A DNA stretch of 64,000 nt from Streptomyces sp. NBC_01306 (lineage in GTDB: Bacteria > Actinomycetota > Actinomycetes > Streptomycetales > Streptomycetaceae). The notes under the pieces were generated by a model. It was given only the letters and a program-made list of their open reading frames with translations, made no database searches and was not told the origin of the DNA. The stretch covers positions 372,001 to 436,000 of the forward strand of contig NZ_JAPEPC010000001.1 in assembly GCF_026340465.1 (NCBI RefSeq). The letters run 5' to 3'. Made by a program: the position numbers and the translations under genes. This document shows positions 1 through 64,000 of this stretch, piece after piece (position 1 is the first letter of the stretch; every line of letters begins with the position of its first letter).

Positions 1-182
1 TTGCCCGGAGCGAGCGGGTCCAGGTGCACACCACGGAAGATCGCCGGCAGGGCGATCAGCACGATGGAGCCGTCCAGCGCGGACATGAAGACCGCGGCGG
101 TTGTGTTCGTGAGCGCCGTCCACTTGTACCGGTCGTCACCGGCCGGGCGGTTCAGGGCGCGCGTCTTGGGAGGATCTGCCAT
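1..182 (-). CDS. MFS drug-efflux transporter (DHA2 type), N-terminus only
   Basis: This is the first 60 codons of a minus-strand gene that runs off the left edge. After a polar N-terminus comes the first membrane helix, with FMSALDGSIVLIALP, the signature of 14-TM DHA2 multidrug exporters (usually FMxxLDxTIVNVALP). The ATG lies 30 bases downstream of the MarR stop, so the two genes probably form a MarR-efflux operon in which the regulator senses a toxic compound. Substrate cannot be predicted from this fragment. Confidence 0.8.
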   Translation of the reverse strand, partial: MADPPKTRALNRPAGDDRYKWTALTNTTAAVFMSALDGSIVLIALPAIFRGVHLDPLAPG

Positions 183-212
183 CAGCTTGCGTCCTCGCGG
201 TTCCGTCGGGTG

Positions 213-653
213 TCAGATGTTCTGTGCCAGCCGCTCCAACAGCGGTGCAGCCGCTGCGAGTTGCTGAAGCTCCGCATGCGTGAACGTGTCGCCGGTGAGG
301 GCCCGGGCGATGAGTTCGGCCCGCGCGTTGCGCTTGTCCTTCAGGGCCTGCACACCGGCATCGGTCACTGTCAGCACCACACGCCGCCCGTCGTCCGGGT
401 CCGGACGGCGGTCGACCAGACCACGGGCCCGCAGCGTGCCGAGGGTCGCCCCCATGGCCTGCGCGGTGATCTGCACTTCCCTGGCCAGCGCCGACGAGGT
501 GGTGGGGCCCGAGCGCTCCAGGTGCGACAGCGCGGTCCGCTCGGGCATCGTGAGTCCGCCCTCGACCGGCACTTGCCGTACCCGCCGCACCAGCACACTG
601 AGACTCGCCAGCAGGGCTGAGGCGACTCCGTCGGGGTCCAGATCGTCGTTCAT
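213..653 (-). CDS. MarR-family transcriptional regulator
   Basis: 146 residues, the usual MarR size. The winged helix spans about residues 35-105, with recognition helix around SSALAREVQITAQAMGATLG and a wing ending DPDDGRRVVLTVT; terminal helices form the dimer. It lies directly upstream of the MFS gene and very likely represses the pair. A perfect inverted repeat at 655-686 begins two bases before its ATG, so there is no room for a normal ribosome-binding site; either the mRNA is leaderless or the start is misassigned, but no better in-frame start is visible. Confidence 0.88.
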   Translation of the reverse strand: MNDDLDPDGVASALLASLSVLVRRVRQVPVEGGLTMPERTALSHLERSGPTTSSALAREVQITAQAMGATLGTLRARGLVDRRPDPDDGRRVVLTVTDAGVQALKDKRNARAELIARALTGDTFTHAELQQLAAAAPLLERLAQNI

Positions 654-654
654 A

Positions 655-686
655 TACTAAGGCTACTTTATCAACCAGCCTTAGTA
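655..686. promoter_or_regulatory. Probable MarR operator, perfect 10-bp inverted repeat
   Basis: TACTAAGGCT (655-664) and AGCCTTAGTA (677-686) are exact reverse complements separated by 12 bases. The site sits between the MarR gene (minus) and the kinase-like gene (plus, start 724), so bound protein could block both promoters. The arms are AT-richer than the surroundings, as is usual for MarR operators. The assignment to this MarR protein is inferred from position. Confidence 0.75.
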
Positions 687-723
687 AATCCGGGGCCCGG
701 ACGGCCTTGCCTACACTGGCGGC

Positions 724-1248
724 ATGTCGTTGGTGTGGGTGACGGGGAACTCAGGGACTGGCAAGTCGACGGTCTGCGAGATGCTACGAGCCCTGGGCCA
801 CGCTGCGTTCGACGCCGATGAGGGCTTCAGCCGCTGGATCGACCGAGGCACCGGCAAGGCCGTGACGGACCCTCCCTGCCCTGTTCCGGAGGGGTGGCTC
901 GATCGATACGGATGGGCGATCACCCGCGAGCGCGTTGAGGCCCTTGTTGAGGATTCTCGTTCCCGAGTCACGTTCCTGTGCGGTTCGGCGGAGAACGAGG
1001 CAGACGTCCGTGATCTTTTCGACCTCACCGTGTGCCTCGTGATCGACGAGGACACCCTCCGCCACCGACTCGCCACCCGTACCACCAATACGTTCGGCCG
1101 ACATCCCGAAGAGCTGGCAGCAGCCCTGAAATGGAATCCTCGGATGCGGGCTGTCTACGAGCGTCGTGGCGCGACGATCATCGACACCTCCAAGCCGGTG
1201 GCCGAGGTGGTGGAGCACGTGATCGGCGCGGCTCAGCACCTGGGTTAG
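724..1248 (+). CDS. P-loop nucleotide/small-molecule kinase-like protein
   Basis: 174 residues with a Walker A motif GNSGTGKST at residues 8-16 at the very N-terminus, as in shikimate kinase, adenylylsulfate kinase and gluconokinase-like small kinases. A Walker B-like strand (LTVCLVIDED) and an Arg-rich segment (RHRLATR) near residue 115-122 could be the LID. There is no recognisable substrate motif, so the phosphate acceptor is unknown. A TACACT hexamer 6 bases upstream of the ATG and no Shine-Dalgarno suggest a leaderless transcript. It diverges from the MarR gene and shares its operator region. Confidence 0.72.
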   Translation: MSLVWVTGNSGTGKSTVCEMLRALGHAAFDADEGFSRWIDRGTGKAVTDPPCPVPEGWLDRYGWAITRERVEALVEDSRSRVTFLCGSAENEADVRDLFDLTVCLVIDEDTLRHRLATRTTNTFGRHPEELAAALKWNPRMRAVYERRGATIIDTSKPVAEVVEHVIGAAQHLG

Positions 1249-1277
1249 CGGGAAGTCATCCGGCCGCCAACGGCCAC

Positions 1278-2099
1278 TCAGTGTTGGTTGATAGAGCGCG
1301 TGGTCGTCTCGTGCAGGTGGGCGTCGATCAGGGCGATGGTGGCTTCCGGCTGTTCGATGTGCGGAAGATGGCCCGCCTCGGCGATGACGTGAAGTACGCC
1401 GTTGGCGAAGGCCTCGGCGTACGCCGCACCGTAGGCGGGGGTGACGATGCGGTCGCTCTCTCCCCAGACCAGGAGGGCAGGCGCCTGCACACGTCCGAGT
1501 CGGCGCAGGAGTTTGCGGTCGTGCATGTAGGGGTCGCCCGCGAGGGTGCGCATGGTGGCCATGTTGGCCTGTCGGCGGGCGAGTTCATCGGAGGGGGCGC
1601 CGACGGGGTCGACGTAGTAGCGGTCCGGGTCGTGCCAGGAGTGTTCGGCCACGCCGCGCGCGTCGAGGGCGAAGAAGTCGGTGATCGGTTCGGTTTCGAC
1701 GTTCACGCCGACGGCGTCGATCAGGATGAGGCCGGTGATGATTCCCGCAGTGTCGCGTACGGCCATCTCGGCGGCGATCCAGCCACCGAGCGAGGAACCG
1801 ATGACGAGGACATCGTGCAGTCCGCAGTCGTGCAAGAGGTGGAGGTAGGCGAGGGCGAGGTCATCTGTGCCGGTGAGCCATTCGGGACAGTGGGTGCCGT
1901 CCCAGCCGGGATGTATGGGCGTGATGGCGTGCGCGGTACGGGAGATGTGCCGGGCTAGGCCGGCGACCGTGGCCGGCCCCCCGCCGCCGTGCAGGAGCAG
2001 GACCGGCCGGCCGGCTCCGGCTTCGGACAGGGTGAGGGACAGGTCGGAGTACAGGGCTGCTGCGTGATCTGTGGGCATGCCTCCAGAGTAACTAAACAT
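1278..2099 (-). CDS. Alpha/beta hydrolase
   Basis: 273 residues with a complete alpha/beta-hydrolase layout: oxyanion HGGGG at 37-41, nucleophile elbow G-S-S-L-G with Ser103, acid Asp216 in WGESDRIV, and His244 in EAGHLPHIE. The cap lies around residues 130-200. Substrate is unknown; the shape resembles small esterases and C-C hydrolases. It diverges from a MarR gene with a 41-bp gap containing a palindrome, a typical inducible pair. The start is ambiguous: ATG 2099 has no Shine-Dalgarno, while ATG 2078 has GGAGG only one base away. Confidence 0.85.
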   Translation of the reverse strand: MFSYSGGMPTDHAAALYSDLSLTLSEAGAGRPVLLLHGGGGPATVAGLARHISRTAHAITPIHPGWDGTHCPEWLTGTDDLALAYLHLLHDCGLHDVLVIGSSLGGWIAAEMAVRDTAGIITGLILIDAVGVNVETEPITDFFALDARGVAEHSWHDPDRYYVDPVGAPSDELARRQANMATMRTLAGDPYMHDRKLLRRLGRVQAPALLVWGESDRIVTPAYGAAYAEAFANGVLHVIAEAGHLPHIEQPEATIALIDAHLHETTTRSINQH

Positions 2100-2107
2100 C
2101 TTTATCT

Positions 2108-2117
2108 AAGCTAGCTT
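2108..2117. promoter_or_regulatory. Palindrome in divergent hydrolase/MarR promoter region
   Basis: AAGCTAGCTT is a perfect 10-bp palindrome in the only intergenic space between the hydrolase (minus) and the MarR gene (plus, 2141). Local sequence is AT-rich (CTTTATCTAAGC) and could hold the -10 elements of both genes. Taken as the likely binding site of the adjacent MarR protein on position alone; a palindrome this short is weak evidence by itself. Confidence 0.5.
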
Positions 2118-2140
2118 GGTCATGTCGTAGACTTCGATCC

Positions 2141-2560
2141 ATGAATGGTGAGCTGCAAGACCTTGGCAGAGCGGTCAAGCAGGCCCAGTACCGCCAGCAC
2201 CGGGCGCTGGACAGTGCGCTCTCGACCGTCGGCACCACGCTGGCTCAGTGGGATGCCCTGCGCGCGATCAGCCGCACACCCGGGGCATCGGCCCGCGAAC
2301 TGGCCGCGGCGACGTTCCAGACCGAGCAAGCCTTCGGAACGCTCGTCCGCCGGCTGACCGCCCAGGGCACGGTCGAGCGCCGGCCGGGACACGGTCGGCG
2401 CATCGAGCACCACCTCACCCCCGCCGGCGAGCAGGTCCTGACGGCCGGTCACAAGATCGCCGACGAGGTCCTCACCGCCTGCTTCTCCCCCCTGCCCGCA
2501 GCGGACCGCGCGACCCTGCTCGACCTGCTCCAGCGCCTCAACGCGGCAGAAGCCGCATAG
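2141..2560 (+). CDS. MarR-family transcriptional regulator
   Basis: 139 residues: N-terminal dimer helix, helix-turn-helix at about 45-85 (SARELAAATFQTEQAFGTLVRRL), wing with GHGRRIEHHLTPAG at about 85-98, and C-terminal dimer helices. It lies head-to-head with the alpha/beta hydrolase at 1278-2099 and probably controls it. No Shine-Dalgarno is visible before the ATG. Confidence 0.85.
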   Translation: MNGELQDLGRAVKQAQYRQHRALDSALSTVGTTLAQWDALRAISRTPGASARELAAATFQTEQAFGTLVRRLTAQGTVERRPGHGRRIEHHLTPAGEQVLTAGHKIADEVLTACFSPLPAADRATLLDLLQRLNAAEAA

Positions 2561-2639
2561 ACCCGACCGCCGAGCCCGGCCCTCGCCGATGGGAGCAGGG
2601 CGTCCCTCTCGCCGATTTCGTCGCCGATCCGCGCGCGCA

Positions 2640-3505
2640 GATGCCATTCCTCTGCTCTTGACGCATGGCTGGCCGGCAGCATCGCTGAGTTCATCGATGT
2701 AGTGGACGAGCTGGCTGATCCGAAAGAAGCGGACGCGCCGGCGCTCCACGTCGTGGTCCCGTCGCTACCGGGCTTCGGTTACAGCGACAAGCCGGCCACC
2801 ACCGGGTGGGGGACCGAAAAGATCGCAGCCGCATGGGTGGAACTGATGGGAAGGCTCGGCTACACCAAGTTCGCGGCCCACGGCGGCGATTGGGGAGGGA
2901 ATATCACCACGGTTCTCGGCGGCAGGTTCCCGGCGCACGTCCTCGGCATTCACACCACTTTCACGGAGGCACCACCCGGATTGACAACGGACGGGCTGAC
3001 GGCGGTCGAGCGCCAATGGACCGAGGACACCCGCGATTTCTGGCACCACCGCGCGGCGTACGCGAAGCAGCAGGCGACCCGACCGCAGACCATCGGCTAC
3101 TCACTCGTCGACTCACCGGTCGGGCTTCTTGCCTGGATCCTCGACAAGTTCGCCGAGTGGTCCGACACCGAAGACAGCCCGTTCGAGACGATTTCCATAG
3201 ACCGCGTTCTCGACGACGTCACCCTGTATTGGCTGACGCGGACCGGCGCATCGGCGGCCCGCATCTACTACGAAAGCCACAACTCGCTGGACCCCGGACT
3301 ACGGGCCGACGTCCCGTCAGCAATCACTATGTATCCCCGTGACATCGAGAAGTGTCCGCGCCCCTGGGCGCAGGAGCGGTACCGGCAGATCGTCCGATGG
3401 AGGTCGCCCGAAAACGGTGGACATTTTCCGTCGCTGGAGGTTCCCGACTATTTCGTCAAAGATCTGCAAGAGGGCCTCGCGGCAGTGCTGGCAGCCCATA
3501 GGTGA
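2640..3505 (+). pseudogene. Epoxide hydrolase remnant (frameshifted, N-terminus lost)
   Basis: An intact reading frame of 267 codons from GTG 2702 matches the C-terminal two thirds of EH-N-type epoxide hydrolases: PSLPGFGYSDKP, the nucleophile elbow GGDWGG, and a terminal ENGGHFPSLE with the catalytic His. The conserved PLLLTHGWPGS segment is also present just upstream but split: PLLLTHGWP is readable to base 2675 and GSIAEFIDVVDEL resumes one frame over, so a single G has been lost in the CCGGGC run at 2673-2677. The EHN domain (normally about 100 residues) cannot be found upstream. A product made from GTG 2702 would lack the oxyanion-hole HGWP, so I treat it as dead. Confidence 0.82.
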
Positions 3506-3615
3506 ACGTGGTCGGGCAGGGCGTGGCGAAGTGAGCGTGGAGCATGTCGAGGCCGGCCGCCCCACAGCGTCGGATCAGCTCGAAGTGCGGCTGTTCGGCT
3601 TGGCCGGCGGACAGG

Positions 3616-3700
3616 GGCTATCGCTACTACACCGCCACCCAGCTCGCCCGCCTCAACCGGATCATCGCGCTCAAGGACCTCGCGGAGATGTACGCCCTAT
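3616..3700 (+). pseudogene. MerR-family regulator scrap
   Basis: The frame beginning at 3616 reads GYRYYTATQLARLNRIIALKDL, the unmistakable second-helix region of MerR/BltR-like regulators (TGYRYYxxxQLxRLxxIxxLKDL). Nothing before GYRYY or after KDL matches a MerR protein, and there is no plausible start. It lies between the epoxide hydrolase pseudogene and a GNAT gene transcribed towards it, in a small zone of decayed genes. Confidence 0.7.
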
Positions 3701-4299
3701 CCGCGCGATGCTTGCCCGGACGGCGCCGAAATCGGCACGGCCGACGGCTGCCACTCCCGCTTGATCAACCCGAACACCCACGAGTCGGATACCTCGCCGT
3801 TCACGACGCAGTCTTCCCGCAACGTCCCTTCCCGTACGAATCCGATCTTCTCCAGGACTCGGGCAGATGCCACGTTGCGCGTATCGGTCTCGGCCTGAAC
3901 TCGATTCAGGTCCAGTGTGTCGAATGCCCAACGCAGCAAGGCGTGCGCGGTCTCCGTCGCGTAGCCGTGGCCCCACATCGCATCGCCGAGGCAGTAGCCC
4001 AACGACGCGCTGCGGTAGTCCGCGTTCCATCGGGTCAGACCGCACCAGCCCACGAAGGCCCCATCGGAAGCACGGTCGATGGCCACCCGCGCCCCGGTGC
4101 CTTCGTCCGCCATCGTCCGGCACTTCGCGATGAAGCGCTCCGCACGGTCCCGGTCGTTCCACGGCGCGGAGTCCCAGTAGCGCAGCACGTGGGCGCTGCT
4201 GTGCAGCGCGAAGAGGGAGTCCGCGTCGGCGTCGGTGAAGGGGCGCAGTCGCAGGCGAGCGGTGTGCAGTACGGGAGTGGCCAAAGTCATGCGCACCAT
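3697..4299 (-). CDS. GNAT-family N-acetyltransferase (RimJ/RimL-like)
   Basis: 200 residues with the Acetyltransf_3 layout: TARLRLRPFTDADADSLFALHSS at the N-terminus, GWCGLTRW beta strand, acetyl-CoA loop around GYCLGDAMWGHGYATETAHALLRWAF, then TDTRNVASARVLEKIGFVREG. RimJ/RimL relatives acetylate ribosomal-protein N-termini or small molecules, but the acceptor here is unknown. ATG 4299 has GAGG seven bases upstream. The C-terminus overlaps the MerR scrap on the opposite strand. Confidence 0.85.
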   Translation of the reverse strand: MVRMTLATPVLHTARLRLRPFTDADADSLFALHSSAHVLRYWDSAPWNDRDRAERFIAKCRTMADEGTGARVAIDRASDGAFVGWCGLTRWNADYRSASLGYCLGDAMWGHGYATETAHALLRWAFDTLDLNRVQAETDTRNVASARVLEKIGFVREGTLREDCVVNGEVSDSWVFGLIKREWQPSAVPISAPSGQASRG

Positions 4300-4430
4300 G
4301 GTGCGTCCTCATGGGGCGGGCCGAACACCGAATATCCGATCCCGGTCCGGTCCTCACCGCCGAGGCGCAGCCTGCCAGCAGATCGTCAGCGCACGGACCT
4401 CCGGCGCTCCCCGCCCAGCGGGAGCGCAAG

Positions 4431-4451
4431 TACTTTCCACCCTGGAAAGTA
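4431..4451. promoter_or_regulatory. Perfect inverted-repeat operator
   Basis: TACTTTCCA (4431-4439) and TGGAAAGTA (4443-4451) are exact complements around a CCC centre, a 21-bp site. It lies 50 bp upstream of the membrane protein/winged-helix operon, where a repressor would cover the promoter. The winged-helix protein encoded second in the operon (5021-5371) is the obvious candidate binder, making an autoregulated unit. That link is inferred. Confidence 0.78.
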
Positions 4452-4502
4452 TGTGGCACGATGGCAAGCGACAGCCCGATCGTGTGCCCCAGGAAGGTCC
4501 GT

Positions 4503-5024
4503 GTGCTCATGCCGCCGCAGGAGAACGAGTCCGTACGTCTCAAGTCGACCGTCGGCTCGGTGGAGTACGCCGCGGACGCCCTGCGTGACGTGGAGACGGC
4601 ACAGGAGCGGGCCCGCCTCAAGGCCGGCCTCCTCCCGGCCTGGTACGGACCGGCAGCGGCCGCGGCCGTGATAGTGCCGAGCGCGGTCCGGGCCTGGAGC
4701 GACGGCAAGGGCGCTCAGGCAACTCTGATATCGCTCGTGGTGGCGCTCCTGGCGGTCGTCGTCGTCGCCGTGCTCGTACGGGCGGCGCGCAGGGGAGCCG
4801 GGGTTCTGATCGACCGGTCCTGGCCCGCGCGTCTGTGGCGGAGCCGGGTCGCGCTGCCGGCCGTCTTCGTGGCGGGCGCCCTGGCTGGGGGGCTGTGCTG
4901 GGGCCTCGGAGCGAGCCAGAGCACGGCGCAGCTCACGGCGTTCGTCGTGTTCGCGCTCGGTGGGTGGGTGACGTGCCTGGTCCGGAACGCGATGATCAGG
5001 CGGACCCTGGCGGAGCTGGCATGA
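4503..5024 (+). CDS. Four-helix membrane protein in regulator operon
   Basis: About 173 residues. After a polar head rich in Glu and Arg come hydrophobic stretches: a short one at WYGPAAAAAVIVPSAV, then LISLVVALLAVVVVAVLV, VFVAGALAGGLCWGLGA and AFVVFALGGWVTCLV. No enzymatic motif. GTG 4503 is chosen because AGGAAGG (4491-4497) is 5 bases upstream; ATG 4509 is also possible. The stop overlaps the next ATG (ATGA), so it is translationally coupled to a winged-helix regulator. Membrane-protein/winged-helix pairs of this kind are common in actinobacteria, but the stimulus is unknown. Confidence 0.7.
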   Translation: MLMPPQENESVRLKSTVGSVEYAADALRDVETAQERARLKAGLLPAWYGPAAAAAVIVPSAVRAWSDGKGAQATLISLVVALLAVVVVAVLVRAARRGAGVLIDRSWPARLWRSRVALPAVFVAGALAGGLCWGLGASQSTAQLTAFVVFALGGWVTCLVRNAMIRRTLAELA

Positions 5025-5371
5025 CAGGCGCTCCACAGGGTGAGGGGCGGCCGGCACTGGACGAGACGATCCAGCATCCGACCCGGCTGGCCGTCGCCGC
5101 GTTCCTCTCCGCGTGCGACGAGGCCGAGTTCGCCGCCGTACGCGACGGCTGTCAGGTGTCCGACTCGGTCCTCAGCAAGACCGCTTCCGCGCTGGAGGCA
5201 GCCGGATATCTGGACATCCGCAAGGGCCATGTGGGCAAGCGGCCCCGGACCTGGCTGTCCCTCTCTCCCGTCGGCCAGCAGGCGCTGGACGACCACCTCA
5301 CCGCGCTCCAGGACATCGTGGCCGCGGCCCGGCAGGCCAGCACCCGGGAGCAGGCCGGGCAGAGCGGCTGA
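5021..5371 (+). CDS. Winged-helix transcriptional regulator (HTH_27/MarR-like)
   Basis: 116 residues forming a compact winged helix: IQHPTRLAVAAFLSACDEAEFAAVRDGCQVSDSVLSKTASALEAAGYLDIRKGHVGKRPRTWLSLSPVG spans helices 1-3 and the KGHVGKRPRTW wing. This is the one-domain family that typically represses its own operon. It starts inside the membrane-protein stop codon (ATGA). The last codons and the stop lie inside a tandem octamer repeat (5363-5400), so the C-terminus is prone to change by slippage. Confidence 0.83.
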   Translation: MTGAPQGEGRPALDETIQHPTRLAVAAFLSACDEAEFAAVRDGCQVSDSVLSKTASALEAAGYLDIRKGHVGKRPRTWLSLSPVGQQALDDHLTALQDIVAAARQASTREQAGQSG

Positions 5372-5400
5372 GCGGCTGAGCGGCTGAGCGGCTGAGCGGC
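5363..5400. repeat. Tandem octamer (AGCGGCTG, about 4.8 copies) over a stop codon
   Basis: Successive exact units of AGCGGCTG start at 5363, 5371, 5379 and 5387, followed by a partial unit at 5395. The TGA of the winged-helix gene is formed by the junction of the first two units (5369-5371). Because the unit is 8 bp, gain or loss of a copy leaves the stop intact but alters the spacer downstream. Confidence 0.9.
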
Positions 5401-5490
5401 CGGATGCCCTCGTCCTGTCATTCGGATCATGTCGGCCTCGGCGTCAGAATTCCGCCAGCGCCTTCGGGGCGCGCCGCCGAGAGTGGAGCC

Positions 5491-6009
5491 ATGACCGCCT
5501 ACGCAGCTCTTCCCATTCCGCCCGCCGCCCTGCGGGAACTCCGCGTCTCCGACGACTCGGGCCGGCCCCTGCGGCCGTACACCGCCCGTGAGGACGGCAT
5601 TCCCGTCGACTCCGTGGGCAGCCCGCTGCGCTGCTGTCTGCGGGCCGTCGAGCCCGGCGAGCGGGTGGCTCTCGTCTCGTACGCACCCCTGCGGCGGTGG
5701 GCGGCTGCGACGGGCGCCGCCCCAGGGGCGTACGACGAAGCGGGGCCGGTGTTCATCCACGCCGACGAGTGCGAGGGTCCGCGCGACGCCCACGGCTACC
5801 CCTTCGCACGTCCGGGGGCGCAGCGCACCATCCGGCGCTACAACGCCGAGGGGCACATCATCGGCGGCCGTCTCTTCGAAATCCCCGAGGACTCCGGGGC
5901 CGGTTTCGACCGGGCCTTCGACGATGCGTTCGCGGTCCCGGAGGTGGCGATGGTGCACGTACGCGCCGTGGAGTACGGCTGCTTCCAGTTCGCGGTACGG
6001 CGGCCGTAG
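5491..6009 (+). CDS. DUF1203 domain-containing protein
   Basis: 172 residues that match the DUF1203 pattern: an N-terminal IPPAALRELRVSDDSGRP, a pair of cysteines LRCCLRAVEPGERVALVSYAP, GPVFIHADECEG, then RRYNAEGHIIGGR and a C-terminal VHVRAVEYGCFQFAVRR. The family is widespread in bacteria with no established function; conserved Cys, His and Tyr residues hint at an enzyme or binding protein. GTGGAG stands a few bases before the ATG. It converges with the metallo-hydrolase gene at a shared terminator. Confidence 0.8.
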   Translation: MTAYAALPIPPAALRELRVSDDSGRPLRPYTAREDGIPVDSVGSPLRCCLRAVEPGERVALVSYAPLRRWAAATGAAPGAYDEAGPVFIHADECEGPRDAHGYPFARPGAQRTIRRYNAEGHIIGGRLFEIPEDSGAGFDRAFDDAFAVPEVAMVHVRAVEYGCFQFAVRRP

Positions 6010-6014
6010 GGCGC

Positions 6015-6066
6015 ACTGGGCCCGCTCACCGGCGGTCTCTCGCCGGGCGGTGAGCGGGGGCCCAGT
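6015..6066. terminator. Bidirectional hairpin terminator
   Basis: The left arm ACTGGGCCCGCTCACC (6015-6030) pairs with GGTGAGCGGGGGCCCAGT (6049-6066) apart from two bulged G residues; the loop is 18 bases. It lies 5 bases after the DUF1203 stop and 2 bases before the stop of the convergent metallo-hydrolase gene. Confidence 0.8.
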
Positions 6067-6068
6067 GC

Positions 6069-7262
6069 TCAGGTGTGCTGCTCCTCCGCGAGGCCGAGTC
6101 CGCTCCGGTCGGCCGGGGCGGTGTCCGGTTCCACGGTGGCGCGCCACGGGTGGGCGACCGGCGGGGACACCGCCCGCCACCACGGCTCGGACGGGATCTT
6201 GCCGGTGGGCTCGAAGGGTTCCCCGGCCCTGGGCAGCGCCACTGCCTGCCCGGCCTCCCCCGCGGCGTCCCGCGTCCACTCGCCGGGCTCCGCCCACGGG
6301 TGCGTGGCGAGGTTGAAGGTGCCCCAGTGGATGGGCAGCAGCACACCACCGGGCTTACCGCCCTGGAGATCCAGATGGGCCCGCACGCCTTCGGCCGGGG
6401 TCATGTGGATGTCGGGCCAGTACTCCGAATAAGCGCCGATCTGGATCATCGTGGCGTCGAAGGGGCCGTGCGCGGCGCCGATGTCCACGAATCCGGGGAA
6501 GTACCCGGTGTCGCCGCTGTGGTAGATCCGGTGCTCGGGTCCGGCGACGGCCCAGGACGCCCAGAGCGTGTGCTGCTGGTTGCGCAGCCCCCGGCCGCAG
6601 AAGTGCCTGGCCGGCGTGGCGGTCAGCCGGATGCCTGCCACTTCCGCGGTCTCGTTCCAGTCCAGCTCGCGCAGCCGGGCCGCGGGCACGCCCCAGCGCT
6701 CCAGGTGGGCGCCCACGCCGAGCGGTACGGCGAAGACCGTGTCGGTCCCGGCGAGTGCCTTGATGGTGGGGAGGTCCAGGTGGTCGTAGTGGTCGTGCGA
6801 GATCACCACGGTGTCGACGGGCCCCAGAGCGGCGAGCGGCAGCGGCACCGGGTGCAGCCGCTTCGGCCCCGCGAACGAGAACGGTGAGCAGCGCTTGCCC
6901 CAGACCGGATCGAACAGCACCCGCCGGCCGTCGATCTCGGCGAGCACGGTGGAGTGACCCATCCAGGTGAGCCGCAGCCCCGAGGCCGGTGGCTTCGCGA
7001 GGTCGGCGACCGTGGTCGCGTGGACGGGCACGGTGCCTTCGGGGGATCTGAGGGCCCGCTCCTCCTTGCGGAAGTAGACCTTCGCGAACTCGGTCATGGA
7101 GCCGGCCGGCCGGGTCCTGGCGCCCACCGGGTTCTGGAACACGCCGTCGGCGAAGTTCGGTGAGCGGCGGATACGCGCCATCCGCTCTCCGGCCGGGTCC
7201 GCACCGAAGCTCTCCGGCCGCAGCGCGCGGAGCCGGGGCGACAGAGAACGGGAATCGGGCAC
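6069..7262 (-). CDS. MBL-fold metal-dependent hydrolase (RomA/NAPE-PLD-like)
   Basis: 397 residues. The zinc motif SHDHYDHLD places ligands at His156, His158, Asp160 and His161; further candidates are His in TPARHFCGRGL, Asp in HSGDTGYFPGF and His in PIHWGTFNLATHPW. The arrangement, with LTWMGHSTVLAEIDGRRVLFDPVWG before the motif, is that of the UlaG/NAPE-PLD-like phosphodiesterase group. Substrate unknown. GTG 7262 has GGAGG five bases upstream. A pair of direct repeats lies just upstream (7294-7334). Confidence 0.88.
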   Translation of the reverse strand: MPDSRSLSPRLRALRPESFGADPAGERMARIRRSPNFADGVFQNPVGARTRPAGSMTEFAKVYFRKEERALRSPEGTVPVHATTVADLAKPPASGLRLTWMGHSTVLAEIDGRRVLFDPVWGKRCSPFSFAGPKRLHPVPLPLAALGPVDTVVISHDHYDHLDLPTIKALAGTDTVFAVPLGVGAHLERWGVPAARLRELDWNETAEVAGIRLTATPARHFCGRGLRNQQHTLWASWAVAGPEHRIYHSGDTGYFPGFVDIGAAHGPFDATMIQIGAYSEYWPDIHMTPAEGVRAHLDLQGGKPGGVLLPIHWGTFNLATHPWAEPGEWTRDAAGEAGQAVALPRAGEPFEPTGKIPSEPWWRAVSPPVAHPWRATVEPDTAPADRSGLGLAEEQHT

Positions 7263-7293
7263 GAGGACCTCCAGGTGTGCGATGTCGATCCAT

Positions 7294-7334
7294 TATGTGC
7301 GGCGAGCACGACGCTTATGTGCGGCGGGCACGAC
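7294..7334. repeat. Two 19-bp direct repeats upstream of the MBL gene
   Basis: TATGTGCGGCGAGCACGAC (7294-7312) recurs as TATGTGCGGCGGGCACGAC (7316-7334) with one difference. Starts are 22 bp apart, two helical turns, as expected of tandem regulator sites on one face. The repeats begin 32 bp upstream of the metallo-hydrolase start. Confidence 0.7.
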
Positions 7335-7372
7335 CGTGGAGGAACGGCCCCGTGAACGGTCGCCGCCGCCGG

Positions 7373-7402
7373 GGCACGGATCTGTCCCGCCGGATCCGTG
7401 CC
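7373..7402 (-). terminator. Hairpin terminator of the SGNH hydrolase gene
   Basis: GGCACGGATC (7373-7382) and GATCCGTGCC (7393-7402) are exact complements with a 10-base loop, 19 bases beyond the stop of the minus-strand SGNH hydrolase gene. No T-tract follows, as is usual in Streptomyces. Confidence 0.7.
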
Positions 7403-7420
7403 GGGGCATGCGGACCCGCG

Positions 7421-8230
7421 TCAGAGCGGCAGCAGGTCGGGGCGCTTGGCCTCCACATGGTCGCCGGACGACTCGCCGCGGAGCCTGCGGCCTATCCACG
7501 GCACCAGGTGTTCACGGGCCCAGTGGATGTTGTCGCGCCGTACCTCGGCCGAGCCGCGCGGCGGCTCCGGGGGCCACGGCTGGTCCGGGTCCGCGGGTAC
7601 GTCGAGACCGAGCACCTGCGCGGCCCGCAGCGCGACACGCGTGTGGCCCTCGGGCGAGAGATGCAGCCGGTCGTCGTCCCAGGCGCGCCTGTCCTGGATG
7701 GTCTTGAGGGACCACAGGTCGAGCACCGGGGCGCCGTGCCGGGCGGCGATGACCCGCACGTGCTCGTTGTACGTGGCGATCTTGCCGCGCAGATGGCGCA
7801 GGACCGGCACACCGCGGGTGTCGAACCCGGTGGTCACCATGACGGTGCCGACCGAGCCGGTCAGATCGGCGAGCGCCCGCTCGAAGCGCTCGGCCGCGTC
7901 GTCCGGGTCGGAGCCCGGCCGGATGATGTCGTTGCCGCCCGCCGAGAAGCTGACCAGGTCGGGGGCGAGCTCCTTGGCCCGCGGGACCTGCTCCTCGACG
8001 ATCTGGTCGAGGAGGCGTCCGCGCACCGCGAGGTTCGCGTAACGGAAGGTGTGTTCGGGGACGCGGTCGTCCAGGAGTACGGCGAGCCGGTCGGCCCAGC
8101 CGACGAACTTCCCGTCGGGTCCGGGGTCTCCGACTCCCTCGGTGAAGCTGTCGCCGATCGCCGCGTACGACCCGATGATGTCTCTGTTCTTGATTGCCGA
8201 AATTGCCGAATCGTCTGCCACAACGGCCAA
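7421..8230 (-). CDS. SGNH/GDSL-family hydrolase
   Basis: 269 residues with the four SGNH blocks: block I AIGDSFTEG (Ser28), block II Gly in VRGRLLDQI, block III GGND (Asn100), and block V DRLHLSPEGH (Asp188, His191). No signal peptide is evident, so it is probably a cytoplasmic esterase or lipase-like enzyme. TTG 8230 has GAGG seven bases upstream; GTG 8221 is the alternative. Confidence 0.87.
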   Translation of the reverse strand: MAVVADDSAISAIKNRDIIGSYAAIGDSFTEGVGDPGPDGKFVGWADRLAVLLDDRVPEHTFRYANLAVRGRLLDQIVEEQVPRAKELAPDLVSFSAGGNDIIRPGSDPDDAAERFERALADLTGSVGTVMVTTGFDTRGVPVLRHLRGKIATYNEHVRVIAARHGAPVLDLWSLKTIQDRRAWDDDRLHLSPEGHTRVALRAAQVLGLDVPADPDQPWPPEPPRGSAEVRRDNIHWAREHLVPWIGRRLRGESSGDHVEAKRPDLLPL

Positions 8231-8493
8231 TCCTGCACCTCGCGATGTGACCTACGCGACCGTATTAAGGGGGTGACGGGCCGTGAGAAAGGCCACCTGG
8301 GCAGTTTGTCTAAAGACGGAATAAGGGAAGCGTCCGCGCTTCTCCGGGGCACGATGCCTGCATGGCGCACCGATGTCGTATCGTCAAAAATCCAGGGCCG
8401 TTACGACACGGCCGGACGGCCGGTGCCACGGCACTGGTCCACCATGCGCCGACGGCGGCGACCAGCCGCGCCGGCAGGACACCGAGGAGCCCC
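8231..8493. other. 263-bp divergent intergenic region
   Basis: Separates the SGNH hydrolase (minus) from the phosphatase (plus) and must hold both promoters. AT-richer stretches near 8305-8330 and 8380-8400 are plausible promoter positions, but I cannot assign -10/-35 boxes with confidence and see no inverted repeat. Confidence 0.5.
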
Positions 8494-9309
8494 GTGACGC
8501 AGCAACTTCCGCAGGTCCCGTCGGCAGAACCCGAGCTTGCCGGAGTCCGCAACTTCCGCGATGTGGGCGGGCTGCCGACCGTGGACGGACGGCGGGTGCG
8601 GCAGGGCAGGCTGTTCCGCAGCGGTCACCTCGCGCACGCGACCGCCGAGGACGCGGCTTTCCTGTCCTCACTCGGGCTCCACACGATCTTCGACTTCCGC
8701 AACGCCTCCGACGTGGCCCTGGACGGACGGGACGTCGAGCTGGCGGGCGTCCGCAATGTCAACATCCCGCTGACGGACCCGGCGGACGGTTCCCAGTTCT
8801 GGCGCATGGTCAGCGACGGCGATCTGGACCAGCTGCGCCAGGTCCTCTCCGACGACCGGGCCGCGGGCCGGATGGCCAGTTCGTACCGGTCGATCATCAC
8901 CACCAGGACCGCCGAGCACAGCCGGGTGCTGCACGCTCTCGCCGAGGACAGCGTGCCTGCCCTGATGCACTGTGCGGCCGGCAAGGACCGGGCGGGACTC
9001 TCGATAGCGGTGACGCTGCTCGCGGTGGGGGTGGAGCGCGACGCCGTCGAGGCGGACTACCTCAAGTCGAACGACCCCCGGCGGCGCTACCTGTACAAGC
9101 GCAGTGACAAGTCGCCCGACGCGAACTCCGACGAGGTCATGCGGCTGCTGAGCCCGCTCTTCGAGGCCCGCGCCGAGTATCTGGAGATGGCCTTCGCGGC
9201 CATCGACGAGACGTGGGGCACCACCGACCGCTATCTCACCGAGGGTCTGAAGCTCAGCCCGGAGACGCGCGAGAAGCTGCGCGCGCGGCTGCTCGAAGAC
9301 GCCGCCTGA
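8494..9309 (+). CDS. Tyrosine-protein phosphatase (IphP/PTP family)
   Basis: 271 residues. The C-x5-R signature is HCAAGKDRAG, giving catalytic Cys160 and Arg166; the N-terminal GVRNFRDVGGLPT and RLFRSGHLAHAT blocks are typical of the Y_phosphatase3 (IphP-like) family, which dephosphorylates phosphotyrosine or phosphoinositides. Asp in the KDR triplet is the family's usual DRTG position. GTG 8494 is chosen because GAGGAGC lies four bases upstream; an in-frame ATG at 8362 has no such signal. It lies alone between two minus-strand units. Confidence 0.88.
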   Translation: MTQQLPQVPSAEPELAGVRNFRDVGGLPTVDGRRVRQGRLFRSGHLAHATAEDAAFLSSLGLHTIFDFRNASDVALDGRDVELAGVRNVNIPLTDPADGSQFWRMVSDGDLDQLRQVLSDDRAAGRMASSYRSIITTRTAEHSRVLHALAEDSVPALMHCAAGKDRAGLSIAVTLLAVGVERDAVEADYLKSNDPRRRYLYKRSDKSPDANSDEVMRLLSPLFEARAEYLEMAFAAIDETWGTTDRYLTEGLKLSPETREKLRARLLEDAA

Positions 9310-9335
9310 GCCACCGGGCGAGGACGGCCGGACGG

Positions 9336-9515
9336 CTACTGCTGACCGCCGAGCGTGAACAGCAGATAGAGGAAACCGGCGAAGAGGTGGCCCGCCACCA
9401 GATAGGCGAAGAGCCGGATGACGAGCCCCCGGGGGAACTTCTTCTCCTCGCTCGACTTCTCCGGGTGCGCGCTCTCGCGATGCGGCTTCTCCGGGTCTGT
9501 TTCTGTTTCCGGCAT
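9336..9515 (-). CDS. DUF6126-like single-pass membrane protein
   Basis: 59 residues: a charged N-terminal half (KSSEEKKFPRG) and one hydrophobic helix LVIRLFAYLVAGHLFAGFLYLLFTLGG. Genes of this size and shape typically sit immediately downstream of an XRE-cupin regulator in Streptomyces, and that is the case here (regulator stop 9592, gap 76 bp). It may be a sensor partner or effector for that regulator. Family assignment is from length, composition and context; function unknown. Confidence 0.68.
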   Translation of the reverse strand: MPETETDPEKPHRESAHPEKSSEEKKFPRGLVIRLFAYLVAGHLFAGFLYLLFTLGGQQ

Positions 9516-9570
9516 GGTGCGGCCTCTCTTCGGAACGGATCGCGTGCGGGACCGGCCTCAGTGCGGCTCA

Positions 9571-9601
9571 GGGCTCAGTGCAGGACCGGGCTCAGTGCAG
9601 G
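9571..9601. repeat. 17-bp tandem duplication across the XRE-cupin stop codon
   Basis: GGGCTCAGTGCAGG occurs at 9571-9584 and again at 9588-9601 (17-bp period). The stop codon of the regulator (9592-9594) lies in the second copy, and a spare in-frame-independent TGA occurs in the other. Part of a pattern with the repeats at 5363 and 31863. Confidence 0.8.
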
Positions 9602-10158
9602 TCGGGGCTCTGGATCAGGGTGTGCATGAAGAGCAGCTCGGTCCCGCCCCGGGTCGCCGCGGCGATCCGGTGCGGGGTGAGCGAGTCGAAGTGGGCGCTG
9701 TCCCCGGGGTCGAGATCGTGCGCCGCGTCCCCCAGGGTCAGCCGCAGCTTGCCGCTGAGGACGTAGATCCACTCCTCGCCGGGATGGACCCGGACGAGCT
9801 CGCCCTGCGCCCCGTACGGCACTTCCACGCGCAGTGCCTGCATCGCCCGGCCCGGGGAGCCCGCCGTGTGGTACGTCCAGCCGTCGGCCTCGACGGAGTC
9901 CCGGCGGTCGCCCCGGATGATCGGGTCCCGCTCGGGCGGCACCTCGCCGAGCAGCTCGGAGACCGACGTACCGTAGATGCGGGCCAGCGAGAGCAGCATG
10001 GGCAGCGACGGCTGCCGTGCTCCGGTCTCCAGCCGGGAGAGGTGCGCCGGGGAGAGACCGGCCCTGCGGGCGGCGGCCTCCAGCGTGAGCCGTCCTCGCC
10101 GGCGCAGTTCGCGCAGGCGCGGGGCGACATCGGGCAGATCCTCCGCTGGGGTGCTCAT
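9592..10158 (-). CDS. XRE-family regulator with C-terminal cupin
   Basis: About 188 residues from ATG 10158. An N-terminal lambda-repressor-like HTH (RLRELRRRGRLTLEAAARRAGLSPAHLSRLETGARQPSLPMLLSLARIYG, residues 14-63) is joined to a cupin barrel (VHPGEEWIYVLSGKLRLTLGD, PGDSAHFDSLTPHRI). The cupin should bind a small effector or metal. A longer ATG at 10194 would place the N-terminus inside the operator, so I prefer 10158. It follows the hopanoid aminotransferase on the same strand and has its own twin palindromic operator. In Streptomyces hopanoid loci a DNA-binding protein commonly occupies this place. Confidence 0.85.
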   Translation of the reverse strand: MSTPAEDLPDVAPRLRELRRRGRLTLEAAARRAGLSPAHLSRLETGARQPSLPMLLSLARIYGTSVSELLGEVPPERDPIIRGDRRDSVEADGWTYHTAGSPGRAMQALRVEVPYGAQGELVRVHPGEEWIYVLSGKLRLTLGDAAHDLDPGDSAHFDSLTPHRIAAATRGGTELLFMHTLIQSPDLH

Positions 10159-10180
10159 ACCCACCATTGGGACAGCAGAA

Positions 10181-10213
10181 TGCCTCAGAGGCAACTTTCT
10201 TGCCTCTGAGGCA
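10181..10213 (-). promoter_or_regulatory. Twin palindromic operator TGCCTC-N-GAGGCA
   Basis: TGCCTCAGAGGCA (10181-10193) and TGCCTCTGAGGCA (10201-10213) are each palindromes around one central base; their centres are 20 bp apart, two helical turns. Together they form a 14+14 bp perfect inverted repeat. The site lies 22 bp upstream of the XRE-cupin start and 15 bp past the aminotransferase stop, so it most likely autoregulates the XRE-cupin/membrane-protein pair. Confidence 0.82.
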
Positions 10214-10228
10214 AAAAGCCGTCGGCCC

Positions 10229-11626
10229 TCAGCGGTTGGCGACCGCCTGCTTCACCAGGGTCCGCCCGAAGTCCCACATGAGTCCGCCACCGCCGTGCGC
10301 GTCGTCCATGACAGCGGTGAACGCCTCGACGAAGCGGTCCACGTCCGCCTCACCGATGACCAGCGGCGGGATCAGTTTGATCACTTCCAGATGGTCCCCG
10401 GAGACCTGGGTGAGGATGCGGTGCTTCTGGAGCAGCGGTACGACGACCATCTGCGCGAAGAGCCCCTTGCGGGCCGCCTGGAGCATGGTCCACCGGCTGC
10501 GGAGCTTCAGCGACGTGGGGCGGCCGAACTCGATGCCGATCATCAGCCCCCGGCCGCGTACGTCGTGGAGCAGCTCGTACCGGGGAATCAGCGCGGCCAG
10601 CCGGGACTTCAGCAGCTCGCCGGTCGTGCGGGCGTGGGCGACGGTCTCCTCGTCCTCCATCACCGAAAGCACGGCGAGCCCGGCGGCCATCGCCTGGGCG
10701 TTGGAGCCGAAGCTCGCCGAGTGGACCAGCACCCGGTCCATGGACGAGTAGACCTTCTTGAAGATCCAGTCCTTGCCCAGGGTCGCGCTGACCGGTACGT
10801 ACCCGCCGGAGAGCGACTTGGCCACACAGACCAGGTCCGGCTCGACGCCCTCCTCGTGCTGGTAGGCGTAGAAGTCACCGGTCCGCCCGAGTCCCGTCTG
10901 CACCTCGTCGGCGATCAGCAGGGCCTTGTGCCGGTGCAGCAGCTCCTGGGCCGCCCGCAGGAAGCCGGGCGGGGACTCCAGGACCCCCTTGCCCTGGATC
11001 GGCTCGACCACGAAGCCCGCCACGTCCCCGCGCTTCAACTCGCGTTCCAGCGCGGCCAGATCACCCATGCTGATCGCCGTGTCGGGCAGCAGCGGTGCGA
11101 ATCCGTCCCGGAAGCCGTCCTCGCCGTTGACCGAGAGCGAGCCGGTCGTCAGCCCGTGGAAGGCGTGCGAGCAGTAGAGGATCCTGGGCTTCCCTGTGGC
11201 GTACCTGGCGAACTTCAGCGCCGTCTCGACGGCTTCCGTACCGCTGTTGCCGAAGAACACCCGGTCCAGGTGCGGCGAGTGGGCCAGCAGCTTCTCGGCG
11301 AGCAGGCCGGGCAGCGGCTGGCAGTCGAAGCGGGTCAGGTCGGCGAGCGAGGCGTCCAGGACGTCATGCAGCGCCTTGCGGACGACCGGATGGTGCCGGC
11401 CGAGCCCCATGACCCCGAAGCCCGCGAGCATGTCGAGGTAGTCGTTGCCGTCCGCGTCCCAGAAGTGGGCGCCCTCGGCACGCTCGTAGACGTTGTCGAA
11501 GCCGATGGTGTGCAGCATTCTCGGCAGCTGGTGGTTGAGGTACCGGGTGTGCAGCTCGTAGCGCTCGGCACCTCGTTCGGCCAGCAGGGTCGTCAGGTCG
11601 AAACCCTTGGGTGCGCCTTCCGTCAT
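10229..11626 (-). CDS. Class III aminotransferase of the hopanoid locus
   Basis: 465 residues, PLP fold type [17 protein letters not shown] (127-142) is the phosphate-binding region, [13 protein letters not shown] contains the pyridine-N Asp240, and [11 protein letters not shown] provides the Schiff-base Lys270. It resembles acetylornithine/ornithine-type aminotransferases. In hopanoid pathways such an enzyme (HpnO-like) installs the C-35 amino group of aminobacteriohopanetriol; here the role is inferred from context. Its ATG overlaps the dxs stop (ATGA), so the two are co-translated. Confidence 0.85.
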
Positions 11627-13503
11627 TCCGTCTTCTCCTTGGCTTTCAGGGCGGCGCTGATCCGTCCTGCGATCTCGACGGGCGTGAGCCCGATGTCGGC
11701 CAGCACTTCGGCACGTTTGGCGTGCGGGAGGAACTGCTCGGGGATTCCGAAGGTCCGCAGCGGTACGTCGACCCCGGCGTCCCGCAGCGCCTGGCCGACC
11801 GCCGAACCCACGCCGCCGCTGCGGCTGTTGTCCTCGGCGACCGCGACCAGCCGGTGTCCGGCGGCGAGTTCGGGGAGTTCGGCGTCCACCGGTTTGACCC
11901 AGCGCGGGTCGACGACCGTGCAGCCGACGCCGCCGCCTTCGAGGAGTTCGGCCGCCTGCAGGCAGACCGGGGCGAGCACCCCGACGGCGACCAGCAGCAC
12001 CTGGGGCCGGTCCGCCCGGTGCAGTACGTCCATACCGCCGACCCGGCCGACCGCCGGGAGCGGCTCGCCCACCGACTCCTTGGGGAAGCGCAGTACGGTC
12101 GGCGCGTCGTCCACGTCGACCGCCTCCCGCAGCTGGGCACGGAGCTGGTCGGCGTCCCGGGGCGCGGCTATCCGCAGTCCCGGTACGGCCTGGAGGACGG
12201 ACATGTCCCACATGCCGTTGTGCGAGGGCCCGTCGGGGCCGGTGACCCCGGCCCGGTCGAGGACGAACGTCACCCCGCACCGGTGCAGGGCCACGTCCAT
12301 CAGGAGCTGGTCGAGTGCCCGGTTGAGGAAGGTCGCGTACACGGCGACCACCGGGTGCAGACCACCGGTGGCGAGTCCGGCGGCCGAGACCGCCGCGTGC
12401 TGTTCGGCGATCCCGACGTCCCAGACGCGGTCGGGGAAGCGCTCGGCGAACTCGGTGAGGCCGACCGGGTGCAGCATCGCCGCCGTGATGGCGACGACAT
12501 CGGGGCGTTCGGCTCCGATCGCGGCGATCTCGGCGCCGAACACCGAGGTCCAGGAGGGTCCGCCGGGCGGGGCGAGCGGGGCGCAGGTCAGCGGGTCCAT
12601 GACGCTGACGGTGTGGAAGCGGTCCGCTTCGTCCTCCAGCGCGGGCCGGTAGCCGCGCCCCTTCTCGGTGAGGCAGTGGACGAGCACAGGACCGTGGAAG
12701 CGCTTGGCCCGGTTCAGTGCCGACTGCACGGCCGCCAGGTCGTGCCCGTCGACCGGGCCGACGTACTTCAGCCCCAGGTCCTCGAACATGCCCTGCGGTG
12801 CGAAGGCGTCCTTGAACCCCTTCTTCGCGCCGTGCAGCGACTCGTACAGCGGCTGTCCCACGACGGGGGCCGCCCGGAGCACGTCCTTGCCCCAGGCGAG
12901 GGCCCGCTCGTAGCCGTCGGTCGTGCGGAGGGTGGCGAAGTGGTTGGCCAGGCCGCCGATCGTCGGGCCGTACGAGCGGCCGTTGTCGTTCACGACGATG
13001 ATCAGCGGGCGGTCCCTGGCGGCCGCGATGTTGTTGAGCGCCTCCCAGGCCATGCCGCCGGTGAGCGCGCCGTCACCGATCACGGCGACCACATGGCCGG
13101 TCCTGCCGAGCACCTCGTTGGCCTTGGCGAGGCCGTCGGCCCAGCCCAGCACCGTCGAGGCGTGCGAGTTCTCGATGACGTCGTGCTCGGACTCCTCGCG
13201 GGAGGGGTAGCCGGAGAGGCCGCCCTTGCTGCGCAGTTTGGAGAAGTCCTGCCGGCCGGTGAGCAGCTTGTGCACATAGCTCTGGTGGCCGGTGTCCCAC
13301 AGGATGCGGTCGACGGGTGAGTCGAAGACCCGGTGCAGCGCGACGGCGAGTTCGACCACCCCCAGGTTCGGCCCCAGGTGTCCCCCGGTCCTGGCTACCG
13401 CCTGGATCAGGAACTCCCTTATTTCTACGGCCAGTTCACCGAGTTCCGCCTCGGCGAGCGCCTTCAGGTCGTGCGGTCCCCGGATATTCTCCAAGATCGA
13501 CAC
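11623..13503 (-). CDS. dxs: 1-Deoxy-D-xylulose-5-phosphate synthase
   Basis: 626 residues, full length. Thiamine-diphosphate motif GDGALTGG starts at 143 and ends with [19 protein letters not shown] (72-84), HNGMWDMS and the C-terminal transketolase domain ([15 protein letters not shown]) are present. It condenses pyruvate and glyceraldehyde-3-phosphate, the first step of the MEP route to IPP/DMAPP. Streptomyces often carry a second dxs inside the hopanoid cluster, and this is presumably that copy. A 243-bp structured gap separates it from hpnH, where other Streptomyces carry ispG. Confidence 0.95.
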
Positions 13504-13611
13504 GCTCAGGCCCCCTCTCGGATTTTGTATCGCTCACACATCCGGTGCCGGTCGGTGACGGAGCCGGCGCCCGGGTCATCGACAGCACCGGAACCGGCGC
13601 GTACGCGCCTG

Positions 13612-13665
13612 AGAGCCTTTCGGCCGGCCTCTGATCGGGCGATCGAAGGTCACCCGAAAGGCTCT
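13612..13665. repeat. 12-bp perfect inverted repeat upstream of dxs
   Basis: AGAGCCTTTCGG (13612-13623) and CCGAAAGGCTCT (13654-13665) are exact complements flanking a 30-base loop that itself contains a GATCGGGCGATC self-complementary core. It lies 110-160 bp upstream of the dxs start codon in transcription direction; it could be an RNA structure or a protein site. Confidence 0.7.
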
Positions 13666-13668
13666 ACG

Positions 13669-13704
13669 GCCGCCGGCCCGACCTGGACAGGTCGGGCCGG
13701 CGGC
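13669..13704 (-). terminator. 17-bp hairpin after hpnH
   Basis: The arms 13669-13685 and 13688-13704 are exact complements (core CCGGCCCGACCTG / CAGGTCGGGCCGG) with a two-base centre, one of the strongest hairpins in the window. It is 43 bases beyond the hpnH stop and probably ends or attenuates the upstream hopanoid transcript before dxs. Confidence 0.72.
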
Positions 13705-13746
13705 TCGGGGAGCCCGGGTGCGGCAGGCTCTCCTGCGACCGTCACG

Positions 13747-14769
13747 TCACCCGCGGTTTCCTGAAACCGTCTCGCGGGCGGCCCGGATGGTCTCCTTGAG
13801 GGAGCTCATCGTGGCGAGTACGGCAGTCGGCTCGTAACCGCAGTGCGCCATGCAGTTGGCACAGCGGTCGTCCTTGCCCCGGCCGTACTTGTCCCAGTCG
13901 GTCTTCTCGACCAGCTCCTTGTACGTGGGGACATACCCGTCGTTCATCAGATAGCAGGGGCGCTGCCAGCCGAAGAGCGAGTAGTTGGGAATGGCCCACG
14001 CGGTGCAGGGGAAGTCCACCTTGCCTTCCAGGAAGTCCAGGAAGAGCGGCGAGTGGTTCAGGCGCCAGCGGCCCCTGTTCCCGCCGGCGAAGGACTTCTT
14101 GAAGAGTTCCCGGGTCTGTTCGACCCCCAGGAAGTGCTCCTGGTCCGGGGCCTTCTCGTAGGCATAGGCGGGCGAGATCATCATCTCGTCCACCTCCAGA
14201 TCGTCATTGAGGTAGTTGAGCACCTCGATGATGTTCTGCGGGGTGTCCGTGTTGAAGAAGGTGGAGTTGGTCGTGACGCGGAAACCGCGCCTCTTGGCCT
14301 CCTTGATCGCCTCCACGGCTTCGTCGAACACTCCCTCCTTCGCCACCGACTCGTCGTGCCGCTCGCGCAGCCCGTCGATGTGCACGGTGAACGCGAAGTA
14401 GGGCGAAGGCGTGAACTTGTCCATCTTCTTGCGCATCAGCATCGCGTTGGTGCAAAGGAAGACATATTTCTTCTTTGCCACCAGCTGGCGCACGATTTCA
14501 TGGATCTGCGGGTGCATGAGGGGCTCACCACCCGCGATGGAAACCATCGGAGCACCCGATTCAAGGACGGCCCCCACTGCCTGCGCCACCGGCATGCGCT
14601 GCTTGAGCACTCCCGCCGGATGCTGGATCTTCCCGCAGCCCTCACATGCGAGGTTGCACGCGAAGAGCGGCTCCAGCTCGACGATCAACGGGAACTTCTC
14701 ACGCTTGCGGAGCTTCTGTTCGAAGAGATACGTCCCGACCCTGATGGTCTGACGGAGCGGCATGGCCAT
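13747..14769 (-). CDS. hpnH: Adenosyl-hopene transferase HpnH (radical SAM)
   Basis: 340 residues. The radical-SAM cluster motif is CNLACEGC (Cys38, Cys42, Cys45), followed by the GGEP motif in VSIAGGEPLMHP. The C-terminus has the cysteine-rich DUF3463 region (DDRCANCMAHCGYE). HpnH adds a 5'-deoxyadenosyl group to diploptene/hopene, the first step of side-chain extension. GGAGGTGA lies 5 bases before the ATG. Its start is 5 bp from the hpnG stop. Confidence 0.95.
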   Translation of the reverse strand: MAMPLRQTIRVGTYLFEQKLRKREKFPLIVELEPLFACNLACEGCGKIQHPAGVLKQRMPVAQAVGAVLESGAPMVSIAGGEPLMHPQIHEIVRQLVAKKKYVFLCTNAMLMRKKMDKFTPSPYFAFTVHIDGLRERHDESVAKEGVFDEAVEAIKEAKRRGFRVTTNSTFFNTDTPQNIIEVLNYLNDDLEVDEMMISPAYAYEKAPDQEHFLGVEQTRELFKKSFAGGNRGRWRLNHSPLFLDFLEGKVDFPCTAWAIPNYSLFGWQRPCYLMNDGYVPTYKELVEKTDWDKYGRGKDDRCANCMAHCGYEPTAVLATMSSLKETIRAARETVSGNRG

Positions 14770-14774
14770 CTAGC

Positions 14775-15419
14775 TCACCTCCTGGGGAGCAGCAAAGAAC
14801 GGTGCCATTCATAGAAAGCTGGAAGGACGGCACGGAGTACGCGGAAGGCCGATATTCCACCGCGTACCGTCCCAATACGGACGAGTTCATGTTCTGGAGC
14901 GTCCACGACCACTCGTACGGCCGCAACCGGGCGGGGCCCGGTCCGTACAGCACTCCAGAGCGTCGCCGCGGATTCCATGTCCACGGCGATCGCCCCTGTG
15001 GCACGCAGCTCGGCCCTTTCGTGGCCGCGTACAACATGGTCTGACCCGGTCAGCGGACCGGTGTGCACAGTACGCCCGGGCAGGGCGGCGGCGAGTGCTT
15101 TTGCGAGCACCTCGGTGCCCACGCAGGCGGTGGCGCCCCTGCTGTCCCTGGTCTCATCGGCGACGATCACATCACCCGGATGCATTCCGGGTGCGAGACC
15201 GGCGCAGAAGCCGGAAGCGATCACGGCGGACTCCCGCGAGGGGAGCTCACCGAGTGTGCGGGTGACGGCGTACGCGGCCGCCTCGGGCCCCATGCCCGTA
15301 CGGAGTACGGTCACCGGGCCCGGTGCGCCGCCGCGGCGGCCGCCCGTGCGCAGGGCGAACCGCTCGATGCCCAGCGCACAGGCGATCAGCAGCGGGGCGC
15401 TGTCCGGAGCCTCGGTCAT
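14775..15419 (-). CDS. hpnG: Adenosylhopane nucleosidase/phosphorylase HpnG
   Basis: 214 residues of the purine/nucleoside phosphorylase (PNP_UDP) superfamily: an N-terminal IACALGIERFAL, RTGMGPEAAAYAVTR, the glycine-rich SGFCAGLAPGMHPGDVIVAD, and the ribose/phosphate-site Met-Glu in AVDMESAATLW. HpnG removes adenine from adenosylhopane to give ribosylhopane (or its phosphate). The start overlaps the shc stop (TGATG), and hpnH follows at 5 bp, consistent with the two enzymes acting in sequence. Confidence 0.92.
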   Translation of the reverse strand: MTEAPDSAPLLIACALGIERFALRTGGRRGGAPGPVTVLRTGMGPEAAAYAVTRTLGELPSRESAVIASGFCAGLAPGMHPGDVIVADETRDSRGATACVGTEVLAKALAAALPGRTVHTGPLTGSDHVVRGHERAELRATGAIAVDMESAATLWSAVRTGPRPVAAVRVVVDAPEHELVRIGTVRGGISAFRVLRAVLPAFYEWHRSLLLPRR

Positions 15420-17446
15420 CAGCTCCCCTGCCGGGTTCCGGCGAAGGGCTCACCGTTGACGTACCGTCCCAGCGCGGTCAGCGGGAAGACCTGCCGGTAC
15501 AGGTTGTAGTTGATCGAGAAGTCCCAGGGGAAGCCGGTACCGGTGAAGTACGGCTCGTCCCATGAGCCGTCCTGGCGCTGCGTCTCGGCGAGCCAGGAGA
15601 CACCCCGCTCCACGGCCTTGTTCTCCCGCTCCCCCGCCGCGAGCAGCGCCAGCAGCGCCCAGGCGGTCTGGGAGGGCGTCGAAGCGCCGTGCCCGATCCA
15701 CTCCTCCTCCTTGTACGAGCGCAGGTCCTCGCCCCAGCCGCCGTCATCGTTCTGTACGGACTCCAGCCAGGAGACCGCACGGCGGATCGCCGGATGGGAG
15801 ACGGGCAGCCCGGCCGCGGTGAGGGCCGGGACCACCGACCCGGTGCCGTAGATGTAGTTGACGCCCCAGCGCCCGAACCAGGCGCCGGTCGCCTCCTGTT
15901 CGGCGAGCAGCCACTCGATGCCGCGCCGGGTGCGCGGGTCGTGCGTCTTGCCCTCGACGGCGAGCATCTCCACGACATGGCCGGTGACATCGGCCGACGG
16001 CGGGTCGATGACCTCGCCGAAGTCGCAGAACGGCAGCCGGTTGGGGAACGGGCTGGTGTTGTCGGCGTCGAAGGCGCCCCAGCCACCGTCCTTGCACTGC
16101 ATACCGAGGTTCCAGCGCACACCGCGCGCGATGGCCCCTTCCAGCCGCGCCCGGTCCGGCACCCGGACCCGGCGCAGCGCGAGGGCGACCTCGGCGGTGT
16201 CGTCGATGTCGGGGTAGTTGTCGTTGTGGAACTCGAACGCCCAGCCACCGGGGGCGAGTCCGGGGCGGCGCACCGCCCAGTCGCCGGGCCGGTCGATCTC
16301 CTCGGCGAGCATCCACTCGGCGGCCCTGACGAGGGCCGGGTGGTCGGGGCTCAGCCCCGCGTCGGCCAGCGCGATCGTGGCCAGACAGGTGTCCCACACC
16401 GGGGACTGGCAGGCCTCGATCATGCGGGCGCCGTCCTCGCGCCAGATGGCGAACCGGTCCAGCGACTCCAGGCCCGCCCGCATCACGGGGTGGTCGATGT
16501 CGTAACCGAGCAGATGGAGTGCGATGACCGAGTACACGGCGGGCGGCTGGATGCCGCCCCAGCAGCCGTCGTTCTCCTGCCGCTCGATGATCCACCGGGC
16601 CGCCGCGTTCATGGCCACCTTGCGGAGTCTTCGCGGGGCGACCTTGTGGTAGATGTGCAGCGCCTTGTCGAGGTGCTGGAACGCCCCGTCCCAACTGACC
16701 AGCGGGGCAGGCCGCTTGGCCGGATTCGGGTCGGCCGGGTCGGTGTGCAGCTCGTCGAGTGCGAAGGGGGCCGGGCGGACCGGGCGCTTCGCCGAGACGA
16801 CGGTGAGCGGCACGATCGTCTGCCGGGCCCAGCAGCCGAAATCGTAGATGTTGAGCGGGAACCACTTGGGCAGGAAAATCATCTCAGGTGGTAGCTCGGG
16901 GAGGTCATCCCATTTCCACCAACCGAAGAGGGCGAGCCAGATCCTGGTGAACACCCTGCTCGCGGCCACGCCTCCGTTGGCGCGGATGAAGGCGGACGCC
17001 AGCGCCATGTGCGGGGCGTCGGGGGCGTCCCCGGCGAGCCGCAGCGCCACGTACGCCTCGATGGTGGTGGAGAGTTCGCCGGGGCCCTCGAAGAAGGTGG
17101 CCCAGGTGCCGTCCGCGCGCTGCTCGCCCCGGATGAACTGTCCGGCGGCCTTCGTGGTGCGCTCGTCCTGGATGCCGAGGAACTGCCGCAGCAGCAGGTC
17201 TTCGGCGTCCATGGTCACGTTTGTTTCCAGGTCGCCCTTCCACCAGCCCTGGGCGTCCTGGGCTTCCAGCAGGTATGCGACCGAGCGCTCTGCGGCCCGC
17301 TCGGCGGCGTCATGCACCGGGTGACCGGCAAGAATCGTTTCGGTGGTTTCAGTAGGTGCAGTTGCTGTAGTTGTCTCAGCTGTTCCCGTTGCCGAGGCTG
17401 CGCGGGGCTCCATGGCTCCGGGGCTTCCGTCGGTCGTCGCTGTCAT
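15419..17446 (-). CDS. shc: Squalene-hopene cyclase
   Basis: 675 residues, full length. The protonating DXDD motif is DIDDTAEV (Asp413, Asp415, Asp416), with multiple QW repeats (for example QDAQGWW, QRADGTW, QENDGCWGG, QCKDGGWG, QNDDGGWG, QRQDGSWD). It cyclises squalene to hopene/hopanol at the membrane. A low-complexity Thr/Ala-rich N-terminal extension of about 40 residues (TTTATAPTETTET) precedes the conserved part and may be dispensable. Confidence 0.96.
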   Translation of the reverse strand: MTATTDGSPGAMEPRAASATGTAETTTATAPTETTETILAGHPVHDAAERAAERSVAYLLEAQDAQGWWKGDLETNVTMDAEDLLLRQFLGIQDERTTKAAGQFIRGEQRADGTWATFFEGPGELSTTIEAYVALRLAGDAPDAPHMALASAFIRANGGVAASRVFTRIWLALFGWWKWDDLPELPPEMIFLPKWFPLNIYDFGCWARQTIVPLTVVSAKRPVRPAPFALDELHTDPADPNPAKRPAPLVSWDGAFQHLDKALHIYHKVAPRRLRKVAMNAAARWIIERQENDGCWGGIQPPAVYSVIALHLLGYDIDHPVMRAGLESLDRFAIWREDGARMIEACQSPVWDTCLATIALADAGLSPDHPALVRAAEWMLAEEIDRPGDWAVRRPGLAPGGWAFEFHNDNYPDIDDTAEVALALRRVRVPDRARLEGAIARGVRWNLGMQCKDGGWGAFDADNTSPFPNRLPFCDFGEVIDPPSADVTGHVVEMLAVEGKTHDPRTRRGIEWLLAEQEATGAWFGRWGVNYIYGTGSVVPALTAAGLPVSHPAIRRAVSWLESVQNDDGGWGEDLRSYKEEEWIGHGASTPSQTAWALLALLAAGERENKAVERGVSWLAETQRQDGSWDEPYFTGTGFPWDFSINYNLYRQVFPLTALGRYVNGEPFAGTRQGS

Positions 17447-17548
17447 GGCTTCCCCTTCGTGCAGTGCTTCCTCTGCTGTGCTGGGGTCTCCGTCGGCCGG
17501 TGTCCCGGGGACACCGGCCGGCGACCGCGAGTTATGTGGCGATGGTGA

Positions 17549-18631
17549 TCATCTCTTCCGTACTACGACGAAGTCGGCGAGCGCGATGAGCTGCGCCCGC
17601 ACCCTTTCCGGCATCTCGACCCCGGTGAGCGCGTCGATCGCGATCGCGTGCTGCCTGCGGGCCTCCTGCGAGGTCCACTCCCGGCCGCCCGCCTCCTCGA
17701 TCAGAGCCGCCCGTACGGCGAACTCCTCCTCGGAGAACGTGTCGAAGTCACTGCTCTTGGCGTCGGCTGCGAGCAGTTCGCCCAGCCGTTCCGACGCCGG
17801 TCCGCCGGCCGCGAGAGCCGCGACGACGGGCAGGGACTTCTTGCGCTGGCGCAGATCGCTCCAGGTCTGTTTTCCGGTGGCCTCCGGGTCGCCCCAGATG
17901 CCGAGCAGGTCATCGACGGCCTGGAACGCCAGGCCGAGGTGGTAGCCGTACGCCTCCAGCGTGTCGGCCGTGCGGTCGTCGGCGCCGCCGAGTACCGCAC
18001 CGATGGAGACGGCGCAGGCCAGCAGGGCGCCCGTCTTGTTGCCCTCCATCTCCAGGCACTCCTCGACGGTGACCCGTTCGCGGTGCTCGTAGGAGATGTC
18101 CTGGGCCTGACCGTCGATCAGTTTCCTGGTGGCGGTGGTCAGACGGCGCGTGGCGCGGCCGGCCTCCACGGTGCCGAGCTCCAGCAGGATCTCGTTCGCG
18201 AGCGCGAAGAGCGCGTCGCCGACGAGGATCGCCTGCGCGGGGCCGTGCACCTTCCAGACGGTGTCCCGGTGGCGGCGCTGTTCGTCACCGTCCATCAGGT
18301 CGTCGTGCAGCAGCGAGAAGTTGTGCACGAGTTCCACCGCGACGGCGCCGGGGATCCCGGCTTCGGCCGAGGCTCCGGCTGCCTCGGCCGACAGCAGCGC
18401 GAGCGCGGGGCGTACGGCCTTGCCGCCGTCCCCGTCCGCGGGGCGCCCCTCGGCGTCGATCCAGCCGAAGTGATAGGCGGCGACCGTGTCCATGGGCGGT
18501 GCGAGCCGGTCAATGGCAGCGCGCAGCACCGGTGAGGACAGGGTCCGTCCGCGCTCCAGGAGCGCGACAATATCGACGGTGTCTGCGGCCGGGGTCACAG
18601 GCTCTCCTCTTGTTCCAGTAACAGTGCTCAT
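17549..18631 (-). CDS. Polyprenyl (farnesyl-type) diphosphate synthase
   Basis: 360 residues from ATG 18631, which has AGGAGG four bases upstream. First Asp-rich motif HDDLMDGDEQRR (DDxxD at 110-114), second FQAVDDLLGIWGD (Asp240-Asp241). The residues before the first motif are small/aromatic (NFSLLHDD), compatible with a C15 to C20 product. In hopanoid loci it is taken to supply farnesyl diphosphate to HpnD. Its ATG overlaps the hpnE stop. Confidence 0.92.
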   Translation of the reverse strand: MSTVTGTRGEPVTPAADTVDIVALLERGRTLSSPVLRAAIDRLAPPMDTVAAYHFGWIDAEGRPADGDGGKAVRPALALLSAEAAGASAEAGIPGAVAVELVHNFSLLHDDLMDGDEQRRHRDTVWKVHGPAQAILVGDALFALANEILLELGTVEAGRATRRLTTATRKLIDGQAQDISYEHRERVTVEECLEMEGNKTGALLACAVSIGAVLGGADDRTADTLEAYGYHLGLAFQAVDDLLGIWGDPEATGKQTWSDLRQRKKSLPVVAALAAGGPASERLGELLAADAKSSDFDTFSEEEFAVRAALIEEAGGREWTSQEARRQHAIAIDALTGVEMPERVRAQLIALADFVVVRKR

Positions 18632-20016
18632 GCCGCCTCCTGAAGCGGATGGTCGTGGGTACGGCCGAGCGTGGTGAGCACGGCACCGGCGGCGCTGAGA
18701 CCGCTGCGCACCGCGCCCTCCATGGTCGCGGGCCAGCCAGTGGCGGTCCACGCCCCGGCCAGGCAGAGGCCGGGGATGCGGGTGCGGGCGCCGGGACGCA
18801 GCCGTCCGACACCAGGGGCCGGAGTGAAGGTCGCGGTGCGCTCACGGGTGACGAAGAAGTCCCGTACACCGGCGCCGCGCGCCGCGGGCAACAGGCGCTC
18901 CAGCTCCGGGAGATAGCGCTCTCTGAGAACGGAGACGGGCTGGTCGATGTCGTCGTCGGCGACGGACTGGGACAGCGCCAGGTACTGCCCGCCGCCCTGG
19001 AGACCCGAGGAGTCCGTACGGTCGAAGACCCACTGGACCGGGGTGCCGAGCGCGGCGAAGAAGGGCCGGCGGAGCACCTTGCGGTCGTACACGACATGGA
19101 CGTTGAGGATCGGTGACGTACCGATCTCCAGCAGCCTCTCCGGCTCGTCGAGCGCCCCTTCGGGGAGCAGCGCATGGGCCTCGCGCTGCGGTACGGCGAG
19201 CACCACGGCGTCGGCCTCCAGCGTCTCGCCGTCGGTCTCCACCCGCCAGCTCCCGTCCGCGGCCCGGCCGACACCGGCGACCCTGGCGCGCAGTTCGGTG
19301 CGCACCCCCGCCGCGTCGAGGGCCTTGCGGGCCAGCGTGTCGTGCAGGGCGCCCAGCGGCACCTGGGCCCAGCCGATGTCGGCCGCGCCCGCTTCGGAGA
19401 GCAGCCCGGTCTTGAAGACCATCGCGGCGAGACCCAGCGAGGCGTGCGGCGCGGTCGCGTTGAGCGTCGCGACGCCCACCAGGTCCCAGAGGGCTTCGAT
19501 GGTGCGGTCGGACTGCCCGTGCGCGCGCAGCCAGCTCGCGAAGTCGGTGTCGTCCAGGGCGGGATCGGCGAGGTCGAGTCCCTTGAGCGCCAGCGCGGCG
19601 CGGCCGACGCTCGCCCGCTCGGCGAGCGAGAGATGCGGGTACGTCGCGAGGCTCCGGGCCAGGTGCAGCGGCACCGGCAGTCCGCTGCGGCGCAGCCGGC
19701 CAAGACGCGGGCCGCTCGCGGGCGCGATGTCGAGCACGGGCACGTCGAGCCGGTCCTGGAGGGGCGCGAGGGCGGCCCCTTCGATCCGGTCGAGGAACCA
19801 GCGGTACGCGGTGCAGCAGCGCAGGTACACGTGCTGGCCGTTGTCGACGGTCAGTTCGCCGCGCTGGAAGGAGAAGGCGAGACCCCCCAGCCGGGGCCGG
19901 CCTTCGAGCAGGGTCACGCGTACGCCCGCGCCGGCGAGTTCGAGTGCGGCGGTGGTACCGGCCAGCCCCCCGCCGACCACGACCGCGCGCGTCGGCCGCG
20001 CCGCGTCGGCTGTCAT
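18628..20016 (-). CDS. hpnE: Squalene-associated FAD-dependent desaturase HpnE
   Basis: 462 residues. Rossmann FAD motif AVVVGGGLAGTTAALELA (11-28), then LLEGRPRLGGLAFSF and a C-terminal LAGAWTATGWPATMEGAVRSGLSAA amine-oxidase FAD site. HpnE reduces hydroxysqualene to squalene, the last step of the HpnCDE route. ATG 20016 has AAGGGGGG close upstream; the stop overlaps the synthase start (ATGA). Confidence 0.94.
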   Translation of the reverse strand: MTADAARPTRAVVVGGGLAGTTAALELAGAGVRVTLLEGRPRLGGLAFSFQRGELTVDNGQHVYLRCCTAYRWFLDRIEGAALAPLQDRLDVPVLDIAPASGPRLGRLRRSGLPVPLHLARSLATYPHLSLAERASVGRAALALKGLDLADPALDDTDFASWLRAHGQSDRTIEALWDLVGVATLNATAPHASLGLAAMVFKTGLLSEAGAADIGWAQVPLGALHDTLARKALDAAGVRTELRARVAGVGRAADGSWRVETDGETLEADAVVLAVPQREAHALLPEGALDEPERLLEIGTSPILNVHVVYDRKVLRRPFFAALGTPVQWVFDRTDSSGLQGGGQYLALSQSVADDDIDQPVSVLRERYLPELERLLPAARGAGVRDFFVTRERTATFTPAPGVGRLRPGARTRIPGLCLAGAWTATGWPATMEGAVRSGLSAAGAVLTTLGRTHDHPLQEAA

Positions 20017-20144
20017 ACGCCCCCCTTCCAGGACCGGCCGTCCCGGTGAGGACGGCAGGTTGTCGAAGTCAGGGACGCGTGATCTTCCCCGGAGGTTGAG
20101 TACCGCTCGGCGGACCGTTGCGGAGCGGGTCTGTCGAGGGGCAT
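20013..20144 (-). CDS. Possible 43-residue coupled small ORF between hpnD and hpnE
   Basis: The ATG overlaps the hpnD stop as TGATG and the stop overlaps the hpnE start as ATGA, so the ORF exactly fills the gap. The product would be a basic, polar peptide (MPLDRPAPQR... WKGGV) with no membrane segment or motif. Against it: third-position G+C is about 74%, well below the neighbours. It could be a coupling peptide that carries ribosomes to hpnE, or simply a chance reading frame. Confidence 0.35.
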   Translation of the reverse strand: MPLDRPAPQRSAERYSTSGEDHASLTSTTCRPHRDGRSWKGGV

Positions 20145-21094
20145 CAGGCGCGCCTCCGGGCGCTCTGACGTGTGATGTTCCGGGTGTCGAGACCGGAGAG
20201 ACCGCGGACCGCGACGTACGCCTTCTCCCGGCCGGGCAGCGAGACCCGGCCGCGCAGGACCGCCTCGGGGTCGCGCTCGATGCGGTCCAGGAGGCGCCGG
20301 TAGATACCGGCCATCGCGGCGACGCATGCCCCGCTGCGGCGGTCGAGGAAGGGCAGCAGCCGGTAGCCCTCGGCGAACAGGGCGCGGGCGCGGCGGACCT
20401 CGAAGTGCACAAGACCGGCGAAGTCGGAGCCCGCCGGCGGCGTCGCACTGTGGAAGCCGTCCGAGCAGCCGAACTTGGCGAGGTCTTCAGCGGGGAGATA
20501 GGTGCGGCCGTTGCCCGCGTCCTCGCGGACGTCCCGGAGGATGTTGGTGAGCTGGAGTGCCAGGCCGAGCGTGTCGGCGTACTGGGACGCCCGGTCGGCG
20601 GCCGCCGTGCTCGCGGCGTTGCCGAAGACTCCGAGCGAGAGCCGGCCGATGGCACCCGCGACGCAACGGCAGTAGACCTCCAGGTCGTCCCAGGTCTCAT
20701 AGGTCTCGCCGCGTACGTCCATCAGTACGCCGTCGATGAGTTCGTCGAGCCCGCCGAGCGGGATCGGGAACCGGCGTGCCGCGTCGGTCAGGGCCACCGC
20801 GACCGGATCGGTTTCGTCCTCCTCCACGGCTCCTTCGCGGATCCGTCCGAGGAGGTCGCGCGTCGATTCCAGCCGCTCCCGCTTGACGTCGGGGGCCAGG
20901 TCCCCGTCGCCGATGTCGTCCACACGTCGCGAGAAGGCGTACAGCGCGGACATGGCCTGCCGCTTGTCGGCGGGCAGCAGCCTGATGCCGTACGCGAAAT
21001 TCCGCGCCTGCTGTCCCGTGACGGCCTCGCAGTACGTGTACGCGGCCATCACGGGCCCCGAAACCGGCGTTTGTCCCTCCACGGTCCGGCTCAC
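20144..21094 (-). CDS. hpnD: Presqualene diphosphate synthase HpnD
   Basis: 316 residues of the trans-isoprenyl synthase head-to-head family. First Asp motif VDDIGDGD (Asp59, Asp60, Asp63), second NILRDVREDAGNGRTYLP. It joins two farnesyl diphosphates to presqualene diphosphate. The GTG start overlaps the hpnC stop (GTGA), so the two synthases are translationally coupled. Confidence 0.94.
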   Translation of the reverse strand: MSRTVEGQTPVSGPVMAAYTYCEAVTGQQARNFAYGIRLLPADKRQAMSALYAFSRRVDDIGDGDLAPDVKRERLESTRDLLGRIREGAVEEDETDPVAVALTDAARRFPIPLGGLDELIDGVLMDVRGETYETWDDLEVYCRCVAGAIGRLSLGVFGNAASTAAADRASQYADTLGLALQLTNILRDVREDAGNGRTYLPAEDLAKFGCSDGFHSATPPAGSDFAGLVHFEVRRARALFAEGYRLLPFLDRRSGACVAAMAGIYRRLLDRIERDPEAVLRGRVSLPGREKAYVAVRGLSGLDTRNITRQSARRRA

Positions 21095-22011
21095 CCCTCT
21101 CTACGCGTTCCTCGCAGGACGGCTCCCGTTTCGCGCAACAGGCCGAACTTGGTGGCTTTGGGCGGTCCGGGAAGCACGTCGAATCCGGCGGCGGAGACCG
21201 CCTGGAGGGCGGCGCTTCCACCGGCCACGAACCCGGCGAGCAGCAGCTTGAGCCTGCCATGGACGCTACCCACCAGCGGGGCGCCTTCATTCAGCAGGCC
21301 CCGGGCGCGTTCGGCTTCGTAGGCGATGAGCGCGCGCACCGATGCGCCCGCGCTCGGGACCGCCAGATCCGCCTCCTGGACGTGGAACTCCTTCATGTCC
21401 CGGGCGGGAAGGTAGATGCGGTCGCGGCCGAGGTCCTCGGCGACGTCCTGGAGGTGCTCGGCGATCTGCAGCGCCGTGCAGACGGCGTCGGAGCGCCGGA
21501 TGCGCTCGGGGCTCGCCGTGCCCGTGATCTGCAGGACGAGACGGCCGACGGGGTTGGCCGAGAGCTCGCAGTACGCGAGGAGGTCCTCGTAGGTTTCGTA
21601 GCGCCGGACCGTCTGGTCCTGGCGGTTGGCCGCGATCAGCCCGAGGAACGGCTCAGGGGTGAGGGCGCAGCGGCGGACGGTCGGCCGGAGCGTGCGCAGG
21701 ATGGGGTGGCGCGGCTGCTCGCCCGGTCCGGCGAAGACGCGCTGCAGGTCGGCCTCGAACGCGTCGAGCATCGCGAGGCGGTCGTCGGCGCGCGCGGGGT
21801 CGAGCCCCAGGAGCCGGGCCTCGGTCGCGGGAGACGCGAGGTCCCCGTCGCCGATGTCGTCGACGAGCCGGGCGTAGCCGTAGACCGCCATCAGGTCGTC
21901 GCGCCAGGCGCGCGGCAGGAAGAACGGGGCTACCGGGAAGTTCTCCCCGGACGCCTTGTCGAGTGTGGTGCGCGCATGGCTGTCGGTGCCCGCGTCCCGG
22001 ACGCCCGTCAC
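21091..22011 (-). CDS. hpnC: Hydroxysqualene synthase HpnC
   Basis: 306 residues, paralogous to HpnD. First motif VDDIGDGD (Asp51, Asp52, Asp55), second EHLQDVAEDLGRDRIYLP. It converts presqualene diphosphate to hydroxysqualene. This is the first gene of the hopanoid operon. The start GTG 22011 is preceded by an out-of-frame ATG whose frame stops immediately. A 480-bp upstream gap separates it from the ABC transporter operon. Confidence 0.93.
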   Translation of the reverse strand: MTGVRDAGTDSHARTTLDKASGENFPVAPFFLPRAWRDDLMAVYGYARLVDDIGDGDLASPATEARLLGLDPARADDRLAMLDAFEADLQRVFAGPGEQPRHPILRTLRPTVRRCALTPEPFLGLIAANRQDQTVRRYETYEDLLAYCELSANPVGRLVLQITGTASPERIRRSDAVCTALQIAEHLQDVAEDLGRDRIYLPARDMKEFHVQEADLAVPSAGASVRALIAYEAERARGLLNEGAPLVGSVHGRLKLLLAGFVAGGSAALQAVSAAGFDVLPGPPKATKFGLLRETGAVLRGTRREG

Positions 22012-22256
22012 CGCATACTGCCAGGCGCGGGAACGGCGGAAACATCGCGGAGCTGGGACACGTCCGTTGCCATTGCCGTCACATCTCCCGTTCTACACTG
22101 CTGACTCAATACAACCCATTTCGGACACGCCGCGCAGACTGTCAGGCAAGGCGACGCCGGGTTGGCGACGCAGGGTATTGGCCCCGCTTGCCGTGAATCA
22201 GCACCGGTACAGCTTACGTTGTACAACGACTGGCACGTCAGCGGGGTGCAGTGCGC

Positions 22257-22284
22257 ATTACAAGAACACTTCAATCCTCCGCAA
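22257..22284 (-). promoter_or_regulatory. Candidate promoter for the hopanoid operon
   Basis: On the minus strand TTGCGG (22284-22279) and TGTAAT (22262-22257) are separated by 16 bp. The -10 box matches five of six consensus positions, the -35 only three. Placement in the AT-rich gap upstream of hpnC supports it, but the predicted untranslated leader is long and other promoters are possible. Confidence 0.3.
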
Positions 22285-22415
22285 CCTTCCCCGCAGGCAC
22301 AGTACTTGACGATCACTTGACTCACCCGGACCTGTGCACAACGGTCCGTCATTGGCCTGAACAGCCTGCTCGCACCGGCGTGTCGGGATGTTGCGGGCAG
22401 CGGGTGACCGCAGGG

Positions 22416-22454
22416 CAGCGGCCCCCCGCCGGAGGTTCCGGCGGGGGGCCGCTG
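22416..22454 (-). terminator. 18-bp hairpin terminator of the ABC export operon
   Basis: The arms 22416-22433 and 22437-22454 are exact complements (CAGCGG...GCCGGA / TCCGGC...CCGCTG) around a GGT loop, 38 bases beyond the stop of the ABC ATPase. It ends the seven-gene polymer operon before the hopanoid promoter region. Confidence 0.88.
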
Positions 22455-22491
22455 TGGTGCTGCGGGAAGGCGGGAAGGGCCGACGGGGCGG

Positions 22492-23277
22492 CTACTTGCC
22501 GGTCTCCTTCTCGTACGCCTTGACGACCTCCTCGGTCGGGCCGTCCATCAGCAGTTCGCCCTTCTCCAGCCACAGGACGCGGTCGCAGGTGTCCCTGATC
22601 GACTTGTTGCTGTGGCTGACGAGGAAGACCGTGCCGGCCTCCTTCCGCAGCTCGCGGATGCGCTCTTCCGAACGGATCTGGAACTTGCGGTCGCCGGTGG
22701 CCAGCGCCTCGTCGATCATGAGGACGTCGTGGTTCTTGGCCGCCGCGATGGAGAACCGGAGCCTCGCCGCCATGCCCGACGAGTACGTCCGCATCGGCAG
22801 GGTGATGAAGTCGCCCTTCTCGTTGATACCGGAGAAGTCGACGATCCCCTGGTACCGCTCGCGGATCTCCTCGCGCGACATGCCCATGGCCAGACCGCCG
22901 AGGATCACATTGCGCTCGCCGGTCAGGTCGTTCATCAGTGCGGCGTTGACACCGAGCAACGACGGCTGGCCGTCGGTGTAGACCTTGCCGCTCTCCGTCG
23001 GCAGCAGCCCGGCGATGGCCCGCAGCAGGGTGGACTTGCCGGAGCCGTTGGAGCCGATGAGCCCGATGGCCTCGCCCCGGTAGGCCGTGAAGGTCACCCC
23101 GCGTACGGCGTGCACCTTGCGGACACCGCGCGCGGCGCTCTTGTCTTTGCCCACGATGCGGCTGAGCGCTGCGGTGGCCGCGCCCTTGCCGCCGCCGCCG
23201 GCGTTGACGCGGTACACGATGTGCACGTCGTCCGCGATGACCGTGGGGATGTACCCCTGATTGGTTTGCTCAGCCAC
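22492..23277 (-). CDS. ABC exporter ATPase (TagH-like)
   Basis: 261 residues. Walker A GSNGSGKST (75-83), signature YSSGMAARLRFS, Walker B VLMIDEALATGD, H-loop VSHS. The TDG...SLLGVNAALMNDLTGERN insertion is characteristic of teichoic-acid and O-antigen exporters (ABC-2 polysaccharide group). It overlaps the permease gene by 8 bp and ends the operon. There is no C-terminal carbohydrate-binding extension. Confidence 0.9.
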   Translation of the reverse strand: MAEQTNQGYIPTVIADDVHIVYRVNAGGGGKGAATAALSRIVGKDKSAARGVRKVHAVRGVTFTAYRGEAIGLIGSNGSGKSTLLRAIAGLLPTESGKVYTDGQPSLLGVNAALMNDLTGERNVILGGLAMGMSREEIRERYQGIVDFSGINEKGDFITLPMRTYSSGMAARLRFSIAAAKNHDVLMIDEALATGDRKFQIRSEERIRELRKEAGTVFLVSHSNKSIRDTCDRVLWLEKGELLMDGPTEEVVKAYEKETGK

Positions 23278-24199
23278 GGCCGTACCGCTCCTCAGCCTTC
23301 CAGAAAAACACGAAGCCCACGAGGCCCAGCAGGACCGCCCAGGCCGCTGCGGCCGCCCAGACGTGCGGAGGCAGGTTCTCGGCGCCGTAACCGTCGATCA
23401 GAGCGAACCGGACCAGGTCCATGTAGACGGTGGCCGGATTCCACTGGAGCACATGGGCGATCCACGGCGGCTTGCCCTTGAGCATGACCGTGATGGAGAA
23501 CATCACGCCCGACGTGTACATCCAGGTACGCATGATGAACGGCATCAGCTGCGCGAGGTCGGGCGTCTTGCTGCCGAGCCTGGCCATGATCAGGGCCAGG
23601 CCCGTGTTGAACACGAACTGCATCGCGAGGATGGGGATGACCAGGAGCCAGGACAGCGACGGATAGCTGTGGAAGCAGACGGCGACCACGATCAGCACGA
23701 TCATCGAGTACAGCAGCTGCTGGAGCTGCTGGAGCGCGAACGAGACGGGCAGCGAGGCCCGCGGGAAGTGCAGCGCCCGCACCAGACCGAGGTTCCCCGA
23801 GATCGCCCGGACACCGGCCATCACCGAGCTCTGCGTGAAGGTGAAGACGAAGACCCCGGTCACCAGGAAGGGGATGAAGACGTCGTGCGGCAGCCCCCGC
23901 CTGGTGTTGAGGAGCAGGCCGAAGATGAAGTAGTAGACCGCCGCGTTGAGCAGCGGGGTCGCCACCTGCCAGACCTGGCCCAGCTTGGCCTGGCTGTACT
24001 GGGCCGACAGTTTCGCGGACGAGAAGGCCAGGATGAAGTGGCGCCGTCCCCAGATCTGGCGGACGTACTCCATGAGTCCAGGCCGGGCACCGCTCACCGA
24101 CAGGCCGTACTTCCCGGCCAGCTCGGCCGAGGACAGACCGTCGTCGGGAGACGGGCGGTCGCTCAGCGCGACCGCTCCGTCATGGGTTGTGTCACTCAC
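23270..24199 (-). CDS. ABC exporter permease (TagG-like, ABC-2 type)
   Basis: 309 residues. A cytoplasmic N-terminal arm is followed by about six membrane segments, including VYYFIFGLLL, PFLVTGVFVFTFTQSSVM, LYSMIVLIVVAVCF, LLVIPILAMQFVFNTGLALIMARLG and AAWAVLLGLVGFVFFW. The RHFILAFSSAKLSAQYSQAKLGQVWQVATPLLNA entry is typical of ABC-2 polysaccharide exporters. With the overlapping ATPase it should move a lipid-linked polymer or glycolipid across the membrane. Confidence 0.9.
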   Translation of the reverse strand: MSDTTHDGAVALSDRPSPDDGLSSAELAGKYGLSVSGARPGLMEYVRQIWGRRHFILAFSSAKLSAQYSQAKLGQVWQVATPLLNAAVYYFIFGLLLNTRRGLPHDVFIPFLVTGVFVFTFTQSSVMAGVRAISGNLGLVRALHFPRASLPVSFALQQLQQLLYSMIVLIVVAVCFHSYPSLSWLLVIPILAMQFVFNTGLALIMARLGSKTPDLAQLMPFIMRTWMYTSGVMFSITVMLKGKPPWIAHVLQWNPATVYMDLVRFALIDGYGAENLPPHVWAAAAAWAVLLGLVGFVFFWKAEERYGRG

Positions 24200-24296
24200 A
24201 AGTTGAAACTTTCGTGTTCAAGATGCGCTGCTGGATCGGGACCGGGCTCGGATGCCGGGCCCCGGAGTACGTCCGATGCTCTCAGAATCGAGCTTC

Positions 24297-25196
24297 TCAG
24301 ATCACCGGAGGCCGGCCCAGTCGGGTCAGCCGCCAGACCGTACGCCATTTCATCGGTCGGCGTGGTCCGCAGGGAGTCGTCCAGCCCTCCTTGAACCCGC
24401 CGAACCATGCCTTGAGCGCGGCTCCGGAGGGGCGGCGGACCAGCGTGAGCAGCATCCACACCCCCAGGTAGACCGGCACCAGCGGTGCGGGCAGGTTCCG
24501 GCGGGCCAGCCAGACACGGTTGCGGGCCACCATGCGGTGGTAGACCGCGTGCCTGGACGGGGCCGTGGTGGGGTGGTGCAGCACCATGTCGGACCGGTAG
24601 TCGATCATCCAGCCGGCGTCGAGGGCCCGCCACGCCAGGTCGGTCTCCTCGTGCGCGTAGAAGAACTCGCCGGGGAGCGGTCCGGCCTCGGCGATGACCT
24701 TGGACCGTACGGCGTTGGCCCCGCCGAGGAAGGTCGTGACGCGCGAGGAGTGCATGGGGTCGGATGCGCGCAGCCGGGGGACGTGGCGGCGCTGGGTGAC
24801 CCCGGTGTCGGGGTCGGCGATCCGGAAGCTGATGATGCCCAGCTCGGGGTCGGCCGCGAAGGCCTGGCGGCACAGCTCGGCCGTGTCGGTGTTGGGCAGC
24901 AGCCCGTCGTCGTCGAGGAAGAGCAGGATGTCGACGTCGGTGCCGGCCGGGCCGAAGGCCTCGATGCCGACGTTGCGGCCGCCGGGGATGCCCAGGTTCT
25001 CGGGCAGCTCGACGGTCCGTACGCCTTCGGGGACGTCCGGCACGGGTGCGCCGTTGCCGACGACGACCGTCTCGACCGGGTCGCCGTCCTGCTTGGCGAC
25101 GGAATCCAGCAGTGCGCGCAGCTCGTCGGGGCGGTTGCCCATCGTGATGATGACCGCGCCGACCTTCGCGGAGCCGCCCGCGCCGGGGGCCGTCAC
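24297..25196 (-). CDS. Glycosyltransferase family 2
   Basis: 299 residues, GT-A fold. KVGAVIITMGNRPDELRALLDSV begins the nucleotide-binding domain; the metal motif is LFLDDDG (Asp95-97); GEFFYAHEETDLAWRALDAGW is the acceptor/base region (ED-like), and a C-terminal amphipathic part (VPVYLGVWMLLTLV) suggests membrane association. GTG 25196 overlaps the preceding stop (GTGA). Donor and acceptor unknown; rhamnosyl or galactofuranosyl-type GT2 enzymes look similar. Confidence 0.88.
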   Translation of the reverse strand: MTAPGAGGSAKVGAVIITMGNRPDELRALLDSVAKQDGDPVETVVVGNGAPVPDVPEGVRTVELPENLGIPGGRNVGIEAFGPAGTDVDILLFLDDDGLLPNTDTAELCRQAFAADPELGIISFRIADPDTGVTQRRHVPRLRASDPMHSSRVTTFLGGANAVRSKVIAEAGPLPGEFFYAHEETDLAWRALDAGWMIDYRSDMVLHHPTTAPSRHAVYHRMVARNRVWLARRNLPAPLVPVYLGVWMLLTLVRRPSGAALKAWFGGFKEGWTTPCGPRRPMKWRTVWRLTRLGRPPVI

Positions 25197-25972
25197 TTGA
25201 GCCTGCTGGAGGCGAGGACGGACACGAGGTGGAGCAGGGACTGCAGGAGCGCGATGCCCGCCAGCACGGCGACGCCGAGCCGCGTGAAGAACAGGTCGCC
25301 CCTGATCTGGTCCACGATCGCGAGGACCAGGATGAGCAGCGACGCCTCGATGCCGAGGACGAGCCGGTGGAACTTCAGCGCCGCGGCCGCCCTGCGGGCC
25401 AGCGCCATGCCGGAGGAGCGCGGCTCGGACGCCGTCTCCTTGACCGGCGGCAGTCCCTGCTGGTGGCGGGCGACGCCGACGAGGTCGGTCTCGGACTTGA
25501 TCATGACGGCGCCGAGGGCCGCGAGGGTGCCGAGGAAGGCCCACAGCCAGTCGATCCGCCCGGAGCCCCAGATGTCGGCCGCGCGCAGACCGAAGCCGAC
25601 GAGGACCGCGGCGTCGAGTACATAGGCGGCTACGCGGTCCACGTAGACGCCGACCATCGAGTACTGCTTCTTCCAGCGGGCGACCTCGCCGTCGACGCAG
25701 TCGAGAAGCAGATAGAGCTGAGCCATCAGCACGCCGAGCACCGCGCCCCAGATCCCCGGCACGAGGAGGGCAGGGGCGGCGAAGGCGGCGGCGACGGTCA
25801 TCACGTAGGTCAGCTGGTTGGGCGTGATCCGCGTGTTCACCAGGTGCCGGTCCACGCGCAGCGAAATCTCGCGCATGTAGAGCCGGCCGCCCCAGTGCTC
25901 GCCGCTCCGCCGGTCCTTGACGCCCGGAGGGTGAACGACCGGGCGGAGTTCAGCTACCGATGGCTTTTGCAT
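25193..25972 (-). CDS. CDP-alcohol phosphotransferase-fold membrane protein (final Asp missing)
   Basis: 259 residues with about six helices. The family motif D-x2-DG-x2-AR-x8-G-x3-D-x3-D reads DCVDGEVAR (Asp91, Asp94, Gly95, Arg99), Gly108, Asp112, then Ala116 where the catalytic fourth Asp is expected. The bases at the site read GTGGACCGCGTAGCCGCC, so this is not a frame error. It may use another base, act on an unusual substrate, or be a non-catalytic partner of the second such protein (27748-29523). The start overlaps the G1P dehydrogenase gene by 23 bp. Confidence 0.82.
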   Translation of the reverse strand: MQKPSVAELRPVVHPPGVKDRRSGEHWGGRLYMREISLRVDRHLVNTRITPNQLTYVMTVAAAFAAPALLVPGIWGAVLGVLMAQLYLLLDCVDGEVARWKKQYSMVGVYVDRVAAYVLDAAVLVGFGLRAADIWGSGRIDWLWAFLGTLAALGAVMIKSETDLVGVARHQQGLPPVKETASEPRSSGMALARRAAAALKFHRLVLGIEASLLILVLAIVDQIRGDLFFTRLGVAVLAGIALLQSLLHLVSVLASSRLK

Positions 25973-27011
25973 AGTCGGCGTAAGCGTCCTTGATCTGGTC
26001 TGCGGACAGGTTGAGGTGTTCCAGGATCGTGAAGCGTCCGGGGCGGGTCTGCGGGGCGTACCGCACGACCTGGACGAACTCGTCCACGCTGAAGCCCAGC
26101 TCGCCGGGCAGTACGGGCAGGCCGTGCCGGCGCAGGACGTCCGCGAAGAGCCCGGCCTCGTCGGCCGCGCCGCGCAGGTGCATCGCGAAGGCGGCGCCGA
26201 GACCGACCTGCTCGCCGTGGCTGCCGGCCCGCTGGGGGAAGAGCAGGTCGAAGGCGTGGCAGATCTCGTGGCAGGCACCGGACGAGGGCCTGGTGTCGCC
26301 GCTGATCGAGATCGCGATGCCGGAGAGGACGAGCCCCTCGGCGAGCACCATCAGGAACTCGTCGTCGCCGACCCCGCCGGGGTGGCGCAGGACCGCCTCG
26401 CCCGCGGTGCGGGCCATGGCCGCCGCCAGTCCGTCGACCGCTTCGCCGTTGACCTTGTGCGAGAGCTCCCAGTCGGCGATGGCCGAGATGTTGGAGATCG
26501 CGTCACCGACGCCGGAGCGGATGAAGCGGGGCGGTGCCTCACGGATCACATCGAGGTCGACGACGATCGCGATGGGGGTCGGGACCCCGTAGGAGCCGCG
26601 TCCGTTGTCGTTGTCCAGGGTGGATACCGGCGAGCAGATGCCGTCGTGCGAGAGATTCGTCGCTACGGCGACCATCGGGAGCCCCACCCGGGCCGCCGCG
26701 TACTTCGCCACGTCGATGATCTTGCCGCCGCCGAGGCCGACCACCGCGTCGTACCGCTTGCCCTTGATCCCGTCGGCCAGCCGCACCGCGGAGTCGATGG
26801 TGCCGTCGGCGACGGAGTACCAGTCGGCCCCGGGCAGCACCGGCGCGAGCTTCTCGCGCAGTGCCCGGCCCGAGCCGTCACTGACGGCGAGGGCGAGCTT
26901 GCCGGAGGCCGAGATCCGCTGGTCGGCGAGGAGCCCCGCCAAGTCGTCGAGGGCGCCACTGCTGATGTCGACGACGACCGGGGACGGGATGAGCCTCGTC
27001 AGTACTGGCAC
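25950..27011 (-). CDS. sn-Glycerol-1-phosphate dehydrogenase, archaeal type
   Basis: 353 residues of the iron/zinc alcohol dehydrogenase superfamily. GGGKIIDVAK (94-103) is the NAD(P) loop. SHDGICSPVS (121-130), GVGDAISNISAIADWELSH (167-185), SGACHEICHAF and SHGEQVGLG closely follow archaeal G1P dehydrogenases, with Asp170, His248 and His265 as likely metal ligands. It would reduce dihydroxyacetone phosphate to sn-glycerol-1-phosphate, the archaeal enantiomer. It overlaps the nucleotidyltransferase gene by 13 bp, so the two steps are probably consecutive. AraM of Bacillus is a bacterial precedent. Confidence 0.85.
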   Translation of the reverse strand: MPVLTRLIPSPVVVDISSGALDDLAGLLADQRISASGKLALAVSDGSGRALREKLAPVLPGADWYSVADGTIDSAVRLADGIKGKRYDAVVGLGGGKIIDVAKYAAARVGLPMVAVATNLSHDGICSPVSTLDNDNGRGSYGVPTPIAIVVDLDVIREAPPRFIRSGVGDAISNISAIADWELSHKVNGEAVDGLAAAMARTAGEAVLRHPGGVGDDEFLMVLAEGLVLSGIAISISGDTRPSSGACHEICHAFDLLFPQRAGSHGEQVGLGAAFAMHLRGAADEAGLFADVLRRHGLPVLPGELGFSVDEFVQVVRYAPQTRPGRFTILEHLNLSADQIKDAYADYAKAIGS

Positions 27012-27751
27012 GCGATGCCACGGCCCTTCGCGAGGTCGTCGTGATTGTCGATCTCGACCCAGGCGACGTCCCCGATCGGGGCCACGTCGATACGGAAGCC
27101 GCGGTTCACCAGCTCCTGGTAGCCGTCCTCGTAGTAGAGGTCGGGGTCGCGCTCGAAGGTGACCTTGAGCGCGTCCGCGAGCTCCTCGGCGGCCTCGGGC
27201 TCGATGAGGGTGACCCCGATGTACTCGCCGGTGGCCGTCGAGGGGTCCATCAGCTTGGTGATCCTGGTCACCGCGTCGGTGCCGTCCGTGATGACCTTCA
27301 TCTCCTCGTCGGCGAGGTGCTTCACCGTGTCGAGGGCGAGGACGATCCGCCGGCCTTCGCCGCGCGCGGCCAGCAGCGTCTTCTCGACGGAGACCGGGTG
27401 CACGGTGTCGCCGTTGGCGAGGATCACACCCTGCTTGAGCACCTCACGGGCGCACCAGAGGGAGTAGGCGTTGTTCCACTCCTCGGCCTTGTCGTTGTCG
27501 ATCAGCGTGATCGTGACTCCGTACTTGGCCTCGAACTCCGCACGGCGCGCGTACACCGCCTCCTTGCGGTAGCCGACGACGACCGCGACCTCGGTGAGTC
27601 CGACCTCGGCGAAGTTGCTCAGCGCGATGTCGAGAACGGTGGTCGGCTCGCCCTCCCCCTCGGGGCCGACGGGCACGAGGGCCTTGGGCAGCGTGTCGGT
27701 GTAGGGACGCAGACGCCTGCCTGCGCCGGCCGCCAGTACGAGGCCGATCAT
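26999..27751 (-). CDS. NTP-transferase (LicC/PntC-like cytidylyltransferase)
   Basis: 250 residues. LAAGAGRRLRPYTDTLPKALVPV (7-28) is the nucleotide-binding signature; EEWNNAYSLWCAR (91-102) matches the NN-x-YSL element of phosphocholine and aminoethylphosphonate cytidylyltransferases; ANGDTVH (112-118) supplies a metal Asp, and VEIDNHDDL the C-terminal one. It should activate a phosphorylated alcohol as a CDP derivative. In this operon glycerol-1-phosphate is the most likely substrate, but phosphocholine or inositol phosphate cannot be excluded. The ATG overlaps the upstream stop (ATGA). Confidence 0.85.
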   Translation of the reverse strand: MIGLVLAAGAGRRLRPYTDTLPKALVPVGPEGEGEPTTVLDIALSNFAEVGLTEVAVVVGYRKEAVYARRAEFEAKYGVTITLIDNDKAEEWNNAYSLWCAREVLKQGVILANGDTVHPVSVEKTLLAARGEGRRIVLALDTVKHLADEEMKVITDGTDAVTRITKLMDPSTATGEYIGVTLIEPEAAEELADALKVTFERDPDLYYEDGYQELVNRGFRIDVAPIGDVAWVEIDNHDDLAKGRGIACQY

Positions 27752-29523
27752 GCGGGTTCTCCTTCGTCATGTACAGCGGGTGCTCCGGAGGACACCCAGA
27801 AGCGGATGCTCTCCGCGAGGACCACGATCGCCACGGCCACGGCGAGCACCGTGAGCGCGACTGCGAAACCGTCACCGGCGGTGTGCTCCGCCGTGAGCAG
27901 GGCGGCGAGTACGGCGACCACCAGGGTCCGGCCGTCGTGGCCGCCGATCGTACGCACGAGCCACCGGGGCGGCGCGCCGGTGCCGCCCTTGATGCGGTAC
28001 ACCGTGTCGTAGTGATGGTAGGCGACGGCCGCCACCAGTCCGAAGGCCGCGGGCAGCGCCTCGTGGACATCGGAGCGGGCCGCGAGCACGAGGATCGTGA
28101 CGTATTCGGCCGCCCGGAAGACCGGGGGCACCAGCCAGTCGAGCGCGCCCTTGAGCGGGCGCGAGACGGCCGTTCCGGAGAGTACGCAGTACACGGCGGC
28201 GGCCACGGCGGGCCACCAGCTGCCGACCGGCGCGAAGAGCGACACGGCCACCACGAGGGCGCCGCCCACGAACGCGATCACCGGCAGGGCGCCGCGCGGT
28301 CCCTTGAGGAACCGTGCGAAGAGCTCGGCGAGCGGTCCCGAGTCGGCGAGGTCGGCCAGTGCCTGGGCGGCGCGGTCGGTGCGGGTGGCCCGGCGGGTCA
28401 GCGAGCGCAGGATCCGGCCGGCCGTGGTGTAGCAGGCGGCCAGGGCGCAGCCGATGAGGAGCGCGTAGAAGACGATCCGGGGGGTGGTCACGGCGGTGAG
28501 CACGGCGATCATGGCCCAGCGTTCACCGATCGGGAGCACGATCATGCGGCGCACCCAGACCGTCCAGCCGACGCTGTCGAGCTTGTCGGAGAGGGCGGCG
28601 GTGGGGCTTGTGTTGGCTGTCGCGTCGTGGTTCGCCTCGTTGAAGGAGAAGTCCACGACGTGCCGGCAGGTCTGGAGGACCATCGCGCCGAGGGCCAGCA
28701 CCCAGATGTCGTCGCCGTTGCGGGCCGAACCCAGCGCGAGCCCCGCGTAGTAGGCGTACTCCTTGGCCCGGTCGAAGGTCGCGTCCAGCCAGGCGCCGAG
28801 CGTCGAGTACTGGAGCGAGTACCGGGCGAGCTGACCGTCCGTGCAGTCCAGGACGAAGGAGCAGAGCAGCAGCACTCCGGCGGCGATGTATCCGCCGCGG
28901 GTGCCGGTCGCGGCGCAGGCCGCCGCTATCAGTGCGGTGATCAGCGAGGCGGTGGTGACCTGGTTCGGGGTCAGCCCGTGGCGGGCGCACCAGCGTGCGA
29001 TGTACCGCGAGTAGGGGCTGATGCAGTACGTCGTGAAGAAGCCGTCCCGGGACTTCACCGCCGTACGGAGCCGCACGGCCTCGTCATCGACGGCGGCGAC
29101 GGCGGCCCTGGCCTCGTGGCGGGACTGCGGGTCCTGCGGGACCGAGGCGACCAGCGTGCCCAGCTCGGGACGCTGCACAGGGGTCCCGGCGCTGTCCAGC
29201 GCCGCGGCCAGGGTGTCGGGGCGCGGTTCCGCGGCCGCCAGTACGCGGTTGAGCGCGGGGCGCGCCTCCGGCTGGACCGCGAGCGCGCCGGGGACCGCGG
29301 CCGCCGCGAAGCGGGGATCGGTCAGCGCCAGGCGGAGCGAGTGGAGATGGCCGACGAAACGGGTGTCGACGACCGCCACGCGTTCGTCGGCCGGTGCGGC
29401 GGTGAGCAGCTGCGCGGTCTCTGCCGCGTCGGCTGCGATGCGTACATCGAAGCCCAGCGACCGCAGATCGCCCTCCAGCGACGATCCGGGTACCGGCGCA
29501 CCGGCGAGGATGGCGGTCGACAG
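27748..29523 (-). CDS. Two-domain CDP-alcohol phosphotransferase (DUF5941 type), probable CTG start
   Basis: About 591 residues. An N-terminal soluble domain of roughly 150 residues begins STAILAGAPVPGSSLEGDLRSLGFDVRIAAD. The membrane CDP-alcohol phosphotransferase domain carries all four Asp: DCTDGQLAR (226-234), Gly243, Asp247, Asp251. A C-terminal multi-helix domain (about 300 residues) follows. GTG 29379 would cut into the conserved-looking N-terminal domain; the only in-frame candidate beyond it after the upstream stop is CTG 29523, with AAGGAG nine bases before. First gene of the operon. Confidence 0.78.
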   Translation of the reverse strand: MSTAILAGAPVPGSSLEGDLRSLGFDVRIAADAAETAQLLTAAPADERVAVVDTRFVGHLHSLRLALTDPRFAAAAVPGALAVQPEARPALNRVLAAAEPRPDTLAAALDSAGTPVQRPELGTLVASVPQDPQSRHEARAAVAAVDDEAVRLRTAVKSRDGFFTTYCISPYSRYIARWCARHGLTPNQVTTASLITALIAAACAATGTRGGYIAAGVLLLCSFVLDCTDGQLARYSLQYSTLGAWLDATFDRAKEYAYYAGLALGSARNGDDIWVLALGAMVLQTCRHVVDFSFNEANHDATANTSPTAALSDKLDSVGWTVWVRRMIVLPIGERWAMIAVLTAVTTPRIVFYALLIGCALAACYTTAGRILRSLTRRATRTDRAAQALADLADSGPLAELFARFLKGPRGALPVIAFVGGALVVAVSLFAPVGSWWPAVAAAVYCVLSGTAVSRPLKGALDWLVPPVFRAAEYVTILVLAARSDVHEALPAAFGLVAAVAYHHYDTVYRIKGGTGAPPRWLVRTIGGHDGRTLVVAVLAALLTAEHTAGDGFAVALTVLAVAVAIVVLAESIRFWVSSGAPAVHDEGEPA

Positions 29524-29797
29524 ACGAACTCACTCCTTGGAGCTGGCGTAACACACGCGGAGACGGCCCGGTCCCGGCAGGGGCGGGCGGCATGTCGGCA
29601 GAGGCTATCTGATGGACGTAAGCAGGCGTTCACGGGCCGTTTACGTCCCGATCCGACCGGGCATGACCCCGCGCCACCTGCTGCGGTCATCATGATCGAT
29701 CCATGCCTCGCCCCACAAACCGTGCTCCCGTTCCGCTCGGAAGAGGCAGAGCCGCGGTGTCTCCGGGGCGTCTCCGGGGTGTCTTAGGGTGGCCGGT
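29524..29797. other. 274-bp divergent promoter region
   Basis: Separates the polymer operon (minus) from galE (plus). It contains the inverted repeat at 29614-29648 and short CCGGGGCGTCT direct repeats near 29760-29780. No clear -10/-35 pair could be chosen. Confidence 0.5.
29614..29648. promoter_or_regulatory. Inverted repeat between polymer operon and galE
   Basis: GGACGTAA (29614-29621) and TTACGTCC (29641-29648) are exact complements 19 bp apart, centred about 110 bp from the polymer-operon start. A plausible regulator site or RNA structure; no adjacent regulator gene points to a binder. Confidence 0.5.
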
Positions 29798-30787
29798 ATG
29801 ACGTGGCTGATCACAGGTGGGGCGGGGTACATCGGAGCGCATGTGGCGCGGGCGATGGTGGCGGACGGCGAGCGGGTGGTCGTCCTGGACGACCTGTCGA
29901 GCGGGCTCGCCGAGCGCCTTCCGGCCGGGGTCGAGCTGGTGCGCGGCTCGGTGCTCGACCGCGGCCTCCTGGACGCCACCCTGACCGCTCACGGAGGCGA
30001 CATCACCGGGGTCGTGCATCTCGCGGGCAAGAAGCAGGTCGGGGAGTCCGTCGAGCACCCGCTGAGCTACTACCGGGACAACGTGCACGGCCTGACCGTG
30101 GTGCTGGAGGCCGTGGTCGCCGCCGGGGTGCGGCGCTTCCTGTTCTCCTCGTCGGCCGCCGTCTACGGCGTCCCCGAAGCGGAGCTGATCACCGAGTCGA
30201 CGCCCTGCGCGCCCATCAATCCGTACGGCGAGACGAAGCTGGCCGGCGAGTGGCTGGTGCGGGCGGCGGGCACGGCGCACGGCCTGTCCACCGCCTGCCT
30301 GCGCTACTTCAATGTGGCGGGTGCGGCCGCGCCCGGGCTGGCCGACATCGGGGTCCACAACGTCATCCCGATGTTCTTCGACCGGCTGACCCGCGGTGAG
30401 GACCCGCGGATCTTCGGCGCCGACTACCCCACACCCGACGGCACCTGTATCCGTGACTACATCCATGTCGCCGATCTCGCCGACGCCCATGTCGCCGTGG
30501 CCCGCAGGCTCTCCGCCGACGGCGGTGCGGGGGATCTCACGCTCAATGTCGGCCGCGGCGCGGGCGTATCGGTGCGCGAACTGGCGGACCTCGTCGCCTC
30601 GGTCACCGGGCTGCCGATGTCCCCCGTGGTCGGACCGCGCCGTCCGGGCGACGCGGCGAAGGCCGTCGCGTCGGACGAGCTGATCGCCGGGGAACTCGGC
30701 TGGAAGGCCTCGCGCGGGGTGCGCGAGATGGTCGAGTCGGCCTGGGAAGGCTGGTGCCTGCGACACCCCGGCGCGCGCCGCAAATGA
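29798..30787 (+). CDS. galE: UDP-glucose 4-epimerase
   Basis: 329 residues, short-chain dehydrogenase fold. GGAGYIG (7-13) binds NAD; VVLDDLSSG follows strand 2; SSAAVYG and NPYGETK give the Ser/Tyr-x3-Lys catalytic set; YNxR-type C-terminal region is DYPTPDGTCIRDYIHVADLADAH. It interconverts UDP-glucose and UDP-galactose. ATG 29798 follows AGGGTGG by five bases. Its position beside the glycosyltransferase operon suggests it supplies galactose for surface polymers. Confidence 0.93.
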   Translation: MTWLITGGAGYIGAHVARAMVADGERVVVLDDLSSGLAERLPAGVELVRGSVLDRGLLDATLTAHGGDITGVVHLAGKKQVGESVEHPLSYYRDNVHGLTVVLEAVVAAGVRRFLFSSSAAVYGVPEAELITESTPCAPINPYGETKLAGEWLVRAAGTAHGLSTACLRYFNVAGAAAPGLADIGVHNVIPMFFDRLTRGEDPRIFGADYPTPDGTCIRDYIHVADLADAHVAVARRLSADGGAGDLTLNVGRGAGVSVRELADLVASVTGLPMSPVVGPRRPGDAAKAVASDELIAGELGWKASRGVREMVESAWEGWCLRHPGARRK

Positions 30788-30798
30788 TCTCGCGCCCC

Positions 30799-30832
30799 AC
30801 TCTGACCTGCCATTATTTCCGCAGGTCAGAGT
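30799..30832 (+). terminator. Hairpin terminator of galE
   Basis: ACTCTGACCTGC (30799-30810) and GCAGGTCAGAGT (30821-30832) pair perfectly over 12 bp with a 10-base AT-rich loop, 11 bases after the galE stop. Confidence 0.85.
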
Positions 30833-30929
30833 AGCTGACAATGGTGTTCGGTCTCGTGTTGCCCGATACCCCTGCCCCGTAGTTGGCTGACCTCTCGGGC
30901 CGGCACGCTCACGATCGGGAGGCGCTCTC

Positions 30930-31871
30930 ATGGGGGCTGGGCACGACCACGGGCATGCGCACGGCGGACCGCCGCCTACCGGGACCGCCGGGGCCGCTCA
31001 CCGGGTTCGCCTGCGCATCGCACTCTGCATCACACTGACCGTGATGGTGGTGGAGATCGCCGGCGGTCTGCTGGCCGACTCGCTGGCGCTGCTCGCGGAC
31101 GCGACACACATGGCGACGGACGCGCTCGGGCTTGCGATGGCGCTCCTGGCGATCCACTTCGCCAACCGCCCGGCCAGCGAGAACCGGACCTTCGGCTACG
31201 CACGGGCGGAGATCCTGGCCGCACTCGCCAACTGCCTTCTGCTGCTGGGCGTGGGCGGTTACGTCCTGTACGAGGCGATCCAGCGCTTCATCACGCCGGC
31301 CGAGACAGCGGGCGGCCTGACGATCGTTTTCGGCCTCATCGGTCTGGTCGCCAACATGATCTCGCTCTCCATCCTCGTCCGGGGGCAGCAGGAGAGCATC
31401 AATGTCCGCGGCGCCTATCTGGAAGTGATGGCCGACGCGCTCGGCTCGGTCGCCGTGCTGATCTCGGCCACCGTGATCCTGACGACGGGCTGGCAGGCGG
31501 CCGACCCCGTGGCCTCGCTCGTCATCGGCCTCATGATCGTCCCGCGTACGGTCAAGCTGCTGCGCGAGACACTCGACGTACTGCTGGAAGCGGCCCCGAA
31601 GAACGTCGACATGGGCGAGGTCAGGGCCCACATCCTGGGCCTCCCCGGAGTGGCCGACGTCCACGATCTGCATGCGTGGACGATCACTTCGGGGATGCCG
31701 GTCCTCTCCGCGCACGTGGTGGTCAGCCCCGACACCCTGGACGCGATCGGTCACGAGAAGATGCTGCACGACCTCCAGGGCTGCCTCGGCGCCCACTTCG
31801 ACGTCGCGCACTGCACCTTCCAGCTGGAGCCGGGCGGCCACGCGGAGCACGAGGCGAAGCTCTGCCACTGA
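30930..31871 (+). CDS. Cation diffusion facilitator (Zn/Co/Cd efflux)
   Basis: 313 residues. His-rich N-terminus (GHDHGHAHGG), six membrane helices and a cytoplasmic C-terminal ferredoxin-like domain with LHAWTITSGMPVLSAHVVV. Metal site in helix 2 is ADATHMATD (His60, Asp64); in helix 5 it is LEVMADALGS, with Glu165 in place of the usual His and Asp169 conserved. GGGAGG lies just upstream of ATG. The C-terminus and stop lie in a 13-bp tandem repeat. Exports divalent metal by proton exchange; which metal is uncertain because of the Glu. Confidence 0.92.
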   Translation: MGAGHDHGHAHGGPPPTGTAGAAHRVRLRIALCITLTVMVVEIAGGLLADSLALLADATHMATDALGLAMALLAIHFANRPASENRTFGYARAEILAALANCLLLLGVGGYVLYEAIQRFITPAETAGGLTIVFGLIGLVANMISLSILVRGQQESINVRGAYLEVMADALGSVAVLISATVILTTGWQAADPVASLVIGLMIVPRTVKLLRETLDVLLEAAPKNVDMGEVRAHILGLPGVADVHDLHAWTITSGMPVLSAHVVVSPDTLDAIGHEKMLHDLQGCLGAHFDVAHCTFQLEPGGHAEHEAKLCH

Positions 31872-31920
31872 GCTCTGTCACTGAGCTCTGCCACTCAACC
31901 GTGCCGCTGAGCCCTGCCAC
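31863..31920. repeat. 13-bp tandem repeat (about 4.5 copies) over the CDF stop codon
   Basis: Units starting TGCCACTGAGCTC at 31863, 31876, 31889, 31902 and a part at 31915, the later ones diverged. The TGA stop (31869-31871) lies in the first unit and the repeat continues into the intergenic region. Period 13 is not a codon multiple. Confidence 0.82.
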
Positions 31921-31964
31921 CGGGCCGCGGGCCGAGCGGATCGATCCGTACACTCGTGGCCGGC

Positions 31965-32234
31965 ATGGCCGAACTCCCCCTCTCCGACGGTATGTTCGAT
32001 CTTGTCCGGGCCGAGGGGTCCGGGTACATCATCGGCGCGGCGGAGTGCCGCGCCTTCCGGGAGTCCGCCGGCTCCCCGCTGCGCACCGCGGGCGAGGCCA
32101 CCATGGGGCAGGCGCTTGCGGGCAGCCGCGAGGAACTCGCCATGCACCGGGAGCACGGTGGCGAATACGGCTGTGCAGCATATGCGCTGCGCCCGATGCA
32201 CGGGGCCGGTTTCCCGGCAGGCGCCCAATTCTGA
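31965..32234 (+). CDS. Hypothetical protein
   Basis: About 89 residues, unrecognised. The frame has strong third-position G/C, so it looks coding. Mixed charged/glycine-rich sequence without membrane helix (for example LPLSDGMFDLVRAEGSGYIIGAAECRAF). A TACACT hexamer 10 bases before ATG and the lack of Shine-Dalgarno leave the start open; GTG 31956 is the other choice. A terminator follows at 32242. Confidence 0.55.
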   Translation: MAELPLSDGMFDLVRAEGSGYIIGAAECRAFRESAGSPLRTAGEATMGQALAGSREELAMHREHGGEYGCAAYALRPMHGAGFPAGAQF

Positions 32235-32241
32235 TATTCCG

Positions 32242-32280
32242 GTCGGTGGCCCCGCCACGCAGTGTGGCGGGGGCACCGAC
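32242..32280 (+). terminator. Hairpin terminator before idi
   Basis: CCCCGCCAC (32250-32258) pairs with GTGGCGGGG (32264-32272), and the outer GTCGGTG (32242-32248) with CACCGAC (32274-32280), apart from one G-G mismatch. It lies 8 bases beyond the hypothetical gene. Confidence 0.8.
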
Positions 32281-32362
32281 ACGTCCTGCGCTCCGAAGTG
32301 CGGACAAGCCGCTTTTGTACGGCAGACTGAGGAGCCGGTGACGCCCGATGCGAAGGATGGTT

Positions 32363-32923
32363 ATGTCGAACGGCGCAGCAGAAGCGATCATGCTCGAACT
32401 GGTCGATGAGAGCGGCAGGACCATCGGAACGGCGGAGAAGCTCGCCGCACACCAGGCACCCGGCCAGCTGCACCGGGCCTTCTCGGTGTTCCTCTTCGAC
32501 GGAGCGGGACGGCTGCTGATCCAGCGTCGGGCACTCGGTAAGTACCACTCCCCCGGCGTGTGGTCCAACACCTGCTGCGGGCACCCTTATCCGGGCGAAT
32601 CCCCCTTCGCGGCGGCGGCCAGGCGCACCTATGAGGAGTTGGGCATCTCCCCGGCGCTGCTGGCCGAGGCGGGCACGGTGCGTTACAACCACCCGGACCC
32701 CGATTCGGGCCTGGTGGAGCAGGAGTTCAACCATCTGTTCGTCGGGCTCGCCCAGGCGGAACTGCGGCCCGACCCCGACGAGGTGGACGACACGGCGTTC
32801 GTCACCGCCACCGAACTGGCCGAGCGGCACTCGTCCGCGCCGTTCTCCTCGTGGTTCATGACGGTGCTCGACGCTGCGCGCCCCGCGGTCAGAGAGCTGA
32901 CGGGGCCGAACGGGGGCTGGTAA
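32363..32923 (+). CDS. idi: Isopentenyl-diphosphate delta-isomerase, type I
   Basis: 186 residues from ATG 32363 (AAGGATGG close upstream). Nudix-like fold with the catalytic Cys in NTCCGHP (Cys72) and the metal Glu pair in VEQEFNHLF (Glu119/Glu121); RRTYEELGI is the Nudix-box relic. It interconverts IPP and DMAPP, adjusting the starter ratio for prenyl synthases such as the one in the hopanoid operon 14 kb away. Its 3' end overlaps the convergent ATPase gene by 35 bp. Confidence 0.95.
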   Translation: MSNGAAEAIMLELVDESGRTIGTAEKLAAHQAPGQLHRAFSVFLFDGAGRLLIQRRALGKYHSPGVWSNTCCGHPYPGESPFAAAARRTYEELGISPALLAEAGTVRYNHPDPDSGLVEQEFNHLFVGLAQAELRPDPDEVDDTAFVTATELAERHSSAPFSSWFMTVLDAARPAVRELTGPNGGW

Positions 32924-33428
32924 CGACCGGGGCGAGCGGCAGCGCGGACCAGATGACCTTGCCGCCGCTCGCCGTCTGTTCCACCCCGCAGGTCCCGCCG
33001 GCCTCCGCGGTGATCTCGCGTACGAGCATCAGGCCGCGCCCCCCGGTCTGCCCCTGGTCCGCGTCCAGCGCCCTCGGCCGGTAGGGGTGGTTGTCCTCGA
33101 CCGACACCCGGATCCAGGAGGCCCCGACGGCGACCTCCACGGCCACCTCCGGGGAGAGCAGCGCGGCATGGCGTACGGCGTTGGTGACCAGCTCGGAGAC
33201 GATCAGCAGCAGGCCCTGGACGGTGTCCGGGCCGACCGGGACCTGCTGGCGCGCCAGCAGATCGCGTACGGCGTGCCGGGCCTGCGGTACGGAGACGTCG
33301 ACCGACGGGGCGGTGAACCGCCAGACGCCTTCGTAGGGCAGGGAGCCGGCGACCGCCGGGTCGGGCGGGCTGTTGCTCCCGCGGCTCTCCATATCCCGGC
33401 TCCCGCCCTCGCTCTCGATGGTGACCAC
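32889..33428 (-). CDS. RsbW-like anti-sigma/ATP-binding protein
   Basis: 179 residues with a single HATPase_c_2 domain: N-box SELVTNAVRHAAL (Glu79, Asn83), G1-like VSVEDNHPYRPR, and G2 GGRGLMLVREIT (129-140). Streptomyces encode dozens of these; most are serine kinases/anti-sigma or signalling partners. No anti-anti-sigma or sigma gene is adjacent, so its partner is unknown. GTG start. Confidence 0.87.
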   Translation of the reverse strand: MVTIESEGGSRDMESRGSNSPPDPAVAGSLPYEGVWRFTAPSVDVSVPQARHAVRDLLARQQVPVGPDTVQGLLLIVSELVTNAVRHAALLSPEVAVEVAVGASWIRVSVEDNHPYRPRALDADQGQTGGRGLMLVREITAEAGGTCGVEQTASGGKVIWSALPLAPVVTSPRSAPSAL

Positions 33429-33705
33429 GCATCGAGTGTTGGGAATGAGCCGGTCCGCACCGAGCAGCTGAACAGAAGTCAGCGCTAATCGTCGCTATTC
33501 GAAGGAATGTGACCGATCCCGTTAAGGGCGTGTCTATTTCTGGTGTCTATTGGCGGCTTTGGTGACGGGTGACAGAGATGTCCGCGGACCGTCCTTCAGC
33601 CCGCCGGAGACCACCGGAGACCACCGGAGAACCGCTGCGGGCCACCGGAGACCGTTCCGGGCAGCGGCTGATCACCGGCTCGGCCGGGCCGATAGCATCC
33701 GGCTC
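33429..33705. other. 277-bp divergent intergenic region with short direct repeats
   Basis: GTGTCTATT occurs at 33530-33538 and 33543-33551 (13-bp period), and a decamer CCGGAGACCA runs about 2.8 times at 33604-33631 with an echo at 33642. TAGCAT (33693-33698) seven bases before the enoyl-CoA hydratase ATG looks like a -10 box of a leaderless transcript. Confidence 0.55.
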
Positions 33706-34497
33706 ATGGAGCCGCAGCTGAAGCACACCGTCGCCGACGGGGTCGCCACCGTCGTGATCAGCAACACCGCCAAGCGCAATGCCATGACGGCTGCCATGTG
33801 GCGGGCCCTGCCGGCGCTGCTCGACCGGCTGGCGGACGACACCGGCGTCCGCGTCCTGGTCCTGACCGGAGCCGGGAACACCTTCTGCGCCGGGGCCGAC
33901 ATATCGACACTCCGGGACCCCCATGAGGACCCCCGCGAGGACCCCCAGCGACTCGCGGTCCGGGCCGAGGAGGCTCTCGCCGCCTTCCCGAAGCCGACAC
34001 TCGCCGCCGTGCGCGGGTACTGCGTGGGCGGCGGTTGCCAGCTGGCGGCAGCCTGCGACCTGCGGTTCGCCGAGGAGGGCTCCCTGTTCGGGGTGACTCC
34101 GGCAAAGCTCGGGATCGTCTATCCGGCGGCCTCCACCGCGCGGCTGGTCTCCCTGGTGGGTCCGGCGACCGCCAAGTACCTCCTGTTCTCGGCCGAGTTG
34201 ATCGGCACGGACCACGCGCTGCGGACCGGCCTGCTGGACGAGGTGGTGCCCAGGGACCAGCTCGGCCCGCGGGTGGCGGAGTTCAGCCGGGTGCTGGTGT
34301 CCCGCTCGCAGCTGACGCAGACGGCGGCCAAGGAGTTCGCCGCGGGCCGGGACGACCGGGGCGCGTACTGGCGGGCGGCGGCGCGGGACTCCGACGACCC
34401 GGTGGAGGGGGTCACGGCGTTCCTGGAGCGGCGGGAGCCCCGCTTCACCTGGACCCCGCGTCCCGGGGCGGTGTTGCGAGGCACTACCGGAGGATGA
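33706..34497 (+). CDS. Enoyl-CoA hydratase/isomerase family protein
   Basis: 263 residues, crotonase fold. Oxyanion residues in NTAKRNAM and CAGADISTL; the second oxyanion loop GYCVGGGCQLAAACDLRFA is clear. The usual catalytic Glu position reads FGVTPAKLGIVYP, lacking a Glu typical of hydratases, so isomerase, hydrolase or other crotonase chemistry is possible. The 3' end overlaps the convergent DJ-1 gene by 14 bp. Confidence 0.86.
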   Translation: MEPQLKHTVADGVATVVISNTAKRNAMTAAMWRALPALLDRLADDTGVRVLVLTGAGNTFCAGADISTLRDPHEDPREDPQRLAVRAEEALAAFPKPTLAAVRGYCVGGGCQLAAACDLRFAEEGSLFGVTPAKLGIVYPAASTARLVSLVGPATAKYLLFSAELIGTDHALRTGLLDEVVPRDQLGPRVAEFSRVLVSRSQLTQTAAKEFAAGRDDRGAYWRAAARDSDDPVEGVTAFLERREPRFTWTPRPGAVLRGTTGG

Positions 34498-35119
34498 AGC
34501 GGCTCCTCCCGCGCATCTCCTCGACCAGGTCGGCCGGGGCCTTCAGCGGCGAGCCCGCGTCGTAGGGCGGCTGCGGGTCGTACTCGGCGCCCAGCTGGAC
34601 CGCCTGCGCATACCGGTCCCCGGCGACCCGGCCGACCAGGGTGAGTGCCATGTCGATACCGGACGACACCCCGGCCGCCGTGATGAACTTGCCGTCGGTG
34701 ACGACCCGTTCGCCCGTCGGTTCGGCCCCGAACGCGGCCAGGCTGTCCAGCGCCAGCCAGTGGGACGTGGCGCGGCGGCCGTCGAGCAGACCCGCTGCCG
34801 CCAGCAGCAGCGACCCCGTACAGACGGAGGTCGTCCAGGTGCTCGCCGCGTCGGCGGCACGCAGCCAGCCGAGGAGCTCCTCGTTCTCCATCTGGGCGGT
34901 CTGCCCGGGCCCGCCCGGCACCACGACGATGTCGGGTCGCGGCACCTCGTCGAGTGTCCGGTCCGCGACAAGCTGGAGGCTGCCTGCGTCATTGCGTACG
35001 GGGCCGGTCCGCTCGGCGACGAAAATCGTCTCGGCATCCGGGATGCGGCAGAGCATCTCGTAGGGGCCGACCGCGTCCAGTGCGGTGAAACGGTCGAAGA
35101 GAACGATCGCGATCTGCAT
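34484..35119 (-). CDS. DJ-1/PfpI family protein
   Basis: 211 residues. The nucleophile elbow is TSVCTGSLLLAAAGLL (Cys100), with the partner Glu in LFDRFTALDAVGPYEML near Glu21. This subgroup includes isonitrile hydratase (InhA) and regulatory GATase1-like domains. It lies 10 bp from the GlxA-type regulator whose N-terminal half is the same fold, on the same strand, suggesting a shared origin or function. Confidence 0.87.
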   Translation of the reverse strand: MQIAIVLFDRFTALDAVGPYEMLCRIPDAETIFVAERTGPVRNDAGSLQLVADRTLDEVPRPDIVVVPGGPGQTAQMENEELLGWLRAADAASTWTTSVCTGSLLLAAAGLLDGRRATSHWLALDSLAAFGAEPTGERVVTDGKFITAAGVSSGIDMALTLVGRVAGDRYAQAVQLGAEYDPQPPYDAGSPLKAPADLVEEMRGRSRFILR

Positions 35120-35129
35120 GGTGTGCCTC

Positions 35130-36128
35130 TCAGTCAGGCTGCGACGGGGTGTCGGACGGGGCGCCCGATCGGTGGGCGGCGGGTGAGCGGAAGCGGCGGC
35201 GGTACTCGGCAGGCGCGGTGCCCAGTGCTTTCAGGAAGGCGCGGCGCATGGCCTCCGGTGTGCCGTAGCCACAGGTGCGGGAGATCTCCGCGACCGAGTC
35301 CGCCGTGTCTTCGAGAAGTCGCCGGGCGTGTTCCAGCCGGACGCCTTCGACGTAGCGTCCCGGTGTCGTCCCGGTCTCCGCGCGGAAGGCGCGGGCGAAG
35401 TGGCGGGGCGAAAGACGGGCGCGGTCCGCGAGGGATTCGACCGACAGATCGCCGCAGGGGTGCTCGCTGATCCACTGCTGGACTTCGCGCAGCGGATCGC
35501 GCCGCGCCGTCTGGGTGGCGAGCTGGACACTGAACTGGGCCTGGTTTCCCGGGCGTCGGAGAAAGACCACCAGATGGCGGGCGACGGTCAGCGCGATGTC
35601 GCGGCCCAGGTCCTCCTCGACCAGTGCGAGCGCCAGATCGATACCGGCGGTGACTCCGGCGGAGGTGGCGAGCCTCCCGTCCCGCACGAAGATCGGCTCG
35701 GGGTCGACCTCGACGGCCGGGTAGGTCCGCGCCAGGTGGTCGCAGACCGACCAGTGCGTGGTGACGCGGTGGCCGTCCAGCAGGCCGGCCCGGGCGAGCA
35801 GCAGCGCGCCGGTGCACACCGAGACGATGCGCTCGGCGCGCGGGGCGTGCTCACGCAGCCAGTCGATCAGCCGGGGGTCGGGCGTGCGGGTGCCCTGGCC
35901 ACCGGGGACCAGCAGCGTGTGCGGGTCCCCGGCATCGGTCAGCGCGCCGTCCGGTACGAGCGTGAGGCCGCTGGACGTGCGGACGGCCGATCCGTCGAGC
36001 GAGGCCGTACGGACGGTGTACGCGTCCCCGCCGAGACGGCCGGCCCCTGTGAACACTTCCAGGGGGCCGGTCACATCAAGGCTCTGTAACTCGTCGAAGA
36101 AGACGATCAGCAAGGATCTCTGCGGCAT
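35130..36128 (-). CDS. GlxA-type AraC-family transcriptional regulator
   Basis: About 332 residues. N-terminal DJ-1/PfpI-like domain (LLIVFFDELQSLDVTGPLEVF; SVCTGALLLARAGLL with Cys105) joined to a C-terminal AraC double HTH (DLSVESLADRARLSPRHFARAFRAETGTTPGRYVEGVRLEHARRLLEDT, then VAEISRTCGYGTPEAMRRAFLKALG). It probably controls the DJ-1 gene downstream. ATG 36128 begins the conserved fold; ATG 36137 and 36140 are alternatives and none has a strong Shine-Dalgarno. Confidence 0.88.
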   Translation of the reverse strand: MPQRSLLIVFFDELQSLDVTGPLEVFTGAGRLGGDAYTVRTASLDGSAVRTSSGLTLVPDGALTDAGDPHTLLVPGGQGTRTPDPRLIDWLREHAPRAERIVSVCTGALLLARAGLLDGHRVTTHWSVCDHLARTYPAVEVDPEPIFVRDGRLATSAGVTAGIDLALALVEEDLGRDIALTVARHLVVFLRRPGNQAQFSVQLATQTARRDPLREVQQWISEHPCGDLSVESLADRARLSPRHFARAFRAETGTTPGRYVEGVRLEHARRLLEDTADSVAEISRTCGYGTPEAMRRAFLKALGTAPAEYRRRFRSPAAHRSGAPSDTPSQPD

Positions 36129-36312
36129 ACGACTCATCATTGGCGCCGAGCGACATGTCCGCAATGACGAATGTCCCACCTTTCCTGCCATACCTGCCAT
36201 ACCTGCCGCACCACCCGCCTCACTCGCTGCCGTAGCGCGCCGCCCGCCGCCCCTTCTCCGCCGGTCTCGCGCCCCGCATCCGCCGCCCTTCTCCACCCCT
36301 CCCTTCCCCACG

Positions 36313-36328
36313 TACCAACCAGTCGGTA
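36313..36328. promoter_or_regulatory. TetR-type operator-like palindrome
   Basis: TACCAACCAGTCGGTA matches its own reverse complement at 12 of 16 positions and has the TACCNAC...GTNGGTA look of TetR/AcrR operators. It stands 11 bp before the SCO6745-family start and upstream of the divergent GlxA gene. No TetR gene is nearby, so a distant regulator would be needed. Confidence 0.45.
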
Positions 36329-36339
36329 ACATTCAGGCC

Positions 36340-37194
36340 ATGACCTCGCTCCAGCCGCGCGCCGGCCGTCGCTGCCACAACTCCGTCAACCCGCTGCACT
36401 CGACGCTCTACTTCTCCCCCGACTTCACCGAGCAGCTCGCCGGTGTCGGGATCGACGACGCGGGCGCCGCCTACTTCGCCGGGCGCGGTGCGGCGATGGG
36501 GGCTGTGGGCCCCGGCACGATCGCCGCCACTTTCTATAACTTCAACCCCGAGCTGATCGCCCGCCATGTCCCCGCCGTGTGGGAGACAGCCTCACCGCGG
36601 ACCGTGCTCGACGCCCGGCTGCGGGCCGCCGACGCCACGCTGCGGCGGCTGCTCGGCGAGGAGGCGGTGGCGTCCGACGCGATGGCCGAGGCGGCGCGGC
36701 TCGCGCTGCGCGCGGCCGAGGCCTGCACCCGGCACGCCCGGCCGCTGTACTCCGCCCACGCCGACCTGCCGGTCCCCGAGCAGCCCCATCTCGCGTTCTG
36801 GCACGCGGCGACGCTGCTCCGCGAGCACCGCGGCGACGGCCATCTCGCCGTGCTGCTCGCCGCCGGGCTCGACCCGCTGGAGGCGCTGGTGAGCCACACG
36901 GCGACCGGCAAGGGCATGGCACCCCGCTGGATCCTCGCCACGCGCGGCTGGCGCCGGAGCGACTGGGACGCGGCCGTGGAGCGGCTGCGCGGGCGCGGGC
37001 TGCTGGACGCGGACGGCGGGCTCACCGATGCGGGCACCAAGCTGCGCCAGGACGTGGAGTCGGACACCGACCGCCTCGACCTCGCACCGTACGAACACCT
37101 GGGCGCCGAGGGCGTGGAGCGCCTCACCGAGCTGGCGCGCGGCTTCCTCGCCGCCGCAGTCGCGGCGGGCGCCTTCCCGTTCAGCCTCAGCTGA
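36340..37194 (+). CDS. SCO6745-family protein
   Basis: 284 residues, no catalytic motif recognised. The N-terminal PRAGRRCHNSVNPLHSTLYFSP, YFAGRGAAMGAVGPGTIAATFYNFNPELI and the C-terminal winged-helix-like GWRRSDWDAAVERLRGRGLLDADGGLTDAG follow the actinobacterial SCO6745 family, which is of unknown function. The start ATG follows a TetR-like palindrome. The segment LTDAGTKLRQDVESDTDRL is likely a C-terminal helical domain. Confidence 0.82.
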   Translation: MTSLQPRAGRRCHNSVNPLHSTLYFSPDFTEQLAGVGIDDAGAAYFAGRGAAMGAVGPGTIAATFYNFNPELIARHVPAVWETASPRTVLDARLRAADATLRRLLGEEAVASDAMAEAARLALRAAEACTRHARPLYSAHADLPVPEQPHLAFWHAATLLREHRGDGHLAVLLAAGLDPLEALVSHTATGKGMAPRWILATRGWRRSDWDAAVERLRGRGLLDADGGLTDAGTKLRQDVESDTDRLDLAPYEHLGAEGVERLTELARGFLAAAVAAGAFPFSLS

Positions 37195-37367
37195 TCCGGT
37201 CCCGGGCGGGCGTACCCCGCTCCGCCGGCCCCGCCTGCCACAATGCTGATGCACTGTTTCCCCGCGCGGCGGCGGGCCGGCTCCCACCGGCGGCCCGATC
37301 ACCGCGCGGGGTCCGGGGGCTGCTCCGGAAGAATGCGGCAAGCTCAGCGAGAAGGCGGTACGGGATC

Positions 37368-39773
<2,406 letters not shown>

Positions 39774-39799
39774 ACCCGTGGTTCCTACCGCCGGATGAC

Positions 39800-39853
39800 C
39801 TGACGCACGTCGCCGGGCGGGCCTGTTCGGGCCCGCCCGGCGATGTGCGTCAG
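39800..39853. terminator. Bidirectional terminator between tex and an ABC-F gene
   Basis: CTGACGCAC (39800-39808) through GGGCGGGCC pairs with GGGCCCGCCC through GTGCGTCAG (39845-39853), a stem of over 20 bp with minor bulges and a small loop. It lies 27 bases after the tex stop and 33 before the convergent ABC-F stop. Confidence 0.87.
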
Positions 39854-39885
39854 GGATGTGCTCAGGGTCGTTCGGCCTGGCCGGT

Positions 39886-41523
39886 TCAGACTTCCGTGAC
39901 CTTGCCGTCGGCCACCTCGATACGGCGCGTCGTACGGACCGCGTCCAGCATCCGGCGGTCGTGGGTGACCAGCAGCAGAGTCCCCTCGTACGAGTCGAGG
40001 GCCGACTCCAGCTGCTCGATGGCCTCCAGGTCCAGGTGGTTCGTGGGTTCGTCAAGCACCAGGAGGTTGACGCCCCGGCCCTGCAGCAGCGCGAGGGCGG
40101 CCCTGGTCCGTTCGCCCGGCGAGAGGGTGGTTGCGGGCCGCAGCACATGCGCCGCTTTCAGGCCGAACTTCGCGAGGAGCGTACGGACTTCGGCGGGCTC
40201 GGTGTCGGGAACCGCCGCGCAGAACGCGGCCAGCAGGGTCTCCGTACCGTAGAAGAGGCCGCGGGCCTGGTCGACCTCGCCGACCACGACGCCGGGGCCG
40301 AGCGCCGCGTGCCCGGTGTCCAGCGGCACACGGCCCAGCACCGCACCGAGCAGGGTGGACTTGCCCGCCCCGTTGGCTCCGGTGATGGCGACCCGGTCGG
40401 CCCAGTCGATCTGGAGGTGCGCGGGGCCGAAGGTGAAGTCCCCGCGGACGACGCTTGCGTCCCGCAGGGTGGCCACCACGGATCCCGAGCGCGGAGCGGC
40501 CGCGATCTCCATCCGCAGCTCCCACTCCTTGCGGGGTTCGTCCACGACGTCGAGGCGCTCGATCATGCGCTGCGTCTGCCGGGCCTTGGCCGCCTGCTTC
40601 TCGCTCGCCTCGCTGCGGAACTTACGGCCGAGCTTGTCGTTGTCGGACGCCTTGCGGCGGGCGTTCTTGACGCCCTTGTCCATCCAGCCGCGCTGCATCT
40701 GGGCCCGGCCCTCAAGAGCGGCCTTCTTGTCGGCGAACTCGTCGTACTCCTCCCTGGCGTGCCTGCGGGCGGTCTCCCGCTCCTCCAGATATCCCGCGTA
40801 CCCGCCGCCGTAGAGGGTGATCTGCTGCTGGGCGAGGTCGAGTTCGAGGACCTTGGTGACCGTACGGGTGAGGAACTCGCGGTCGTGGCTGATGACGACG
40901 GTGCCCGCACGCAGCCCGCCGACGAAGCGCTCAAGACGGTCCAGGCCGTCGAGGTCGAGGTCGTTGGTCGGCTCGTCGAGGAGGAACACGTCGTACCGGG
41001 AGAGCAGCAGCGAGGCGAGACCGGCGCGGGCCGCCTGGCCGCCGGAGAGCGAGGTCATCGGCTGGTCGAGGCCGACGGTGAGACCCAGCGACGCCGCCAC
41101 CTCATCGGCGCGCTCGTCGAGATCGGCCCCGCCGAGGTCGAGCCAGCGCTCCAGCGTGGTGGAGTACGCGTCATCGGCTCCCGCGACCCCGTCGACCAGG
41201 CCCTGAGTGGCCTCGTCCATGGCGCTCTGGGCGGCGGCCACCCCGGTGCGCCGGGCGAGGAACTCGCGTACGGTCTCGCCCTCGCGGCGCTCCGGCTCCT
41301 GCGGGAGGTGGCCGACGGTGGCGGTGGGCGGCGAGAGCCTCAGCTCGCCCTCCTCCGGGGTGTCGAGTCCGGCGAGGAGGCGCAGCAGGGTCGATTTGCC
41401 CGCGCCGTTCACACCGACGAGACCGATCACGTCTCCCGGCGCCACGACGAGGTCGAGGCCGGAGAAGAGCGAGCGGTCACCGTGGCCCGCGGCGAGGTCT
41501 TTGGCGACAAGGGTTGCAGTCAT
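39886..41523 (-). CDS. ABC-F family ATPase
   Basis: 545 residues with two ABC domains and no membrane segment. First Walker A GVNGAGKST, signature LSGGQAARAGLASLLL, Walker B VFLLDEPTNDLD; second Walker A GANGAGKST and LSPGERTRAALALLQG with LLVLDEPTNHLD. The arginine/lysine-rich linker (RRKASDNDKLGRKFRSEASEKQAAKARQTQRMIERLD) is the P-site tRNA interaction motif region. ABC-F proteins act on the ribosome as translation factors or antibiotic-protection proteins. ATG 41523 begins the conserved domain. Confidence 0.92.
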   Translation of the reverse strand: MTATLVAKDLAAGHGDRSLFSGLDLVVAPGDVIGLVGVNGAGKSTLLRLLAGLDTPEEGELRLSPPTATVGHLPQEPERREGETVREFLARRTGVAAAQSAMDEATQGLVDGVAGADDAYSTTLERWLDLGGADLDERADEVAASLGLTVGLDQPMTSLSGGQAARAGLASLLLSRYDVFLLDEPTNDLDLDGLDRLERFVGGLRAGTVVISHDREFLTRTVTKVLELDLAQQQITLYGGGYAGYLEERETARRHAREEYDEFADKKAALEGRAQMQRGWMDKGVKNARRKASDNDKLGRKFRSEASEKQAAKARQTQRMIERLDVVDEPRKEWELRMEIAAAPRSGSVVATLRDASVVRGDFTFGPAHLQIDWADRVAITGANGAGKSTLLGAVLGRVPLDTGHAALGPGVVVGEVDQARGLFYGTETLLAAFCAAVPDTEPAEVRTLLAKFGLKAAHVLRPATTLSPGERTRAALALLQGRGVNLLVLDEPTNHLDLEAIEQLESALDSYEGTLLLVTHDRRMLDAVRTTRRIEVADGKVTEV

Positions 41524-41734
41524 GAGGGAACCGATCCTAATCGGGCCGCGCCGCGCCCTCCTGACCAGGCGGCCGGTGCCCCCGGCGGGGCGGGCGGCGC
41601 GGGGTGCGGTGGTGCGGCAGAGTCCATGTCGGCCGAATGGCGATCCTGTGACAGCTGTGACCGTGGACATGACTAGTGGCGGGTGGGCTGAATAGGGTCG
41701 AACACAACGACGACCCCCACGACTTGGAGCATCA

Positions 41735-43228
41735 GTGCACCGCAGACTCATCGTCCCGAGCGTGCTCTCGGCCGCCTCGCTTCTGCTGGCGATCCCGGCA
41801 TCGGCGGCCGGCTTCACGCCCGGGGCACCGGGCATCGGCGACCCGTACTACCCGGCATACGGCAACGGCGGATACGACGTCTCGCACTACGACCTCAAGC
41901 TGAAGTACCAGCCGTCGACGGACCGGCTGGACGGCACCGCGACGATCCTGGCCACCACCACCCAGGATCTCTCCCGGTTCGATCTGGACTTCCTGCTCGA
42001 TGTGAGCGAGGTGCGCGTCAACGGCGCCAAGGCCTCCTTCGCCACATCGGGGCAGCACGAGCTGGTGGTCACCCCGGCCAAGGGGCTGGCCAAGGGCTCC
42101 GCGGTGACCATCGTGGTCCGCTACAGCGGTGTGCCGTCCACCAAGTCGGCGTACGGCTTCAACACCTGGCACCGCACCCCGGACGGCGCGGTCGCGGCGG
42201 ACGAGCCCGAGTCGGCGTGGTGGTGGTTCCCGAGCAATGACCACCCGCTGGACAAGGCCACGTACGACGTGTCGGTCTCGGTGCCCGACGGCACCCAGGC
42301 GATCAGCAACGGCGTGCTCCAGTCGCAGCGTTCACAGCTGGGCCGGACCACGTACAACTGGCGGTCCAACAAGCCGCAGGCCACCTATCTGACGACGCTC
42401 GCCGTCGGCAAGTTCGACATCACCAACGGCACCACGGCGGCGGGTGTGCCGATCATCAACGCGTACAGCAAGGACCTGGGCGACAACGCCGGCGCCGCGC
42501 GCGCCAGTGTGGAGCGCACCGGGGAGGTCGCCGACTGGCTGAGCGGGTACTTCGGCCCCTATCCCTTCAGCGCGCTCGGCGGCTATGTGCCGAACACCAC
42601 CACCGGGTACGCGCTGGAGACCGAGACCCGGCCGTTCTACAGCCCGAAGCAGTTCGCGAACGGCGCCAATGTCTCGGTGGTCGTCCATGAGCTGGCGCAC
42701 CAGTGGTACGGCGACGACGTGTCCCTCAAGGGCTGGAAGGACATCTGGATCAACGAGGGGTTCGCGTCCTACGCCGAGTGGCTCTGGTCGGAGAACCAGG
42801 GCGACGGGACCGCGCAGGAGCTGGCGGACTATGTGTACGCCTCGCACCCGGCCGACGACGCGTTCTGGAAGGTGAAGCCGGGCGATCCCGGCGCGGCGAA
42901 CCAGTTCGACGACGCCGTCTACGACCGGGGCGCGCTCGCCATCCAGGCGCTGCGCGACAAGATCGGTGACACCGCGTTCTTCAAGATCCTCAAGGGGTGG
43001 CCCGCCGAGCACGCCTACGGCAACGCGTCGGTGGCCGACTTCGAGAAGTACGCCGAGCAGGTCTCGGGGACGCCGCTGGACGCCTTCTTCGACACCTGGC
43101 TGTTCACCCCGTCCAAGCCCGCAGCGGGGGCGGCGAAGCAGGCCCGGATCGCGCATACGGACGCCCGGCCCGTGGCGCCGAAGTCCTGGCGGCAGATCGA
43201 GCGGACGCACACCGTCCACGACCGCTGA
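41735..43228 (+). CDS. Secreted M1-family metallopeptidase
   Basis: 497 residues. Signal peptide RRLIVPSVLSAASLLLAIPASAAG, zinc motif HELAHQW (His318, Glu319, His322) with Glu341 in NEGFASYAEW. The GAMEN exopeptidase motif of classic M1 enzymes is replaced by YALETETRP, as in small actinobacterial M1 relatives lacking the C-terminal ERAP domain. It should trim peptides outside the cell. GTG start; a terminator follows. Confidence 0.9.
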   Translation: MHRRLIVPSVLSAASLLLAIPASAAGFTPGAPGIGDPYYPAYGNGGYDVSHYDLKLKYQPSTDRLDGTATILATTTQDLSRFDLDFLLDVSEVRVNGAKASFATSGQHELVVTPAKGLAKGSAVTIVVRYSGVPSTKSAYGFNTWHRTPDGAVAADEPESAWWWFPSNDHPLDKATYDVSVSVPDGTQAISNGVLQSQRSQLGRTTYNWRSNKPQATYLTTLAVGKFDITNGTTAAGVPIINAYSKDLGDNAGAARASVERTGEVADWLSGYFGPYPFSALGGYVPNTTTGYALETETRPFYSPKQFANGANVSVVVHELAHQWYGDDVSLKGWKDIWINEGFASYAEWLWSENQGDGTAQELADYVYASHPADDAFWKVKPGDPGAANQFDDAVYDRGALAIQALRDKIGDTAFFKILKGWPAEHAYGNASVADFEKYAEQVSGTPLDAFFDTWLFTPSKPAAGAAKQARIAHTDARPVAPKSWRQIERTHTVHDR

Positions 43229-43242
43229 CCTGCGACAGGAGG

Positions 43243-43273
43243 CCGCGCCGTCCCGTCGGCCGGGGCGGCGCGG
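43243..43273 (+). terminator. Hairpin terminator of the M1 peptidase gene
   Basis: CCGCGCCGTCCCG (43243-43255) pairs with CGGGGCGGCGCGG (43261-43273), one G-T wobble, 5-base loop, 14 bases after the stop. Confidence 0.8.
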
Positions 43274-43383
43274 CTTCCGGCGCGCGGCGGGCGGTGGTTA
43301 CGCTGCTCCGATACCGCGGCCCGAGCACCGCCGCGGAGCGAGTACCCGTACGCCCTGCTGCCGCGCCCGACGAGGAGTACCCG

Positions 43384-44418
43384 TTGACCGATCCGATCCA
43401 CGGCTCCCGGCCGACCCTGGAGGCCGTCGCGGCCCGCGCGGGTGTGTCGCGGGCGACGGCCTCGCGCGTCGTCAACGGCGGTGCCGGTGTGCGGCAGCCG
43501 CTGGTGGACCGGGTCCAGCAGGCTGTCGAGGAACTCGGCTACGTACCGAATCACGCGGCCAGGACGCTCGTCACCCGGCGCAACGGCGCGGTCGCGGTCA
43601 TCATCGCCGAGCCGGAGATCCGGATCTTCTCGGACCCGTTCTTCTCACAGCAGCTGCGCGGCATCAGCCGCGAACTGACGGCCCACGACTCGCAGTTGGT
43701 GCTGCTGCTGGTGGAGGGCAGGCAGGACTACGACCGGATCGGGCGTTATCTGGCGGGCGGCCATGTGGACGGCGCGCTGGCCTTCTCGCTGCACACCGAG
43801 GATCCGCTGCCCGCGGTGATCCACCGGGCCGGTATCCCCACGGTCTTCGGCGGGCGGCCGGTGTGGGCGGGCCCCGAGTCCGGTCTCGCGCTGCCCTACG
43901 CCGACTGCGACAACCGGGGCGGCGCCCGCACGGCGGTCCAGCATCTGGTCTCGCTCGGACGCCGGCACATCGCGCACATCGCGGGCCCGCAGGACCAGAC
44001 ATCGGGGATCGACCGGCTGGACGGCTACCGGGATGTCCTGCTGGACGTCGACCCCGGGCTCACCGCACACGGGGCCTTCACGGTGGAAAGCGGCGCCGCG
44101 GCGATGTCCGAACTGCTTGAGCGGCGGCCGGAGGTGGACGCGGTGTTCGCGGCCAACGACCTGATGGCATCGGGGGCGCTCCAGGTCCTGCGGGAACACG
44201 GCCGACGGGTCCCCCACGACGTGGCGGTGGTGGGGTTCGACGACATGGAGAAGGTGGCGGAGTGCACCGACCCGCCACTGACGACGGTCCGTCAGGACAT
44301 CGAGGGCATGGGGCGGTTGATGGTACGGATGCTGCTCCGGGGCCTGGACGGGGAGGGCGTCACACCGCCCGACTCCGTGATCATGCCGACCGACCTGGTC
44401 CGCCGGGTCTCCGCGTGA
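43384..44418 (+). CDS. LacI-family transcriptional regulator
   Basis: 344 residues. N-terminal LacI HTH (TLEAVAARAGVSRATASRVVNGGAGVRQPLVDRVQQAVEELGYVPNHAARTLVTRR) and a periplasmic-binding-like sugar domain (DAVFAANDLMASGALQVLREHGRRVPHDVAVVGFDD). It has no adjacent sugar genes, so its target is elsewhere. Start TTG 43384 is chosen for GAGGAG six bases upstream. The stop overlaps the convergent MpaB-family gene by 38 bp. Confidence 0.9.
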   Translation: MTDPIHGSRPTLEAVAARAGVSRATASRVVNGGAGVRQPLVDRVQQAVEELGYVPNHAARTLVTRRNGAVAVIIAEPEIRIFSDPFFSQQLRGISRELTAHDSQLVLLLVEGRQDYDRIGRYLAGGHVDGALAFSLHTEDPLPAVIHRAGIPTVFGGRPVWAGPESGLALPYADCDNRGGARTAVQHLVSLGRRHIAHIAGPQDQTSGIDRLDGYRDVLLDVDPGLTAHGAFTVESGAAAMSELLERRPEVDAVFAANDLMASGALQVLREHGRRVPHDVAVVGFDDMEKVAECTDPPLTTVRQDIEGMGRLMVRMLLRGLDGEGVTPPDSVIMPTDLVRRVSA

Positions 44419-45325
44419 CGTCCGGCGGTGTGACGCTCTCCCTGCCGGCCGGCGCGCCGCCGGACATCGCCGCCCGGTGGGCCGCCCGCGCCGCACGGGC
44501 CAGCGGCAGATAGCGCACCCGCTCGGGAAGCACGGGCACGACGGCCCGGACACACCGGCCGAAACGGCGCAGCGCCCGCTCCTGCGAGTCCGTCCACTCC
44601 AGACCGATCGCCTGACGTGCCTCCGGCGGCATCAGCCCCACGGTGACGAAGTGCCGGAAGCGGGCCAGCGGCGGCAGCAGCACCGGCCAGAGCAGCCGGA
44701 GCAGCGAGCGCAGCGGACGAGGTCCGCGGTCCGGGGGCGGTACGGGGCTGCCCGGGTCGGTCAGCTCCCGCACCACCGGGGTGGCCTCGATCTCGTCGGC
44801 CAGCATTTTCCGGTAGTACGGCCAGAACTCCTCGATGGTCTGCGGCATGTCCCGGTCGGCGATGCCGAGGACCCGCCCGACCTGGAGCCACTCCGCGTAC
44901 AACTGCCGTTCCTGAGCGTCGGTGTAGGGGCGTCCGAGGTACTTCCGGCCCTGCAGGAAGACCGGGAAACCAGTGGCGTGCACCCAGGAGAAGGTGGCCG
45001 GAGCGAGGGCCTGGTACGGGCGGCCGCGGGTGTCGGTGCCGCGGATGGTCCGGTGCATACGGCGCAGCCTGCGCCCCTCTTCGGTAGCGGCGGCCCCGCC
45101 GTACACCCAGAGCTGCATCGAGCGCAGCGAGCGCTCGCCGCGGCCCCATGGGTCGGTACGGAAGACGGAGTACGCGTCGACGCCGGCGCCGACGGCCGGG
45201 TGTGCCACCTGCATGGTCAGCGCCGCGGGCAGCGTGAGCAGCACCCGGATGTCACCGACCTCGCTCCACAGCACACCGCCCGGCGGCGGTGGCGGCGGCC
45301 CGGCCGGCGTGGTGCGGCTGCTCAT
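44381..45325 (-). CDS. Oxygenase MpaB family protein (DUF2236)
   Basis: 314 residues. Conserved DUF2236 elements: a proline-rich start, ALTMQVAHPAVGAGVDAYSVFRTDPWGRGERSLRSMQLWVYGG, then MHRTIRGTDTRGRPYQALAPATFSWVHATGFPVF and a C-terminal MPPEARQAIGLEWTDSQERALRRF. The His residues are likely haem or metal ligands. Members oxidise diverse substrates, including latex-clearing and MpaB' enzymes; this one's substrate is unknown. Start ATG 45325 avoids a low-complexity, poorly conserved extension. Confidence 0.83.
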   Translation of the reverse strand: MSSRTTPAGPPPPPPGGVLWSEVGDIRVLLTLPAALTMQVAHPAVGAGVDAYSVFRTDPWGRGERSLRSMQLWVYGGAAATEEGRRLRRMHRTIRGTDTRGRPYQALAPATFSWVHATGFPVFLQGRKYLGRPYTDAQERQLYAEWLQVGRVLGIADRDMPQTIEEFWPYYRKMLADEIEATPVVRELTDPGSPVPPPDRGPRPLRSLLRLLWPVLLPPLARFRHFVTVGLMPPEARQAIGLEWTDSQERALRRFGRCVRAVVPVLPERVRYLPLARAARAAHRAAMSGGAPAGRESVTPPDVTRRPGGPGRSA

Positions 45326-45498
45326 TGGCGGACTCCCGTCGCTGCTCCCGTCGGTCGTAGCGGGCTCCTGCCCGCGGCCCGTTCTTCCCTGCGTCCAGTA
45401 TGCGACGGCCGAGGCCGGAGCGGCGCGGGGAGCGGGGAGGGGCAGGACGACCGTGGCCCGCGCGACCAGGGCGCAGGCCGGGCGGGGCACTCGAATGG

Positions 45499-46992
45499 TC
45501 AGGGGCTGGCCGGCTCTGCGGGGCAGTAGCTGTCGTGTGCGGCCCGCTTCCCGGTGGCCAGGTAATCGGTCACCGCGTCGTTCCCGCAGGCGTTCGAGCC
45601 CGTCAGGTAGGCCACGTGCCCGCCCTGGTCGACGGTGACCATCCGGGCCCGCTCACCGAGGGCCCGGCGCGTCCGCAGCGCCCCGGAAAGCGGGGTCGCC
45701 GGATCGCGGAGGTTCTGCACCATGAGGACGTTCGAGGGTCCCCGGTCGGTGATTTTCACCTTCGGCTCGGCGGGGGCAGGCCAGAAGGCGCACGGCCGGA
45801 TGTTGGCCACGAACGCGCCGTACATCGGGTGGCGGACGCGGTCGACCGCGACGTTGTGCTGATAGGTCGCGAGGGCCGTCGGCCAGCGGGAGTCGCCGCA
45901 GATCACCCCGAGGTAGGCAGCGGGGAAGTTGTCGCTGTACGCGCCCCCGCCGCCGGTGTCGCCGGAGCCCGGGGGCGGCTGGTCCGTGTCCAGGGCGTGC
46001 CAGGTGGCGGCGAGGTAGGCGAAGTCGCTGTCGTCGCGGATGGCCCCCGCGGTGACGACGCGGAAGGTCGTGCCGTCGTATCCCTGTACGGACTTCTTGT
46101 CGAGGCGCGCGGCGAGTTGGAAGTACTTCTCGCGGACCGCGGACGGTGTGCTGCCCAGGTGGTACTGCTGGGGTGCGGCCGCGGCGAACTTCGCGAAGTC
46201 GGGGAAGCGGGTCTCGAAGCCCGTGCCCTGGCCGCGCAGCGCCGCGACGTCGTAGCCCTCGGGCGGCAGGCTGCTGTCGAGCACGATGCGGTCGCCGCGC
46301 CGGGGGAAGAGAGTGGTGTACACCGCGCCCAGGTAGGTCCCGTAGGACTCGCCGTAGTACGAGATCTTCGGCACGCCCAGTGCCGCTCGGATCCGGTCCA
46401 TGTCGCGCGCGGTGTTCGCGGTGGTGATGTGCGGCAGCAGGTCCGCGGTCTTCGATGTGGCGCACCGTGCGGCGAGGCTCTTCGCCGTCACGGCCTGCTT
46501 CGCCACGTCGGCCGCGCTGCCGGGGTTGGGCGGGTTGGCCGCCACCTCACCCTGAGCACTGGTGAAGCCGCAGGTCAGCGGGGTGCTCTGGCCGACGCCT
46601 CGTGGGTCGAAACCGATCACGTCGTAGCGGTCGCGCACCTTCTGGGGCAGCTTCATCAGTGCGGGAACGGGGAGCCCGGGCAGGCCGGGGCCCCCGGGGT
46701 TGAGCAGCAGTACGCCGCGCTTCTCGGCCGGCTTCGTGCTCGCCAGACGGGACACCTCGACTTCGATCGTCCGCCCGTCGGGGTGACCGTAGTCGAGCGG
46801 CACCGCGAGCCGCGCGCACCGCAGGGCCGCCTCCGTCGGGCTGGGGCACGCGCCCCACCGCAGCGGCGACCGGGAGGGCGCACCCTCCTGCGACCGGGAC
46901 GGCGCGCCCGCCGTGGCCATCTGCGAGACGCCCGAGGTCACCGCGACCGCGCCCACCGTGACGGCGAGCGCCGCGAGCCAGGTCCTGCGCAT
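45499..46992 (-). CDS. Secreted alpha/beta hydrolase, tripeptidyl aminopeptidase (TAP) type
   Basis: 497 residues. Signal peptide MRRTWLAALAVTVGAVAVTSG; oxyanion LNPGGPG; GESYGTYLG with Ser216; late Asp in RDPATPLSGAL and His in DQGGHVAYL; Cys pair in the C-terminal NACGNDAV...YCPAE. It matches Streptomyces secreted tripeptidyl aminopeptidases. ATG 46992 has GAGGAG seven bases upstream; GTG 47007 overlaps that signal. Confidence 0.9.
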   Translation of the reverse strand: MRRTWLAALAVTVGAVAVTSGVSQMATAGAPSRSQEGAPSRSPLRWGACPSPTEAALRCARLAVPLDYGHPDGRTIEVEVSRLASTKPAEKRGVLLLNPGGPGLPGLPVPALMKLPQKVRDRYDVIGFDPRGVGQSTPLTCGFTSAQGEVAANPPNPGSAADVAKQAVTAKSLAARCATSKTADLLPHITTANTARDMDRIRAALGVPKISYYGESYGTYLGAVYTTLFPRRGDRIVLDSSLPPEGYDVAALRGQGTGFETRFPDFAKFAAAAPQQYHLGSTPSAVREKYFQLAARLDKKSVQGYDGTTFRVVTAGAIRDDSDFAYLAATWHALDTDQPPPGSGDTGGGGAYSDNFPAAYLGVICGDSRWPTALATYQHNVAVDRVRHPMYGAFVANIRPCAFWPAPAEPKVKITDRGPSNVLMVQNLRDPATPLSGALRTRRALGERARMVTVDQGGHVAYLTGSNACGNDAVTDYLATGKRAAHDSYCPAEPASP

Positions 46993-47061
46993 GGTTGTTC
47001 TCCTCACTTCGATAAGGCAGTGGGCCGAGAGGGCAGTGGAGGCCGACGCTTCGGCCGGGCG

Positions 47062-47541
47062 TCAGCCACCCGCGAGGGAGGTCGACCGGACGGCCGCCGC
47101 CGCCCGCTTGCGGCGCCTGCGCAGCAGCACGACGACGAGCGCGAAGACCTGGAGCGCGGGGTCCAGGCCCGGCAGGTCGGCGGTGGTCTCGGAGTGGACG
47201 TCTCCGGTGCGGCGGATCGTGCCGACGGGCACACCGTCGTCGCCTGCCATGGTGTACTCCCGGCCCGCCGCCGCGGTCTGGCGGAACGGGATGACCCGAC
47301 CGGAGCACGTCATGTTCCAGATGCGGCGCACCCGGTCCGTGGTCGCGACGACGGTCCCGCCGACGTCGAGCAGTTCGTAGACACCACTGAAGCGGTGAGT
47401 GCGGATCTGGTAGTCGGCCCCGCTCAGGGTGAACCGTGCGCCGATGCGGCCTCGGCGCAACGAGAACGTCGTCAGCGCCCGGCCGTCCTCGGTCAGCTCG
47501 TAGTCCTGGCTCGGCAGATGAATCCTCTTCGCATGCAACAT
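47062..47541 (-). CDS. LURP-one-related family protein
   Basis: 159 residues. The LURP-one/DUF567 tubby-like fold is suggested by YELTEDGRALTTFSLRRGRIGARFTLSGADYQIRTHRFSGVYELLDVGG and TVVATTDRVRRIWNMTCSGRVIPFRQTAAAGREYTMAG, a succession of beta strands around a central hydrophobic helix near the C-terminus (VFALVVVLLRRRRKR). Function unknown; possibly a membrane-tethered or scramblase-like protein. Confidence 0.75.
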   Translation of the reverse strand: MLHAKRIHLPSQDYELTEDGRALTTFSLRRGRIGARFTLSGADYQIRTHRFSGVYELLDVGGTVVATTDRVRRIWNMTCSGRVIPFRQTAAAGREYTMAGDDGVPVGTIRRTGDVHSETTADLPGLDPALQVFALVVVLLRRRRKRAAAAVRSTSLAGG

Positions 47542-47627
47542 GACCCCATTGCAGCATCGGTCCACGGCGCGGACCCATGTCATTTGTCATGCGCGACCGG
47601 GTGACAAGCGGGCGCCCGGACAGGGCC

Positions 47628-47640
47628 GTTTCGGTGGGAA
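47628..47640 (+). promoter_or_regulatory. Motif GTTTC(G/A)GT(G/A)GGAA upstream of MarR
   Basis: GTTTCGGTGGGAA lies 24 bp before the MarR start. The same motif occurs twice more at 48200 and 48215 in front of the NTF2-like gene, so it is a candidate site for this MarR protein. Flanks (CC...CGG) add weak dyad symmetry. Confidence 0.55.
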
Positions 47641-47663
47641 CGGTCAGCTGCTACGTTTCCCGG

Positions 47664-48143
47664 GTGAGGAAAGGACCTGCCACGCGAAGCGCCGGCGCTG
47701 AGGAGCCACTCGGCTTCGTGATTGCTTCGGCGGGCAACGCGGCGGCCCTCGCCTTCGAGTCCGCCCTGGCCGCGGAGGACCTGCTGCCGCGGCATTTCGC
47801 CGTACTGCGCGGGCTGCGTGACGGCGAGGAACACGCACAGCAGCAGCTCGCCTCATCGCTGGGCATTCCGGCCAGCCGTCTGGTGGGGCTGCTCGCGCTG
47901 CTGATCGAGCGGGGCCTGGTGGAACGGCGCGAGTCGCCGGCCGACGCCCGGGTGAAACTGGTCCGCCTGCGGAAGGAGGGCCGGGTGGAACTGGAGAAGT
48001 TGATCCGGCTCGCGGGCGCGTCGGAGGAGCGGCTGACCGCGGGGCTGACGGCCGACGACCGGTCGGAGCTGCGCCGGTTGCTCGGCATCGTCTACGCCAA
48101 TGTCGCCGTCGAGCCCGAAGGTCGTCCCGTCCGGGCCTGGTGA
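47664..48143 (+). CDS. MarR-family transcriptional regulator
   Basis: About 159 residues from GTG 47664. Helix-turn-helix AQQQLASSLGIPASRLVGLLALLIERGLVERRESPADARVKLVRL at about 65-115 with wing SPADARVKL. A conserved motif repeats upstream of this gene and of the next gene downstream, which suggests it regulates itself and the NTF2-like protein. No clear Shine-Dalgarno; GTG 47634 is another start. Confidence 0.82.
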   Translation: MRKGPATRSAGAEEPLGFVIASAGNAAALAFESALAAEDLLPRHFAVLRGLRDGEEHAQQQLASSLGIPASRLVGLLALLIERGLVERRESPADARVKLVRLRKEGRVELEKLIRLAGASEERLTAGLTADDRSELRRLLGIVYANVAVEPEGRPVRAW

Positions 48144-48199
48144 CCGGCCCTTCCGGTCCGGGTCCCCGGTCCGGTGACCGGTAGGGGCTTGCGCAAATC

Positions 48200-48227
48200 G
48201 TTTCGGTAGGAATAGTTTCAGTGGGAA
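48200..48227 (+). promoter_or_regulatory. Tandem motif GTTTC(G/A)GT(G/A)GGAA before NTF2-like gene
   Basis: GTTTCGGTAGGAA (48200-48212) and GTTTCAGTGGGAA (48215-48227) stand 15 bp apart, 54-80 bp upstream of the ATG at 48281. They match the copy upstream of the MarR gene (47628). Confidence 0.6.
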
Positions 48228-48280
48228 GCAATTGAGCGCTGCCGAGAGGCGGCCGACCACAGCCGACCGAGGAGACGACG

Positions 48281-48688
48281 ATGGCGGTCACGAATCAGGA
48301 CACGGTCGAAGGATTCCTGGAACGGATCCGGGATGCCTGGGACGCGGGGGACGCGAGCGGCTACGCGGCACAGTTCGCGGAGGACGCGTCATATGTGATC
48401 TTCATGGGGGACGCCATGCTCGGGCGCGCCGCCATCGAGCGGACACACCGTGAGGTGTTCACCCGGTGGCAGAAGGGCACGCGCATGACGGTCAAGCCGA
48501 TCGACGTGCGGATGCCGGACGAGTCCACGGCGGTGGTGACCACCGTCGGCGGCGTCGGCAAGGGCAGCCGGATCGGCTTCGACAAGTTCCAGACGTTCAC
48601 GCTGCACCGCCAGGAGGGACGCTGGGAATGCGTGGCCTTCCAGAACACGAGGATGAGCCGCCGGTCCAAGCGCGCCTACCGCTCCTGA
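48281..48688 (+). CDS. SgcJ/EcaC-type NTF2-like protein (DUF4440)
   Basis: 135 residues, SnoaL-like cone fold. TVEGFLERIRDAWDAGDASGYAAQFAEDASYVIFMGDAMLGRAAIERTHREVF is the helical N-terminus and KGTRMTVKPIDVRMPDESTAVVTTVGGVG...TFTLHRQEGRWECVAFQNTR the sheet. Such proteins are found as small catalytic or binding partners in diverse pathways. ATG 48281 is preceded by GAGGAGACG. Two copies of the MarR-associated motif lie upstream. Confidence 0.83.
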   Translation: MAVTNQDTVEGFLERIRDAWDAGDASGYAAQFAEDASYVIFMGDAMLGRAAIERTHREVFTRWQKGTRMTVKPIDVRMPDESTAVVTTVGGVGKGSRIGFDKFQTFTLHRQEGRWECVAFQNTRMSRRSKRAYRS

Positions 48689-48730
48689 CGGTTGCCCACG
48701 GCCGCCCCGGACTTTCACAAGGATGGTGCG

Positions 48731-48746
48731 ACAGCAATACTGTTGT
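48731..48746. promoter_or_regulatory. Imperfect palindrome before the MerR gene
   Basis: ACAGCAATACTGTTGT matches its reverse complement at 12 of 16 positions and is the only dyad in the gap before the MerR start (48804). MerR proteins bind dyads between -35 and -10 boxes; here the spacing is plausible. Confidence 0.45.
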
Positions 48747-48803
48747 ACCGGACCGAGTGATCGACCCCGACCGACCGGGTATCCGGGAAACGAGGCACAA
48801 GCA

Positions 48804-49565
48804 ATGGCGACCTGCCCCGACAGCACGGGCCCGGACACGGCTGCGGCCCTCACGGTCGACGAGCTGGCCGCGCGCGCCGGGGTGACCGTCCGCACCGTCC
48901 GCTTCTACAGCGCACGCGGCCTGCTCCCCCCGCCGGTGATCGGGCCGCGCCGCGTCGGACTGTACGGCCCCGCGCACCTCTCCCGGCTGGCGCTCGTCGA
49001 GGAGTTGCAGCACCACGGGATGACGCTGGCCGCGATCGAGCGCTATCTCCGCCAGCTCCCCGAGGGCCTGAGCGCGCATGATCTCGCGATCCACCGCGCC
49101 GTGGTGGCCTCGTGGGCGCCGGAGGGTGCGGACGAGGCGACCCGGGCGGAGCTGGAGCGCCGGGCGGGCCGGCCGCTGCCCGAACCGGACATCGACCGGC
49201 TGGCCGCGATGAACGTGCTGGAGCGAGTCGAGGGCGACAAGGACGCTTTCCGGGTGGATCCGGGGCTGCTCGCGCTCGGTGTGCAGTTGCTCGACGTGCC
49301 GATCGCCCACGAGACGATCCTGGCCGCGCGCACGGTGGTCCTTGAGCACACCCGGGCCGCGGCGAAGGAGTTGACCCGGCTCTTCCAGGACGAGGTGTGG
49401 GGGCCCTACCGGGAGCGGGAGAGCGACCCCGACGCGGTGGAGGCGATGAAGACCCTCTCCGCCGATATGCAGCCCATGGTGGTGCAGGCGCTGGTGACCG
49501 CGTTCCAGCGGTCGCTCAAGGAGGAGCTGCGGGCCCGTTACGCGGACGGACCCGCAGCCCCCTGA
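48804..49565 (+). CDS. MerR-family transcriptional regulator
   Basis: 253 residues. N-terminal HTH (LTVDELAARAGVTVRTVRFYSARGLLPPPVIGPRRVGLYGPAHLSRLALVEELQHHGMTLAAIERYLRQLPEG) and a long C-terminal alpha-helical effector domain (EHTRAAAKELTRLFQDEVWGPYRERE). It is followed, on the opposite strand, by fatty-acid oxidation genes that it may sense or control. Start ATG 48804. Confidence 0.88.
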   Translation: MATCPDSTGPDTAAALTVDELAARAGVTVRTVRFYSARGLLPPPVIGPRRVGLYGPAHLSRLALVEELQHHGMTLAAIERYLRQLPEGLSAHDLAIHRAVVASWAPEGADEATRAELERRAGRPLPEPDIDRLAAMNVLERVEGDKDAFRVDPGLLALGVQLLDVPIAHETILAARTVVLEHTRAAAKELTRLFQDEVWGPYRERESDPDAVEAMKTLSADMQPMVVQALVTAFQRSLKEELRARYADGPAAP

Positions 49566-49621
49566 CCCGGCCGGACAGCCGGGTCGGACCTGCCCCGGCC
49601 CCGTCTCCCGGCCTTCCGGCC

Positions 49622-51793
49622 TCAGCTGTCGCTGAACGTCTCGCCCCGCTCGGCCTTCCCGACCAGCAGCGCGGGCGGCGCGAACCGCTCCCCGTACTGC
49701 TCGGCGAGTTCACGGGCGCGCGCCACGAAGCCCGGCAGGCCACCCTCGTAACCGTTGATGTACTGGAGCACACCGCCGGTCCAGCCCGGGAAGCCGATGC
49801 CGAGGATCGAGCCGATGTTGGCGTCGGCGACCGAGGTCAGGACGCCCTCCTCCAGGCAGCGGACGCTGTCCAGCGCCTCGGAGAAGAGCATCCGCTCCTT
49901 CATGTCGGTGAAGGGGACGTCCGCCCCGGACTTCGTGAAGTGCTCACGCAGCCCCGGCCAGAGTCCGGTCCGCCTGCCGTCCTCGTAGTCGTAGAACCCC
50001 GCTCCCCCGCTACGGCCCGTCCGGCCGAACTCGTCGACCATCCGGTCGATGACGGCGTCCGACGGGTGCCCGGCCCAGGTGCCGCCCGCCTCCTCGGTGG
50101 CCCGCTTCGCCTCGTTGCGGATCTTGCGCGGCAGGGTGATCGTCAGTTCGTCCATCAGCGAGAGCACCCGGGCCGGGTAGCCGGCCTGGGCGGCGGCCTG
50201 CTCGACCGATGCGGGCTCGACGCCTTCGCCGATCATCGCCACGCCCTCGTTGATGAACTGGCCGATGACGCGTGAGGTGAAGAACCCGCGGGAGTCGTTG
50301 ACGACGATCGGGGTCTTGTTGATCCGGCGTACCAGGTCGAAAGCGCGGGCCAGCGCCTCGTCGCCGGTCCGTTCGCCCTTGATGATCTCGACGAGCGGCA
50401 TCTTGTCGACGGGCGAGAAGAAGTGCAGCCCGATGAAGTCGCTCTGCCGCTCGACGCCTTCGGAGAGCAGCGTGATGGGGAGCGTGGAGGTGTTGGAGCA
50501 GAGCAGCGCGTCGGGCTCGATGACGCCCTCGATCTCCTGGAACACCTTGTGCTTGAGCGACACGTCCTCGAAGACCGCCTCGATCACCGCGTCGCAGCCC
50601 GCCAGGTCGGCCGGGTCGCCGGTCGGGGTGATGCGGGCGAGCAGCGCGTCCCGCTGGGCCTCGGTGGTGCGGCCGCGCGAGAGGGCCTTCGCGAGCAGCT
50701 TCTCCGAGTACGCCTTGCCCTTCTGCGCGGCCTCGGCCGACACGTCCTTGAGTACGACGTCGATCCCGGCGCGCGCACAGGAGTAGGCGATACCCGCGCC
50801 CATCATCCCGGCGCCGAGCACGGCCACCTTGCGGACCTCGCGGGGTTCGATCCCCTGGGGGCGGCCGGCACCGGAGTTGACCGCCTGGAGGTCGAAGAAG
50901 AACGCCTGGATCATGTTCTTCGCGGTCTGCCCTGTGACCAGCTCGGTGAAGTACCTGGCCTCGATGGTCAGTGCCGTCTCGAAGTCGACCTGGGAGCCCT
51001 CGACGGCCGCGGCGAGGATGTTGCGCGGCGCGGGATAGGGGGCGCCCTGCAACTGCTTCTTCAGGTTGGCGGGGAAGGCGGGCAGGTTGGCGGCGAACTT
51101 CGGGTTGGACGGGGTCCCGCCGGGGATCTTGTACCCCTTGACGTCCCACGGCTGCTGCGACTCGGGGTGGGCGTCGATAAAGGCGTGCGCCTGGGCCAGC
51201 ATCTCGTCGGCGGTGGCGGCGACTTCGTGGACGAGGCCGTTCTCCAGGGCGCGCCGCGGGTTGTACCGGGTGCCCTGGAGGAGCACCTTGAGCAGCGCGT
51301 CGGCGATGCCCATCAGCCGTACGGTCCGGGTGACACCGCCGCCGGCCGGCAGCAGACCGAGGGTGACCTCGGGCAGGCCGATCCTGGAGCCCGGCGCGTC
51401 GAGGGCGATGCGGTGGTGACTGGCGAGGGCGATCTCGTAACCGCCGCCGAGCGCCGAGCCGTTGATGGCCGCGACGACCGGCTTGCCCAGGGTCTCGATG
51501 CGGCGCAGCGAGTTCTTGATGGCCGTACCGGTGTCGAAGGCCTGCTGGGCGCGGTCGGGCCCGACCTGGATCATGTCCTTGAGGTCGCCGCCCGCGAAGA
51601 AGGTCTTCTTCGCGGAGGTGTAGATGATGCCGCGGATGGAGTCCTTCTCGGCCTCCGCGCGGTCGGCGACGGCCGCGATCGACTCCTTGAAGGCCTGGTT
51701 CATGGTGTTCGCGGACTGGTTGGGGTCGTCGAGGACGAGGGTGACGACGCCGGTCCCGTCCTGTTCCCAGCGGATGGTGGTGTTCTCGCTCAT
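49622..51793 (-). CDS. fadB: Bifunctional 3-hydroxyacyl-CoA dehydrogenase/enoyl-CoA hydratase (FadB-like)
   Basis: 723 residues. N-terminal crotonase part ([53 protein letters not shown]) and a 3-hydroxyacyl-CoA dehydrogenase part ([64 protein letters not shown]). Carries out the second and third steps of beta-oxidation. It lies 46 bp downstream of the thiolase gene; the two form a fad operon. Confidence 0.93.
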
Positions 51794-51839
51794 GGTGTGG
51801 CTGCTCCGTGAGGGCCGTGGGTCGTGGGAGGGGAGGCGG

Positions 51840-53054
51840 TCAGAGACGCTCGACGACGGTGGCGATGCCCATGCCGCCGCCGACGCAGAGCGTGGCGAGG
51901 CCGTACCGCTGGTCGCGACGGGCCAGTTCGTCGATGAGGGTGCCGAGGATCATCGCGCCGGTGGCGCCGAGCGGGTGTCCGAGTGCGATGGCTCCGCCGT
52001 TGACGTTGATCTTGTCCAGCGGGAGTTCCATGTCCCGGGCGAAGCGCAGCACGACGCCGGCGAAGGCCTCGTTGATCTCCACGAGGTCGATGTCGCCGAT
52101 GGTCAGACCGGCCTTGGCGAGCGCCTTGCGGGTGGCGGGCGCGGGCCCGGTCAGCATGATCGTCGGTTCCGATCCCGAGACCGCGGCCGAGACGATGCGG
52201 GCCCGGGGCGTCAGCCCGTACCGCTCGCCGACCTCGCCCGAGCCGATGGCGACCAGCGAGGCGCCGTCCACGATGCCGGAGGAGTTGCCCGCGTGGTGGA
52301 CGTGGTTGATCTTCTCGACCCAGTGGTACTTCTGCAGCGCCACCGCGTCGAAACCGCCCATCTCGCCGATGGTGGCGAAGGACGGCTTGAGGGCGGCCAG
52401 CGAGTCGGCGGTGGTGCCCGGCCGCAGGTGCTCGTCGTGGTCGAGGACGACCAGCCCGTTGCGGTCGGTGACGGGGACGACGGAGCGGGCGAACCGGCCG
52501 TCCTTCCACGCCTCGGCGGCCCGCTCCTGCGAGAGCGCGGCGTAGGAGTCGACGTCGTGCCGGCTGAAGCCCTCGATGGTGGCGATGAGGTCGGCGCCGA
52601 CGCCCTGGGGTGCGAAGCCGGTGTCCCAGTTGGTCATCGGGTCCATCGCCCAGGCCCCGCCGTCGGAGGCCATCGGGACGCGGGACATCGACTCGACGCC
52701 GCCCGCCAGGATCAGGTCCTCCCAGCCGGAACGGACCTTCGCGGCGGCCAGGTTGACGGCTTCCAGACCGGAGGCGCAGAAGCGGTTCTCCTGGACACCG
52801 GCCACCGTGTCGGGGAGGCCGGCCGCGACGGCCGCCGTGCGGGCGATGTCGGAGCCCTGGTCGCCGACCGGGCTGACCACACCGAGCACGATGTCGTCGA
52901 TGGCCGCCGGGTCGAGACCGGGGAACCTGCGGCGCAGCTCATGGATCAGCCCGACGACCAGGTCGATGGGCTTGGTGCCGTGCAGGGCGCCATTGGCCTT
53001 CCCGCGCCCGCGTGGGGTGCGGATCGCGTCGTACACAAACGCTTCGGTACTCAA
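51840..53054 (-). CDS. fadA: Acetyl-CoA C-acyltransferase (thiolase)
   Basis: 404 residues. Active-site Cys93 in [13 protein letters not shown]-terminal [22 protein letters not shown] and [14 protein letters not shown]. Ends beta-oxidation by thiolytic cleavage to acetyl-CoA. The start is TTG 53054 with AAAGG eight bases before; the first ATG in frame would remove conserved residues. Confidence 0.93.
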
Positions 53055-53083
53055 GACAGCGGCCTTTCGGGATGCGGATCGAA

Positions 53084-53113
53084 TGCGGGTGCGGGTGATG
53101 TGCGGGTGCGGGT
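53084..53113. repeat. Direct 13-bp GC-rich repeats upstream of fadA
   Basis: TGCGGGTGCGGGT occurs at 53084-53096 and 53101-53113 in the 85-bp gap between the racemase and fadA genes. Likely simple GC-rich sequence; it may mark slippage. Confidence 0.5.
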
Positions 53114-53139
53114 CGGGGTGAGGCGGGCCGGAATGCCGG

Positions 53140-54258
53140 TCAGGTGAGTCCTTGTACGTCCCAGTCCCGGGCGACCTCCGCCGTGTCGGCACCGGGCTGG
53201 GCGGGTCCGAGCCGTACGGAACCGGGGGTGGCGGAGAAGCGCGGCGCCGGCGCGGGCTGGGTGATCCCGCTGTGCTCGATGAACGTCCCGCGGGCGGCGA
53301 GATGCGGGTGTTCCGGCGCCTCACGCAGCGAGAGCACCGGCGCCACACAGGCGTCGGACCCCTCGAAGAGCGCCGTCCACTCCGCCCGGGTCCGGGTCAG
53401 GAAGCGGGCGGCGATGGTCTCGCGCAGTCCGTCCCAGCGAGCGAAGTCCTTGCGTGCCGGGGCTTCGGACGCGATACCGAGCAGCTGCACGAACTCGTCG
53501 TAGAACTGCGGCTCCAGGGCGCCCACGGCCATGTACTCGCCGTCCGACGTCTCGTAGCTGCCGTAGAACGGGCAGCCCCCGTCGAGCAGGTTCGCCCCGC
53601 GCCTGTCCTGCCAGCCACCCGCCGCCAGCATCCCGTGGATCATGGTGGCGAGGTGCGCGGCGCCGTCCACGATCGCGGCGTCGACCACCTGCCCCGCTCC
53701 CCCTTCGGTGCGTGCGTGCTGGAGCGCGGCGAGGATGCCGATGACCAGATAGAGCGAGCCGCCCGCGTAGTCACCGACCAGATTGGCGGGGACGGTGGGC
53801 GGCTCGCCGGGGCTGCCGATCATCCCCAGGGTGCCGGTGACGGCGATGTACGCGATGTCGTGCCCGGCGCGTCCGGCGAGCGGCCCCTCCTGCCCCCAGC
53901 CGGTCATCCGTCCGTACACGAGCTTCGGGTTGCGGGCGTGGCACTCCAGCGGGCCGACGCCGAGACGCTCGGCGACACCCGGCCGGTACCCCTCGATCAG
54001 GATGTCGGCGCGCTCCACGAGTCCGAGGACACGGGCGGGTCCGTCGTCGGCCTTGAGGTCGATGAGCACCGAGCGCTTGTTGCGGTTGGTGAGGTCGTAC
54101 GCCGGGTTGACCGCGAGCCCCGTGCCGCCGGGCCGGTCGACCCGTACGACGTCGGCGCCGAGGTCCGCGAGGACCATCGCGGCGAAGGGACCGGGCCCGA
54201 TCCCCGCCAGCTCGACCACCCGGACCCCCGCCAGCGGGCCGTTCCCTGCCTCTGCCAT
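53140..54258 (-). CDS. CaiB/BaiF CoA-transferase family protein (alpha-methylacyl-CoA racemase-like)
   Basis: 372 residues. [35 protein letters not shown] opens the fold; catalytic His133 and Asp163 ([19 protein letters not shown]) agree with alpha-methylacyl-CoA racemases rather than formyl-CoA transferases. It would epimerise 2-methylacyl-CoA so that branched fatty acids can enter the fadA/fadB pathway next door. Overlapping palindromes in its promoter region (54285-54303). Confidence 0.9.
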
Positions 54259-54284
54259 CACGCCCCCAGGACTGTGACACAACT

Positions 54285-54303
54285 GATGTGACATCGATGA
54301 TGT
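54285..54303. promoter_or_regulatory. Overlapping palindromes between racemase and ROK genes
   Basis: GATGT (54285-54289), ACATC (54291-54295) and GATGT (54299-54303) form two overlapping dyads, GATGT-G-ACATC and ACATC-GAT-GATGT. The site is about 30-45 bp upstream of the racemase start and 90 bp before the ROK gene. It could bind the MerR or ROK protein, or a fatty-acid regulator. Confidence 0.55.
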
Positions 54304-54389
54304 TAAGAACGTGTTCCACTCCGCACAAGACTTTTGGCTGAGCATCCGCTTAGTGGCGCGGTACGGGGTCGCATAGGCTCAGCGGCGAT

Positions 54390-55628
54390 ATGACCAATAA
54401 CCTCACGCCGCTCGGCCCCAAGGCCGACAAGGACACCGTACGGCGGCAGAATCTCAGCCTGGTGCTGCGCGCCGTGCGGGAGCAGGGCGAGGCCACCAGG
54501 GCCGGTGTCGCCGCACGGGTGGGGCTGACCCGGGCGGCCGTTTCGTCGCTGGTCGAACAGCTCCTGGAGAGCGGCTTCCTCGCGGAGTCGGGCAAGACGT
54601 TCAGCGGGCAGGCCGGGCGGCCCGGCACGGTGCTCAAACCCGCCCGCACGGGCGTGGCGGGCATCGGCGTCGAGATCAACGTCGACTATGTGTCGGTCTG
54701 TGTGGTGGACCTGGCGGGCACCGGCCGCGTACGTCGGACGGAGCACCTGGACAACCGGGGCGCGCCGCCGGCCGGCGTGCTGGCCCGCGCCGCGCGTGTC
54801 GCGGCACGGGCGCTGGATTCGGCGCGGGAGCAGGACCTGCGGCCCGTCGGCGTCCAGCTGGCGCTGCCGGGTCTTGTCTCCGGGGGGACCGTGCGGCAAG
54901 CACCCAACCTCGGCTGGAACCGGGTGGCGGCCGAGGGGGTTTTCGCCCAGGCCCTCTCGGCGCTGCGCCCGGACAGCCGCCCGCTGCCGGTCAGTTCGGA
55001 CAACGAGGCCAATCTGGCCGCGCTGGCCGAGCTGTGGTTCGGCGGGCTCGGCGCGATCCGCAGTTTCCTCTATCTGACCGGTGAGATAGGGGTGGGCGGC
55101 GCCCTGGTGCTGGACGGCGAACTGCTGCGCGGCGCCCACGGGTTCGCCGGTGAGATCGGCCATGTGGTGGTGGACCCCGACGGCCCGGAGTGCCGGTGCG
55201 GCTCGCGCGGCTGCCTGGAGCAGTACGCGGGCCAGTCGGCGCTGCTGTGGGCCGCCGGGATAGACGAGAGCGCCGGACCGTCCGGGGTCGCGGAGCTGGA
55301 ACGGCGCGCGCACTCCGGCGACGAGCGCACCGTGGCCGCCGTCGCGGAGGCCGGGGTGATGCTGGGGCGGGTGCTGTCGGGGGCGGTGAACCTCTTCGAC
55401 CCGGACGCGGTGGTGCTCGGCGGGATCTACCGCGGCCTGATGCCCTGGCTGGCGCCGGGTGCCGACCGGGAGCTGACCGGCCGGGTGATCTCCGGGCTCT
55501 GGCCGCGCGGCAGCGGCAGACTGCGTGCCTCATCGGTGGCGGGGGACGCCGCGCGGGGTGCGGCGGCGCTGATCGTCCAGGAGGTGCTGGCCGATCCGGT
55601 CGCGTACACGGAACAGCGGGCGGGGTGA
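54390..55628 (+). CDS. ROK-family transcriptional regulator (NagC/Mlc type)
   Basis: 412 residues. N-terminal winged helix (NLSLVLRAVREQGEATRAGVAARVGLTRAAVSSLVEQLLESGFLAES) and a ROK kinase-like sugar domain with the zinc motif CRCGSRGCLEQYAG. Divergent from the racemase gene and followed by a convergent GH84 hexosaminidase, whose substrate (GlcNAc) is a typical ROK ligand. Confidence 0.9.
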   Translation: MTNNLTPLGPKADKDTVRRQNLSLVLRAVREQGEATRAGVAARVGLTRAAVSSLVEQLLESGFLAESGKTFSGQAGRPGTVLKPARTGVAGIGVEINVDYVSVCVVDLAGTGRVRRTEHLDNRGAPPAGVLARAARVAARALDSAREQDLRPVGVQLALPGLVSGGTVRQAPNLGWNRVAAEGVFAQALSALRPDSRPLPVSSDNEANLAALAELWFGGLGAIRSFLYLTGEIGVGGALVLDGELLRGAHGFAGEIGHVVVDPDGPECRCGSRGCLEQYAGQSALLWAAGIDESAGPSGVAELERRAHSGDERTVAAVAEAGVMLGRVLSGAVNLFDPDAVVLGGIYRGLMPWLAPGADRELTGRVISGLWPRGSGRLRASSVAGDAARGAAALIVQEVLADPVAYTEQRAG

Positions 55629-55726
55629 GAGCACCCCGGTGCGCCGGGGCGGGGTGACGGCGGGCCGGGAGCGGGCCGGGAGCGTACCGGTGCGCCGGGG
55701 GGGTGCGCACCGCTGTCCGGATATGC

Positions 55727-55765
55727 CGTGGGGGCCCGGCGGTTCGTGGCCGCCCGGCCCCCACG
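55727..55765. terminator. Bidirectional terminator between ROK and GH84 genes
   Basis: CGTGGGGGCCCGGCGG pairs with CCGCCCGGCCCCCACG over 55727-55765 with one internal mismatch and a 7-base loop, 22 bp before the GH84 stop. Confidence 0.8.
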
Positions 55766-55787
55766 CCACTGCGCGGTGTTCCCGCGG

Positions 55788-58517
55788 CTACTGCACGGCC
55801 ACCTCATTGATCTGCGGCGCCGCCGAGCCCTTGGCCCACAGCAGGCGGACCGCGTCGGCGGTGACCGCACGGGTCGTGATGTGTGTGTACGGGCCGGTCG
55901 TCGCGCCGAGTGTCTGCCACCGGCCACCGGTACGGATCTGCACGGCCGCCTTGACGCCGTTCACTCCGCCGGGAGCCAGCACGGTCACCGAGTGCACCGT
56001 CTTGGCCTGCGGCAGGACGACGTCCAGGGACTCACCGGCCGCGGGTGCGCGTGAGGCGCGGTAGACGCTCTCCGCGTTCCCGTCAGCGGCGGATGCCTGG
56101 GTACTGCCGTCCGCCGCGGGCGGGTTTCCCGTGACGGCCGGTGCGTCCGCACCGCCCACGTGGAACTCCCGTACCACCACCCAGTTGGTCTGGTCGGCGG
56201 TCGCCCGGGCCCGTACGTACCGCGCGGTGGTGCCCGCCGGGGCCGTCGCCTTGGCCGTCGGCGAGTCCTTGAACGAACCGAGCGTGTGCCAGGTGCTGTT
56301 GTCCGACGAGTACTCCAGGACGCCCTGGTGGAGGTAGTCGGACTCGCTGCCGGACTTGCCCATGGTGACGGTGACGTCGCTGATGGGACGCTGGGCGCCG
56401 AGGTCCACCCCGACCCAGTCGTCCTTGGCCGCCGCGGCACTGCTCCAGAAGTAGGTGGAGTCGTCGCCGTCGGTCATCCGGGCCGGGGCGTTGCCCGAGT
56501 AGACACCCAGGTCGCTCTGGCCCGCCGGCTGCGGCGGAAGCCCGATGAGCCGGCCCTCATCGGTGAGCGCCCGGTTCACGAACGCGTCGAGCACACCGTC
56601 ACCCACGACCACCGGGATCTTCCCGCCGTTCATGTCGGTGTAGACCGGCGCCTTCGCCTTCGCGACGAGACCGGCCAGCTGCTGCCGCTCCTGCCACGCG
56701 GCGGCGCCGTGCCCGGCCTTCGCGTCGTCCAGCATCCGCAGCGCGGCGAGTGTCGCCGTACCCCACGCCTGCGCGGAATCGAGCCAAGGACCGGCGTCGG
56801 TGACGAAGCCCTTGTCCGGCAGCTGTGCGCGCAGCACACCGGGGGCGTCGTGCAGCTCGCGCAGGGAGGCCGCGAGGGTGCGGGACGACGCTTTGCCGTC
56901 CCAGTAGCGGGAGATGACCGCGGACAGCTCGGGCGCCTCCTGTTTGTTGAGCGACGAGCTGTAGTTGACGTCGGTGAAGGCGCGCAGGGCCCGTTCCACC
57001 CGCGGGCTGCCGCCCGAGAGTTCGTGCACGGCCTGCCGGTAGGAGCGGTCGGGGTCGTACGCCGCGTCGTTCCACGTGTAGTCGGCGACGGTGTACAGGG
57101 CGAGCTTCGAGGCGTACGGCTGGATCATCGGGTTGGCCGTGATCCCCGCGAGCTGTTCGGCGAGCCCCTTCTCCCGTCCGTTGAACGGGCCGAGCAGCAG
57201 CCGGTTGGTCACGTAGTCGTTGACCGGGTAGTTGTCCCAGGTCAGGATCTGATGGCCGAACACCGTACGGGCGGACTTCGCCTGCGCGACCGTCATGGTC
57301 GGTGCGACGACGCCGACACCGGTCCACTCCACCAGGACGTCCTTGTCGAGCTGTCCGGCGATGGCGGTCTTGTACGGGGACGGGGTGACGTCGTAGTACT
57401 CGGTCGGCACCATCTCCAGCGGCTGCGCGCCCTCGTGGGTCTTGATGAACTCCTTGTTGACCCGGTTGAGCAGATACGCCTGCGCGGCGCCGGCCGCACC
57501 GCCACCGGTGCCGAACTTCGCCTGGTCGGCGTCGCAGTTCCAGTGGGTGTAGCTGATGTCGTCGAGCGGGATGGCGAACTGCCGCACGCCGATGTCCCAG
57601 ATGGTCTGGAGCTTGTCGACCAGTGCCTTGAGGTCGGCGTCGGAGCTGTAGCAGGCGCTCAGTCCGGGCGAGAGCGCATAGGTGAACTGGACGTGGTTGG
57701 CACGCGCCCGGTCCACCAACTGCTTGATCGTGGCCAGCTGGTCCGGCGGGTAGGCGTCGCGCCACTTGTCCCGGAGGTAGGCGTCGTCCTTCGGCGAGTA
57801 CACGTAGATGTTCATCTTGTGCGCGCCGTAGAAGTCCATCTGGTCCAGACGCGCGGCCTGCGACCAGGGGGTGCCGTAGAAGCCCTCGATGGTGCCGCGT
57901 ACAGGTGTGGCGGGCCAGTCGCGCACGTTCAGGCCGCGCACCGGGGCACCGGGGCCGCTGCGGTGCGGGAGCACCTGGCGCAGCGACTGGGCGGCGTAGT
58001 ACGTCCCGGTCGCGTCGGCCCCGGAGAGCACGATCCGGCCCGCGCTGTCGCCGTGGGCCCGGCCGGCCGCGAGTACGTAGCCCTCGGCGGCGAGGCCCTG
58101 CGGGCCCTGCACGCCGAGTGCGGTGAGGGCGGTGGCGGACGACGGGTTCTCGCCGGGGCCGCCGACGTAGACCGCCAGCCGGTCCCGGCCGGTGCTCTTC
58201 GGCCCGACGGACAAGTGGGAAGCTCCGGCGGATTTCAGGGACTTCTCCACCAGGGAGAGCGCTGCGGCGTCGGTCGTGCTGCCGGTGACGATGTCGACGT
58301 ACGGGGTGATACGGACACTGTCGGAGCGGACGGACTCGGACTGCGGTGCGGGGGTGATGACAGGGGCGGCCGGCTTCGGGGCCGCGCTCGCGGTCCCGGC
58401 GGTGACCGCGCTGAGCGGGGCGGCCGACAGGGCCAGCGCGAGGCCGGCCACGAGGGGTCTGAGCAGGGGCCCGGAGAGCGGGCCGTGATGCGGTACGGCC
58501 GGCTTTTTGCGGAACAT
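55788..58517 (-). CDS. Secreted GH84 beta-N-acetylglucosaminidase with CBM32-like domain
   Basis: 909 residues. Signal peptide (RPLVAGLALALSAAPLSAVTAGTASAA); an N-terminal GH20b-like domain; GH84 catalytic barrel with GTIEGFYGTPWSQAARLDQMDFYGAHKMNIYVYSPKDD and the Asp pair in PLDDISYTHW; later F5/8-type (CBM32) domain around DDSTYFWSSAAAAKDDWVGVDLG. It removes terminal GlcNAc. ATG 58517 has GGAGG seven bases upstream. Its promoter holds a DasR-like operator. Confidence 0.92.
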   Translation of the reverse strand: MFRKKPAVPHHGPLSGPLLRPLVAGLALALSAAPLSAVTAGTASAAPKPAAPVITPAPQSESVRSDSVRITPYVDIVTGSTTDAAALSLVEKSLKSAGASHLSVGPKSTGRDRLAVYVGGPGENPSSATALTALGVQGPQGLAAEGYVLAAGRAHGDSAGRIVLSGADATGTYYAAQSLRQVLPHRSGPGAPVRGLNVRDWPATPVRGTIEGFYGTPWSQAARLDQMDFYGAHKMNIYVYSPKDDAYLRDKWRDAYPPDQLATIKQLVDRARANHVQFTYALSPGLSACYSSDADLKALVDKLQTIWDIGVRQFAIPLDDISYTHWNCDADQAKFGTGGGAAGAAQAYLLNRVNKEFIKTHEGAQPLEMVPTEYYDVTPSPYKTAIAGQLDKDVLVEWTGVGVVAPTMTVAQAKSARTVFGHQILTWDNYPVNDYVTNRLLLGPFNGREKGLAEQLAGITANPMIQPYASKLALYTVADYTWNDAAYDPDRSYRQAVHELSGGSPRVERALRAFTDVNYSSSLNKQEAPELSAVISRYWDGKASSRTLAASLRELHDAPGVLRAQLPDKGFVTDAGPWLDSAQAWGTATLAALRMLDDAKAGHGAAAWQERQQLAGLVAKAKAPVYTDMNGGKIPVVVGDGVLDAFVNRALTDEGRLIGLPPQPAGQSDLGVYSGNAPARMTDGDDSTYFWSSAAAAKDDWVGVDLGAQRPISDVTVTMGKSGSESDYLHQGVLEYSSDNSTWHTLGSFKDSPTAKATAPAGTTARYVRARATADQTNWVVVREFHVGGADAPAVTGNPPAADGSTQASAADGNAESVYRASRAPAAGESLDVVLPQAKTVHSVTVLAPGGVNGVKAAVQIRTGGRWQTLGATTGPYTHITTRAVTADAVRLLWAKGSAAPQINEVAVQ

Positions 58518-58561
58518 CAACGATCCTCCACGGTTCGGCACCTACCCCTGAGCGGGGCTGT

Positions 58562-58577
58562 GGAGGACTAGACCACT
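58562..58577 (-). promoter_or_regulatory. DasR-like operator (dre)
   Basis: GGAGGACTAGACCACT matches the dre consensus ACTGGTCTAGACCAGT in the right half exactly (CTAGACCACT allows C/G) and differs by one base in the left core (GGAC for GGTC). It overlaps the -10 box of the GH84 promoter. DasR is the GlcNAc-responsive GntR repressor of Streptomyces chitin genes, so the fit with a hexosaminidase is strong. Confidence 0.75.
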
Positions 58578-58595
58578 CGCCTGATTGTGTGTCAA
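58567..58595 (-). promoter_or_regulatory. Promoter of GH84 gene (TTGACA-17-TCTAGT)
   Basis: On the minus strand TTGACA (58595-58590) and TCTAGT (58572-58567) are 17 bp apart, a near-consensus housekeeping promoter. Predicted transcription start about 58560 gives a leader of about 43 bases to the ATG at 58517. Confidence 0.7.
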
Positions 58596-58762
58596 TGATG
58601 CGCGCAGGAAGGCTTTTCCGAGCAGCTGCGCGCATGACCCGCCACCCTTCCACCGCAGGGTGATGGATGTCACTCGGTCTTCCGGTGCACGGAACGGTCC
58701 CGCCGGACGTCTGACCCTTCGAGGGAACACCGTCGGCCGAACCGCGAGAAGGGAGCGAGACC

Positions 58763-59179
58763 TTGCCTCGTGTCGTCGAACAGGCTGTCCAGGCTCGCCT
58801 GGTCACACCCGCACCCCGGATGGAGACCGTCCCGACCACCTTGCGCTACGACCGTGCGGACCCCTTCGCGGTCGCCGTGGGCTTCCCGCCGCAGGCCACG
58901 CTGGCGGGCGTGGCGGTCACCTGGGCGTTCGCACGCGACCTGCTGGGCGCGGGGCTCCGTGCGCCGGCCGGTGTGGGTGACGTACGGATCCGGCCGTTCG
59001 GCTACGACCGGACCGTCCTGGAGTTCCACTCCCGCGAGGGCGTCGCGATGGTCCACATCCACACCGCCGAGCTGCGCCACTTCCTGAAACGGACCGAGAC
59101 GCTCGTCCCGACCGGGCGCGAGCACCGCTATCTCGACGTGGACCAGGACGTCGTGGAACTGCTGCGGGACGCCTGCTAG
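58763..59179 (+). CDS. SsgA-like sporulation/cell-division protein
   Basis: 138 residues of the SsgA family (SALP), found only in morphologically complex actinobacteria. Hallmarks are LRYDRADPFAVAVGFPP, VTWAFARDLLGAGL, GVGDVRIRPFGYDRTVLEFHS and TAELRHFLKRTETLVPTGREH. SALPs control septum placement and peptidoglycan remodelling in sporulation; the exact paralogue cannot be named. TTG start with GGGAGCGAG upstream. Its TAG overlaps the convergent GNAT stop. Confidence 0.92.
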   Translation: MPRVVEQAVQARLVTPAPRMETVPTTLRYDRADPFAVAVGFPPQATLAGVAVTWAFARDLLGAGLRAPAGVGDVRIRPFGYDRTVLEFHSREGVAMVHIHTAELRHFLKRTETLVPTGREHRYLDVDQDVVELLRDAC

Positions 59180-60135
59180 GTCCTGTCCGCTGTCCCGGTT
59201 CTGATCAGCGGCGCGTCCCGCGAGAGCTCCCGGAACCCGACGCCGTAGTACAGGCCGCGCGCCTCCGGGTGCCCCGGCGCACCCAGGCAGGCGACCGTCG
59301 CGTGAGTGGCCCCGGCCGCCCGCGCCAGCCTCATCCCGTGCAGGAGCATGGCCCTTCCCAGGCCGAGCCGCCGGTAGTCCGGATGCGTTCCGACCGGCTC
59401 GAACTCGACGGTCCTGTTCGCTCCGTCGAGCCACATGATCGTCGAGGCTGCCATCGTCCCGTCCGGCGCCTCCACCAGGATGTGCAGGTCGCCGCGGTAG
59501 GACGCCGTCCGCCGGACGCCCTCATAGCTTTCGGCCGTGTACGTCGAGGGGGCCCAGGCATCCACATGGGCCCGGACCGCGGCCTCCGGTCCGGCCTCGT
59601 CCGCGGTGCGGAACCGGAATCCGTCCGGCAGCACCGGCCGGTCCACATCGGTGAGGTCCCGCTCGTTGAGCTGGGTCCAGTCCCCGGTGTCGCCGAGTGC
59701 GGCCGGGTCCACCGCATAACCGTGCGCCATCCACCGCTTCAGGGCGAACTCGTCGGCGGCACTCGGTATCACCGTGCGCTCGGGACCGGCCGCCACACCC
59801 TCGTACCAGTCGATCACTTCGTCGACCAGCCCCGCGTGGTCGGGATGGACCTGATACGTCAGAGAGGTACCGGTGGCCTCCTTCACCGACCCGTCACTGC
59901 GCCTCACCCGGCGCGGAAGACAGGCCCAGCCCCACGCCACCGGATCCCCGCCCACGAACCACAGCCGACGCGGCCAGGCCGCACCCTGGGCGGCATGGTC
60001 CTTGCCCCAGATCCAGGCCAGCTCCCCGTACGACGCGCCGGCGCCGATCAGGTCCGGACGGACGGCGGTGACACGCTGAGCCAGGCCCTGCATGAGGGGC
60101 ACGTCCGCGGCGGTCATCAAATCCAAGCGCGTCAT
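59176..60135 (-). CDS. GNAT-family N-acetyltransferase
   Basis: 319 residues with two GNAT-like halves; the C-terminal one has the acetyl-CoA loop VGTHPDYRRLGLGRAMLLHGMRLARAAGATHATVACLGAP and the final YYGVGFREL. The N-terminal half is degenerate. Acceptor unknown. Stop codon shares three bases with the convergent SsgA-like gene. ATG 60135. Confidence 0.85.
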   Translation of the reverse strand: MTRLDLMTAADVPLMQGLAQRVTAVRPDLIGAGASYGELAWIWGKDHAAQGAAWPRRLWFVGGDPVAWGWACLPRRVRRSDGSVKEATGTSLTYQVHPDHAGLVDEVIDWYEGVAAGPERTVIPSAADEFALKRWMAHGYAVDPAALGDTGDWTQLNERDLTDVDRPVLPDGFRFRTADEAGPEAAVRAHVDAWAPSTYTAESYEGVRRTASYRGDLHILVEAPDGTMAASTIMWLDGANRTVEFEPVGTHPDYRRLGLGRAMLLHGMRLARAAGATHATVACLGAPGHPEARGLYYGVGFRELSRDAPLIRTGTADRT

Positions 60136-60269
60136 GGTGCGCCACTGTGCCAGGGCCCCGCGAGGCCGTCGATCGGTTTTCCGGCGCCGCCCGGCCGCAG
60201 CACCCAACGGCACGACACACCCGGTGGCACGGCACGTGCAGCGCATCGCCGCGGCGGCGGAGCCGATGG

Positions 60270-60794
60270 TCAGGCCTTGGTGAACCGGGCGCTGATGACC
60301 AGGTGGTTCCTGAGTCCCGCGCCCATCTTCGAGAACGTCATGCCCCACTCGCTGCGGTCGATTTCGGCCTCGACCACCACAGTGGCCCCGTCGTCGTCGG
60401 CGGCGGTCACCCGGCCGACGAGTGCGAGCTGCTGTGTCCGGCCGTGCAGCGTCAGTGTCCCGGTCAGCTCGACCCGGCCGGAGGCGGACACCGTGCCCGC
60501 GGTGGCCTCGTAGGTGATCGTCGGGTACTTCGCCACCTCGAAGAAGTCGGCGTCGCGCAGGTGCTGGTCCCGCTTGGCCGTGCCGGTGTCGATGGAGGCC
60601 GCGTCCACGACCAGCGTGCCGCTGACCGATCCGTCGGGGCCCACGGTGCCGCCGCCCTCGACCGCCTTCGCCGTGCCCTTCACCGGCAGCAGCCACATCG
60701 CCTTGGTGCGGATCGTGATCGAGGTACGGGCGGGGTCCAGGCTCCACGCTCCGGCGAGTCCGGCCGGGTCGAGAGGAGTGGGGTCGGCGGTCAT
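60270..60794 (-). CDS. YceI family protein
   Basis: 174 residues, lipocalin-like beta barrel: GAWSLDPARTSITIRTKAMWLLPVKGTAKAVEGGGTVGPDGSVSGTLVVDAASIDTGTAKRDQHLRDADFFEVAKYPTITYEA is the classic YceI N-terminal half; RTQQLALVGRV and FSKMGAGLRNHLVISARFT follow. YceI proteins bind polyisoprenoid lipids; this one lacks a signal peptide, so is cytoplasmic. It diverges from a MarR gene. Confidence 0.9.
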   Translation of the reverse strand: MTADPTPLDPAGLAGAWSLDPARTSITIRTKAMWLLPVKGTAKAVEGGGTVGPDGSVSGTLVVDAASIDTGTAKRDQHLRDADFFEVAKYPTITYEATAGTVSASGRVELTGTLTLHGRTQQLALVGRVTAADDDGATVVVEAEIDRSEWGMTFSKMGAGLRNHLVISARFTKA

Positions 60795-60842
60795 GGGTGC
60801 CTCCAGCGGCCGTGGGTCATTGCTTCGGTCCGCACCATACTT

Positions 60843-60857
60843 TGGTTGGCCGAACCA
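60843..60857. promoter_or_regulatory. Small dyad between yceI and MarR genes
   Basis: TGGTT (60843-60847) and AACCA (60853-60857) surround GGCCG in the divergent promoter region. Likely operator for the MarR protein, acting on itself and the YceI gene. Confidence 0.5.
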
Positions 60858-60889
60858 TTCGATCCAATCGGAAACAGTACGATCTGATC

Positions 60890-61465
60890 GTGATATTCGG
60901 ACCACGCCCGCAGCCCGCCGACACCGCGGCGCAGGCCGGCGAGCCGGCCGGGGGCTCAGCCGTCGCCCCGGCCGAGCCCCCGGATCCCGGCGGGGTACCG
61001 GCTGCCGCGCCGTGCACGGTGCACGAGGGACTGCGCAATCTGGTGCAACTCCTCCCGCGCGTGGCACGTGCGCTGCGCTCCCGTACCGGACGCGGCGGGG
61101 TCTCGGACACCGTCCTCGGCCCGCGGCACGGCGCGGCCCTGGCGCTGCTGCGCGAGGAGGGCACGACGGTCGGGAACCTCGCCGCGGTCCTGGACCTCAA
61201 CCTGGCCACCGTCAGCGGCCTCGTGGCGGACCTGGAACGGGCCGGGTTCGCCGAGCGCTCGACCGACCCCGCGGACCGTCGGCGCACCCTGGTGCGGATC
61301 GTCCCGGACCGGGAGGCGGCGGTGGACCGCTGGCTGGAGGAGTCCGCAGCACCGATCACCCGGGTCCTGCAACGGCTCAGCCCGCAGGAGCGCACCGTCT
61401 TCGTCAAGGCGATGGGCTATCTGGAGGCCGAGCTCAACGACGCGGGCTCGCCCTCCGGCCATTGA
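60890..61465 (+). CDS. MarR-family transcriptional regulator
   Basis: 191 residues from GTG 60890. Pro/Ala-rich N-terminal extension of about 45 residues, then MarR HTH (TTVGNLAAVLDLNLATVSGLVADLERAGFAERSTDPADRRRTLVRI, residues 95-140). Probably regulates the divergent YceI gene. No Shine-Dalgarno visible, so an internal start cannot be excluded. Confidence 0.83.
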   Translation: MIFGPRPQPADTAAQAGEPAGGSAVAPAEPPDPGGVPAAAPCTVHEGLRNLVQLLPRVARALRSRTGRGGVSDTVLGPRHGAALALLREEGTTVGNLAAVLDLNLATVSGLVADLERAGFAERSTDPADRRRTLVRIVPDREAAVDRWLEESAAPITRVLQRLSPQERTVFVKAMGYLEAELNDAGSPSGH

Positions 61466-61552
61466 GCGGGCGCGGCAAACGCCCTGGTGCAGCGGTCGGC
61501 GGTGACCGCCCCGGCGATCTCGCATGCGGACGGGATCGGCGATACTCGCGGC

Positions 61553-62398
61553 ATGGCTGACCACGGCGCGGACAACGGATACCTGCTCGACAACCAGCAG
61601 GCGGAAGCCGGCATCCGCTTCGACGCGCTGGCCGAGCTGTTCGATCCGGTGACCTTCCGGCACATCGACCGGCTCGGCGTCACGGCAGGGATGCGGTGCT
61701 GGGAGATCGGCGCCGGCGGCCCCACCGTTCCCATGGGTCTGGCCGCGCGGGTCGGTCCGGACGGTGCCGTGGTGGCCACGGACATCGACACCTCGTGGAC
61801 CGAGTCCGCTCTCGGCACCGGCAGCGATACCGGCACCGACGGGAACATCGAGGTGCTGCGCCACGACGTGGCGGCCGACCCGCCGCCGCCCGGCGGATTC
61901 GACCTGGTCCACGCACGGCTGGTCCTGGTCCACGTCACCGACCGGGCCGAAGCCCTGCGCCGGATGGTGCAGGCGCTGCGTCCCGGCGGCCTGCTCCTGG
62001 TCGAGGACGCAGACCCCGGACTCCAGCCACTGCTGTGCCCCGACGAGTCCGGCCCCGAGCAGCGGCTCGCCAACCGTCTGCGGTCAGGTTTCCGCGAGCT
62101 GATGGCCGCGCGCGGCGCGGATCTCGCCTACGGGCGGACGCTCCCCCGGCTGCTGCGCGAAGCCGGCCTGGACGACGTACAGGCGGACGCCTACTTCCCC
62201 ATCACCTCGCCGGCCTGCACCGTCCTGGAAGCCGCCACCGTGCGCCAGATCCGCTCCCGTCTCGTGGCAGCCGGGATCGCCACCGACGAGGACATCGACC
62301 AGCATCTGGCGAACGTCGCCACTGGCCGGCTCGATCTGGCGACGTCCCCCATGATCTCCGCCTGGGGGCGCCGCCCCGCCGGACCGCCGGCGCCGTGA
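61553..62398 (+). CDS. Class I SAM-dependent methyltransferase
   Basis: 281 residues. SAM-binding motif I CWEIGAGGPTVPMGLAARVGPDGAVVATDID; FDLVHARLVLVHV motif; LRPGGLLLVEDADPG post-motif region. The acceptor substrate is unknown. A GATACT hexamer six bases before ATG and no Shine-Dalgarno suggest a leaderless transcript. Confidence 0.87.
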   Translation: MADHGADNGYLLDNQQAEAGIRFDALAELFDPVTFRHIDRLGVTAGMRCWEIGAGGPTVPMGLAARVGPDGAVVATDIDTSWTESALGTGSDTGTDGNIEVLRHDVAADPPPPGGFDLVHARLVLVHVTDRAEALRRMVQALRPGGLLLVEDADPGLQPLLCPDESGPEQRLANRLRSGFRELMAARGADLAYGRTLPRLLREAGLDDVQADAYFPITSPACTVLEAATVRQIRSRLVAAGIATDEDIDQHLANVATGRLDLATSPMISAWGRRPAGPPAP

Positions 62399-62436
62399 CC
62401 ACGGGCGCCCGCGTACGACCGGACGCGGTAAATCGC

Positions 62437-62466
62437 TTTGCGGGCGGGCCGGATCGGCCGTAACGT
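62437..62466 (+). promoter_or_regulatory. Candidate promoter upstream of ABC-F gene
   Basis: TTTGCG (62437-62442), 18-bp spacer, TAACGT (62461-62466). An AT-rich patch (TAAAT) lies a few bases before the -35 box, as in WhiB7-dependent promoters. It would give a leader of about 198 bases. Confidence 0.35.
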
Positions 62467-62503
62467 TCTCCCTGGCCCTGTTGTCGTTGATCGGAGTAGG
62501 ACA

Positions 62504-62515
62504 TTGCGCTACTGA
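62504..62515 (+). CDS. Possible 3-codon upstream ORF (Met-Arg-Tyr-stop)
   Basis: TTG CGC TAC TGA preceded by GGAGTAGG seven bases earlier. Small upstream ORFs with good ribosome sites can mediate ribosome-dependent attenuation in front of antibiotic-resistance ABC-F genes. It is too short to be scored by composition, so this rests on the ribosome site and context. A second candidate starts at GTG 62530 (12 codons, two Cys). Confidence 0.3.
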   Translation: MRY

Positions 62516-62670
62516 GGTCTTGAGACACCGTGCCGTGCAGTGACCACACCTGCGCGCACCGCGTGTGACCTCGGTATTCGAGCTGTCCTCCCGGAACAGG
62601 GCTTTCTCTGTGCCCTGCGGTGTCTCCACCCGTTGCCCCCACCCCTTTTCGCAGCAACCGGGAGACCCGT

Positions 62671-64000
62671 ATGTCAACCCATTCGTCCACCCATATCTCC
62701 TGCACCGCGCTCTCCTTCTCCTGGCCGGACGGAACCTCGGTCCTCGACCAATTCCAGCTGGCCGTCGGCCCGGGCAGGACGGGCCTCATCGGCGTCAACG
62801 GGTCGGGGAAGTCGACCCTGCTCCGGCTGATCGCAGGTGAGCTGACCCCGAGCGGCGGAGCCGTCCGCGTCACGGGCGACATCGGCTACCTCCCGCAGAA
62901 CCTCGTGCTCGACACCGCGCTGCGCGTGGACCAGGCGCTGGGCATCGACGTGCAGCGTGCCGCACTGCACGCCATCGAGGCAGGTGACGCGAGTGAGGAG
63001 CACTTCACGGCGGTCGGCGACGACTGGGACGTGGAGGAGCGCGCCCACGCGGTGCTCGGCCAGCTCGGACTCGGCTCGGTCGGTCTCGACCGGAGCATCG
63101 GCGAGGTGTCGGGCGGTGAGTCCGTCCTGCTGAGGCTCGCCGCACTGCTGCTGCGCAGGCCGGACGTCCTGCTGCTCGACGAGCCGACCAACAACCTCGA
63201 CCGGCACGCCAGGCAACGGCTGTACGCGGCGGTCGACGCCTGGCCCGGAGTGATGGTCGTGGTCAGTCACGACCGTGAACTCCTGGAGCGCGTCGACCAG
63301 ATCGCCGATCTGCGGGACGGCGAGGTCCACTGGTACGGCGGGGCGCTGTCCGCGTACGAGGAGGCCCTCGCGGTGGAACAGGAGGCGGCCGAACGCATGG
63401 TACGGGTCGCGGAGGCCGATGTGCAGAAGCAGAAGCGCGAACTGGCCGACGCCCAGGTCAAACTGGCGCGGCGCAAGCGGTACGGGCAGAAGATGATGGA
63501 GCAGAAGCGTGAACCCAAGATCGTGATGGGTGCGCGGAAGCGCGCGGCGCAGGAGTCGGCGGGCAAGCACCGCATCATGCACACCGAGCGGCTGGACGAC
63601 GCGAAGGAGCGGCTCAGCGAGGCGGCGGACGCGGTGCGGGACGACGACGAGATCCGGATCGAGCTGCCGTACACCAAAGTGCACCCCGGCCGGAGCGTGC
63701 TGACCCTGCGGGAACTCCAACTGCCGTACGGGAGCGGTGTCGAGGGCGAGTTCACCGCGCACGGGCCCGAACGGATCGCCCTGGTCGGGCGGAACGGCTC
63801 GGGGAAGACCACGCTGCTGCGGACCATCGCGGGTCAGCTGGAGCCGGTCTCCGGGGAGGCGACGGCCCATGTGCCGCTCCGCTTCCTGCCGCAGCGGCTC
63901 GACGTACTGGACGACGGGCTGAGCGTCGTCGAGAACGTGGCGCGCAACGCGCCGGACGCCGGCAACAACCTGATCCGGGCACGGCTCGCCCGGTTCCTCT
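62671..64000 (+). CDS. ABC-F family ATPase, 3' end outside window
   Basis: At least 443 residues. First Walker A GVNGSGKST, signature VSGGESVLLRLAALLL, Walker B VLLLDEPTNNLD; linker with multiple Lys/Arg (KQKRELADAQVKLARRKRYGQKMMEQKREPKIVMGARKRAAQE); second Walker A GRNGSGKTT. A long linker and a structured leader are typical of antibiotic-resistance ABC-F proteins, though antibiotic specificity cannot be read from sequence. ATG 62671 is the first of the conserved region, with GGGAG upstream. Confidence 0.9.
   Translation, partial: MSTHSSTHISCTALSFSWPDGTSVLDQFQLAVGPGRTGLIGVNGSGKSTLLRLIAGELTPSGGAVRVTGDIGYLPQNLVLDTALRVDQALGIDVQRAALHAIEAGDASEEHFTAVGDDWDVEERAHAVLGQLGLGSVGLDRSIGEVSGGESVLLRLAALLLRRPDVLLLDEPTNNLDRHARQRLYAAVDAWPGVMVVVSHDRELLERVDQIADLRDGEVHWYGGALSAYEEALAVEQEAAERMVRVAEADVQKQKRELADAQVKLARRKRYGQKMMEQKREPKIVMGARKRAAQESAGKHRIMHTERLDDAKERLSEAADAVRDDDEIRIELPYTKVHPGRSVLTLRELQLPYGSGVEGEFTAHGPERIALVGRNGSGKTTLLRTIAGQLEPVSGEATAHVPLRFLPQRLDVLDDGLSVVENVARNAPDAGNNLIRARLARFL

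Follow-up and report, generated by a model that had tools for sequence, protein, structure and literature searches.

The handedness of archaeal lipids is set by glycerol-1-phosphate dehydrogenase (G1PDH). According to the available portions of two studies (PMC6431249, PMC1586193), its bacterial copies, which come mainly from Firmicutes and Actinobacteria, have been drawn on in debates over the last common ancestor and over archaeal-like lipids of bacteria. For Streptomyces, an excerpt of a 2026 study reports a synteny block, crtB-tagG-tagH-araM-CDP-AP-GT2-NTP, called teichoic acid biosynthesis-associated (PMC13118837), and the accessible part of another names as wall polymers teichulosonic acid and poly(diglycosyl 1-phosphate), neither of which contains glycerol phosphate (PMC11481543).

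Here, we analyzed a gene cluster of Streptomyces sp. NBC_01306 located in the window (the whole stretch of DNA analyzed, 64,000 nucleotides). Seven open minus-strand genes were found from 29523 to 22492, where the earlier note had placed them, with the following features:

29533..29538, minus strand: Shine-Dalgarno-like AAGGAG, 9 nt 5' of the CAP1 CTG start (sequence read; leader conserved in orthologues)
27748..29523, minus strand: CAP1, CDP-alcohol phosphotransferase with DUF5941 tail, 591 aa, CTG start (PF01066, PF19365; model and structure matches)
26999..27751, minus strand: NTP, LicC/PntC/IPCT-like nucleotidyltransferase, 250 aa, predicted CTP:glycerol-phosphate cytidylyltransferase (PF00483)
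25950..27011, minus strand: ADH, glycerol-1-phosphate-dehydrogenase-like (Fe-ADH_2), 353 aa (PF13685, 1.5e-30)
25193..25972, minus strand: CAP2, second CDP-alcohol phosphotransferase-fold protein, 259 aa, with Ala at the fourth motif aspartate position (PF01066)
24297..25196, minus strand: GT2 glycosyltransferase, 299 aa, GTG start (PF00535; one weak PDB match is a glucosyltransferase)
23270..24199, minus strand: ABC-2 exporter permease, TagG/TarG-like (PF01061)
22492..23277, minus strand: ABC exporter ATPase, TagH/TarH-like (PF00005)

Most of these genes overlap, as had been claimed, and the GT2 gene is confirmed by its Pfam match. Five junctions are overlapping, CAP1/NTP by 4 nt (ATGA), NTP/ADH by 13, ADH/CAP2 by 23, CAP2/GT2 by 4, and permease/ATPase by 8, while GT2 and the permease gene are spaced by 97 nt. 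At the CAP1 start position, 18 of 22 rows had CTG (two of them, the window and L167, being one and the same gene) and four had TTG. The most likely start, judged from this comparison, is the CTG at 29523, in agreement with the end coordinate given earlier. The Rfam scan of the window gave zero matches and the promoter scan 0 sites. The terminator scan returned five sites versus 1.6 expected, all within the GT2 and ABC genes.

Both NTP and ADH were present in all 41 same-genus genomes sampled, making a core function of the pair in antibiotic-producing Streptomyces likely. Among 80 named loci, NTP was located directly upstream of ADH, on the same strand and with a gap of ≤155 nt, in 78 (overlapping in 51), so that the pairing is not due to chance, and the two genes are kept together as the earlier note had supposed. 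L013 was the sole locus without a nearby NTP among 14 closer phylum loci. All seven genes were found again in named loci of Streptomyces, L145 and L152 among them, but the neighbors of the pair vary: by tblastn, CAP1 appeared in 46 of the 80 loci, CAP2 in 52, GT2 in 49, the permease in 22, and the ATPase in 23, some of these last matches being other ABC proteins. In Micromonosporaceae, NTP-ADH stands alongside a different CDP-alcohol phosphotransferase. Of 79 genomes with DUF5941, 17 had no ADH of this type, and of 72 with ADH, 10 had no DUF5941. Related loci elsewhere carry wall-polymer genes, namely, LCP ligases, IspD-reductase fusions, and TarF-like polymerases.

Closeness of ADH and the other proteins was judged by profile scores and motifs. 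The only PDB relatives of ADH above 140 bits were four chain sequences named G1PDH and 3ce9, the best-scoring one, which its depositors named glycerol dehydrogenase; other glycerol dehydrogenases scored well below. With 230.9 bits against the cut-off of 413 of the curated G1PDH equivalog NF002022, ADH is called here G1PDH-like rather than filed as an equivalog. With that qualification, the family likeness to archaeal-type G1PDH that had been proposed stands at the sequence level. Residues D170, H248, and H265, which we take to be the metal-site Asp and two His, were conserved in 98, 102, and 102 of 103 rows, respectively. The motifs D-G-x-x-S-P and R-P-x-S-G-x-x-H appeared in 101 to 103 of the 103 rows, as in the G1PDHs 4rgq and 5fb3 (the comparison set was made of solved G1PDHs). 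In 9h4x, the first motif lacks its final Pro, and in 3ce9, the second lacks its Arg. The distant paralogues L160, L162, and L163 have neither motif, and L161 has the second. The sub-cut-off score and the name of 3ce9 would suit a different reading, in which ADH reduces another phospho-ketose and the CDP-activated unit is some other polyol of a teichoic-acid-like polymer, and the IspD-reductase fusions of related loci point to the use of other CDP-polyols at those loci. However, G1PDH-type motifs are conserved across the ADH group and G1PDH-named chains make up four of its five closest solved relatives, and we regard this reading as improbable.

We also considered the next enzyme of the archaeal lipid route, PcrB/GGGPS. 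As the earlier note had remarked for this locus, no such gene accompanies ADH: PcrB was found in 0 of the 41 same-genus genomes and in 0 of 72 ADH-positive genomes of the class, none of which was among the 26 class genomes with even a weak match (the class sample comprised 296 genomes, the ADH and PcrB draws being taken as the same 296). The search control matched in 7 of 14 known genomes. Although an excerpt of a 2019 study names Streptomyces among bacteria with species holding all three archaeal lipid genes (PMC6431249), this gene content led us to reject the AraM-PcrB route, and a supply of G1P to archaeal-like ether lipids appears very remote. The cluster has as neighbors a polyprenyl synthetase gene and two genes of the squalene/phytoene synthase type. 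A hopanoid link was rejected as well, since genes of these types were not among the few neighbors checked with Pfam outside Streptomyces, and we read the adjacency as one of position, not of function.

The NTP profile was nearest to LicC, PntC, and 4jd0, the inositol-1-phosphate CTP transferase of T. maritima, which fits the LicC/PntC-like assignment made before, albeit with scores under every curated cut-off. In the fold comparison for NTP, UTP-sugar enzymes score level with 4jd0 and LicC. High ranks, for NTP or for the N-terminal domain of CAP1, also go to IspD, TarI, and UTP-sugar enzymes, so the fold alone leaves the nucleotide undecided.

CAP1 consists of a degenerate nucleotidyltransferase-fold domain (N-terminal, about residues 1 to 145), the CDP-alcohol phosphotransferase domain, and the C-terminal DUF5941. 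In this family, the fourth motif aspartate is the catalytic base. The CAP1 of the window has the full motif D..DG..AR........G...D...D, and the fourth aspartate was kept in 50 of 57 rows, with a gap in four and another residue in three. CAP2 kept seven of the eight motif positions in 57 of 57 rows, with the fourth aspartate replaced by His in 40 and by Ala in 17. Thus, both proteins have the CDP-alcohol phosphotransferase fold (PF01066) as described previously, but they are not equivalent.

These enzymes leave room for another alcohol phosphate (inositol phosphate, phosphocholine, or a phosphonate) as the unit activated by NTP, the G1P of ADH being the acceptor or a side chain, for which archaeal glycero-phospho-inositol and di-inositol-phosphate synthesis offers a precedent. 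The nearest models for CAP1, CAP2, and the Micromonosporaceae enzyme were of the inositol type (archaetidylinositol phosphate synthase, DIPPS, and PIP synthase), all below cut-off; the top Foldseek ranks for CAP1 went to AF2299, IPCT-DIPPS, and PIP synthases, and a second inositol-1-phosphate cytidylyltransferase, 2xme, is, like 4jd0, a relative of NTP. On the other hand, NTP is bound more tightly to ADH than to CAP1 or CAP2 in the locus counts given above, as expected of consecutive steps, and no inositol-phosphate synthase appeared among the few neighbors run through Pfam. We consider this alternative unlikely, although the least unlikely of those weighed here.

The putative exporter agrees with the TagGH-like type named in the earlier note. 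Among solved structures, TagH/TarH were nearest to the ATPase (182 and 173 bits, below the curated TagH cut-offs), and the best matches of the permease reached 48, 47, and 42 bits, the last one being TarG 6jbh. Such an exporter would also serve an ordinary sn-glycerol-3-phosphate (G3P) teichoic-acid system, with ADH incidental and CDP-glycerol coming from a TagD-like gene elsewhere. No TagD above the family cut-off was found in the 41 same-genus genomes, but a TagD-like gene of 58 to 70 bits was present in 14 of them, including this genome (67 bits), so a G3P-type route is possible. Against it, this gene lies at a separate locus beside a CDP-alcohol phosphotransferase of its own, and 27 of the 41 genomes had no match of at least 58 bits, yet all carried NTP and ADH. 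We hold the G3P system to be quite improbable. PF04464 (TarF-like transferase) gave no match in this genome (G000), which rules out TarF-like proteins as users of CDP-glycerol here, and was found in 37 of the 41 sampled genomes, in 36 of them strongly. An argument that TagF-like genes need CDP-glycerol from ADH and NTP was weakened by a second IspD-like gene in 22 of the 41 genomes; as it may make CDP-ribitol, only 15 of 36 genomes are left for it.

From gene identities, overlaps, conservation, partners, motif states, and the missing PcrB, we infer a route whose reactions, handedness, acceptor, and polymer are all predicted. ADH would reduce dihydroxyacetone phosphate to sn-glycerol-1-phosphate (G1P), a product that we consider very likely. 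NTP would then join G1P and CTP into CDP-glycerol of handedness opposite to the usual one, the formation of CDP-glycerol being likely. At the membrane, a lipid-linked acceptor would receive glycerol phosphate from CDP-glycerol by the action of CAP1, a step that seems fairly probable, with CAP2, lacking the fourth aspartate, perhaps aiding CAP1 or using a different acceptor. GT2 would add sugars to the chain, which, still lipid-linked, would leave the cell through the TagGH-like exporter (surface export is probable, to the same degree as CDP-glycerol formation), and LCP ligases encoded elsewhere would fix it to the wall. All of these are rough estimates. That the cluster as a whole makes a glycerol-phosphate surface polymer from G1P via ADH, NTP, CAP1, GT2, and the exporter has, in our judgment, a little better than an even chance.

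More tentatively, Actinobacteria might hold a second, mirror-image CDP-glycerol economy for an exported wall polymer, a nonlipid purpose of their branch of the G1PDH clan, in which CDP-sn-glycerol-1-phosphate would come from G1PDH and a LicC/PntC-type enzyme and, in place of TagB/TagF, CDP-alcohol phosphotransferases resembling cholinephosphotransferase would build it into the polymer. Among open-licence full texts, we found neither a proposal of CDP-sn-glycerol-1-phosphate as a natural donor nor a CDP-alcohol phosphotransferase in teichoic-acid synthesis. A wall-polymer role, if true, would explain why an archaeal lipid enzyme is kept although the step that follows it in the lipid pathway is missing. 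Likewise, if actinobacterial G1PDH copies serve a wall polymer, the arguments on the ancestor and on bacterial archaeal-like lipids need another reading.

Compared with known systems, ADH shares the Fe-ADH_2 family and both motifs of 4rgq and 5fb3 with archaeal EgsA and Bacillus AraM, but differs in scoring below the curated equivalog, in its nucleotidyltransferase partner, and in the missing PcrB. By profile, the solved proteins closest to NTP are LicC, PntC, and inositol-1-phosphate cytidylyltransferase, with PntC among the closest by structure too, whereas the gene partner of NTP is a G1PDH-like enzyme, from which we predict a glycerol phosphate substrate. CAP1 differs from AF2299, the IPCT-DIPPS of Archaeoglobus, and eukaryotic cholinephosphotransferase in carrying both an N-terminal domain and the DUF5941 tail. 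With the TagD/TagF/TagGH pathway, the cluster has in common a predicted CDP-polyol activation, a TagGH/TarGH-like exporter, and the LCP-ligase family near related clusters, but the NTP family is not that of TagD, the genome is without PF04464, and transfer is predicted to be carried out by CDP-alcohol phosphotransferases. Finally, the Streptomyces synteny block has the same kinds of genes, and its account, in the available excerpt, comes without a mechanism or a stereochemical proposal (PMC13118837), such as the G1P-based route proposed here.

The earlier note had described a cluster of seven minus-strand genes, which was confirmed as follows.

29523 to 22492, minus strand: CAP1 (CDP-alcohol phosphotransferase with a DUF5941 tail), NTP (LicC/PntC-like nucleotidyltransferase), ADH (dehydrogenase resembling those of sn-glycerol-1-phosphate, G1P), CAP2 (second CDP-alcohol phosphotransferase-fold protein), GT2 (glycosyltransferase), ABC permease and ABC ATPase (TagGH-like exporter), in that order

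Genes overlap at five junctions, and 97 nt separate GT2 from the permease gene. Genes and order match those of named Streptomyces loci; the window accordingly belongs to a Streptomyces-type genome, and from this match the same-genus genomes sampled below are taken to be Streptomyces. Several of those loci carry galE, a cation-efflux gene, and IDI on the other flank, and two squalene/phytoene synthase-type genes and one polyprenyl synthetase gene lie on the far side of the window cluster. CAP1 apparently starts with CTG (29521-29523, minus strand), preceded by AAGGAG; at this position 18 of 22 rows had CTG (two of them the window gene) and 4 had TTG, the leader was strongly conserved, and the CTG appears to be a conserved non-standard start codon. 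Directly downstream of the ATPase gene (22416-22454), two perfectly matching 17-bp arms enclose a 5-nt loop, with no T run; this inverted repeat, absent from the terminator-scan output, is possibly a terminator.

ADH has an Fe-ADH_2 domain. Against the PDB, its profile gave 255 bits with 3ce9, deposited as a glycerol dehydrogenase, and 227 (4rgq and 4rfl), 211 (5fb3), and 144 (9h4x) with G1P dehydrogenase (G1PDH) chains, while the remaining chains named glycerol dehydrogenase stayed at or below 100. Used as a single sequence, ADH matched 4rgq at 144 bits, 3ce9 at 141, and 5fb3 at 126, and none of the other glycerol dehydrogenases scored above 65. Both 4rgq/5fb3 motifs near the metal site were conserved in 101 to 103 of 103 ADH rows. 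Because its score with the curated G1PDH model (231 bits) falls under the cut-off of 413, we call ADH G1PDH-like on sequence grounds. Passages of PMC6431249 place bacterial G1PDH mostly in Firmicutes and Actinobacteria, and one in PMC1586193 invokes the actinobacterial enzyme in an argument about archaeal origins.

Both NTP and ADH were present in 41/41 same-genus genomes. The named loci were the best 80 of 544 confirmed relatives, thus close to the query, and span Micromonospora, Nonomuraea, Actinoplanes, Nocardiopsis, Thermoleophilia, Nitriliruptoraceae, and others. In 78 of these 80, ADH was immediately preceded by a co-directional NTP gene (gap of ≤155 nt), and in 51 the two overlapped; L081 and L082 had no NTP there. 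Retention by tblastn in the same best 80 of 544 was 78 for NTP, 52 for CAP2, 49 for GT2, 46 for CAP1, 23 for any ATPase, and 22 for any permease. That NTP is kept more often than the other partners fits NTP and ADH catalyzing two consecutive steps. In the phylum draw, NTP was inside the 1.5-kb flanks in 10 of 16 loci with ADH at 36 to 44% identity, and a single one of the 14 closer loci (L013) lacked it in its flanks.

Second copies were also seen. Genomes G314 and G298 each contain, at L060 and L061 respectively, an additional ADH copy accompanied by NTP. An Obg-like gene is close by at both loci, and at L061 the copy also follows a gene resembling that of RNase E (names read from sequence). 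In G314 the second pair, its NTP interrupted by the contig end, is a few kilobases from one TarF-like gene scoring 343 bits and another scoring 194 (both under cut-off), with the Obg-like gene between. Three same-genus genomes (G442, G472, and G578) also gave two ADH matches, and G321:C1:5733880-5734618 is a second NTP copy, fragmented across different frames.

The presence of ADH was tracked by DUF5941. In the phylum draw, DUF5941 occurred in 13/296 genomes, every one of which belongs to the 14 whose ADH reaches ≥47% identity; a distance of ~0.9 Mb separates the DUF5941 gene from ADH in G204. In the class draw (n = 296), DUF5941 was found in 79 genomes and ADH (E 1e-50) in 72, with both in 62, across seven families, DUF5941 without ADH in 17, and ADH without DUF5941 in 10; the hypergeometric test of this co-occurrence ignores kinship.

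Among the best 80 of 544 loci, an LCP-ligase family appeared in 27 and an IspD-reductase fusion family in 22, many Streptosporangiales-type loci holding them (Pfam assignment run on one and two members, respectively). Micromonosporaceae have a different CDP-alcohol phosphotransferase gene after ADH; its family occurs in 16 of the best 80 of 544 loci (Pfam on one), and its motif was intact in all 5 members examined. CAP2 (25193-25972) and 56 orthologues have His or Ala for the fourth aspartate of this motif and keep the remaining seven residues. In a more distant actinobacterium (L037), NTP-ADH occurs with a DUF4012 protein, a phosphodiesterase, and a Bac_transf sugar transferase, and in a Frankiales MAG (L138), CAP1-NTP-ADH adjoins a gene of the TarF/TagF-like family PF04464.

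PcrB, the next archaeal-lipid enzyme, was found in 0/41 same-genus genomes. Weak matches occurred in 26 of 296 class-draw genomes, one marginally over cut-off, and none of the 72 ADH-positive genomes was among them, the PcrB and ADH draws being treated as one set whose identifiers agree where listed. For the sampled genomes, this does not support the claim, in a passage of PMC6431249, of all three archaeal lipid genes in some Streptomyces. TagD, the sn-glycerol-3-phosphate cytidylyltransferase, was above cut-off in none of the 41, and a relative at 58 to 70 bits was present in 14, the window's own included. There, at a separate locus (L069:8213-9581, C2 near 299452), the TagD-like gene adjoins that of another CDP-alcohol phosphotransferase, a second pairing of the cytidylyltransferase/phosphotransferase sort. 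PF04464 was detected in 37/41 genomes (strongly in 36) and not found in the window's own; a permease paralogue was present in 34/41, ≤20 kb from a PF04464 gene in 26 of these. The alternative cytidylyltransferases searched for were TagD-like and second IspD-like genes, and 15 of the 36 lack both, which makes NTP a candidate supplier of CDP-glycerol there; the argument is indirect, and PF04464 proteins may use other donors.

The proposal of the earlier note, a surface polymer made from G1P via CDP-glycerol of opposite handedness, is the best-supported reading, all of whose chemistry we infer; it needs correcting for the CAP2 substitution and the TagD-like gene in the same genome. Passages of PMC13118837 list the block among Streptomyces synteny clusters and tie it to teichoic acid biosynthesis, and the known Streptomyces wall polymers are described without glycerol phosphate in parts of PMC11481543. 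Portions of PMC5974469 state the usual handedness split and report that two TagF-like polymerases consumed CDP-glycerol of both hands in vitro. Systems of this kind, combining a CDP-polyol, membrane transfer, and TagGH-like export, have precedents, and this one would be a new variant if its predicted handedness and enzyme set hold true.
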